Source: Planctomycetales bacterium
GTDB taxonomy: Bacteria > Planctomycetota > Planctomycetia > Isosphaerales > Isosphaeraceae
Length of the DNA stretch: 38,848 nucleotides
Direction of reading: 5' to 3'
NCBI GenBank assembly: GCA_027451885.1
Contig: DAIDHX010000277.1
Span: 1-38,848 of the forward strand
Positions 1-38,848 of this stretch are shown here, piece after piece; within the stretch, counting starts at the first letter, position 1; every line of letters begins with the position of its first letter. A model generated the notes under the pieces. It searched no databases. It was not told where the DNA came from and saw nothing but the letters and a program-made list of their open reading frames with translations. The translations under genes and the position numbers were made by a program.

Positions 1-1
1 G

Positions 2-157
2 AGCTCTCCCGAGACGTGGCAGATGCGGCTTGAGAAGCTGCGTAAGAAGCATTTCTTCGGCCGATTCTTCGCGGCCACGCGGCAAAAGCTGAAGGACGTC
101 GCCGCACGCGTTGGCCTCCGTCGCGTGCCGAACTTCTGCGGGTGCCCTGCGCCTTGA
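2..157 (+). CDS. 3' end of an unidentified gene, cut by the left edge
   Basis: An open frame runs in from the left edge and stops with TGA at 155-157, giving 51 residues rich in Lys, Arg and Phe (for example LRKKHFFGRFFAATRQ). I do not recognise the family. The last ten residues, VPNFCGCPAP plus stop, are encoded again at 645-678 within the repeat copy that begins at 644, and the two DNA copies differ at three codon positions that are all synonymous. That suggests a real coding end copied within a repeat rather than random sequence. The gene body lies outside the window, so nothing can be said about function. It could also be the tail of a mobile-element gene; no transposase motif is visible in this stretch. 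Confidence 0.35.
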   Translation, partial: SSPETWQMRLEKLRKKHFFGRFFAATRQKLKDVAARVGLRRVPNFCGCPAP

Positions 158-401
158 TCCGGGGCCAGTCCGACGTCGAGATCGCATCGAAATCTCCCCG
201 CCCAGGCGAATCCCCGCGCTGAGGCGGCGGAGAAGACGCGAATCTCTCCCTTTCGGCCGGTCAAGGCCGCTCTCCGTGGCCATTTTCGACGCCTTTTGCC
301 CCGCCGAGGTGGTGAGCGGGGTGAACCAACGTCCATAGACGACGAAGAGAGGCAATCCAACATTACAACGACTGTCCTTTATCCAGCAAAGAGAAGCAAT
401 C

Positions 402-433
402 CAGCGTCACAACGACTCAGCGTCACAACGACT
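402..433. repeat. 16-bp tandem duplication
   Basis: The 16-mer CAGCGTCACAACGACT occurs twice head to tail (402-417 and 418-433) inside the repeat array. It looks like a recent replication slippage within the conserved tail block. Confidence 0.8.
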
Positions 434-606
434 GTCCTTTGTATAGGATGCGCGGCGAGTCCCCGCGCTGAGGCGGCGGAAATGACGCGAATCTCGCCCT
501 TTCCGCCGGCAAAGACCGCTCCCCGTCGCCATTCTCGACGCATTTTGCCCCGCCGAGGCCGAGAGCGGGGTGAAGCAACGTCTGTTGGCCATCCAACTTT
601 ACAACG

Positions 607-644
607 ACTGTCCTACTAATGTTTCACTGTCCTACTAATGTTTC
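607..644. repeat. 19-bp tandem duplication at the start of repeat copy B
   Basis: The 19-mer beginning ACTGTCCTACTAATG occurs twice in tandem (607-625 and 626-644), exactly at the junction between middle copy C and full copy B. The duplication may mark the recombination point that joined the units. Confidence 0.8.
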
Positions 645-882
645 GTGCCGAACTTCTGCGGCTGCCCCGCCCCTTGATCCGGGGCCTGGCCGACGTCGAG
701 ATCGCATCAAAACCTCCCCGCCCAGGCGAATCCCCGCGCTGAGGCGGCGGAAAAGACACGAATCTCGCCCTTTCCGCCGGTCAAGGCCGCTCCCCGTGGC
801 CATTTTCGATGCATTTTGCCCCGCCGAGACAGAGAACGGTCTGAAGAAACATCTACGGACGACGAAGAGAAGCAATCCAGCA

Positions 883-1050
883 TCACAACGACTGTCCTTT
901 ATACAGGATGCGAGGGATGTCGATCGGGCGACCCTCGAGATTGAGGAGAAAGTAAAGCGCCTGGGCGCCACAGTCCCAGAATTCCTGCTCTTGTTGAGGC
1001 GTCGGGGGTTGAAAGGCGGCGGCAAGCATGATCAGCAGGACACGCCCCAT
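883..1050 (-). pseudogene. Truncated C39-peptidase-like protein
   Basis: The 55-residue frame starts with ATG at 1050, two bases after the stop of the upstream gene and behind GGAGG, so the start is well supported and probably translationally coupled. The protein has a hydrophobic leader (MGRVLLIMLAAAF) followed by WDCGAQALYFLLNLEGRPID. This resembles the start of cysteine peptidase family C39 domains, where the nucleophile Cys lies in a CG-A/P motif followed by an L-x-L-x-G segment. C39 domains normally continue for about 100 more residues to the His and Asp. Here the frame stops after RILYKGQSL, exactly where the repeat array begins, so I read it as a gene cut by the repeat. A genuine short product cannot be excluded. 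Confidence 0.5.
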
Positions 1051-1052
1051 TT

Positions 1053-2204
1053 TTAACGCGACCTCCAGACATGATACGCCCCGACGACCACCAGGGCCGC
1101 CCCGAGCAGTCCGCTCAACCACCAGGGACTCCACCCGCCCCAGGCTTCCACCTCGCGCGCAGCCGACGACGCCTCCAGCAACCGCGATTGCTCGTTCGCC
1201 TTCTCGATTGCCTGCGTGAGCTTCTCGGTCACCGAGCGCGGATCTTGCTCCTTCGACTGAGATCGGATTTGTTCCTTCGTGGGCGCCTTCGCCTTGAGCT
1301 CACGCAACAGCCGCTCGAGCCCCTCGTTGCTCGCAACCTTCGCATGGGCTTTCACCGAGAAAAAACCATCCGGAAACTTGCGATTGAACTTGATCGTATC
1401 GAGCAAGATTCGCCTGTGTTCCTCGTAGACGGGCTTCTCGGTGTAAACAATCCCGGAACGGGCCGTCAGGCCCTCAAACGTCCACGTGGTTCCTTCCATG
1501 GGAAACCAGAGACGGCTCTTGTTTGGAAGTTGCAGCCGATGGAGGTTGGTAACCTCGGTGCGATAAACGAGATGACCGTCCTGACGTGCCTCGAGCCGAA
1601 TCGGGTAAGCATCGCGATTGAGGTCGACCCAGAGCTGAATTCGGAACGTGTCGCGAGGCAGGTTTCCAAGGTCTGACTTGCGGCTCATACCCAGGCTGAG
1701 CGTTACGCATCGCACATCACCGACCTTGTCCCAGCCCAGAACTTCACAATCGTGCTCCGCTGGGGAGGCAAGCCGGTAGAAAAACCAGTTGAAGAAAATC
1801 CGTTCCGGGCTGTCCGTCCTGGCCAGCGAGCCTGGTCCGCCGGGGAACTCCTCAACCTCGCGCATCCGCTGGGGAAGCAGCATATCCGGCATCGCCTCCA
1901 GGACTGCCATCTTCCAGTTCAGGAGACTGAACAACGTTCGATTCTCGTACGAGCCGCCTTCCTTACCCGTGAAAATGTCGAGCAACGTCGCCCCATCGCG
2001 ACGATACGCGTAATACCCCTGATAGGCATCATTCTGACCGATGAACTCCCGCTGCTGAAGAAAGACGGTCGAGCCCTCGTAGATGAACGACACGTCCTCG
2101 ATCGCATTACGGTAGCGATCAAAGAGTGCGAAGATCGCCTCTCCGGACGGCGGAGTGTCGTCCATACCCATCAGCGCAAGAGATATTAGCAAGGGCGTTA
2201 GCAT
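1053..2204 (-). CDS. Exported, membrane-anchored protein of unknown function (LolA/RseB-like?)
   Basis: The 383-residue protein has a short hydrophobic N-terminus (MLTPLLISLALMG) that may be a signal peptide. Its long central region looks rich in beta strands (FIYEGSTVFL, LQLPNKSRLWFPMEGTTW). A charged helical segment follows near residues 290-345, and then a C-terminal transmembrane helix (LLGAALVVVGAYHVW) ends in Arg residues. The central region recalls the LolA/RseB lipoprotein-binding fold common in planctomycete exported proteins, but the match is by feel and no motif proves it. The next gene, a C39-like fragment, starts two bases downstream, so the two were probably cotranscribed. GGGAG lies ten bases before the ATG. 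The substrate or role is unknown. Confidence 0.6.
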   Translation of the reverse strand: MLTPLLISLALMGMDDTPPSGEAIFALFDRYRNAIEDVSFIYEGSTVFLQQREFIGQNDAYQGYYAYRRDGATLLDIFTGKEGGSYENRTLFSLLNWKMAVLEAMPDMLLPQRMREVEEFPGGPGSLARTDSPERIFFNWFFYRLASPAEHDCEVLGWDKVGDVRCVTLSLGMSRKSDLGNLPRDTFRIQLWVDLNRDAYPIRLEARQDGHLVYRTEVTNLHRLQLPNKSRLWFPMEGTTWTFEGLTARSGIVYTEKPVYEEHRRILLDTIKFNRKFPDGFFSVKAHAKVASNEGLERLLRELKAKAPTKEQIRSQSKEQDPRSVTEKLTQAIEKANEQSRLLEASSAAREVEAWGGWSPWWLSGLLGAALVVVGAYHVWRSR

Positions 2205-2233
2205 GGGCGCTGCTCTCCCACTCGACTCGGACT

Positions 2234-2326
2234 CTTGATTCGACGAGGGATCTCGACCACCTTCAAGGGGCGGCTGTGAGCACGAGCCCCAGGCTCGTGA
2301 CGTCGTGATTCCGAATCCGAATCAAG
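2234..2326. other. Nested inverted repeats between two minus-strand genes
   Basis: The perfect hairpin CACGAGCC-CCA-GGCTCGTG (2281-2299) sits inside a wider inverted repeat CTTGATTCG (2234-2242)/CGAATCAAG (2318-2326). It fills the gap between the DUF1559 gene and the LolA-like gene. No T-run follows on the minus strand, so it is not a textbook terminator. It may be an mRNA-processing or partial-termination structure. Confidence 0.4.
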
Positions 2327-2371
2327 GATCCCAGTCGCATGATGCTCTCCTTTTCAAGTTGGTAAGCGTGT

Positions 2372-3406
2372 CTAATCGACAATCTCGCCGCCATTCCGCG
2401 TGCCCAACCCCTGCCAGACTCGGGAATCGATCGAATCGAGTGCGAAACGAACCGATCCGTCCCCCATCAGGACGTTCACACCGCCGGGATGCCAGCTCCG
2501 CGCGGTCGACATGCCCTGCGGAGGATACGCCCTCAAAAGACAATCGGGAGTTCGTCCATTGGGCGGCTGCGTGTGGGTGTACAGGGTGTGGTCGCGCCCG
2601 GTCCAGAACCACCAATCGCCGCCGGTGCGGCAGACAGGCGCCTCCGCGTGAGCGGCCAGCTCACAGCCCAGGAGCAACTCCGCCGCGGAGCCCACCTCAT
2701 TCGGCATCGCCCAGAAATCACGTTCCGGCCTGGACTGCGGACGCGGATCGCTGCCGATCAGTCGCTCGCTGAAAGCGGCCGTGTGCGACAGACCGTCCAC
2801 GATCCGCGCAGGCCCGAGATCGAGGAGTTCGGCGAAGAAACCATTGCCGCTGTCTCGATACTCGGGCGAGGTCGCGTAACTGGGGCCGATTCCCACGTTG
2901 CCCCTGTAATTATTACCGCTTCCTGAATGCGGGGAGCCGTCCGAAGGGCAGAGAAACACGTCGATCACGATCCGCGACACCGTAGCGGCGATCGCGGCGA
3001 GGTTCTCTGTGTTGGAACCTTGAAAGTCACTGGAGGACCAGGCTGGGGGATCCGTACCAGATTCGAAATTCACGGCATCGAAGACAGCATTGCGCTCAAG
3101 GTACGGAAGCAGTCGCACGTGCGGGGAGTAAAAGCCATGATAAAAACCAGTAATCTCACCCCAGGATCCTCCCCGGCGCAAAAACCAGGTTGTATTCGCG
3201 GGAGGATAGATACGAAACGCGGCCTCATAATTCTGAAGCGCCAGGCCGATTTGACGGAGATTGTTCTGACATTGCGCGCGCCGGGCCGCCTCGCGTGCGG
3301 ACTGAACCGCGGGCCCAAGCAACGACGCCACGATGAGAATCACCCCCACGACCACAAGCGACTCGATCAGCGTATACCCCTTGCGATCGAGATTACGCGC
3401 CCTCAT
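2372..3406 (-). CDS. DUF1559 pseudopilin-like protein (H-x9-DG family)
   Basis: The 344-residue protein opens with a type IV pilin-like leader. After the short basic stretch MRARNLDRKG comes YTLIE with Glu at +5 of the mature form, then a hydrophobic helix (SLVVVGVILIVASLLGPA). This is the prepilin peptidase recognition pattern. QCQNNLRQIGLALQNYE and the C-terminal HPGGVNVLMGDGSV (the H-x9-DG signature) place it in the DUF1559 family, which is massively expanded in Planctomycetes and is thought to be cell-surface or envelope associated. The start ATG at 3406 overlaps the end of the upstream gene by 14 bases and has GGAGG seven bases ahead, implying coupled translation. Its specific role is not known. 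Confidence 0.92.
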   Translation of the reverse strand: MRARNLDRKGYTLIESLVVVGVILIVASLLGPAVQSAREAARRAQCQNNLRQIGLALQNYEAAFRIYPPANTTWFLRRGGSWGEITGFYHGFYSPHVRLLPYLERNAVFDAVNFESGTDPPAWSSSDFQGSNTENLAAIAATVSRIVIDVFLCPSDGSPHSGSGNNYRGNVGIGPSYATSPEYRDSGNGFFAELLDLGPARIVDGLSHTAAFSERLIGSDPRPQSRPERDFWAMPNEVGSAAELLLGCELAAHAEAPVCRTGGDWWFWTGRDHTLYTHTQPPNGRTPDCLLRAYPPQGMSTARSWHPGGVNVLMGDGSVRFALDSIDSRVWQGLGTRNGGEIVD

Positions 3407-3941
3407 CGCGAACCTCCGCTGATAAAAACAGGACCGGAACCTTGATTTCAGGTTGGTCCGGGTGATCGGTGCGAATGGTCAAGGTAAAGTCTCGTGATCG
3501 TGCTCGCGAACGCTCGATCAACACAGAAACCGGGTGAACCTGTCCCGCCGCCGTATCGAATCGCGCGCTGGCAAGATCGGTCGCGGGCTCGACCGAGAGC
3601 ACGCGAAACGCCCTCGCATCCGAGCGTAAGACGATGGTTGCCGATCGGCTGGGCTCGTCCTTTTTCAGTACGAGCGTCCTGGGCTGGACTGTGATGTCAG
3701 GATCGACCTGCCAGAGAATCGGAACGCCTTGCGGAACGCCGCGGCCATAATGGACCGTCAATTCCGCCCTGTGTGTACCGAATACAGCGTCGCCAGTCGC
3801 TCGGACCTCGATTTGAGAAGCGATTTCCTGGATCTTACCCGCGATCCTGACCGGCCCGGCGGAATCCAGGATTCGCACCTCATGGGGGGATCGATCGCGA
3901 CGGCTGTGAATGCTCATGACCTCACGGAGAATTCCGTGCAT
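3393..3941 (-). CDS. DUF1573-like protein without a signal peptide
   Basis: The frame encodes up to 182 residues. The C-terminal part looks like an Ig-like beta-sandwich repeat of the DUF1573 kind (DITVQPRTLVLKK, then FRVLSVEP, ending in an RTDHPDQPEIKVPVLF strand pair), where these proteins typically describe deviations from a reference strand pattern. Family members in planctomycetes are usually longer and begin with a signal peptide or lipobox. Here the N-terminus is hydrophilic (MHGILREVMSIHSRRDRS), so the gene may be 5'-truncated or cytoplasmic. A strong sigma70-like promoter at 3951-3979 would start transcription close to 3944, so the second ATG at 3917 is a likely start. The gene overlaps the DUF1559 gene by 14 bases. 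Confidence 0.6.
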   Translation of the reverse strand: MHGILREVMSIHSRRDRSPHEVRILDSAGPVRIAGKIQEIASQIEVRATGDAVFGTHRAELTVHYGRGVPQGVPILWQVDPDITVQPRTLVLKKDEPSRSATIVLRSDARAFRVLSVEPATDLASARFDTAAGQVHPVSVLIERSRARSRDFTLTIRTDHPDQPEIKVPVLFLSAEVRDEGA

Positions 3942-3950
3942 GATTCATGG

Positions 3951-3979
3951 ACTGTAATCGCGCGTTTGGACCCTGTCAA
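3951..3979 (-). promoter_or_regulatory. Sigma70-like promoter for the 3941-883 gene group
   Basis: On the minus strand a perfect TTGACA (-35, 3974-3979) and TACAGT (-10, 3951-3956) are separated by exactly 17 bases. The start point predicted near 3944 is only a few bases before the first ATG of the DUF1573-like gene, which favours the internal ATG at 3917. Confidence 0.6.
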
Positions 3980-4053
3980 GCGAATTCTTTAAGTGAGCGG
4001 TAACGATCGCCGGTCGAGACCATGCATGGTTTGTGACGCGTGCGATTCGCGTC

Positions 4054-5775
4054 TTACCTTCGGCTGCGTGCGTACGCCGGCCGTTCCCAGGTGTAAGAAT
4101 CGCCGACGTGGATGCGCCTGACGAAGCCGAGCGCGGGCAAGGAGGGGGTGACGCGGTCGATTCCATCGGAATCGGATGTGTTCACAACGTAGTTCACCGA
4201 TCCGTCGATCAGTTTGGCCGCCAGCCACCCCGAGCGCGGCTCCGCGAGTCGGATGGTTTCGAACACGGGGTAAAGCCAGTCGTCGTAAACCAGGTCGAAG
4301 CGGCCGTTGCGGCGGTTGGCTCCTGGGCGATCGACAAAGAAATACTCGGCGGGCCGGCCCCCCATTTCCTGCATCACGAGCGCCTGTTCCAGGCGCTCGC
4401 GCACGCGCCTGCCGGCCATGTACTGGATCGACGTCGCGGCCGCGACCACGGGTGCAAGGGCCGCGATCAGGACCCAGACGAGCCGCGGGGAAAAGCGGTC
4501 GTCCGCGTGCGTCCGGGTCAGCAGGCGATCGAGTCCCCGGGCGAGGAGGACGGAGGCGTAAACGACCGCCTGGATTCCGTAGTTGAGCCATGCGCCTGTG
4601 CTGCCGCGGCTGAGCGCGGCGGCCAGGAGCGCCTCGGCGAGCACGAGCGCGGCGAGCACGCCGTCGACCCGGCTGGCCAGCAGGAAGCGGCGATCGACCA
4701 GCAGCAAGAGGGGCAGGACGAGAAAGAGCAGGCCCGCCACGCCGAGGACCTGCGCGACCGGTTGCAATGGCTGGGCGCTCACGAGCTGGGAGGCGGAGAC
4801 CGCGATCAAGGCCGCGAGCAGGATTCCCGCGGTCGCGAGGAGGGTGCGCGACACGATCCCGCGGCGGCCGCCGAGCCAGGCCAGGCCGAGCCCCACCGCG
4901 AGCGCGGTCAGCCCCAGGCTGCGGCCCAGAAACGCGATCCAGACGATCTGGGCGCTCGCCCAGGAGGCGGGATGGACGGCCCCGGCATTCGACGCGGCGC
5001 GAAACACCGCCTGCCCCATGCGGCCCTGGGAGAGGACCTCCTCAGCGCCCAGGATCAGGAGGACCACCGCGAGCCCGAGCACCGCGCCGCGTTCGAGCAT
5101 CCGCCGCGTGACTGCGCCACGGAGGCTGGGCACGAGCAGCACGATCGTGCAGACCAGGCCCGTCGCGAGGTTGTGCTGCTTGACGCAAAAGGCGAGTGCG
5201 AAGAGCACGTAGGCAAGCGGGATCGAGCGCCCACGCGCACGCGAGGCGGTGGCAGCATCCAGGACCACGAATGCGCCCGCCGTCTGCAACAGCACGCCGA
5301 GCATGTCCGGCCGGAGCGCGGCGGGGATTGTGCCCAGGACGGGCGCGGCCACGATCAGGAGCGCGGCCCACCACCCCGCGCGGGCCGAACCGCCTCCGAG
5401 CCGCGCCAGGCCCGCGGCGGCAAGCAGCGTACCCAGCAAGCTGACAAGCGAGATCCCCCGCCCGGCCGCGAGCGCCGCGGTGAGAGGCGCGTGCGTGAAG
5501 CGGCCCAGGCCAAGCGCCAGGGCAGCCGCCAGCCGATAATAAAGAGGAGCATGGATAATCACATAAGGATTGGATGCGCCGAAGGGCCCGTAGAGCTCGA
5601 GCGGGCTTGCCGCAAGCTGCCGCGCGCAGGCGAGCGCAAGCGGGGACTCGAGCGCCTCGGCGTCCTCGGGGCTGGCGGCGATCCAGCCGAGGAATGCCGC
5701 CATCGCGGCCGCGGCGAGCGCAAGGCAGGCGCCCAACCAGGCGGCGGCACGCTTCCCGCGGACGATCGGGGTCAC
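4054..5775 (-). CDS. Large membrane protein, GT-C/RgtA-like glycosyltransferase candidate
   Basis: From the GTG at 5775 the protein is 573 residues long. It has many transmembrane helices (for example AAAWLGACLALAAAAMAAFL and VAGLLFLVLPLLLLV) and a soluble C-terminal domain ending in VNYVVNTSDSD and GDSYTWERP. The early PYVIIHAPLYYRL segment and ALRPDMLG resemble loops of polyprenyl-phosphate-sugar-dependent GT-C transferases (GT39/RgtA-ArnT type), which transfer sugars from lipid carriers outside the membrane. I see no diagnostic DD/DE pair early in the protein, so this is a candidate only. The start overlaps the stop of the EamA-like gene as GTGA, a coupled arrangement. A longer in-frame extension to 6138 exists but only shadows the upstream gene. 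Confidence 0.6.
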   Translation of the reverse strand: MTPIVRGKRAAAWLGACLALAAAAMAAFLGWIAASPEDAEALESPLALACARQLAASPLELYGPFGASNPYVIIHAPLYYRLAAALALGLGRFTHAPLTAALAAGRGISLVSLLGTLLAAAGLARLGGGSARAGWWAALLIVAAPVLGTIPAALRPDMLGVLLQTAGAFVVLDAATASRARGRSIPLAYVLFALAFCVKQHNLATGLVCTIVLLVPSLRGAVTRRMLERGAVLGLAVVLLILGAEEVLSQGRMGQAVFRAASNAGAVHPASWASAQIVWIAFLGRSLGLTALAVGLGLAWLGGRRGIVSRTLLATAGILLAALIAVSASQLVSAQPLQPVAQVLGVAGLLFLVLPLLLLVDRRFLLASRVDGVLAALVLAEALLAAALSRGSTGAWLNYGIQAVVYASVLLARGLDRLLTRTHADDRFSPRLVWVLIAALAPVVAAATSIQYMAGRRVRERLEQALVMQEMGGRPAEYFFVDRPGANRRNGRFDLVYDDWLYPVFETIRLAEPRSGWLAAKLIDGSVNYVVNTSDSDGIDRVTPSLPALGFVRRIHVGDSYTWERPAYARSRR

Positions 5776-6095
5776 GATCGGCTGCCCCACTGCATGAGGA
5801 TCGCGCCCGCGGTCACGAGCGCCAGCCCCAGCAGCGTCGGGGTGTTGACGGATTCGTGGAAGACCAGGCGTCCGACAATGACCGAGACAATCGCGAAGAG
5901 GGCGATGTAGAGCCCCATCATCCTGGAGAATTCGAGCTCGGTGGCGTTGATGATGAGGCCGTAGGACGCGAGCACCAGGCCGCCGGCCGCGATCATGAGC
6001 ACGCGGTTGCGGCCGAGCCCGGAGCGGATCACCGCGTCGCCGCCGACCTCGAGAAAGGCTGCCAGGATCAGGATCGTCAGGTCGCGGATTTTCAC
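5772..6095 (-). CDS. Small EamA/SMR-like four-helix membrane protein
   Basis: The 107-residue protein starts with GTG at 6095 behind a G-rich stretch. It has four hydrophobic helices (LTILILAAFLEVGGDAVI, VLMIAAGGLVLASYGLII, MGLYIALFAIVSVIVGRLVF, PTLLGLALVTAGAILM). The size, the early Glu in AAFLEVGGD and the LVFHE-x-(V/L)-N-x-P-T-L segment fit the drug/metabolite transporter superfamily, close to SMR or to ArnE/ArnF-like flippase subunits. The downstream gene is a probable lipid-linked sugar transferase and overlaps by four bases. A role in flipping a lipid-carried sugar for it is a reasonable inference, but drug efflux is also possible. Confidence 0.75.
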   Translation of the reverse strand: MKIRDLTILILAAFLEVGGDAVIRSGLGRNRVLMIAAGGLVLASYGLIINATELEFSRMMGLYIALFAIVSVIVGRLVFHESVNTPTLLGLALVTAGAILMQWGSRS

Positions 6096-6141
6096 GATGA
6101 GCCCCCCGCGGAAGACGGGAGCGCACGCCCCCGGACACGTG

Positions 6142-6150
6142 ATGATACCA
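6142..6150 (-). promoter_or_regulatory. Possible extended -10 promoter for the EamA-like gene
   Basis: On the minus strand TGG-TATCAT fits an extended -10 element, about 40 bases upstream of the GTG start at 6095. No -35 box is recognisable. Confidence 0.35.
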
Positions 6151-6199
6151 CTGGATCGCGGGCGGCGGATGCGGGCGATCGGGCGTGGTTACGACCCGG

Positions 6200-6228
6200 T
6201 TGTCGCGCGGGTTCTGCTACCGTAGATT
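6200..6228 (+). promoter_or_regulatory. Possible sigma70-like promoter for the acyl synthetase
   Basis: TTGTCG (6200-6205) and TAGATT (6223-6228) are 17 bases apart in the divergent gap. Transcription would start near 6235, leaving a leader of about 85 bases before the ATG at 6320. Confidence 0.35.
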
Positions 6229-6319
6229 ACACCGACCCTGGACGCCGGCGCGGGCGATTTTGACCCTTGGTTGCGAGCAAGGCCGGGCGGCGACAGCGGG
6301 GCTGGCGGAACTGGGCACG

Positions 6320-7987
6320 ATGAACGCGATGATGGACGCCCCCTTGCGATCCGAAAGTGAACCCGCGAACTCTCCCTACCATGCCGAGCGGCCGCTGCCG
6401 CCGTTTCCGAAGGCGTGGGTCTCGCTGCCGGCGGCGTTCCTCGAGACGGCCCGAGGCGCGTGGGACAGGGTTGCCATCTGCGATAGTTCGAAGGCGAAGC
6501 TCACGTACGGCCAGGCGCTCACGCGGGCGTTGGTGCTGGCGCGGTTATTCAAGCGAATCCTGGGCCCGGGCGAGCGGATCGGACTCATGGTGCCGCCGAC
6601 CGCCCCCGCGGCGATCGCCAACCTGGCCGTGGCGTTTCTGGGGAAGACGCCCGTCAATCTGAATTACTCCGCCAGCCAGACGCTCGTCGACGCCTCGATC
6701 CACCAGGCGGAGATCACCACCACCGTGACCTCGGCCAGGGTGCTCGAGCGCTTTGGGATCACGCCCCGGGGGAAGGTGATCTTGCTCGAGGATTTGCCCG
6801 CCCAGGTGACGCTGGCGGACAGGCTGGCGGGTGCGTTTGCCGCGCGGTTCGCGCCTCTGTGGCTGGTGCGCAAGCTCTACCTGGGCGCGGGGCCGGCCGG
6901 GCCGTGCTCGGAGGCGACGATCATCTTCACCTCGGGCTCGACGGGTGATCCCAAGGGGGTGATTCTCTCGCACCGGAACATCCTGGCGAACGTGCTCCAG
7001 ATCGAGACGCAGGTGAAGCTCAAGCCGGATGAAGTGTTGCTCGGCATCTTGCCGTTCTTCCACTCGTTCGGGTTCACGGTCACGATCTGGACGGCGCTTT
7101 GCCTGGGCAAGAAGGTGGTCTTTCACCTGAGCCCGCTTGACGCCAAGCTGATCGGCCGGCTGTGCGAGGAGCACAAGGTGACTTTGCTGGCGGCGAGCCC
7201 CACATTCGCCCGGCTGTACACCAGGAGCTGCGACCCAGCGCAGTTGCGGTCGGTCACGCACCTGATTTTGGGCGCGGAGAAGCTCAAGCCGGACCTGGCG
7301 GTGGAGATTCGACGAACGCTTTTGATCGATCCGCTCGAGGGTTACGGCTGCACCGAGCTTTCGCCGGTGGTCTCGGTGAATGTGCCGCAGGAAGTTGTAA
7401 CCAGGGATGGGCGCACGGTCGCTGGCAATCGGCCGGGCACGGTTGGTCGGCCGGTTCCGGGCACGGCGATCAAGACGATCGACCCCGACACGGGGGCGGA
7501 CTTGCCGCCGGGGGCGGTCGGGATGATCTGCGTCAAGGGCCCGCAGGTGATGGTGGGCTACCTCAACCGGCCCGAGGCGACGGCGAGCGTGGTCCGCGAC
7601 GGCTGGTATGTCACGGGGGATCTGGGCCGGCTCGATGACGACGGCTTTCTGGTGATCACCGATCGCGTGAGCCGGTTTTCGAAGGTCGGCGGCGAGATGG
7701 TGCCGCACCTGGGGCTTGAGGCGGCGATCGCCCAGGCGGCGGGGATCGACGAGGCGCTCCTGGTCGTCACCGGCATCCCTGATTCCAGGCAAGGCGAGCG
7801 GCTGCGGGTGGTGCATCAGGATCTGGGGATCTCCCCGGCTGAGATTGTCCGAAAACTGGGCGAGAATGCGATTCCCAGGGTGTGGATCCCGAACGCGGGC
7901 GACTTTATCCAGGTCGACGCCATCCCGGTCACGGCCACGGGCAAGGTCGACCTGCGCAAGGTGCGGGAGATCGCCGAATCACGCTAG
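6320..7987 (+). CDS. AMP-forming acyl-ACP/acyl-CoA synthetase (Aas C-terminal-like)
   Basis: The 555-residue ANL-superfamily enzyme would activate a fatty acid with ATP to an acyl-adenylate and pass it to a carrier thiol. Visible motifs are the phosphate loop IIFTSGSTGDPKGV (residues 201-214), YGCTELSPVVSVN, the hinge region VTGDLGRLDDDGFLVITDR, SRFSKVGGEMV and the C-terminal TATGKVDLRK lysine. SRFSKVGGEMVP resembles the synthetase half of Aas, the 2-acyl-glycerophosphoethanolamine acyltransferase/acyl-ACP synthetase; the acyltransferase half is absent. The start ATG at 6320 was chosen because the upstream in-frame extension to 6185 is Arg-rich and overlaps the promoter candidate. The carrier (ACP or CoA) cannot be told from sequence. 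Confidence 0.88.
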   Translation: MNAMMDAPLRSESEPANSPYHAERPLPPFPKAWVSLPAAFLETARGAWDRVAICDSSKAKLTYGQALTRALVLARLFKRILGPGERIGLMVPPTAPAAIANLAVAFLGKTPVNLNYSASQTLVDASIHQAEITTTVTSARVLERFGITPRGKVILLEDLPAQVTLADRLAGAFAARFAPLWLVRKLYLGAGPAGPCSEATIIFTSGSTGDPKGVILSHRNILANVLQIETQVKLKPDEVLLGILPFFHSFGFTVTIWTALCLGKKVVFHLSPLDAKLIGRLCEEHKVTLLAASPTFARLYTRSCDPAQLRSVTHLILGAEKLKPDLAVEIRRTLLIDPLEGYGCTELSPVVSVNVPQEVVTRDGRTVAGNRPGTVGRPVPGTAIKTIDPDTGADLPPGAVGMICVKGPQVMVGYLNRPEATASVVRDGWYVTGDLGRLDDDGFLVITDRVSRFSKVGGEMVPHLGLEAAIAQAAGIDEALLVVTGIPDSRQGERLRVVHQDLGISPAEIVRKLGENAIPRVWIPNAGDFIQVDAIPVTATGKVDLRKVREIAESR

Positions 7988-8001
7988 GAAACCCGATCGC
8001 G

Positions 8002-8032
8002 GAGCCTGGCTCGCCGAACCGCGGCCAGGCTC
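8002..8032 (+). terminator. Stem-loop after the acyl synthetase gene
   Basis: A perfect 9-bp stem, GAGCCTGGC (8002-8010) and GCCAGGCTC (8024-8032), with a 13-base loop lies 14 bases after the stop codon. No T-run follows on the plus strand, so it is a terminator-like hairpin only. Confidence 0.4.
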
Positions 8033-8114
8033 AAACGGCCGCCGAGGGTTTTCTCCACGCAACGTTTTGAGTAGAAAAGAAGTGGAAAGATCGAGGACGT
8101 TGGAGTCGCCGTGG

Positions 8115-9434
8115 ATGCCGGTGTTGCTCCGGGTCACGTCAGGCCCCCATCTTGGACAGGAATATGCAACGGATCGGCCGGAGTCGTTCCTGGTCGGTCG
8201 ATCGTCGCGCGTCCAGTTCTCAATGAGCCGCGACCTGCTCCTGTCCCGCGAGCATTTTCAGATTGAGCACGCGCCGCCGTTTTGCCATCTGGTGGATCTG
8301 GGGAGCACCAACGGCACCAAGGTCAACGGCCTGCGCGTGGAGCGGGTTTTGCTCCGCGAAGGAGACGTCATCTCCGCCGGCGATAGCAGCTTCCTGGTTC
8401 ATTTCAGCGCGGATTCCGAGGAACGCAAGGCATTTCTGATCTGCGCGGGGTGCGGCGGGCGCATCCCCCGGCTCAACCTGAACTCAGAGCTCGACCACGG
8501 CACCGAGAGCACCTGCAATCCTTACCAGTTGTGCCAGGAGTGCGAGCATCGCCGCCTGGAATTCCCCAAGACCAAGGTCGATATCCTGATCGAAAGCTGG
8601 ATCGGCGGCGGCGGCATGGGCCAGGTCTACAAGGGGCGGCAGCTTTCGATCGGTCGGCCGATCGCCATCAAGATGATCAGCCCGGCCACGCCCCTGGGCG
8701 ACAAGGCGGAGGCGTTCTTCGCGCGCGAAATCGAGATCATGCGCGACCTGCTCATGCCGAACGGCGAGTGCCACCCGAGCATCGTCACGTTCTACGAGAT
8801 GTACAAGATTGAGGGGGAATTCCACCTCGTGATGGAATATGTGGACGGCAAGAACGCGCTCGAGTGGGTCAAGGGGCTCGATCGCCCGCTGCCGATTTCG
8901 AGCGCGGCTCAGATCGGCCGCCACCTGCTCTCCGCGCTCGATTACGCCCACGGCAAGGGATATGTGCATCGCGACGTCAAGCCGACGAATCTGCTTGTGA
9001 TGGGTCCCGTGCACCGGCCCCGGGTGAAGCTCTCCGACTTCGGGCTGGCCAAGAGCTTCGAAGGGACCGAGGGGCTCACCACATTCACACGCGAGGGGGA
9101 TCTGGGCGGGTCGATCGGCTTCATCTCCCCCGACCAGATCCGCCAGTACAGCGACGTCCGCGCGCCTTCCGATATCTATAGCGCGGCGGTCACGCTCTTC
9201 TATCTGCTCACGAACCGTTATCCCTACCTGGGATTTGACGGCGCGATCCGGAGCGAGGCGCTCGACGCGATCCTGCAAAACCCGCCGCTGCCGCTGCGCG
9301 CGCTTCGGCCCGACGCGCCTGAGGGCTTTGAGCGCGTGCTCCTGAAGGCCATGGCCAAGCAACCGAAGGATCGGTACAGGACCGCGCTGCAAATGGCCGA
9401 GGCGCTGCGCCCGTTCGCCTCGAGCTCAAGCTAG
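8115..9434 (+). CDS. FHA - zinc ribbon - Ser/Thr protein kinase
   Basis: From the ATG at 8115 (GGAG nine bases ahead) the protein is 439 residues long. Residues about 5-98 form an FHA phosphothreonine-binding domain (FLVGRSSR, SREHFQI, DLGSTNGTKVNG). Next comes a four-cysteine knuckle, C110-x2-C113 and C140-x2-C143, likely zinc binding. Residues about 157-430 are a Hanks-type kinase with GGGGMGQVYKG, the ATP lysine K186, HRDVKPTN (D287, N292) and DFG at 308-310. No transmembrane helix follows, so the kinase should be cytoplasmic. The FHA domain probably binds a phosphorylated partner or the kinase itself. It lies 127 bases after the acyl synthetase, and a hairpin separates them. Targets are unknown. 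Confidence 0.93.
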   Translation: MPVLLRVTSGPHLGQEYATDRPESFLVGRSSRVQFSMSRDLLLSREHFQIEHAPPFCHLVDLGSTNGTKVNGLRVERVLLREGDVISAGDSSFLVHFSADSEERKAFLICAGCGGRIPRLNLNSELDHGTESTCNPYQLCQECEHRRLEFPKTKVDILIESWIGGGGMGQVYKGRQLSIGRPIAIKMISPATPLGDKAEAFFAREIEIMRDLLMPNGECHPSIVTFYEMYKIEGEFHLVMEYVDGKNALEWVKGLDRPLPISSAAQIGRHLLSALDYAHGKGYVHRDVKPTNLLVMGPVHRPRVKLSDFGLAKSFEGTEGLTTFTREGDLGGSIGFISPDQIRQYSDVRAPSDIYSAAVTLFYLLTNRYPYLGFDGAIRSEALDAILQNPPLPLRALRPDAPEGFERVLLKAMAKQPKDRYRTALQMAEALRPFASSSS

Positions 9435-9621
9435 CCAGCGCGGGGCACGCGCGCCCGGGCGACGCTGATCGCGGCCTGCCATGGCGGCTGGCGCCGGCGA
9501 CCGGTTTTGTCGGAGGCGGGTCTCGTCAAGAGGAAGATGTTTGATTAAGATCGCTTGAAGGTCGTGTTCGAGAATCGGCCGCGACGAAGTCGGTTCGGTT
9601 TCCTCGGCGAGGGCGTCCTGG

Positions 9622-10530
9622 ATGCCGGCGAGGGTCGAGGTACAAGCAGAGCCTGGCGTTGTGGCCGTGATCGGGGTCGGGCTGATCGGTGGATCGGTTG
9701 GGCTTGCGCTCAAAATGCGCGGTCTGGCGCGGGAGGTCGTGGGCGTGGGGCGCGATCGAGACATACTCGAGCGGGCGGAACGTCGCGGTGCGATCGATCG
9801 GGGGACGACCAGTCTCCCGGAAGGCGTCGCCCGGGCCGACGTGGTCGTCGTCTGCACGCCGGTCGATCGCCTCACGGAGACGGCGCTTGCCGCCGCGGAA
9901 GCCTGCCCTGAGACCGCGCTTGTGACGGACGTTGGCAGCGTGAAGCGCAGGATTGTGGAAGAGGCCGAGCGCCATCCGCGGGCTCGCTCGTTATTTGTGG
10001 GTGCTCATCCAATCACGGGCTCGGAGCGTAGCGGCGCGGATCACGCCCGGGCCGATCTCTTCGAAAACCGCGCGTGCGTGCTCACCCCCTCGGCCTCCGT
10101 TTCGCACGCGCAGGTTGCCCGGGCGGCCTCGTTCTGGTCGCGGCTCGGCTGCCGCGTGCACGAGATGGACGCCGTGGAGCACGACGAGATTCTGGCGTAC
10201 ACGAGCCACCTGCCCCATGCCGCGGCCTCCGCGCTCGCCGCGGCCGTTCCCGGCGACTGGCTCGCACTCGCCGCCGGCGCTTATCGCGACGGCACCCGCG
10301 TCGCCGCCGCCGACTCCGCGCTCTGGACCGCCATTTTTCGTGAAAACCGCGGCCCCTTGCTCAAGGCCATCGGCCAGATGCAGGAACAGCTCGACGCCGT
10401 CAAATTCGCACTCATGACTGACGACGAGGACGCAATTCGCGAATGCTGGGAGCGTGCCAGGGAAAGGCGCATCCGCTACGACGCGCTCCATGCCACCCCT
10501 CAGGCAACGAACTCCGAACAAGCCCGCTGA
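9622..10530 (+). CDS. tyrA: Prephenate dehydrogenase
   Basis: The 302-residue protein carries the NAD(P)-binding GVGLIGGSVG near the N-terminus, ADVVVVCTPV, TDVGSVK, then HPITGSERSG and YTSHLPHAAASAL, all typical of TyrA-type prephenate/arogenate dehydrogenases of tyrosine synthesis. The oxidative decarboxylation of prephenate gives 4-hydroxyphenylpyruvate. No ACT or chorismate mutase domain is fused, so feedback control by tyrosine through an ACT domain is not expected. The start ATG at 9622 has no clear Shine-Dalgarno site; the GxGxxG motif begins about 18 residues in, so a start a few codons later is possible. The neighbouring purine genes are functionally unrelated. Confidence 0.9.
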   Translation: MPARVEVQAEPGVVAVIGVGLIGGSVGLALKMRGLAREVVGVGRDRDILERAERRGAIDRGTTSLPEGVARADVVVVCTPVDRLTETALAAAEACPETALVTDVGSVKRRIVEEAERHPRARSLFVGAHPITGSERSGADHARADLFENRACVLTPSASVSHAQVARAASFWSRLGCRVHEMDAVEHDEILAYTSHLPHAAASALAAAVPGDWLALAAGAYRDGTRVAAADSALWTAIFRENRGPLLKAIGQMQEQLDAVKFALMTDDEDAIRECWERARERRIRYDALHATPQATNSEQAR

Positions 10531-10672
10531 CCGTGACGTACGACCGTTTTTGAGATCCGATTTCTTCCCGTTACCAAATTTGAACGCCCGAACCAAACGG
10601 AAAACCATCCCCTGGCCGCCGCGGCCCGGATGATTATGTTGCCTATTGTGGTCCCTTTTTTAACACAACACG

Positions 10673-13549
10673 ATGATCTGGCACCTTTATATCACTCCCC
10701 GTTCGGGCTGCACGGATCTTCTGGGGCGCAAGGCCGCGCACGAGGCCGAGCTTGCCGGCCTGGGCGCTGGCTGGTCCATTGCGGCTGGCCGGGGCTTTCT
10801 GGTGGAGACGAGCACGGATCGCGCGACGCTGGAGCCGCTGGCCCGAAGTGCGTTTCTGGATCCGGTTGTGGAAACGCTCGAGGTGCGCCCGGCCCAGGCG
10901 CCCTGGAACGGTCCGGGCGCCATCGTCCATGTGCTGCCCAAGCCAGGCGTCACCGATCCCGAGGGGGAATCGGCGGCTGAGCTGCTGCACGAGATGGGGC
11001 TCCCGGCCGCGCGGGTGCGATCGATCCGCACTCACCGGATCGAGGGCCCTCCCGCGCTTCTGCCCCGGCTCATCGACCTGGTGCTGCACAACGACGCCGT
11101 GGAGCAAGCAATCGAGGGTGCGATCCCGTTCGCGGGGCTGGGCGACGGCCAAGCCTACAGCTTCCGCAAGGTTCTTGTGCCCATCCGCGGACTCGATGAC
11201 GCCTCTCTCCTTGGGATATCGCGCGAAGGGGGGCTGTCGCTCACGCTGGACGAGATGCGCACCATTGCTCGCCATTTCGTGGAACGCGGGCGCGAGCCCA
11301 GCGACGTCGAGCTCGAGACGCTCGCCCAGACCTGGAGCGAGCACTGTTCGCACAAGACGCTCAAGGGGCGGATCGCGTTTGAGGGGGCTGTGATCGACGA
11401 TCTGCTCAGGACCACGATCTTCAAGGCCACGCAGGAGCTATCGCTCGACTGGCTGGTGAGCGTGTTTCGCGACAACGCCGGCGTGATCCGTTTCGACGAT
11501 GGGTTCGACGTTTGCTTCAAGGTGGAAACACATAATCATCCGTCTGCGATTGATCCGTACGGCGGGTCGAACACGGGGCTTGGGGGCGTGCTGCGTGACA
11601 TTCTGGGCACGGGGCTGGGCGCCCGGCCGATTTGCGACACCGACGTTTTCTGCACGGGGCCGTTTGAGATCGCGTTTGAGTCGCTGCCGCGTGGGGTGCT
11701 CCATCCCAAGCGTGTCTTGAAGGGGGTGGTGGCGGGCGTGCGGGATTACGGCAACCGCATGGGCGTGCCCACGGTGAATGGCGCGGTGGCGGTGGATCCG
11801 GGTTATCTGGCCAATCCGCTGGTCTTTTGCGGCTCGGTGGGGTTGTTGCCGCGGGGTGCGGCCGAGAAGCGGGTCGAGCCTGGCGACCTGATCGTGGCGC
11901 TGGGCGGGCGCACCGGCCGCGACGGCATCCATGGGGCGACGTTCAGTTCGGCGGAGCTCACGTCGGAAAGCGACGCGCTTTCCGGCGGCGCTGTGCAGAT
12001 TGGCCATGCCATTGCCGAGAAGAAGCTGCTCGACGTGGTGCTCCAGGCGCGGGATCGGGGGCTGTTCCACGCGATCACCGACTGCGGCGCGGGGGGGTTC
12101 AGCTCGGCGGTCGGCGAGATGGGTGCGGATCTTGGCGCGGAGGTGCATCTCGAGCGTGCGCCGCTCAAGTATCAGGGGCTCTCCTACACCGAGATCTGGA
12201 TCTCGGAGGCGCAGGAGCGCATGGTTCTCGCCGTGCCGCCCGCGGCCTGGCCGGAGCTCAAAGAGCTTTGCGCGCGTGAGGACGTGGAAGCCGCGTGCCT
12301 GGGCACCTTCGAGCCCACGGGCTGGCTCCGGCTTTATTTTGAAGGGCATCTGGTCGGTGAGCTCGAGATGGATTTCCTGCACGACGGCCGGCCCCGCGTC
12401 GTGCGGCAGGCGCGGCACAGCGCACGCGAGGAGACGCCCTACCCCGAGCCGGCCAGGGCCGATTTCACGGCCGACCTGCACGCGATCCTGGCCCATGGGG
12501 ACGTCTGCTCGAAGGAGTGGATCATCCGCCAGTACGATCACGAGGTTCAGGGACGTACGGTGGTGAAGCCGCTCGTGGGGGTGCGTGCTGACGGGCCGGG
12601 AGACGCCGCGGTGGTGACCCCGGTGCGCGGCAGCACCCGCGGCCTGGCTGTCGCCTGCGGGCTCAACCCGCGGTATGGCAGGCTCGATCCTTACGCCATG
12701 GCCGCGTGCGTGATCGACGAGGCGATCCGCAACTGCGTGGCGGTGGGCGCGGATCCCAGCCAGATTGCGCTGCTCGATAATTTTTGCTGGGGAGACGTGG
12801 ACGATCCCGACGCCCTGGGAGCGATTGTGCTCGCCGCGCGGGCGTGCCATGACCTTTCGCTCGAATTCCGCGCGCCGTTCATCTCCGGCAAGGACAGCCT
12901 GAACAACGTCTACGCGCACGAGGGGAAGCGGCTGTCGATCCCGCACACGCTGCTCATCAGCGCGATGGGCATCGTGCCCGACGTCCGGCAATGCGTCACC
13001 ATGGATTTGAAGTCCCCCGGCAACACGCTTGCGATCATTGGGCTGTCGCGCAACGAGCTTGGCGGCTCGATCCACGCCGCCGCGTACGGGCTCGAAGGCG
13101 GGCGCGTGCCGCGGGTTGAGCCCCAGTCCGCGTGCGCCACCTTCCAGAAGTTGCACAAGGCGATCCGCCAGCAACTTGTGCAAAGCTGCCACGACCTCAG
13201 CGAGGGGGGGCTTGCCGCGGCCGTTGCGGAGATGGCCATGGCCGGCGGCCTGGGCGCCTCGATCGAGCTCGAGCGCGTGCCCCGCGCGGCCGATGTGAAC
13301 TCAAGCTTCCGCGTTCTCTTCTCGGAATCCCCCTCGCGATTCCTGATCGAATGCCGCCCTGTGGATCTCCCTCGGATCGGCGAGATCCTGGGCAGATGCG
13401 TGTTCGCTCCGATTGGCGTCGTCGCACCTCCTCACAGCCGCGACGAAGGCCCTCGATTGACCATCACCGGCCTCGACCGAAGGACTGTCGTCGACGCCCC
13501 GCTCGATGAGCTCGCGTATTCCTGGAAACGGACCCTGGACTGGCGCTAA
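10673..13549 (+). CDS. purL: FGAM synthase, PurL with PurS-like N-terminal region
   Basis: The 958-residue protein converts FGAR to FGAM with ATP and ammonia from PurQ in purine synthesis. Residues 1-72 and 82-153 each look like a PurS-type ferredoxin-like unit; the second holds LPKPGVTDPEGESAA, a classic PurS motif. The linker domain contains TWSEHCSHKT. The two AIR-synthase-like halves include KVETHNHPSAIDPYGG, GDLIVALGGRTGRDGIHG and AITDCGAGGFSSAVGEMG. The glutaminase domain is missing and is supplied by the separate purQ at 14510. This gives a PurSL fusion, intermediate between small PurL with free PurS and the 1,300-residue enzyme. No clear Shine-Dalgarno site precedes the ATG. Confidence 0.93.
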   Translation: MIWHLYITPRSGCTDLLGRKAAHEAELAGLGAGWSIAAGRGFLVETSTDRATLEPLARSAFLDPVVETLEVRPAQAPWNGPGAIVHVLPKPGVTDPEGESAAELLHEMGLPAARVRSIRTHRIEGPPALLPRLIDLVLHNDAVEQAIEGAIPFAGLGDGQAYSFRKVLVPIRGLDDASLLGISREGGLSLTLDEMRTIARHFVERGREPSDVELETLAQTWSEHCSHKTLKGRIAFEGAVIDDLLRTTIFKATQELSLDWLVSVFRDNAGVIRFDDGFDVCFKVETHNHPSAIDPYGGSNTGLGGVLRDILGTGLGARPICDTDVFCTGPFEIAFESLPRGVLHPKRVLKGVVAGVRDYGNRMGVPTVNGAVAVDPGYLANPLVFCGSVGLLPRGAAEKRVEPGDLIVALGGRTGRDGIHGATFSSAELTSESDALSGGAVQIGHAIAEKKLLDVVLQARDRGLFHAITDCGAGGFSSAVGEMGADLGAEVHLERAPLKYQGLSYTEIWISEAQERMVLAVPPAAWPELKELCAREDVEAACLGTFEPTGWLRLYFEGHLVGELEMDFLHDGRPRVVRQARHSAREETPYPEPARADFTADLHAILAHGDVCSKEWIIRQYDHEVQGRTVVKPLVGVRADGPGDAAVVTPVRGSTRGLAVACGLNPRYGRLDPYAMAACVIDEAIRNCVAVGADPSQIALLDNFCWGDVDDPDALGAIVLAARACHDLSLEFRAPFISGKDSLNNVYAHEGKRLSIPHTLLISAMGIVPDVRQCVTMDLKSPGNTLAIIGLSRNELGGSIHAAAYGLEGGRVPRVEPQSACATFQKLHKAIRQQLVQSCHDLSEGGLAAAVAEMAMAGGLGASIELERVPRAADVNSSFRVLFSESPSRFLIECRPVDLPRIGEILGRCVFAPIGVVAPPHSRDEGPRLTITGLDRRTVVDAPLDELAYSWKRTLDWR

Positions 13550-13625
13550 ACCGCGCCAAGGCTCTAAAAAAGAGAAACGGTCCATGCTTTCCCGAAACAA
13601 ACCCAGAACCGCCAAGGACTCGAAC

Positions 13626-14459
13626 ATGCTTCGTTTCGTGACCTTCGTCGACGGATCGAATCTGGACGGGGTGCTCAAGCACTTGAACCTCCGCGTCGAC
13701 GATTACGGCTCGTTTTATCGCCACACCTTTGAACAGAGCGTGCATTACTGGGGCCGAACGTTCGCGGAAGGAGCGCGCTGGCCGACGGCCCAGCATTCGC
13801 GAATTTACTGGTATGTTGTTGGCAAGATGGATGAATGGGATCTGAACGACCCCAAGGCGGAGGCCCGGCTCCGGTCCCGGTTCGAGATGAATCCGCGGCT
13901 GCGCGACTCGTATCTGGAAGGGGCGAGCCGGCGGATGCCGGACCTGGCGCTCGAGCGGCGGCTCGACGAGGCCTGGAACCTTTGCTTTTCCGAGACGCGG
14001 GACTGGTATGAAGGCAAGCGGAGGGCGCTCGAGCGCAAGAAGCGGTTCTATCACGGCGTGCAGGCGGCGACGGACTTTGTCGAGATCCGCCAGGAAGGCC
14101 ACTGGAAAGTCGACCTGCTGCACTACACCGTCAACGAGAAGGGGCTCGACACGAGTCTCGCCGTCGACATGGTAGCGCTCCAGGACACCTACGACATTGC
14201 ACTTTTGATTTCCGGCGACGCCGACGGCATTCCGGGCATCAATTACGTGAAGAGCCAGTCGAAGCACGTGGGCGTGACCGAGTTCCGCCGCGGCTCGCCC
14301 GCTGATTTCCCCACCAAGGGAACATCGTCCCGGCTCAAGATTGCGGCCGACTTCGTGGTGCAGGTCTACGAATCGGAGCTTCTGAGACGAAACCTGGCGT
14401 ATCGGTCGGAGAGCGACTACTCTTCGCAATACGGCTCGAGCGACGGCACCTTCCAGTGA
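13626..14459 (+). CDS. NYN-domain (PIN-like) nuclease between purL and purQ
   Basis: The protein is 277 residues from the ATG at 13626, which has AAGGA seven bases ahead; an ATG at 13584 would add 14 basic residues. The fold markers are RFVTFVDGSNLDG (D9), EKGLDTSLAVD (D175, D181) and LLISGDADGIPGI (D198, D200), the acidic set of NYN/LabA-like nucleases, which are metal-dependent RNases. A long charged helical insert (about residues 70-155, including the DWYEGKRRALERKKRF segment) separates the first strand from the rest. It lies 76 bases after purL and 50 before purQ on the same strand, so cotranscription is likely. Whether it acts on purine-operon mRNA is speculation. Confidence 0.85.
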   Translation: MLRFVTFVDGSNLDGVLKHLNLRVDDYGSFYRHTFEQSVHYWGRTFAEGARWPTAQHSRIYWYVVGKMDEWDLNDPKAEARLRSRFEMNPRLRDSYLEGASRRMPDLALERRLDEAWNLCFSETRDWYEGKRRALERKKRFYHGVQAATDFVEIRQEGHWKVDLLHYTVNEKGLDTSLAVDMVALQDTYDIALLISGDADGIPGINYVKSQSKHVGVTEFRRGSPADFPTKGTSSRLKIAADFVVQVYESELLRRNLAYRSESDYSSQYGSSDGTFQ

Positions 14460-14509
14460 GCCGCGCGAGCGCATCGGACCATCGCCCACGACCCCTTTGA
14501 GAGCTGGAT

Positions 14510-15265
14510 ATGCCTGGACCGCGCGTCGTCGTCTTGCGAGCTCCCGGAACGAATTGCGACGAGGAGACGGTCCACGCCTGGGAGAAAGCGGGCGCGCGGG
14601 CCGAGACGATCCATGTCAACCGCCTGATTGAGGCTCCACGCATGCTGCGGGAGTACCAGATCCTCACCCTGCCTGGGGGTTTTTCCTACGGCGACGACCT
14701 GGGCGCGGGGCGGGTGCTGGCTTCGAAGCTGGGGCGTGCGCTGGGCGATCAAATGCGCGCATTCCACGATCAGGGCGGGCTTGTGATCGGCATCTGCAAC
14801 GGCTTTCAGGTCCTGGTGCGGTCGGGGCTGTTGCCCGGCGGTGATCCGCCCGTCACGGCGACGCTCGCCCATAATGAATCCGGGCGCTTCGAAGCGCGCT
14901 GGGTCACGCTTGCGCCGCTGCCCGGCAAAAGCCCCTTCGTGACCTTCGCGGAGCCGATTGAGCTCCCCGTCTCGCACGGCGAGGGTTGCTTTCTCACCGA
15001 GCACAAAAACCAGCTCGACCACGCGGGGCAGGTCGTGCTCCAATATGCCGATGAAGCCGGCCGGCCGACCGAACGATACCCCGCCAATCCCAACGGATCG
15101 CCCCAGGGCACGGCGGGCGTCTGCGATCCCAGTGGACGGATCTTCGGTCTCATGCCCCATCCCGAGCGCTTTGTCGAATCCTGGCACCACCCGCGCTGGA
15201 CCCGCGCGCGGCACGCACCCGCCGGGCTCCTGATCTTCCAGGGCGCTGTGGCCGCCCTGGCCTGA
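14510..15265 (+). CDS. purQ: FGAM synthase glutaminase subunit PurQ
   Basis: The 251-residue class I glutamine amidotransferase provides ammonia from glutamine to PurL. It has VVLRAPGTNCDEE at the N-terminus, LPGGFSYGDDLGAG, the nucleophile cysteine in GLVIGICNGFQVL, and the C-terminal MPHPERF that carries the catalytic His-Glu pair. Its length matches free PurQ proteins, slightly longer than the 227 residues in Bacillus. It lies downstream of purL and the NYN nuclease gene on the same strand, so the two enzyme subunits are most likely made from one transcript. The start ATG at 14510 lies 50 bases after the nuclease stop. Confidence 0.95.
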   Translation: MPGPRVVVLRAPGTNCDEETVHAWEKAGARAETIHVNRLIEAPRMLREYQILTLPGGFSYGDDLGAGRVLASKLGRALGDQMRAFHDQGGLVIGICNGFQVLVRSGLLPGGDPPVTATLAHNESGRFEARWVTLAPLPGKSPFVTFAEPIELPVSHGEGCFLTEHKNQLDHAGQVVLQYADEAGRPTERYPANPNGSPQGTAGVCDPSGRIFGLMPHPERFVESWHHPRWTRARHAPAGLLIFQGAVAALA

Positions 15266-15317
15266 TCCGCCCGCGCTGGCTGGCAAACAGACTCCAGCAT
15301 TTCCCGAAACGTTCGTG

Positions 15318-15323
15318 TACAAT
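15318..15323 (+). promoter_or_regulatory. Possible -10 box upstream of the sulfatase
   Basis: TACAAT lies 91 bases upstream of the sulfatase ATG in the 149-base gap after purQ. No convincing -35 box sits at the right distance, so this is weak. Confidence 0.25.
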
Positions 15324-15414
15324 CTCAACCGCAAGAAACCACTCTTGCCCGGGCCTCCTGTTCGCGACTCGCGGTCCGTGGAACCCTCTCCCGCACTTCC
15401 GTCAGGATTCGCTC

Positions 15415-17808
15415 ATGACCACGCGCGTTACCCTGGGCGCATTGCCTCTTGTTGTTCTCGCGGCGATTCTGGGATTCCTGGCGGGCTCGGACCGCTCGAT
15501 TGAGCAGGCGCGCGCGGGGACCGAGGCTGACGGTCCATCCGCGCTCGACCGCAGCGTGCTGCCGATTCCCGAGCCGCCCACGCCCGCGATCACCGAGCTC
15601 GACGCCCGCAACGTGAAGCCCCCCGCTCGATTCGAGGTCAAGCCGCCCCCGAGCGCACCCAATGTGGTCGTGATCCTGATCGACGACATGGGGTTCGGCC
15701 AGTCAAGCGCATTCGGCGGCCCCATCCACATGCCGCACGCCGAGCGGCTGGCCAAAGGCGGTCTCAGGTACAACCAGTTTCACACGACTGCGCTTTGCTC
15801 ACCAACGCGTGCCGCGTTGCTCACAGGACGCAATCATCATGTCTGCAACATGGGATCGATCACCGAAACCGCCACGGCGTTTCCAGGCCAGACCGGCCAG
15901 CGGCCTGACAACGTGGCTCCGCTGGCGGAGATGCTGCGGCTAAACGGCTACGCCACCGCGGCGTTCGGCAAGTCGCACGAGACGGCGGCATGGGAGGTGA
16001 GCGTCTCGGGGCCCACGAACCGCTGGCCCACCCGCTCCGGCTTCGACATGTTCTACGGTTTCCTGGGCGGCGAGGCGAACCAGTGGGCGCCCACGCTCTA
16101 TGAGGGCCTGAACCCGGTCGAGCCACCCAGGAAGCCCAATTATCACTTCCTGACCGACATGACGGACAGGGCCATCGGCTGGACCAAGGCGCTCAAATCG
16201 CTTACCCCCCAGAAGCCGTTTTTCCTCTATTACGCCCCGGGGGCAACCCACGCGCCTCACCACGTTCCCAGGGAATGGATCAAGCACTACGCCGGCAAGT
16301 TTGACCAGGGCTGGGATAAGCTTCGCGAAGAAACGCTGGCGCGGCAGCAGGCGCAGGGCGTCGTGCCGCCAGGAACGAAGCTCGCGCGCAAACCGGCCGC
16401 GATCAAGGACTGGGACACGCTGTCGGCCGACGAAAAGAAGCTCTTCGCGCACCAGATGGAGGTCTTCGCGGCGTACGGCGAATTCGCCGACCACGAGGCC
16501 GGGCGCTTGATCCAGGCCATCGACGACCTGGGCCAGCTCGAAAACACGCTTGTCTTCTACATTCTGGGAGACAACGGCGCAAGCGCGGAAGGGGGACCGA
16601 ACGGACTCTTCAACGAGATGACGTACTTCAACAACGTCCCAGAGAAGGTTGCAGATATTCTCACGCATTATGATGAGCTGGGCGGACCGGAATCGTACGG
16701 GCATTACGCGGCGGGATGGGCGGTGGCGGGGGACACGCCGTTTACCTGGACCAAGCAGGTGGCGTCGAATTATGGCGGCACGCGCAACGGCCTGGTGGTG
16801 CACTGGCCGAAGGGGATCCGATCGAAGGGAGAGATCCGCGCGCAATGGCACCATGTGATTGACGTCGCCCCCACGATTCTGGAAGCGGCCGGGCTGCCTG
16901 AACCGCGCTCGGTGAACGGCACGCCGCAGCGGCCGATCGAGGGGGTGAGCTTCGTCTACAGCTTCAACGACGCCCAGGCGCGTGATCGGCACACGACCCA
17001 GTATTTCGAGATTTTTTGCAATCGCGCGATCTATCATGACGGCTGGCTGGCCGGCACGGTTCATCGCGCCCCCTGGGAATACGCGCCGCGCACCCGGCTC
17101 GCGCTCGACCAATGGGAGCTTTACAACACCCGCGGCGATTTCAGCCTTGCGCACGATCTCGCCGCGGCAGAGCCGGAAAAGCTCAAGGAATTGCAGGCGC
17201 TCTTCCTCAAGGAAGCGGTACGATTTCACGTGCTGCCGCTCGACGACCGCACCCTGGAGCGAATCAACTCAACGATGGCCGGCCGGCCCGATCTCATGGC
17301 CGGGCGGAACACGCTCACGCTCTACCAGGGCATGACCGGCATGAGCGAAAACGCCTTCATCGACCTCAAGAACCGGGCTCACTCGATCACAGCCGAGGTC
17401 GAAATCCCCAGCCAGGGCGCAAACGGCGTCGTGCTTTGCCAGGCCGGCCGATTCGGCGGCTGGAGCCTGTATTTCAAGGAGAGCAAACCCCGCTATACCT
17501 ATAATTTCCTGGGTCTGGAGCGATACACAATCGCGGCCGATCGCGCCTTGCCGGCCGGTCCCGCGACCTTGCGCTTTGAATTCGAGCCCGACTCGAACAA
17601 GCCGGGTTCGGGCGGGCGAGCGGCCCTCTTCGTGAACGGCCAAAAGGCGGCCGAGGGCCGGATCGAGCGCACCCAGGGCTTCATGTACTCCGCGGATGAG
17701 GGGGCGGATGTCGGCGTCGATGCCGCCACACCAGTGACGACCGACTACAAGGAAGACGACAACCGCTTCACAGGCGCGATCAAGAAGGTTGTCGTGGAAC
17801 GGAAGTGA
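15415..17808 (+). CDS. Exported type I arylsulfatase
   Basis: The 797-residue protein begins with a hydrophobic signal segment (VTLGALPLVVLAAILGFLAG) and the ATG has AGGA seven bases ahead. PNVVVILIDDMGFGQ supplies metal-binding Asp90-Asp91, and LCSPTRAALLTGR is the sulfatase signature in which Cys128 is normally oxidised to formylglycine by a separate enzyme. ILGDNGASAEGG supplies further metal ligands. The length and the C-terminal beta-rich domain (VNGQKAAEG, ending IKKVVVERK) match the long arylsulfatases abundant in planctomycetes, used to desulfate polysaccharides. Substrate is unknown. The last 29 bases overlap the end of the convergent FadL-like gene. Confidence 0.93.
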   Translation: MTTRVTLGALPLVVLAAILGFLAGSDRSIEQARAGTEADGPSALDRSVLPIPEPPTPAITELDARNVKPPARFEVKPPPSAPNVVVILIDDMGFGQSSAFGGPIHMPHAERLAKGGLRYNQFHTTALCSPTRAALLTGRNHHVCNMGSITETATAFPGQTGQRPDNVAPLAEMLRLNGYATAAFGKSHETAAWEVSVSGPTNRWPTRSGFDMFYGFLGGEANQWAPTLYEGLNPVEPPRKPNYHFLTDMTDRAIGWTKALKSLTPQKPFFLYYAPGATHAPHHVPREWIKHYAGKFDQGWDKLREETLARQQAQGVVPPGTKLARKPAAIKDWDTLSADEKKLFAHQMEVFAAYGEFADHEAGRLIQAIDDLGQLENTLVFYILGDNGASAEGGPNGLFNEMTYFNNVPEKVADILTHYDELGGPESYGHYAAGWAVAGDTPFTWTKQVASNYGGTRNGLVVHWPKGIRSKGEIRAQWHHVIDVAPTILEAAGLPEPRSVNGTPQRPIEGVSFVYSFNDAQARDRHTTQYFEIFCNRAIYHDGWLAGTVHRAPWEYAPRTRLALDQWELYNTRGDFSLAHDLAAAEPEKLKELQALFLKEAVRFHVLPLDDRTLERINSTMAGRPDLMAGRNTLTLYQGMTGMSENAFIDLKNRAHSITAEVEIPSQGANGVVLCQAGRFGGWSLYFKESKPRYTYNFLGLERYTIAADRALPAGPATLRFEFEPDSNKPGSGGRAALFVNGQKAAEGRIERTQGFMYSADEGADVGVDAATPVTTDYKEDDNRFTGAIKKVVVERK

Positions 17809-19258
17809 CTTCGTCAGCCACGCGATCGATGACGGGGTTCGCGGGGAGATCGGCCGAGACCGACTCGCCGTCACGCGGCGGCGGGATCGGCAGAGTCTCG
17901 CCCGCCGGCAGGCGGATCGCCGTCTCTGGGCTCGAGGTCGATTCAAGCGCCCGCTTGCGTGATCCGCCGAACTTGATGTTCACCCCGGCCCAGAGCGAAT
18001 CAAGCTGCGCATCGAGCCGCACCGAGGAAAAAGGCTCCTGCAAGATCGGACCCTGGATCGAATTCCGGAAGCCGTGAACCCAGGTCAGCGAGGCCGTCAC
18101 GTCCTCCGTCACCTGATACGATGCACCCAGCGAAAGCGTGTTGGTGATGATGCCAGGCGCCTGGACGTTGAAGAGCGTCGTCACGTCGCGGATCGGGTTG
18201 GTGTTGTAGAGGTAGCCGCCGCGGATCGTGAACCGGTCGGTTGCCTGATACTGCGCTCCCACCGCGACGGCGAAGACGCTCTGCCAGCCCAGCCCCCCAT
18301 CCACGATGCGCTGGCCGAAAAGCTGCGAGTCCGCGTAGTCGATGTAGCGCAGATCCACATCGATCAGAGTGCGGGCAAATCCCTTGTAGGCTAGCCCCCA
18401 GGAGAAGATCTGCGGCAAGCTGGCCTGCAAGCCGATCGTGCGGGGCGAAAGGTTGGGTGTGCTTGCGTTATACGACCAGCGCTCCTGCCAGACGGGGCTT
18501 TTGTAGGAGAAGCCGAAGTTCCAGTTGTCGTTGATCTCGTAGAGCAAGCCGACCTGGAAGCCCGCACCCCAGTAAGGCCGGGAGTTGGTGGCCGAGGGGA
18601 AGGTGGGCAAACCCAGCGCGTCCTTTGGTCCCGGGGCAAAGAACGCCGGGTTGAAGCTCGTGTTTCCCGCGGTGATGACCGGCCCGGCGGCGATCGCGAG
18701 CTTGTCGGTGGCCTTGAGCGAGGCCATGGGGTTGATGGCAAGGATCGATAGATTGGAGTAGATCGGCCCGAAGCCCAGATAATTTGGCGGCTGCCTGGGT
18801 GTTAAGATTGGCGTGTTATAACTGCCGGGGAAATTCACGCCGCCGGCAGCCAGGCCAAAGACACCCAGGCCGAGCGTGAGCGGCGAGTCATCGGCGAGAC
18901 GAAACGAAAAGCCCGAGGCAAGCCCGGGCAAGACTCCGTTATCGCTCCTCGACTCGCCATAACGGTTGGTGGGCGGCAACAGCCCCCCGATCGCCCCCGC
19001 GGGCACTGCGCTTTGGAGATGCATGCTCGGAAATGCGAGGGCCGTGCCCAGGAGAACCTCCTGGCGATCGAGGCCGCTCAGAATTGCGGGATTCCAGTAA
19101 CTCCCGCCAAAATCGATCGGTGCCGCGGTCGACGCGCCCGCCATCGCGCTATTGATCGGCCCAGCACTTGGAACCAGCAGCCCCTGGCCGTAACTCGTTG
19201 CCTGAAAGCCAACAAGGCCCAGGACGCAGATCCCGAGACGGAGGATCCTCGCAGCCAT
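17780..19258 (-). CDS. FadL/OmpP1-family outer membrane transport protein
   Basis: From the ATG at 19258 the protein has 492 residues with a signal peptide (MAARILRLGICVLGLVGF ending in SYGQG). The mature N-terminus, SAGPINSAMAGASTAAPIDF followed by YWNPAILSGL, is the hallmark hatch region of FadL/TodX proteins, beta-barrels that let hydrophobic molecules such as long-chain fatty acids cross the outer membrane. The rest alternates Gly and aromatic residues as expected for strands, for example FSYKSPVWQERW and FTIRGGYLYNTNP. The C-terminal tail of about 55 residues after the last strand is polar and Pro-rich, an extension not typical of the family. The gene end overlaps the sulfatase gene by 29 bases. 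Confidence 0.9.
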   Translation of the reverse strand: MAARILRLGICVLGLVGFQATSYGQGLLVPSAGPINSAMAGASTAAPIDFGGSYWNPAILSGLDRQEVLLGTALAFPSMHLQSAVPAGAIGGLLPPTNRYGESRSDNGVLPGLASGFSFRLADDSPLTLGLGVFGLAAGGVNFPGSYNTPILTPRQPPNYLGFGPIYSNLSILAINPMASLKATDKLAIAAGPVITAGNTSFNPAFFAPGPKDALGLPTFPSATNSRPYWGAGFQVGLLYEINDNWNFGFSYKSPVWQERWSYNASTPNLSPRTIGLQASLPQIFSWGLAYKGFARTLIDVDLRYIDYADSQLFGQRIVDGGLGWQSVFAVAVGAQYQATDRFTIRGGYLYNTNPIRDVTTLFNVQAPGIITNTLSLGASYQVTEDVTASLTWVHGFRNSIQGPILQEPFSSVRLDAQLDSLWAGVNIKFGGSRKRALESTSSPETAIRLPAGETLPIPPPRDGESVSADLPANPVIDRVADEVTSVPRQPS

Positions 19259-19434
19259 TGAGCCTGCCCCCACGCACAGCCACGGACCGGAGAGATGGGT
19301 GACCCTGGCGGTTTTATCGGTTATGCGGGCAGCAGGAGTGAGAAAAACGATGAGAATCGGGCGATTCCTTTACCGAAAGTGATCGGATATGGAATCGCGG
19401 GGGAGGTTTTGGAGCGCTTGGGTACGCCGGTGAT

Positions 19435-20358
19435 TTAATGAGCCTGGGAACGCACAACGAGCCGATCGAGCGCCTGGTCGAGCCTTGCGCCTGCGAAGTC
19501 AAAGAAGTCGTTGTGGTCGGCTTCCTCGATCCAGAGGGTTTCGACGTGCCCAGCCGCAGCCTGGGCGAGCCGAGGCCCCATTGCAAACGGCACCACGCTG
19601 TCCTGCCGTCCATGCCCGATCAAAAAGGGTGCCTGAATCGAGCGGATTTTGCCAATGCTATCGAAGGGATGCCGAAGCAGCATCGAGACCGGAAAGATTG
19701 GCATCCGGAGCCTGCTCATCTCAGCCATGCTGGTGAAGCTGGAAAAGACGGCGACGGCGGCCGCGGGCTTGCGCGAGGCAAGGTCGATCGCCACTGCGCC
19801 CCCCAGCGACCAGCCGACGATGATGAGCCGGCTGGGATCGACCCCTTGGCGGGTCACAATCTCGTCGTAGGCCGCGAGCGCTGCGCTACGGCATCCGCGC
19901 TCGGACGGCTTGCCGGAACTCGCACCATAGCCGAGATAGTCGACCGAGATCACATTGAAGCCAAGCCGGCGGAAGCGGTCGATGAGGGGCTCGCTGTCGG
20001 CCAGGCACATGCCGTTGCCATAAAAGTAGAGGATGGTGGGGCTGCGCGCGGCCTCGGGATCCACACGGCCGTCGCGATCAAGCGCCTGGGCCATGATTCC
20101 CGCCACGTGTTCCCCCTCCGGCGTGGTGAGCTGGAGCCGCTCGATTCCCGGCCCCGTGCGAGGCGCACAGTCTGGGCGACCTTGCGACAGCGCGCCCGGG
20201 AAGATCAGCTTCTCCTGGATCCAGTACACCAGGGCCATTGCGCAGAGATACGCCACGCCGCCCACACGGAGGGTGCGAAAGATCGTGCGCGACAGGGCCG
20301 TGAAACGGGTACCAGGGGGCGTTGCAGGCGCGGGGGGATTGGCGGGTGCCGGATCCAT
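19435..20358 (-). CDS. Membrane-anchored alpha/beta hydrolase
   Basis: The 307-residue protein has a Pro-rich cytoplasmic start, one transmembrane helix at about residues 33-48 (GGVAYLCAMALVYWIQ), and an alpha/beta-hydrolase domain. YFYGNGMCLADSE is the oxyanion-hole region, GWSLGG holds the nucleophile Ser, GHGRQDSVVP holds the Asp and EADHNDFF the His. This layout matches the BEM46/ABHD13-like hydrolases, serine hydrolases of uncertain substrate anchored by an N-terminal helix. It lies between FadL and spoVG genes on the same strand, but gaps of 176 and 187 bases argue for separate transcription units. The ATG at 20358 has no Shine-Dalgarno site. Confidence 0.88.
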   Translation of the reverse strand: MDPAPANPPAPATPPGTRFTALSRTIFRTLRVGGVAYLCAMALVYWIQEKLIFPGALSQGRPDCAPRTGPGIERLQLTTPEGEHVAGIMAQALDRDGRVDPEAARSPTILYFYGNGMCLADSEPLIDRFRRLGFNVISVDYLGYGASSGKPSERGCRSAALAAYDEIVTRQGVDPSRLIIVGWSLGGAVAIDLASRKPAAAVAVFSSFTSMAEMSRLRMPIFPVSMLLRHPFDSIGKIRSIQAPFLIGHGRQDSVVPFAMGPRLAQAAAGHVETLWIEEADHNDFFDFAGARLDQALDRLVVRSQAH

Positions 20359-20400
20359 GGGGCAGGCTCGAAAGCTCGTGGTGCCGATCAGGGGTGAGTC

Positions 20401-20432
20401 GCCCGCGTCCCGGGAGAGTGCGGGACGCGGGC
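20401..20432 (-). terminator. Strong stem-loop between spoVG and the hydrolase gene
   Basis: A perfect 12-bp GC-rich stem, GCCCGCGTCCCG (20401-20412) and CGGGACGCGGGC (20421-20432), has an 8-base loop. It lies 114 bases after the spoVG stop and 43 bases before the hydrolase start. No T-run follows on the minus strand, so it may be a terminator of another type, a 5'-leader hairpin or an mRNA-stabilising element. Confidence 0.5.
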
Positions 20433-20545
20433 TCGATCGAAGATCGCGACGTCAGAGCGGCCTCAAGCGAGAATAACTCCGGTTGCAGTGGCTGAAAAAA
20501 TGGATCACGTCGCCTGCTGCGCTCTGGTACGAATCTGGGATTCGA

Positions 20546-21208
20546 TCACAGGCCGTTGCCAAAGCCCTGGGAATCGCCGCGATGGTGGTGATGATGGTGA
20601 TGGTCAGCGCTCACGGTCTCAGCGCTTTCCTTGCGTGCGGCGACGTGGGGTCCGCGGAGGACCGACTGGTTGCCGCGTGAATGCTGCGAATGGCCACGGA
20701 GCGGACCGCGCCTGAGCGGAGGCTCGTTCGCCGCGCCCACGGAAGGCATGGCGTGGTTCTCGTAGGGGGGCGCATCGAAGTCTTCCGAGTCGAAGTCGTC
20801 GTACCGCGACACATAACCCGGCATCTTGGCACGCTCGAGCTCCTCGCCATACGACGCGAGCACGGCGGCCTGAATCTTCTCGCGGCACATCTGGTTGATG
20901 GGGTGCGCGATGTCGGCATGGAGCTTGGCCCGGCCGTCGGCGTCGCGCAGGGCGCGGTTCTCATCGAGACGGCAGCCGCACTGGTTGCAGAAGCGGCTCC
21001 GCAAGTGGTTCTTGGTGCGGCAGTTGTGGCAGCGGTCGGTCAGCTTGCGCGACGGCATGGCCACGAAAAAGCCCTTTGCGCCCTCGATGATCTTGAGGTC
21101 GCGGATGACGAACATGTCGTCGAAAGTGATACTGCAAAAGGCCTGCAACCGTTCGTTGCTGCCCGAGTCGTCTTCCATGAGCTTGATGCGAACTTCAGTG
21201 ATCTCCAC
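20546..21208 (-). CDS. spoVG: SpoVG-family protein with an inserted zinc ribbon
   Basis: The 220-residue protein starts with GTG at 21208 behind AGGAG, 13 bases after the ispE stop. Residues 1-55 match SpoVG (MEITEVRIKL, TFDDMFVIRDLKIIEG, FFVAMPSRK), and after an interruption the family resumes at DIAHPINQMCREKIQAAVL. SpoVG is a small RNA/DNA-binding regulator of about 95 residues. Here residues about 56-98 contain C60-x2-C63, C74-x2-C77 and C79 (CHNC, CNQC), a probable zinc ribbon. The C-terminal 95 residues are low complexity with a run of seven His. The adjacency to ispE matches the Bacillus ispE-purR-yabJ-spoVG neighbourhood. Role in planctomycetes is unknown. Confidence 0.88.
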   Translation of the reverse strand: MEITEVRIKLMEDDSGSNERLQAFCSITFDDMFVIRDLKIIEGAKGFFVAMPSRKLTDRCHNCRTKNHLRSRFCNQCGCRLDENRALRDADGRAKLHADIAHPINQMCREKIQAAVLASYGEELERAKMPGYVSRYDDFDSEDFDAPPYENHAMPSVGAANEPPLRRGPLRGHSQHSRGNQSVLRGPHVAARKESAETVSADHHHHHHHRGDSQGFGNGL

Positions 21209-21221
21209 TGTCGGTACTCCT

Positions 21222-22118
21222 TTACGAGGCGTTCTCTGCTGGGGAGCCGCAGGTCGCGACCCGGATCCATCCTAGTCCGAGCGATTCGAGGTGGTCCGCG
21301 ACTTCAAGAGCCGCGGTCTGGTCGCGGCAGAGCCCAAAGTAGGTTGAGCCGCTGCCACAAAGCAGTGCGCCACACACCTGGGGCGCGAGGTTGCCGAGGG
21401 CGTCGCGCACCCGAGCGAGCTCGGGACGCAGCGATTCCGCGGCGGGTTGCAGCCGGTTGAACAAGCAACGACCCAGATGCTCGGCGTCGCCCGATGCGAA
21501 TCCCGCCAGCGTCTCGTCGACGACTCGGGGAACCGCGGGCAATTGCACGCGTTGATAGACCCGCGCAGTGCTGAGTCCAAATGGGGGACGAACGAGCACG
21601 AAGTGATAGGTCGGCGATCCCGAAACCGGCTCGACCTTCTCGCCTCGGCCGCGGCAGATCGCCGCGGGACCGTGGTGGAAGAACGCAACGTCCGCTCCAA
21701 TCACCCCTGCAATCGCGTCCAGCGCCTCCACGCCAGCGCTCAGACCCCAGAGACGCTCAAGCCCCGCCAGCGTCGCCGCCGCGTCGCTCGATCCACCCCC
21801 AAGCCCAGCCTCTGACGGAATCGCCTTCTCAAGCACGATGCGAGCCCCTCGAAGGCCACCCGCCTCCGCTCTCAGTCGTTTGGCTGCTCGAACAACCAGG
21901 TTCTCATCGCCGACCGGCAAGGCCGGCTCGTTGCACGTCAGGCGGATTTCGCCCGATGCGTCATCCTCAAAGGTCAAGCGGTCGCAAAGATCCAACGTCA
22001 CCATCAAGGTCTCGATCTCGTGGTAGCCGTCAGGTCTCCGACCACGGACCTCCAGGAACAGGTTTAGCTTCGCGGGGGCGAGGATTTCCACGCCGCCCGA
22101 GATCGGTCGAATTCTCAT
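21222..22118 (-). CDS. ispE: 4-diphosphocytidyl-2-C-methyl-D-erythritol kinase
   Basis: From the ATG at 22118 the protein is 298 residues, the normal IspE length. This GHMP kinase phosphorylates CDP-methylerythritol in the MEP isoprenoid pathway. APAKLNLFLEVRGRRPDGYHE is the N-terminal IspE signature, PSEAGLGGGSSDAAATL the ATP loop, and GADVAFFHHG the third motif, while CGALLCGSGSTYFGL is the C-terminal glycine loop, which normally reads SGSG. The upstream in-frame extension to 22205 was rejected because it lacks family similarity. A candidate promoter lies at 22233-22261. spoVG follows 13 bases downstream, so the two form an operon. Confidence 0.93.
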   Translation of the reverse strand: MRIRPISGGVEILAPAKLNLFLEVRGRRPDGYHEIETLMVTLDLCDRLTFEDDASGEIRLTCNEPALPVGDENLVVRAAKRLRAEAGGLRGARIVLEKAIPSEAGLGGGSSDAAATLAGLERLWGLSAGVEALDAIAGVIGADVAFFHHGPAAICRGRGEKVEPVSGSPTYHFVLVRPPFGLSTARVYQRVQLPAVPRVVDETLAGFASGDAEHLGRCLFNRLQPAAESLRPELARVRDALGNLAPQVCGALLCGSGSTYFGLCRDQTAALEVADHLESLGLGWIRVATCGSPAENAS

Positions 22119-22232
22119 GAGCCCGAACTCGTGCTGGCCGATCTCCCCGCCTCGTTCTCGACCCGATTCAATGGCGAAACTCGCGGAAAAATCAGCCGAA
22201 ACCACGGCCTCGGCGTCTCAGGATCGGGGGTG

Positions 22233-22261
22233 GTTCTATCCCGATCGGGGAAACGTCGCAA
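22233..22261 (-). promoter_or_regulatory. Possible promoter for the ispE-spoVG operon
   Basis: On the minus strand TTGCGA (22256-22261) and TAGAAC (22233-22238) are 17 bases apart, each matching four of six consensus bases. The predicted start near 22226 leaves a leader of about 108 bases before ispE. Confidence 0.35.
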
Positions 22262-22314
22262 GGCCGAAAATTACCATAAGTCGAAAAACGATGGGGTTCG
22301 GCGACGACGGCGCC

Positions 22315-22920
22315 TCAGACCGGCCCGGCATCGGGTGAAGCGCCCGGGTCCGAACCTGCCCGAGGCGTGCCAGTTTCAAGACTCCGCCCCTCTGCCCGAA
22401 GCGCCTGGGCGTCCTGGCTCTTTCCCAGCCCGTCGAGGCTTTTCGCCAGCCCCTCGAGCGCCTCGTAAAAAGGCCGGTTCGCGGCCCGATCACGGGGCAA
22501 ACGGCTCTGAAATCCCCGCGGAATCGCGCGGATACCCAGCTCAAACGCGTATCCATAGTGGCCGCGGGCGAGCGCGAAATCACGGCTCTCGAGCGCGATT
22601 CCCCCGAGCGCGGAGTGCACCCAGAGATTGTCTCGCGAGGCGGAAAGCACATACCGGAGCGCATCGCGGGCCGACTCAGGATCGCCGGCCTTCCAGAGCT
22701 CGATCGCATCCTCGTAATCGAGCTCGACCTCCATCACATCGCGGGGATGAATCAGCTCGAAACACCCCGGCGCGTATTCCCGCAAGCCAATCGAGCTCCG
22801 CGGACCGCGATTGCCCGGCCCCGTGCGCGGCCGCGGCCGCGGCCGTCCACGCCCGCCCGGCCCCCCTCGACTCGGGCCGCGCCTTCTACCGTTCTCGCCA
22901 CCTGACTGTGCCGCAGCCAC
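22315..22920 (-). CDS. RG-rich protein with TPR-like helical domain
   Basis: The start GTG at 22920 has GAGGAG five bases upstream, the strongest ribosome site in this part of the window, and gives 201 residues; a longer frame to 23010 overlaps the promoter. Residues about 6-45 are almost only Arg, Gly and Pro (RGGPGGRGRPRPRPRTG), disordered and likely RNA-binding in character. Residues about 70-190 are helical pairs with a TPR-like rhythm (EDAIELWKAGDPESARDALR, ALGGIALESRDFALARGHYGYAFELG). It belongs to no enzyme family I can name. The extended -10 TGC-GATAAT at 22973-22981 fits its promoter. Gene ispE starts 197 bases downstream. Confidence 0.7.
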   Translation of the reverse strand: MAAAQSGGENGRRRGPSRGGPGGRGRPRPRPRTGPGNRGPRSSIGLREYAPGCFELIHPRDVMEVELDYEDAIELWKAGDPESARDALRYVLSASRDNLWVHSALGGIALESRDFALARGHYGYAFELGIRAIPRGFQSRLPRDRAANRPFYEALEGLAKSLDGLGKSQDAQALRAEGRSLETGTPRAGSDPGASPDAGPV

Positions 22921-22972
22921 GCCTTCTCCTCGCAAAAACCGTTCATTCGAAAACCGAGCGATCGCACGCCAG

Positions 22973-22981
22973 ATTATCGCA
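22973..22981 (-). promoter_or_regulatory. Extended -10 promoter for the RG-rich TPR gene
   Basis: On the minus strand TGC-GATAAT matches an extended -10 box, leaving a leader of about 46 bases before the GTG at 22920. The rest of the 22921-23268 gap shows nothing I can support. Confidence 0.4.
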
Positions 22982-23268
22982 CAATCCCCAGAAGCCTGCC
23001 CAACTCCCACGGAACCACTCCCGCCTGAATTCGCGCGTTTTCATATCCGCATCTGTCATTCCATTGCTTCGTCACAGGCCCGCCTCATTCAACGGAACGC
23101 TTAAGATGCAATCACCGCTTTCCGCTTCCCAATCTGGCTGTTTGTTACGCACCTGATCGACCTGGCCGTACCGCAAGACCGAGGACCTTGGCGAATGGAA
23201 GTCGCGGATCGGCGGTCGGATGTGAACATTCCCGATCCTTGCAAACCTCGTCCCGGCTCAAAGGGGTT

Positions 23269-24822
23269 TCACGGCTCATTGAGCTGCTCGAGGGTTTCCA
23301 TCAGCTCACGAAACGGGCGTGTGGCTCGAATTGGGCTCAGGATCGGCGTGGTCGCCAGCAGCGCTCGGTCTCGGAGCCCCCGGTCCACCGCGGTTCGAAG
23401 CGCGGCCAGGGCCGCGGCACTGTAGCGATCGATGGCGGCCGCTCGAGCGCTGGCCGAAAGCGCATGATCTTGCCTGGCGAGCTCAATCGCCCGGCAGAGG
23501 AACTGCGCACTCTCGAGCGCCTCGTCATACCCAGGCGTCTCGAGCGCAAGATAGCGTGTGACATCCCGGGCGGCGGACGCGTGATCGCCGCGAGCAAGAT
23601 CGAGGTCGCAGAGCGCCCAGAGTGCGAGGCTCGCATTCTCGCGTAGGAGTGCGTCGATACGATTGTCGCGGTGCAGGTTTTCGAGCGTGTTTGCGCCCTG
23701 GATGAGCAGCTCCGCCGCCTTGTTGCGGTCGCCCTGCGCGGCGGCGATCCGCGCGCGCTCGACGCGTGCGAGGGCCTCGTCCGCGCGTGCGGCGTGCGAG
23801 CCTGGGTGAAGACGAACGCGGCGGGCATCCAGAGCGAGCGCCCGCTCGGCGTGCGACTGGGCCTCCGCGAAGGCGCGTGCGGCGCACAAACTGCGAGCAA
23901 CCGTGAGCTCCAGGCGCGCCAGGCGGGCGAGCGCCTCGTCCAGAAGCATCCCCTGGCGGAGATCGCGGCTTCCGGCCTCGGTTTGCTCGAGCAACGCCAC
24001 CCTGCGCTGCCTGCGCCCAAGTGCAAGCCCGAGCAGCTCTCGAGCATGCGCGGAGCCCTCTGGACCAGGCGGTTGAAGCAAAGCAGCGTGCTCAGCGATG
24101 GTCGCGGCAAGCTCGAGCTCGCTTTCGGTGAAAGCAGACTCATCGCCCAGACGGGGCAGTCGACGGTTCGCCCTGTCGATCACGCCGGCCGCTGCCGGCA
24201 GCCGGCCAGCCTCCATGAGCGCCTCCGCCCAGTCGAGCTCGAGCCGGAGCACCCAGAGCTGATCCTCGCGCCTGGAGTCCACGGCGAGCGCACGCGCGGC
24301 TTCCGCGGCACGCGCACGCTCGCGGCACGCATCCGCCACCTGACCGAGATTCGCGTAGATCCAGCCGTGACGATCGAACGCCTGAATGCATTTGCGGGTC
24401 ATGCGCTCGTCGCCGCGCACCGAGTTCGGTACCGCCTGGCACGAGCGGATGGCGCGATCGAGCACCTGCTCCGCCTGATTCCAGCGGCCGGCCCGGGCAA
24501 CCCAATCCCCTTGCAAAAAAAGCGCATCGGCAAGGCTCAACCTGGCCTCGATGTTGCCAGGCTGGCTGGCCAGCACGAGAGCCCAGAGGTTGATGGATTC
24601 CTTGAGAGTCTGCTCGGCCTCTGCGCGCAGTCCCAGGTCATCTTGCCGCCGGGCCTCGACGTCATGGCGCCTGGCCTGTTCGGCATAGGTCGCGGGGAGC
24701 TCCAGAAACGCGGGCGCGCCCGGTTCCTGCCGGGTGCGCACCATCGCGTAGCCAACGACGAGCACCAAGGCGCCCACCGCCGAGAGCCCGGCGCCTGCCC
24801 GCCAATCCGAGCGCCCGCTCAT
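23269..24822 (-). CDS. Membrane-anchored TPR protein with a kinase-tail-like C-terminus
   Basis: The 517-residue protein has one N-terminal transmembrane helix (GLSAVGALVLVVGYAMV, residues 12-28) and then almost continuous TPR-like helices with many Ala, Leu and Arg (LSLADALFLQGDWVARAGRW, AELLIQGANTLENLHRDNRI). Its end, ALRTAVDRGLRDRALLATTP followed by FRELMETLEQL, closely resembles the last segment of planctomycete Ser/Thr kinases that carry TPR repeats behind the kinase domain. Here no kinase domain is present, so it may be a stand-alone partner or a relic of such a kinase. The dienelactone hydrolase gene ends 41 bases upstream on the same strand, so cotranscription is possible. Confidence 0.75.
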   Translation of the reverse strand: MSGRSDWRAGAGLSAVGALVLVVGYAMVRTRQEPGAPAFLELPATYAEQARRHDVEARRQDDLGLRAEAEQTLKESINLWALVLASQPGNIEARLSLADALFLQGDWVARAGRWNQAEQVLDRAIRSCQAVPNSVRGDERMTRKCIQAFDRHGWIYANLGQVADACRERARAAEAARALAVDSRREDQLWVLRLELDWAEALMEAGRLPAAAGVIDRANRRLPRLGDESAFTESELELAATIAEHAALLQPPGPEGSAHARELLGLALGRRQRRVALLEQTEAGSRDLRQGMLLDEALARLARLELTVARSLCAARAFAEAQSHAERALALDARRVRLHPGSHAARADEALARVERARIAAAQGDRNKAAELLIQGANTLENLHRDNRIDALLRENASLALWALCDLDLARGDHASAARDVTRYLALETPGYDEALESAQFLCRAIELARQDHALSASARAAAIDRYSAAALAALRTAVDRGLRDRALLATTPILSPIRATRPFRELMETLEQLNEP

Positions 24823-24863
24823 GCCCGTACCGGCTCAAGCGCCGGCCCGATCGAACCACCGCC

Positions 24864-25724
24864 TTACAACACGCCGTTCTTCTTGAACCACTCCTGCAGC
24901 CGCTTCCAGCCGTCCTCGGCCTGATCCTTGCGATAACTCTGGCGATAATCAGCGAAGAAAGCGTGCGGCGTCTCGGGGTAGAGCACGATCTCGCACGGCT
25001 TGCTTTCTTTCTTGAGCGCCTCTTTCATCCGCTCCACGGTCTCGACTGGGATCCCCTGATCCTCCGCCCCATAGAGCCCCAGCACCGGCGCATTCACCGA
25101 CTTCACAAGATCGATGGGATGCTTGGGGTGAAGCGGGTCAGAATCACCCACCAGCCGCCCGTACCAGGCCACACCGGCCTTCAGGTTCTTGTTGTGCGCG
25201 GAGTAGAGCCACACAATCCGCCCACCCCAGCAGAAGCCCGTGATCCCCAGCCGGGCCACATCGGCCTTGCCCGTCCCCTTGGCCCAGGCCACCGCGGCGT
25301 CGAGATCCGACATCACCTGCTCGTCCGGCACCTTCGAGACGATCTTGAAGATCTCGCCAAAATTCTCCAGCTTCGAAACGTCTCCCTGGCGGGCATAAAG
25401 CTCAGGCGCCACGGCCAGACAACCCAGCTTGGCAAAGCGGCGGCAGATGTCCTTGATGTGCTCGTGAACGCCGAAAATCTCCTGGACCACCAAAACCACC
25501 GGGAACGGCCCACCCTTCTCCGGCATGGCCCGGTAGGCGGGGATCTCGCCGTCGCTCGTGGGCAGCTTGAACTCGCCCGCAACCAGCCCCTTCGAGTCGG
25601 TCGTGATCGTATCCGCCGAAATCGGCTGCGCAGCCAGGGCAAATCCAGCAGCGAGGGAGGTCGCCACAAATCCTCTTCGACTCAGATCCATTCCCCTGTC
25701 GCTTTCGCGCACTACTTCGCTCAT
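24864..25724 (-). CDS. Tat-exported dienelactone hydrolase-family protein
   Basis: From the ATG at 25724 (GGAG nine bases ahead; another ATG at 25745) the protein has 286 residues. [20 protein letters not shown] is a twin-arginine signal, so the enzyme should be folded before export. The mature part is an alpha/beta hydrolase of the DLH family: [15 protein letters not shown] near the start, the nucleophile elbow GFCWGG with Cys instead of Ser, [10 protein letters not shown] with the Asp and PHAFF with the His. DLH enzymes open dienelactones in aromatic breakdown, but exported paralogs of this size act on unknown esters or lactones. No aromatic-degradation genes are near. Confidence 0.92.
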
Positions 25725-26250
25725 GTGTGTCGTCTCCGGCGTCATCCAACGTCGCCAAACCGAGGCAACTGGCTCTCGACGCGTGAATCTCTTGAGTGGG
25801 ATCGGCCCAAAATCCCAGCATCGCGGTCATCTTACCTTGAGCACAAGGTGCGTGCGAGAGACTGCCGCGCCCGGTTTTGATCGAAATAGAGAGATTCGCA
25901 CCTGCTGATCCAAATGACTTCACGCCCGCGCGCATCCCCAGCGCAGGCGGTGATCCCCAACGGGATGGCGGCAGGCGGCAGGTGAGGCGCACCCGGCCCA
26001 AACAACCGCATCCTCACGCGCAGTTACCCCCGCGCATGACATTTGACCCAGGAGCGACTTGCCTGGTGCGATTTCCTTGGGCATGATAGCAAGGAATGAT
26101 TGCCGACTCTGACGGTCCGGTGAACCTCGCGGCCGGTTAGAGTGCGGGCCGTACGGTTCCGTACGGGTACGAGCACGAGAGAGACATCCACCCAAGCTGC
26201 GCATCGCTCGAACGTGAACGCGTGTCGCCGTCCGGCGAGGAGTACATTCG
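25725..26250. other. Divergent 526-base gap with two inverted-repeat elements
   Basis: This gap separates the divergently oriented DLH and metalloprotease genes. It holds ACCTTG-AGCA-CAAGGT (25834-25849), a palindrome 6-4-6, and the palindrome CCGTACGG twice in direct repeat (26149-26156 and 26159-26166) about 85 bases before the metalloprotease ATG. Either could be an operator. The frames in the gap are short and not convincing. No RNA gene was recognised. Confidence 0.45.
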
Positions 26251-29211
26251 ATGAGACGTTTTACCGGTACGGGCGCGGCAACCGCGCTCGTGGTCGGACT
26301 GATGGCGATTGAGCTGCCGGCTCAGGAGCCGCACGATCCGCCGATCAATTATGAGTCGGTCATCGTCAACGCTCGCTCGGCGGGCATGAGGCGCGGCGGC
26401 GCCATGGGGAATTATCGCGACTTCAACGAGGTCACGAAGGACACCGAGAAGATCGAGGGGCTCTTCACGTTTTACAAGAAGCCCGATCACCTTTACGCCG
26501 AGATCCGCCCCGATCAGTTCAATCACCCTTTCCTGGCGCCGATGATGATCGCGCGCGGCCTGGCGGGCGCGGGCAACCCCATTGGCGACGAGGAAATGGT
26601 GCTCGTCTTCAAGCGAGTCGGCGAGCGGATTCAGGTCATCCGCCGCAATATCCACTACAAGGCGCCCGCGGGCTCCTCGCTCGACAAGGCGGTCAAGCAG
26701 AATTACACCGACTCAGTGCTCATGGCCCTGCCGATCATCACGATCAACATGATGAAGGGGGGCGCGCCGGTGGTCGATTTCGCTGATATTTTCCTGACCG
26801 ATTTCGCCCAGCTTGGCATCGGCATGCTCGATCGGAGCCGCAGCTCATGGGCGAAGGTCAAGGGCTTCCCCAATAACATGGAGATCGAGGTCGAGGCGAC
26901 GTTCGCCGGCGCGGGCCGCCGCGGCATGGGCGGGCAGGAGATCGTGGCCGACGCACGCGGCGTCACCGTGGTCATCCACTACAGCCTGATGCGCACCCCA
27001 GACCCAGGCTACCACCCCCGCCTGGCTGACGACCGCGTCGGCCACTTCTTGAGCGCCAGCAAGGACTTCGGCTCGAACGACCCCGACACCAACTTCGTCC
27101 GCCAGATCAACCGCTGGCGGCTCGAAAAGGCCAACCCGCAGTCCCGGCTCTCGCCACCCAAGAAACAGATCATCTGGTACGTCGAGGACACGGTTCCCAT
27201 CGAATATCGGCCCTACGTCGAGGACGGCATTCGGGAGTGGAACAAGGCGTTCGAGAAGATCGGATTCCGGGATGCCATCGCCGTGCGCTGGGCCGAGGTC
27301 GGGCGCGACGATTTCGATCCCGAGGACACAAACTACTGCACCTTCCGCTGGATCACCACGGGGCAAAGCTATGCCATGTCGTGCCTGCGGGCGAACCCGC
27401 TCACCGGCGAGATGATCGACGGCGACGTGATCTTCGACGCCAGCATGGTGCAGTACTGGAAGCGCGAATACGCCCTCTTGATCGGCAACACCGCGGCCCC
27501 CGGCGCCCAGCCCACGCCGATCGCGGTTGGCGAGGTCCTCAGCCCGATCCTCGCCGCAAAGCTGGGTTACGGCCAGCCCTGGGCACGCGGGCTCCTGGGC
27601 ATCGAAGGCATCGAGGCCCTGTCCGGCAAGCCCACGCTCGAGGCCGTGCCCTCGGACCAGAACCTGATGAGCTGGTCGCTGGCCCGCCACATGGCGCTTG
27701 GCACCCGCGGCTTCTGCCAGTTCCAGGGGGGGCTGCAGCGCGATTTCGCGCTGGCGGCGATGGCGCTGGCCGACTCGGCCGCCGTGGCGGACAAGAAGGA
27801 TGAAAAGGCCAAGGGCGAAAAGGGCAAGGACGACAAGAAGCCCGAGGCCAAAAAGCCCGAGATCAAAAAGCCTGATCCCGCCGCCGAGCTCACCGAGGAA
27901 TTCATCGGCCAGGCCATCAAGCACATCACGATGCACGAGGTCGGCCACTCGCTCGGCCTCAGGCATAACTTCAAGTCGAGCACGATGCTCACGGCCGACC
28001 AGCTCAACGACACCGCGATCACAAGGTCCAGGGGCCTGGTGGGCAGCGTGATGGATTACAGCCCCGTCAACATCGCGCCCAGGGGCAAGAAGCAAGGGGA
28101 TTATTATTCAACCACCATCGGCCCTTACGACTACTGGGCAATCGAATACGCCTACAAACCGATCATGGGTGACGAGGCGGCGGAGCTCAAGAAGCTCGCC
28201 TCGCGTGCGCCCGAGCACGACCTGGTTTATGCCACCGACGAGGACGCGGCGTTCAACGACGATCCCTACGTCAACCGGTTCGACCTGGGCGCGGACCCTT
28301 GCGAATTTGGCAAGGAGCGGATCGCGCTTGCCTCCGAGCTGCTCAAGACGCTCGACGCCCGGGTTGTGAAGGACGGCGAGTCCTGGAACCGCGCCCGAAG
28401 CGCGTTTGGCATCCTGCTCAACCAGTGGGGCGACGGCGCGGTGCTGGCTTCGCAGTACATCGGCGGCCAGTCGGTGTCGCGCGACCACAAGGCCGACAAG
28501 GGCGCGCGGGACCCCATTGTTCCCGTCGCGGGCGCCAAGCAGCGCGAGTGCCTGAACTTCCTCTCGGAAACCATCCTTTCCGACAAATCGTTCCAGTTCT
28601 CTCCCGCCCTGCTCCGCCGTCTGGGCGCGGAGCGCTGGCTGCACTGGGGCGTGAACTTCAGCGCCTCCCCCGCGGTCGACATCTCCCTGTTCGAACGCGT
28701 GCTGGGCATCCAGAAGATCGTGCTCTCGCACTGCCTGGCGGGCCCGACCCTGGCCCGCTTGCAGAACCAGCAGCTCCAGGCCGACCCCGCGACCAATCCC
28801 TTGCGAATCGACGAGGTCTTCCGCGGGCTCACCGAGGCCAGCTGGTCCGACGTGGCCGCACCCGCAAAGGGCAAGGACGGCAAACGGCCCCCATTCACCC
28901 TTTCCACCATCCGCCGCAACCTGCAGCGTGAATACGTGCGCAGGCTGTCAGTGATGGTGCTGGGCAGCGGCGGACGCGGCCTTGGCGACGCCTATGGCTA
29001 CCTGGTCATCATGCGCGGCGGCGGCAATTCGGTTCCAGCCGATGCGCGGGCCCTCGCCCGGCTGCATCTCAAGGAAATCTCGGGCCGGATCGCCAACCTC
29101 GTCGATACCCCCGGGCTCTCGATCGACGACGTGACCAGGGCGCACCTGGAAGAAATCCGCCACCGGATCAACAAGGTGCTCGAGGCCAACCTGGACGTCC
29201 AGGAGCCTTGA
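26251..29211 (+). CDS. Exported zinc metalloprotease (DUF5117/DUF4953 type)
   Basis: The 986-residue protein starts at an ATG with AGGAG eight bases ahead and has a signal peptide (ALVVGLMAIELPAQ). The catalytic motif is HEVGHSLGLRHN at residues 562-573, the HExxHxxGxxH of metzincin-like zinc proteases. The upstream part (YKKPDHLYAEIRPDQFNHPF and following) fits the DUF5117 region and the part after the motif fits DUF4953, the domain pair of this bacterial family. A Lys/Glu/Pro-rich stretch (residues about 515-544) precedes the active-site helix and looks like an unstructured insert. The protein probably acts in the periplasm. A terminator follows at 29226. Confidence 0.92.
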   Translation: MRRFTGTGAATALVVGLMAIELPAQEPHDPPINYESVIVNARSAGMRRGGAMGNYRDFNEVTKDTEKIEGLFTFYKKPDHLYAEIRPDQFNHPFLAPMMIARGLAGAGNPIGDEEMVLVFKRVGERIQVIRRNIHYKAPAGSSLDKAVKQNYTDSVLMALPIITINMMKGGAPVVDFADIFLTDFAQLGIGMLDRSRSSWAKVKGFPNNMEIEVEATFAGAGRRGMGGQEIVADARGVTVVIHYSLMRTPDPGYHPRLADDRVGHFLSASKDFGSNDPDTNFVRQINRWRLEKANPQSRLSPPKKQIIWYVEDTVPIEYRPYVEDGIREWNKAFEKIGFRDAIAVRWAEVGRDDFDPEDTNYCTFRWITTGQSYAMSCLRANPLTGEMIDGDVIFDASMVQYWKREYALLIGNTAAPGAQPTPIAVGEVLSPILAAKLGYGQPWARGLLGIEGIEALSGKPTLEAVPSDQNLMSWSLARHMALGTRGFCQFQGGLQRDFALAAMALADSAAVADKKDEKAKGEKGKDDKKPEAKKPEIKKPDPAAELTEEFIGQAIKHITMHEVGHSLGLRHNFKSSTMLTADQLNDTAITRSRGLVGSVMDYSPVNIAPRGKKQGDYYSTTIGPYDYWAIEYAYKPIMGDEAAELKKLASRAPEHDLVYATDEDAAFNDDPYVNRFDLGADPCEFGKERIALASELLKTLDARVVKDGESWNRARSAFGILLNQWGDGAVLASQYIGGQSVSRDHKADKGARDPIVPVAGAKQRECLNFLSETILSDKSFQFSPALLRRLGAERWLHWGVNFSASPAVDISLFERVLGIQKIVLSHCLAGPTLARLQNQQLQADPATNPLRIDEVFRGLTEASWSDVAAPAKGKDGKRPPFTLSTIRRNLQREYVRRLSVMVLGSGGRGLGDAYGYLVIMRGGGNSVPADARALARLHLKEISGRIANLVDTPGLSIDDVTRAHLEEIRHRINKVLEANLDVQEP

Positions 29212-29225
29212 TTCGCTCGTCCCAG

Positions 29226-29274
29226 ATCGGCCGGGGCGGCTTGAACCAGGCTCCCCCGGCCGATTTCTTCTTTT
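29226..29274 (+). terminator. Intrinsic terminator after the metalloprotease
   Basis: A perfect 11-bp stem, ATCGGCCGGGG (29226-29236) with CCCCGGCCGAT (29254-29264), and a 17-base loop are followed by the T-rich run TTTCTTCTTTT. This is the best rho-independent terminator in the window. It lies 15 bases after the metalloprotease stop and 29 bases before the next start, so the amine-oxidase genes need their own promoter or read-through. Confidence 0.8.
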
Positions 29275-29302
29275 CCCACCCCCAACCCGCGAGACGCCCT
29301 GA

Positions 29303-30070
29303 ATGAAGGCTTTGCACAAAGCTGGAATTGCAAGCGCGACGAGCGCTCTGCTCGCGGCCGCCGCCGGCATTGGGCTTGCTCAGGATGCCGCGGTGCCGCC
29401 GCCAAGGCCCGGGCTCACCGCGCAGCAAACGACCGACGCCATCAAGTTCGCGCGGGGCACGATGGTGGAGCTCCGCAAGAAAACCGAAGGCGCGGAACGC
29501 CCTGAAGCCGACCGCCGTGAATACGTGGTCGCGGTGGAGCGCATGGCCCCGCCGCCCGAACGCACACAGCCCGCGGCCGGGGCCAACGACGCTCCCAAAA
29601 CCACGGCGCCCCGCTCGAAGGACGCGCCCCGACCCGCTCCCAAACCCAGTCCGCGCGCCGTCGTGACCATGTACCGCTACTTCGACGATATCACCGTCTT
29701 TACCACCGTCGACCTGGCGACCGGCAAGGTCGTGGACGTGCAGGCCGCCCAGCACCTGCGCACCCCGCTCTCCGAGGCCGAGTTCGACGAAGCCCAGGCT
29801 CTCGCACGCGACAGGAGCGCCGAGGTCAAGAAGCTCTACAACCGCTTCGGCGACCAGATCATCGCGTACCCCCAGTTCAGCCAGTACAACCTGGAAAACG
29901 ACCCCCGCGTGCACAGGGTCGTCCACCTGACCTATCGCGTGGGCAAGCGGGAGCTCAGTTATCCCCGGCCTGAAGTGGATCTGACCACCCGCACGGTCCG
30001 GGTGCCCGCGCCGGCGCCCGATCTGGAGCCGGAGCTGAAGCCCAGGGCAAGCCAGGACCCCGCCGATTAA
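29303..30070 (+). CDS. Exported protein resembling the N-terminal domains of copper amine oxidase
   Basis: The 255-residue protein has a signal peptide (ATSALLAAAAGIGLAQ). Its first part contains LTAQQTTDAIKFARGTMVELRK and its second part RAVVTMYRYFDDITVFTTVDLATGKVVDVQAAQHLR, which resembles the N2/N3 cystatin-like domains that precede the catalytic barrel in copper amine oxidases. A Pro/Ala-rich linker joins them. The catalytic domain is encoded 48 bases downstream by a separate gene, so the pair reads as an oxidase split in two. The match is to a fold pattern, not to catalytic residues, so it could also be an independent PepSY-like exported protein. The ATG has only a weak ribosome site. 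Confidence 0.65.
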   Translation: MKALHKAGIASATSALLAAAAGIGLAQDAAVPPPRPGLTAQQTTDAIKFARGTMVELRKKTEGAERPEADRREYVVAVERMAPPPERTQPAAGANDAPKTTAPRSKDAPRPAPKPSPRAVVTMYRYFDDITVFTTVDLATGKVVDVQAAQHLRTPLSEAEFDEAQALARDRSAEVKKLYNRFGDQIIAYPQFSQYNLENDPRVHRVVHLTYRVGKRELSYPRPEVDLTTRTVRVPAPAPDLEPELKPRASQDPAD

Positions 30071-30118
30071 CCCGGTCCGCCCCGCGCTCGAACGCCTTGA
30101 TCCAGGAGAGGATCTCGC

Positions 30119-31450
30119 ATGCCTCGCCGCAGCCTTTTTGCCGCAGTCGCGCTCCTTGCCGCCCTGTCTCCGAGCGCCGTTCACGCCCAGCGCTTCTTCC
30201 GGGCCCCCGTGGTCGACCCCCCGTCGCAGGAGGTCACGGCGGAATTCCTGGAAAATGAATCCGGCGGCGTCGAGCCCCGCCGCGGTACCGCCTGGAAGGT
30301 GCATGTGGCCCGCGGCCTGCACAAGGGACTCTACATCACAGGCGCATGGTTCAAACGCGATCTCAACGAAGGCTGGATCAAGGTCCTGAACGACGCCCGC
30401 ATCGCCGAGCTCTTCGTGCCTTATCATCAATCTTCGTTCATACGCTATTACGACCTCACGAGCTTCTCGTTCCCGCTCGCCCCCGTGCGGGCGGAAGACA
30501 CGGGCGCATTCGGTTCGCTCCTGCCCGCGTTTCAGGGAGATAGCAACGCCACGGTCGTCAAGGAGGTCCGAGATCGCGGCGTCGTCTGGAAGGATTACGC
30601 CCATGGCGTGCGCAGAGGCAAGGAGCTCGTGCTCTGGGGCGCGCTTGAGGCGGGAAATTATATGTACATCATGTCATATTCTTTCCATGACGACGGCACA
30701 ATCGCCTTTCGCGTGGGCGCGACCGGGCAAAACCTGCCCGGCCATCGCCAGGAAGCGCACACCCACAGCGCCCACTGGCGGATCGATATCGACCTTGTCG
30801 ACGGCAAGAAGAACTCGGCGATGCTGATGCGGCATATCGAGAACGTGCGCGGGCTTGGCGCTGAGGACGTGAAGGAGCCGTTCAACCGCGGCTTCGAGGG
30901 GGGCGTGGAATGGAATCCCAGGGAATTCACGATGATCCGGGTTGAGAGCGAGGCCAAAAACCCGCGCGGACAGTTCATCAGCTACGATCTGATGCCGCTG
31001 CGTTACGGCTCGCCGCGGCACAGCGAACCGTTCACTCACAACGACCTGTGGGTAAGCCGATCCCACCCGGAGCGCCCGCTGGAATTCATCTTCGCCAATC
31101 TGCCCAACATCGTGGCCGACCAGGAGATCGTGGAGGCGACCGACGTCGTTCTCTGGTGCAATTCCGCCGTGCATCATGAGCCGCGGAACGAGGACGGCAA
31201 GCCCGGCTCAGCCCCTCGCATGTGGGAATGGGACGACGCCTGGGAGGGCTCCGCCCTGGTGATGTGGAGCGGGTTTGATCTCCGCCCGCGCAATTTCTTC
31301 GATCGCACGCCCTTTTATCCCTACACGCCGGAACGGCCCCGGCCGGTGGCAAGGCAGGGTCAGGGCGAGCCCACGGACCCGCGCCAGCCCGTGCCCGGAA
31401 CCGCGGTCGAGCCGCCGCAAAACCGCCCGGAGCCCGAGCGCCGCAAGTGA
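30119..31450 (+). CDS. Exported copper amine oxidase, catalytic domain only
   Basis: The 443-residue protein starts behind AGGAGAGGA and has a signal peptide cut near HAQRF. The family residues are in order: a candidate catalytic base D112 in YYDLTSF (family pattern YFDTGEY), the cofactor tyrosine Y181 in AGNYMYIM (TPQ pattern N-Y-D/E), copper ligands H214 and H216 in AHTHSAHWRIDIDL, and H353 in HHEPRNED (family pattern THxPRxED). It would oxidise primary amines to aldehyde, hydrogen peroxide and ammonium. Met182 replaces the usual Asp/Glu after the tyrosine. It lacks the N-terminal domains, which the preceding gene may supply. The C-terminal tail is Pro-rich. The substrate amine is unknown. 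Confidence 0.82.
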   Translation: MPRRSLFAAVALLAALSPSAVHAQRFFRAPVVDPPSQEVTAEFLENESGGVEPRRGTAWKVHVARGLHKGLYITGAWFKRDLNEGWIKVLNDARIAELFVPYHQSSFIRYYDLTSFSFPLAPVRAEDTGAFGSLLPAFQGDSNATVVKEVRDRGVVWKDYAHGVRRGKELVLWGALEAGNYMYIMSYSFHDDGTIAFRVGATGQNLPGHRQEAHTHSAHWRIDIDLVDGKKNSAMLMRHIENVRGLGAEDVKEPFNRGFEGGVEWNPREFTMIRVESEAKNPRGQFISYDLMPLRYGSPRHSEPFTHNDLWVSRSHPERPLEFIFANLPNIVADQEIVEATDVVLWCNSAVHHEPRNEDGKPGSAPRMWEWDDAWEGSALVMWSGFDLRPRNFFDRTPFYPYTPERPRPVARQGQGEPTDPRQPVPGTAVEPPQNRPEPERRK

Positions 31451-31575
31451 GATTCCGCGCCTTCCTCGCGGCCCGGGCTCGAATCACGGTCGTTCCGCCA
31501 CTATGATGCTCTGGTCGCGAAGCCGAGGGCCAAAACCGGCTGGCCCTCCAGCGCGATCGCCTCCTGGAGCGCCCG

Positions 31576-32892
31576 ATGCACCCATTCTCCGCGCCCGTTC
31601 AACCCCTCCTTGCGTTCATGGACGCCCCGGCCAACATCCGACCCGCTGACACGGTGGTCGTCGTCATGGGTGTGAGCCTGGGAATGCTGCTCATTCCCGC
31701 GCTCGGGCTGTTCTACGGCGGCATGGTCAGGCGGAAGAATGTGCTCTCGGTGCTGATGCAGTGCTTCATCGCGCTTGCGGCGGCATCGCTCCAGTGGGTC
31801 ATCGTGGGCTACACGCTCGCCTTCGGAGACGACGTCGGGGGCGGCCTCATGGGCAACTACAAGCACCTGTTTCTCCACGGCGTGGGGCTCGATCCCAACC
31901 CCGTCCTCGCGCCCACGATCCCGCACCGCGTGTTCATGGCCTTCGAGCTCCTCCCCGCCGCGCTCGCACCCGCGATCATCTCAGGCGCGGTCGTGGAACG
32001 CATGAAGTTCTCCGCTTATGTTCTTTTTTGCATTGCCTGGAATACCCTGGTCTATGCCCCGGTTGCGCACTGGGTCTGGGCGCCCGACGGCTGGGTGAAC
32101 AGCCACGGCGGCATGGACTTCGCCGGCGGCTTCGTGGTCCATCTCACCGCGGGGGCGGCGGCGGTGGTTTGCGTGCTGGCCGTGGGCAAGCGCAAGGGGC
32201 TCGACAGCGAGGACCTGCACCCGCACAACCTGACACTGACCGCGATGGGAACGGGTCTCCTGTGGGTTGGCTGGATCGGCTGGATGGTCGGGGCGTCGCG
32301 TGGAGTCGCCGCGCATGCGGCGGTGGCCTCGGTTTCAACCATCCTGGCCGGCGCGGGGGGCATCGCCGGCTTCGCGCTTCTGGAGCTCTTCGAGAAGCGC
32401 AAGGTCACCCTCCTGGGCGCCTGCACCGGGGCGGTCGCGGGCCTGGTGGCGATCACTCCCGCCGCGGCCTGGGTCGAGCCCTGGGCCGCGATCGCGATCG
32501 GGCTTGTCGCCGGCCCGCTCTGTCATGGCGCGATCATGCTGAAGGCGCGATTCGGGCTCGATGATTCGCTCGATGTGGCCAGTGTGCACGGCGTCGGCGG
32601 ACTTTTCGGCGCCCTTGCGCTTGGCGTCTTTGCCTCGGCGGAGCTCACGGGCACCCCGGGCGGGCTGCTGGTGGGCAACGCCGACATTCTCTTCGCCCAG
32701 GCGATCGCCGCGCTCGCGGTCATCGTTTACACAACGCTCGTCACCTGGGTCATCCTGCTCGCGATCAATCGGACGCTCGGCCTCCGAGTTGGAAGCGATG
32801 AGGAAGACCTGGGCCTCGACCTGGCGCAGCACGGCCAGCGCGGGTACATCATGGGCGAGGGTGAACTGGTTGGCCTTGCCCCGCGTGACTGA
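31576..32892 (+). CDS. amt: Ammonium transporter (Amt family)
   Basis: The 438-residue protein has eleven apparent transmembrane helices and lies behind GGAG six bases before the ATG at 31576; an ATG at 31618 would shorten the N-terminus. Amt features are LGLFYGGMVRRKNVLSV, YAPVAHWVWAPDGW, GMDFAGGFVVHLTAGAAA (Asp and first pore His), and SVHGVGGLFGALALGVFA (second pore His). Amt channels take up ammonium through a twin-His pore. No glnK gene is adjacent, although GlnK regulation is usual. It follows the amine oxidase gene by 125 bases on the same strand, which suggests recovery of the released ammonium. Confidence 0.96.
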   Translation: MHPFSAPVQPLLAFMDAPANIRPADTVVVVMGVSLGMLLIPALGLFYGGMVRRKNVLSVLMQCFIALAAASLQWVIVGYTLAFGDDVGGGLMGNYKHLFLHGVGLDPNPVLAPTIPHRVFMAFELLPAALAPAIISGAVVERMKFSAYVLFCIAWNTLVYAPVAHWVWAPDGWVNSHGGMDFAGGFVVHLTAGAAAVVCVLAVGKRKGLDSEDLHPHNLTLTAMGTGLLWVGWIGWMVGASRGVAAHAAVASVSTILAGAGGIAGFALLELFEKRKVTLLGACTGAVAGLVAITPAAAWVEPWAAIAIGLVAGPLCHGAIMLKARFGLDDSLDVASVHGVGGLFGALALGVFASAELTGTPGGLLVGNADILFAQAIAALAVIVYTTLVTWVILLAINRTLGLRVGSDEEDLGLDLAQHGQRGYIMGEGELVGLAPRD

Positions 32893-32953
32893 ACGCGTCT
32901 GCGCGTGAGTGCGGGGCGTGGCCAGGAAGGGCGAAGCCGCGTGTGCGGCCTGC

Positions 32954-33823
32954 TCAGATTTCGCCGCGCGCGAGCGCGGATTCCAGGGCGTGCCGGGTTT
33001 CGGCCCGGGCGGCGAGGGTGACGAACGACTCAATCGCGGCTGCCCGCGCAGCGCCTGGGCCCTGCACCGCGAAGGTGGCCATGACCTCAAGGATCTCGAG
33101 CTCGGCCTCCTGATGCGCTGAGGGCTCGCCGCCAAGCTCGGATCGTGCATCCGCGAGCGCGGTTTCCCACTCCGCGGCCGGGTGCACACGCGCAGCGGAG
33201 GCTTCCGGATTCAACAGCTCGTGGATCTCCTGCACGTTCTCCAGCGAGGCAAGCCGATCCACGATCCCAAGCGATTTGGCCATCAAGTAGCCAACCGATC
33301 GCCCGCTCATGAGCAGCATGAGCGCATCACGCGGCTCGAGCAGGCTAGCAAGCCGATCGATGAGCCCCAGGGCCGGCACAAGACCAAGCAAGACGTCGCT
33401 GGCGCCGAGCCGGAGCGACTCGCTCGACGCCAGGGCGACCCTGCGGCGGCAGGCGAGTGCGAGCTCAAGCCCCGCGCCCCGGCAATCGCCGTGCAGAATC
33501 GCCGCGGTCGGCCTGGGAAACGCCGCCAGACGATCGAGCACCTCGCGACCGCGAACCGCGAGCGCACGGACCTCGGCCGCATCCGCCGCCAGAATCGCCG
33601 CGTGATCGAATCCCACGCAAAACCCAGCCTCCTTGGCACTCCGCACGATGACGCCTTCGACATCGGACGCGGTTTCCAGCTCCGCAAGACGCGCGTCAAG
33701 GCCCTCGATCGCGGACCGATCAAGCACGTTCGAAACGCGGCCGGGCGTGTCAAACCAGAGCGTGGACACACCACGCGCAGTCGTTTCCACACGCCACGCC
33801 GCGCTGGGGGTCGATTGTGACAT
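32954..33823 (-). CDS. Crotonase-fold protein (FadJ N-terminal-like)
   Basis: The 289-residue protein resembles the hydratase part of the fatty-oxidation alpha subunit: LWFDTPGRVSNVLDRSAIEG, GVIVRSAKEAGFCVGFDHAA (oxyanion region) and GDCRGAGLELALAC with E120, the position of the first catalytic Glu. The second catalytic Glu, normally in LPE-x-x-LG, corresponds to D143 in GASDVLLGLVP, and the following PGxGG is PALGL. So hydratase activity may be altered or lost. It has no dehydrogenase half. The C-terminal 100 residues are helical and acidic. It lies convergent to the amt gene with 61 bases between, and divergent from the next gene with 72 bases. Confidence 0.8.
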   Translation of the reverse strand: MSQSTPSAAWRVETTARGVSTLWFDTPGRVSNVLDRSAIEGLDARLAELETASDVEGVIVRSAKEAGFCVGFDHAAILAADAAEVRALAVRGREVLDRLAAFPRPTAAILHGDCRGAGLELALACRRRVALASSESLRLGASDVLLGLVPALGLIDRLASLLEPRDALMLLMSGRSVGYLMAKSLGIVDRLASLENVQEIHELLNPEASAARVHPAAEWETALADARSELGGEPSAHQEAELEILEVMATFAVQGPGAARAAAIESFVTLAARAETRHALESALARGEI

Positions 33824-33895
33824 GGCTGTCGCCTCGTACTCGGGCTATCATCAAAATGGGTTTGGCCAGGAACCTCTCGATTGGGAGCCGCACGC

Positions 33896-34321
33896 ATGAA
33901 TCGCGCCTGGATCGCACATTCGCGGGGTCTCGTCGGCGCGATTCTCGGCGGCGCGCTCGGATTCTACACGTTCCGCTGGTTGTACGACCAGAATTTCTAC
34001 GGTCTCGTCGTCCCTGGTGCGTTTCTCGGCCTCGGTTGCGGCCTCCTGGCTGGCAAACCATCCACCGCACGCGGCATCGCCTGCGGCCTGGCAGGCATCG
34101 TTCTTGCAATTTATACAGAATGGCGCTTCTGGCCGTTCGAGAACGACACAAGTTTTCTTTACTTTTGCACACATATCTCCCAACTCAAACCGGTCACTCT
34201 GCTCATGACCGGGATCGGCGGCGCCATGGCCTACTGGCTGGGCAAGGACTCGGGCCCGCTGCGACTCAAGCCCAGTCCGCCGGCCACGCCCACGGCGGCA
34301 GAACCCAGGTCCAGCGATTGA
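33896..34321 (+). CDS. Small membrane protein of unknown function
   Basis: From the ATG at 33896 (GGGAG eight bases ahead) the protein is 141 residues with three or four hydrophobic helices: GLVGAILGGALGFYTFRWLY, GLVVPGAFLGLGCGLLAG, GIACGLAGIVLAIYTEWRFW and LLMTGIGGAMAYWLG. The last 20 residues are a Pro/Ala-rich tail. I do not recognise a family; glycine-rich helices of this kind are common in planctomycete hypothetical membrane proteins. A TATCAT box at 33846-33851 could be its -10 element. The crotonase gene is divergent upstream and the acyl-CoA dehydrogenase gene follows 112 bases on. Confidence 0.7.
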   Translation: MNRAWIAHSRGLVGAILGGALGFYTFRWLYDQNFYGLVVPGAFLGLGCGLLAGKPSTARGIACGLAGIVLAIYTEWRFWPFENDTSFLYFCTHISQLKPVTLLMTGIGGAMAYWLGKDSGPLRLKPSPPATPTAAEPRSSD

Positions 34322-34433
34322 CGAATTCGCCCTGCGCTGTCTTTTACGGTCGGGCTGGCTAGAATTCCCAGAGTGCGAGCAGGCGATTTTGTGCCTGAGG
34401 GAACAACTCGAACTCGGACGAGAGGAGCCACCC

Positions 34434-36239
34434 ATGGCGGCGACCGCGTCATCCCATGATCAGGCCGGGCGGATTTCTGATGCTGAGCTTCGCGCCCGGC
34501 AGATGCAACAGGCCGAGGAGCTGCTCTTCAGCGGTCCTGCGCGGCGAGGGGGCTTCGCCCGCCCGTTCTTTCAGGGGGATTTTCCCGGCCAGGCGCTTTT
34601 TCCCTATCCCGAGCCAACCGCGGCCGAGCGCGCCCAGATCGAGCCGATTGTGGACCAGGTCCGCCAGTTCGTGGAGCGGCAGCTCGATCCCGCGGCCATC
34701 GATCGCGACGCCGATATTCCGCGTGCGGTGATCGACGGCCTGGGAGCGCTCGGCGTGCTGGGCATGGCGGCTCCGGTGGAATTTGGCGGCCGCGGTTTGT
34801 CGCAATCGGGTTATTGCCGGATCATGGAGGTCATCGGCGCCCGGTGTGCATCAACGGCTGTTTTTGTGAATGCGCACCATTCCATCGGCCTCCGCGCGCT
34901 CGTGCTCTTTGGCACCCCCGAGCAAAAATCGCGCTGGCTCCCCCCGCTCGCACGCGGTGAGAAGCTCGCTGCCTTCGCGCTCACCGAGGAACAGGCCGGC
35001 TCCGACGCCAGCAACGTCCAGACCATCGCCGAGCCGACTCCCGATGGCGAGGCGTTTCTGCTCACCGGCACCAAGCGCTATATCACCAACGGAGCGATCG
35101 CGGACGTGCTCACCGTGATGGCACGCACGCCCGATCCCAAAGGGAGCGAGTCCAGGATCACGGCCTTCCTGGTCACGCCCGACATGCCCGGGTTCGAGAT
35201 CGTGGAAGCGCGCATGCCCAAGGTGGGGATTCGCGGCACCGCGACCGCCAGGCTGGCCTTCCACAAGATGCGCGTGCCCGCCGCCAACATCCTGGGCCCG
35301 TACGGCAAGGGGCTCAAGGTCGCGCTCACGGTGCTCGATTTCGGCCGCACCACCTTTGGCGCAAGCTGCACCGGAGTCGCCAAGGCCTGCCTGGAAGCCG
35401 CATGCCGCCACGCCGCACAGCGGCGGCAGTTCGGCCGCGCGCTCGCCGAGCTCGAGCTCATCAAGCAAAAAATCGCCGTCCTCGCCGCCAATGCATACGC
35501 CATGGAAGCCGTCACCTACCAGACAGCCCACCTCATCGACAGCGGCGAGGAGGACTACATGCTCGAAACCGCGATTCTCAAGGTCTTCTCGACCGACGCC
35601 GTGTGGCAAGGCGTCTACGAGACGCTCCAGGTGCACGGCGGCCAGGGATACTTCAACAACGAGCCATATGAACGTATGATGCGGGATGCCCGCATCAACA
35701 CGATCGGCGAAGGCGCCAACGAGGTTCTGAAGGCCTTCATCGCGCTGGTGGGCGCGCGCGAGACCGGCGAGCGCTTCAAGGCCGCGTACGACCGGCTCAA
35801 GAATCCCGCGACCACCCTCAGCGCGATCTGGTCGTTCGGCAAGGATCGGCTTTCAAGGAGCATGAAGGCGCCCCTGGTCCCTGTGCGCACGCACGCCCTC
35901 CAGCCGTTCGCAGCCGCGCTTGCGCGGCGAACCACCCGCTTTGGCGCAGCGGTCGAACGCGCGCTCATCGTGCATCGCGAGGCCATTCTCGATCGCCAGT
36001 ATGTGCAGGAGCGGCTGGCCGACATGGCGATCGCGCTTGTTACTTCCGGCTGCGTCGTGGCCCGGCTCGATCACCAGCTCGAAACCGGATCCGCCCGACC
36101 ATCCGACCAGGCCGCCGCTGAGCTCTATCTCCACCTGGCTGGGCGCAAGTTCGATTCGTCACTCGCCAGCATGCGCTCCAACGACGACGGCATGCTCACC
36201 CGCGCAGCGAACTCAGCGCTCGCACGCTTCGCACCCTGA
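34434..36239 (+). CDS. Acyl-CoA dehydrogenase, VLCAD-like
   Basis: The 601-residue flavoenzyme starts at the ATG at 34434 with AGGAG six bases upstream. It oxidises acyl-CoA at the alpha-beta bond and passes electrons to ETF. Visible are AAPVEFGGRGLSQSGYCRIM, AFALTEEQAGSDASN (FAD/substrate contact), TGTKRYITNGAIAD, and YERMMRDARINTIGEGANEV with the catalytic-base Glu at residue 426, followed by AFIALVGARE. The location of the Glu in an EGxNE motif next to F-I/V-A-L and the 150-residue C-terminal extension both match VLCAD/ACAD9-type enzymes of very-long-chain oxidation. The C-terminal region is helical. A TAGAAT box lies at 34360-34365. Confidence 0.93.
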   Translation: MAATASSHDQAGRISDAELRARQMQQAEELLFSGPARRGGFARPFFQGDFPGQALFPYPEPTAAERAQIEPIVDQVRQFVERQLDPAAIDRDADIPRAVIDGLGALGVLGMAAPVEFGGRGLSQSGYCRIMEVIGARCASTAVFVNAHHSIGLRALVLFGTPEQKSRWLPPLARGEKLAAFALTEEQAGSDASNVQTIAEPTPDGEAFLLTGTKRYITNGAIADVLTVMARTPDPKGSESRITAFLVTPDMPGFEIVEARMPKVGIRGTATARLAFHKMRVPAANILGPYGKGLKVALTVLDFGRTTFGASCTGVAKACLEAACRHAAQRRQFGRALAELELIKQKIAVLAANAYAMEAVTYQTAHLIDSGEEDYMLETAILKVFSTDAVWQGVYETLQVHGGQGYFNNEPYERMMRDARINTIGEGANEVLKAFIALVGARETGERFKAAYDRLKNPATTLSAIWSFGKDRLSRSMKAPLVPVRTHALQPFAAALARRTTRFGAAVERALIVHREAILDRQYVQERLADMAIALVTSGCVVARLDHQLETGSARPSDQAAAELYLHLAGRKFDSSLASMRSNDDGMLTRAANSALARFAP

Positions 36240-36348
36240 TCCTTGATCGCGGGTGAGCCCGCTCACGCGCTTGACTGGCGATCTGAGTCCGGCGAGCGTA
36301 GAATCCCTGGGCCTCACCCGCTTTTGGCGCCCATCAACGCTTACTCGG

Positions 36349-38508
36349 ATGAACGTGATGATCCCTCGACCCTTTCTGTTCGCACTGGGAGCCTGGCTCT
36401 TGATCGATCCCGTTTCCGCGCGCGCGGACGATGGCAAATCTCCCATCAAGTACCCTCCTTCGCCACGCGCGAATATCGTGGACGACTATCACGGCACGCC
36501 GGTTCCCGACCCGTACCGTTCGCTCGAGGACGACCATGCACCCGCCACGCGCGCATGGGTCGAGGCCCAGAACAAGGTGACCTTCGACTACCTGGGCCGC
36601 ATCCCTGAGCGCAAGGCCATCGAGCGCAGGCTCACGCAGCTCTGGAATTACGAAAAGTACGGCGTTCCCAATCGCGAAGGCGGCCACTACTTCTATAGTT
36701 TCAACACCGGGCTCCAGAATCAAAGCGTGCTCTACACGGTCGACGATCTCGCCGTGGAGGGGCGCGTTCTGCTCGATCCCAACACCCTGTCGAGCGACGG
36801 CACCGTGGCTCTCGCCGGAACCAGCGTGAGCGACGACGGCCGCTACCTGGCCTATGCAACCGCGGGCGCTGGCTCCGACTGGACCGAGTGGAAAGTGCGC
36901 GACGTCGCCACCGGCAAGGATCTGACCGACATCATCAAATGGGTCAAATTCTCAGGCGCGGAGTGGACCCCCGACGGCCGCGGATTCTTCTATTCACGCT
37001 TCCCCGAGCCCAAACCCGGCGATGACCTCAAGGGCGCAAACTACTACGCCAAGCTCTACTATCATGTGCTCGGCACCCCGCAGAGCGCGGATCTGCTCGT
37101 CTGGGAAGAGCCCGAGCGCAAGGAATGGCGCGCAAGCGCGCGCGTGACCGACGACGGATCGTACCTGATCCTCACCATCGGCAAGGGAACCGACGCCAAG
37201 CATCGCGTCCTCTATCGCAAGCTGGGCGACACCAACGCCCTGCCCACGCATCTCCTCGGTGACTTCGACGCCGAATACTCCTTCATCGATAATGACGGCC
37301 CCACATTCTGGTTCCAGACCAACAAGAATTCGCCCCGGGGCAAGGTTGTCGCCATCGACATCGACCGCCCGAGCCCAGCGAACTGGATCGACGTCATCCC
37401 CCAGGCCGCCGAGACTCTCGAAGACGTGGATGTCGTGGGCGAGCACTTCCTCGCCCGTTACCTCAAGGACGCGCATACACAGGTACGTGTGTTCAATCTC
37501 AAGGGGCATTTTGTCCGCGAGGTTGAGTTCCCCGGCCTGGGCACGGCGGTCGGATTCCGCGGCAAGAAACACGACCAGGAGACGTTCTACAGCTTCACCT
37601 CGTTCGCCGCGCCAGGGTCGATCTTTCGCTACGAGATCGCGACCGGCAAAAGCACACTCTGGCGCAGGCCGAAACTGGCCTACGATCCCGATCAGTACGA
37701 GACCAAGCAGGTCTTTTACCAGAGCAAGGACGGCACTCGGATCCCCATGTTTCTGAGCTCCAAAAAGGGGCTGCCGCAAGGCGAGTCGAGACCGGCCTTG
37801 CTGTACGGCTACGGCGGATTCAACATCTCGCTGTCGCCGAGCTTCAGCCCCGCGACCCTGGCGTGGATGGAGATGGGCGGGCTTTATGCCCAGCCCAACC
37901 TGCGCGGAGGGGGCGAGTACGGCGAGGAATGGCACCAGGCGGGCACCAGGACCCATAAACAGAACGTGTTTGACGATTTCATTGGCGCTGCGGAATGGCT
38001 CATCGCCAACGAGTACACGAGCACTCCCAAACTGGCGATCGCGGGCGGGTCGAATGGCGGCCTGCTCGTTGGCGCGTGCATGACGCAGCGCCCCGACCTT
38101 TACGGTGCAGCGTTACCGGCCGTGGGAGTGATGGACATGCTCCGGTTTCACAAATTCACGATCGGCTGGGCCTGGATCGACGATTACGGCTCGTCCGACG
38201 ATCCTGCCCTCTTCAAGGCACTCCGCGCGTATAGCCCGCTGCACAACATCAAGCCCGGCGTGTGCTATCCGCCAACGCTGGTCACCACGGCCGACCACGA
38301 CGACCGGGTTGTGCCGGCCCATTCGTTCAAATTCGCGGCGACGCTCCAGGCGGCCCAGGCATGCGACAATCCGGTGCTCATCCGCATCGAAACCCGCGCA
38401 GGCCATGGCGCCGGCAAGCCCACAACCAAGCAAATCGCCGAGGCCGCTGACAAGTGGGCGTTCCTGGTCAAGAGCCTCAAGATGCGTATTCCCGCATCCC
38501 AGCTCTGA
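36349..38508 (+). CDS. Exported prolyl oligopeptidase (S9A family)
   Basis: From the ATG at 36349 the protein is 719 residues with a signal peptide (FLFALGAWLLIDPVSARA); ATG at 36358 is an alternative. The longer frame from 36253 was rejected because it lacks a signal-like start. The N-terminal signature IVDDYHGTPVPDPYRSLED is typical of the family, followed by a beta-propeller region. The peptidase part has the nucleophile in GGSNGGLLV (Ser568), TTADHDDRVVPAHS with the Asp and RAGHGAGKPT with His686. It cleaves short peptides after proline. Export to the periplasm is inferred from the signal peptide. It is convergent to the PfkB gene with eight bases between. Confidence 0.95.
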   Translation: MNVMIPRPFLFALGAWLLIDPVSARADDGKSPIKYPPSPRANIVDDYHGTPVPDPYRSLEDDHAPATRAWVEAQNKVTFDYLGRIPERKAIERRLTQLWNYEKYGVPNREGGHYFYSFNTGLQNQSVLYTVDDLAVEGRVLLDPNTLSSDGTVALAGTSVSDDGRYLAYATAGAGSDWTEWKVRDVATGKDLTDIIKWVKFSGAEWTPDGRGFFYSRFPEPKPGDDLKGANYYAKLYYHVLGTPQSADLLVWEEPERKEWRASARVTDDGSYLILTIGKGTDAKHRVLYRKLGDTNALPTHLLGDFDAEYSFIDNDGPTFWFQTNKNSPRGKVVAIDIDRPSPANWIDVIPQAAETLEDVDVVGEHFLARYLKDAHTQVRVFNLKGHFVREVEFPGLGTAVGFRGKKHDQETFYSFTSFAAPGSIFRYEIATGKSTLWRRPKLAYDPDQYETKQVFYQSKDGTRIPMFLSSKKGLPQGESRPALLYGYGGFNISLSPSFSPATLAWMEMGGLYAQPNLRGGGEYGEEWHQAGTRTHKQNVFDDFIGAAEWLIANEYTSTPKLAIAGGSNGGLLVGACMTQRPDLYGAALPAVGVMDMLRFHKFTIGWAWIDDYGSSDDPALFKALRAYSPLHNIKPGVCYPPTLVTTADHDDRVVPAHSFKFAATLQAAQACDNPVLIRIETRAGHGAGKPTTKQIAEAADKWAFLVKSLKMRIPASQL

Positions 38509-38516
38509 TCGCGTGC

Positions 38517-38848
38517 TTAGGAGAGCTTTGCGATCGGAAGCTCATGCGCGCGGATGAACGACTCGGCCTCATCGCGGGTGAACACGCCCGCGGTGGTGCC
38601 GACCGCGCGCACGCAGCTTGCCCCAAGCGCGCTTGCGAGCTTGAGACAGTCGAGCTCCGATCGCCCCTCGAGCAGCCCCGCGATGTAGCCGGCGTTGAAG
38701 GCATCGCCACCGCCTGAGCCGTCAACCATCGTCACGGGGTATGTCCCCGCCTGAACTTGCAGGTCGTTCGAGATCGAAACCGAGCCGTGCTCGCCGCGTG
38801 TGACGATCACCCTGCCGGCACCCATCGCATGAAAGCGCCTGGCCTGCG
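38517..38848 (-). CDS. PfkB-family sugar kinase, 3' part only
   Basis: Only the C-terminal 110 or so residues are in the window; the frame is open to the right edge, so the 5' end is missing. The segment contains GRVIVTRGEHGS, then YPVTMVDGSGGGDAFNAGYI, the second PfkB signature with the catalytic-base Asp in GGGD, usually GAGD. Ribokinase/fructokinase-like enzymes of this family phosphorylate sugars, nucleosides or related alcohols. The C-terminal stretch ends AHELPIAKLS with TAA. The substrate cannot be told. It ends eight bases after the stop of the convergent oligopeptidase gene. Confidence 0.85.
   Translation of the reverse strand, partial: QARRFHAMGAGRVIVTRGEHGSVSISNDLQVQAGTYPVTMVDGSGGGDAFNAGYIAGLLEGRSELDCLKLASALGASCVRAVGTTAGVFTRDEAESFIRAHELPIAKLS

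Follow-up and report, generated by a model that had tools for sequence, protein, structure and literature searches.

Separately encoded homologs of the N2-N3 region and the catalytic domain of copper amine oxidases in Isosphaeraceae

In classical copper amine oxidases (CAOs), the N2/N3 domains and the catalytic barrel are joined in a single chain. The structurally characterized CAOs are homodimers of ~70- to 80-kDa chains and are obligate dimers, as described in a 2012 crystallography review (PMC3382800). Searches of a library of open-access papers found no description of a split CAO. The DNA analyzed here, a stretch of 38,848 nucleotides from a planctomycete of the family Isosphaeraceae (the window), carries two consecutive genes, named p1 and p2, whose products resemble the two portions of such an enzyme.

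The gene pair and the identity of p1

The first gene, p1 (positions 29303 to 30070, + strand), encodes 255 amino acids identified from the open reading frame (ORF), a structural model, and profile comparisons as a homolog of the N2-N3 (D2-D3) region. The second, p2 (30119 to 31450, + strand), encodes a compact CAO catalytic domain of 443 amino acids, assigned by PF01179 and HHalign. Both ORFs are present at the positions given in the initial annotation of this DNA, with the claimed 48 bases between the p1 stop and the p2 start, and in the window they share one frame. A Shine-Dalgarno-like run, AGGAGAGG (30104 to 30111, + strand), lies 7 bases 5' of the p2 ATG. The same annotation had given each protein its own signal peptide, and hydropathy and inspection by eye likewise found a basic, hydrophobic, and Ala-rich leader on both, with probable signal peptides at residues 1 to 26 of p1 (29303 to 29380, + strand; Ala-rich end) and residues 1 to 23 of p2 (30119 to 30187, + strand; Ala-x-Ala end). 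A 478-amino-acid antisense open frame (29168 to 30604, − strand) covers p1 and the start of p2; it was taken as a by-product of high GC content and not as a gene.

No Pfam domain was found in p1 above the cut-off. Matches to NlpE_C and other Pfam families were below the cut-off and inconsistent between members, and a match to the Tako8 propeller was discarded as an artifact in which seven repeats of ~5 bits each had been summed. Because p1 and p2 are in frame in the window, they could be modeled as a single read-through chain, and the first AlphaFold model was built in this way from an alignment of split homologs only. In this model, from which classical CAOs were absent, p2 was poor and p1 was largely confident, forming two successive alpha-beta4 units. 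The N2-like unit (residues 37 to 150; 29411 to 29752, + strand), delimited by the secondary structure of the model, has a helix at residues 40 to 60 and strands at 73 to 81, 118 to 125, 130 to 137, and 142 to 150. The N3-like unit (residues 155 to 233; 29765 to 30001, + strand), delimited by the model and by an in-register profile match that stops at a VDL motif, has helices at 158 to 185 and strands at 186 to 197, 200 to 213, 224 to 226, and 231 to 233. The best 50 PDB matches listed for the model by Foldseek and VIA were all CAOs, and model residue 37/38 falls on the start of D2 (residue 14/15 in AGAO, 98 in ECAO, 27 in HPAO, 12 in PSAO, and 62 in VAP-1). Comparison of the model with CAO structures gave Z scores of 9 to 11, at an rmsd of 18 to 20 because the halves were not docked.

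Profile comparison of the p1 alignment with 21 classical N2-N3 regions gave a match of 65% (P of 6e-5); its score of 38.4 exceeded the maxima of 27.9 from 60 column shuffles and 32.3 from 60 block shuffles. When four p1-like relatives from a second family (see below) were added to the alignment, the HHalign match to the 21 classical regions rose to 92% (P of 6.4e-7) and spanned nearly the whole of N2-N3. A classical N2-N3 hidden Markov model scored 28.6 bits with the p1-like protein of locus L080 in the second family, 21.4 bits with that of L016, and 10.4 bits with p1 of the window. As fold, profiles, and single sequences agree, p1 is a homolog of the CAO N2-N3 region; the N2/N3 nature originally claimed for it thus survived the fold test.

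For a second joined-chain model, 21 one-chain planctomycete CAOs were added to the alignment. This model reached a pLDDT of 72.6 and a pTM of 0.73 and could be superimposed on AGAO over 492 residues with a Z score of 32.3 and an rmsd of 4.6; with the one-chain CAOs left out of the alignment, the halves were not docked and the pTM was 0.27. The modeling is therefore compatible with p1 and p2 fitting a complete CAO architecture, but as the one-chain sequences guide the model, the predicted docking rests on homology and is no independent proof of binding.

Catalytic domain and active site of p2

The Cu_amine_oxid family (PF01179) matches p2 above its curated cut-off, with an E value of 1.6e-21, and HHalign against 21 classical CAOs gave 99.4% (P of 1.5e-21). 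The five catalytic residues that had been proposed on first inspection all held up, aligning with the catalytic base, the tyrosine precursor of topaquinone (TPQ), and the copper ligands of CAOs: D112 (30452 to 30454), Y181 in the N180-Y181 pair (30656 to 30661), H214 and H216 in an H-x-H arrangement (30758 to 30766), and H353 as the third copper ligand (31175 to 31177), all on the + strand. These five, together with W59, Y102, N180, and E358, are invariant in 52 sequences, comprising 11 split proteins, 20 p2-like proteins of the second family, and 21 classical CAOs. From the alignment, Y102 (30422 to 30424, + strand), which lies in a V-P-Y motif, appears to correspond to Tyr305 of HPAO-1, a strictly conserved residue.

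The initial annotation was silent on a deviation of the TPQ motif at two positions from the T-x-x-N-Y-[DE] consensus of characterized enzymes (PMC3382800). In all 11 split proteins, residue 177 is E or Q in place of T and residue 182 is M or V in place of D or E, and the p2-like proteins of the second family have still other residues at both positions. The Thr is also missing from four of the 21 classical CAOs aligned. TPQ forms an order of magnitude more slowly in HPAO-1 when the Glu of this motif (Glu406) is replaced by Gln (PMC3382800), so amine oxidase activity of p2 is plausible, and its TPQ biogenesis may differ.

Conservation, neighbors, and wider distribution

Of 45 Isosphaeraceae genomes, 11 carry p2, and these 11 and no others carry p1; they include Aquisphaera insulae and an Isosphaeraceae metagenome-assembled genome from Centralia. 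Neither gene was found alone. The chance of such co-occurrence is 1 in C(45,11), or ~1e-10, if the genomes are treated as independent, a figure that overstates the case as the genomes are related. In all 11, the two genes are adjacent and in the same order. Their stops differ, the gap ranges from ~20 to 207 bases, and the reading frame is shared in six pairs and shifted in five. Both genes are under purifying selection, with dN/dS values of 0.08 to 0.31 for p1 and 0.06 to 0.21 for p2. In two of the genomes (L013 and L014), the automatically assigned p2 start was too late, and an upstream ATG in the spacer gives a longer leader. Eleven pairs of separate genes with varied stops, gaps, and frames, maintained by purifying selection, rule out a sequencing frameshift, a read-through product, and chance.

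Directly upstream of p1 in the window is a gene for a met-zincin protease (DUF4953/DUF5117/DUF5118; 26251 to 29211, + strand), which is directly 5' of the pair in nine of the 11 genomes. As met-zincin genes are present in 44 of the 45 family genomes, it is the adjacency that is specific and not the presence of the gene. This gene possibly shares an operon with the pair and may be linked to the oxidase. Downstream of p2 is a gene for an AmtB-type ammonium transporter (31576 to 32892, + strand), a neighbor of the pair only in the genus of the source organism; that it takes up ammonia released by the oxidase is a weak link. PADLOC returned no defense match. Classical one-chain CAOs occur alongside the pair in four genomes (G001, G002, G008, and G014), where the split form is thus additional and not a replacement. 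The source genome also carries a decayed, frameshifted remnant of a one-chain CAO beside a Ser/Thr kinase gene (L003, 1380 to 1700; contig C93 of G000, near 2385 to 2564).

A class-level search identified p2-like genes, mostly 34 to 49% identical to p2, in a second planctomycete family (f101, perhaps the Gemmataceae), often in several copies per genome. A sample of 392 genomes across the phylum had yielded no p1 beyond the source genome and only one-chain CAOs elsewhere; the split genes that other families carry escaped it and came to light in the class-level search. With the enlarged p1 profile, six p1-like genes were identified in 23 f101 genomes, every one of them with a p2-like gene immediately downstream. 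All 17 p1 homologs found (11 in Isosphaeraceae and six in f101) therefore sit directly upstream of a p2-type gene. Conversely, 24 of the 30 f101 p2-like loci read were without a p1-like gene, although three of the 24 had no upstream sequence. Whether the catalytic gene usually occurs without p1, the point on which the original proposal could have failed, hence depends on lineage: it does not in Isosphaeraceae, where every p2 is paired, but it does in f101.

Some p1-less paralogs have another partner. An N-terminal YbjN domain (PF10722; cut-off of 22 bits) is fused to the catalytic domain, at the place expected for N2-N3, in L089 (3413 to 5326; 32.4 bits) and L088 (4278 to 6119, − strand; 27.2 bits), with signals below the cut-off in L082 and L086. 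At five further p1-less loci (L072, L073, L076, L077, and L078), a conserved membrane protein of ~270 amino acids with no Pfam match is encoded directly upstream of the p2-like gene (for example, L077, 5426 to 6247, − strand) and is a possible alternative partner.

A catalytic-domain tree placed every p2-type protein in one group apart from the classical CAOs, with the p1-bearing loci scattered within that group. Judged from these sequences, p1 and p2 probably arose by a single early fission within a divergent lineage of planctomycete CAOs, and several paralogs later lost p1 or had it replaced; several gains of p1 are the less simple reading. Given the p1-like genes of f101 and its mostly p1-less paralogs, the split is old, the catalytic domain can exist without p1, and some relatives can do without the partner or replace it. 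No p1 match was found in plasmids, and a pattern scan of IMG/VR returned no relatives. A 3' remnant of a p2-like gene, 38% identical to p2, was found near an IS110 transposase on plasmid pMpar-2 of Methylocystis parvus (L067, 5992 to 6390), suggesting that the p2 lineage also reached Alphaproteobacteria.

Explanations of the pair and comparison with known oxidases

The explanation we favor, with reasonable but far from complete confidence, is that p1 and p2 are the halves of one CAO made as separate chains. The two proteins would be exported separately, p1 would dock on p2 at the site that N2-N3 occupies in one-chain CAOs, and p2 would dimerize. Copper on H214, H216, and H353 would drive the oxidation of Y181 to TPQ, D112 would serve as the catalytic base, and the complex would oxidize primary amines outside the cytoplasm, yielding aldehyde, ammonia, and H2O2. 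Of the two-component oxidase first proposed, the separate N2-N3 homolog and catalytic domain stand; the TPQ motif is unusual, and the functional meaning of the pair is supported in part. That the two ORFs share a frame in the window could point to a single gene interrupted by a sequencing error, a recent frameshift, or read-through, but the comparison refutes this almost completely, since the split recurs in 11 genomes, five times out of frame, and each p2 has its own leader. It is unlikely, too, that p2 works as a compact amine oxidase by itself, with p1 a leftover or accessory exported protein outside the active enzyme. The p1-less majority of f101 loci, the retention of every active-site residue in the 20 f101 p2-like proteins examined, and a rate of evolution of p1 at least that of p2 would fit such a role; against it, p1 is kept beside p2 under purifying selection throughout the 11 Isosphaeraceae genomes, no p1 gene (0 of 17) stands apart from a p2-type gene, and several p1-less paralogs have a different N-terminal domain or gene partner.

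The altered TPQ motif bears on two other explanations. We regard it as distinctly unlikely that p2 is a CAO-fold protein without TPQ or amine oxidation, with some other copper-dependent or binding role. The substitutions at 177 and 182 in all split proteins, and the other residues there in f101, would allow for this, but 31 p2-type sequences, although widely diverged, all retain the same copper ligands, base, TPQ tyrosine, N180, and Y102, which is not expected of a dead enzyme. Very unlikely is a p1 that acts as a maturation factor, holding p2 during copper insertion and TPQ formation and then leaving. Both the Thr and the Asp/Glu beside the TPQ tyrosine are gone from the p2 lineage, and outside help could be useful given the slow TPQ formation of the HPAO-1 Glu406-to-Gln variant (PMC3382800); in the solved CAOs, however, the N2-N3 region homologous to p1 belongs permanently to the chain. 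The two-chain oxidase may also be an obligate one, with p1 required in trans for the cofactor to form or for substrate gating in a catalytic chain whose usual motif around the TPQ tyrosine is lost, and with this job passed to the YbjN domain or the membrane protein in relatives, a proposal that we offer tentatively and rather doubt. Overall, the pair is a two-gene form of a known enzyme family that was kept in Isosphaeraceae; in relatives, the partner was apparently lost or exchanged. With such a natural split, two proteins could be mixed to test what N2-N3 and the catalytic domain each contribute to folding, the loading of copper, TPQ formation, and the access of substrate, and the p2 lineage offers TPQ-type active sites without the consensus Thr and Asp/Glu.

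Like AGAO of Arthrobacter globiformis and ECAO (TynA) of Escherichia coli, p2 has the catalytic fold, the Asn-TPQ tyrosine pair, the catalytic Asp, the three copper His residues, and the V-P-Y Tyr, with N2-N3 present as the separate p1. It differs from these enzymes in that there are two chains, both predicted to be exported, that p2 is shortened in several loops, and that T-x-x-N-Y-[DE] has become E/Q-x-x-N-Y-M/V. The one-chain CAOs of Isosphaeraceae (e.g., L042 to L051 and L058 to L062) belong to the same superfamily as p2, but each is a single ORF with a near-canonical TPQ motif, and they form a separate clade with full support; a very long branch parts p2 from all classical planctomycete CAOs. 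The f101 paralogs share the active site of p2 and have a p1-like gene upstream at six loci, whereas they are often multicopy, mostly without p1, and in some cases fused to YbjN or located behind the membrane protein gene. As N2-N3 and the catalytic domain are not combined in one ~70- to 80-kDa chain but encoded by two ORFs in all 11 Isosphaeraceae genomes, the pair represents a split member of the CAO superfamily and not a typical CAO.
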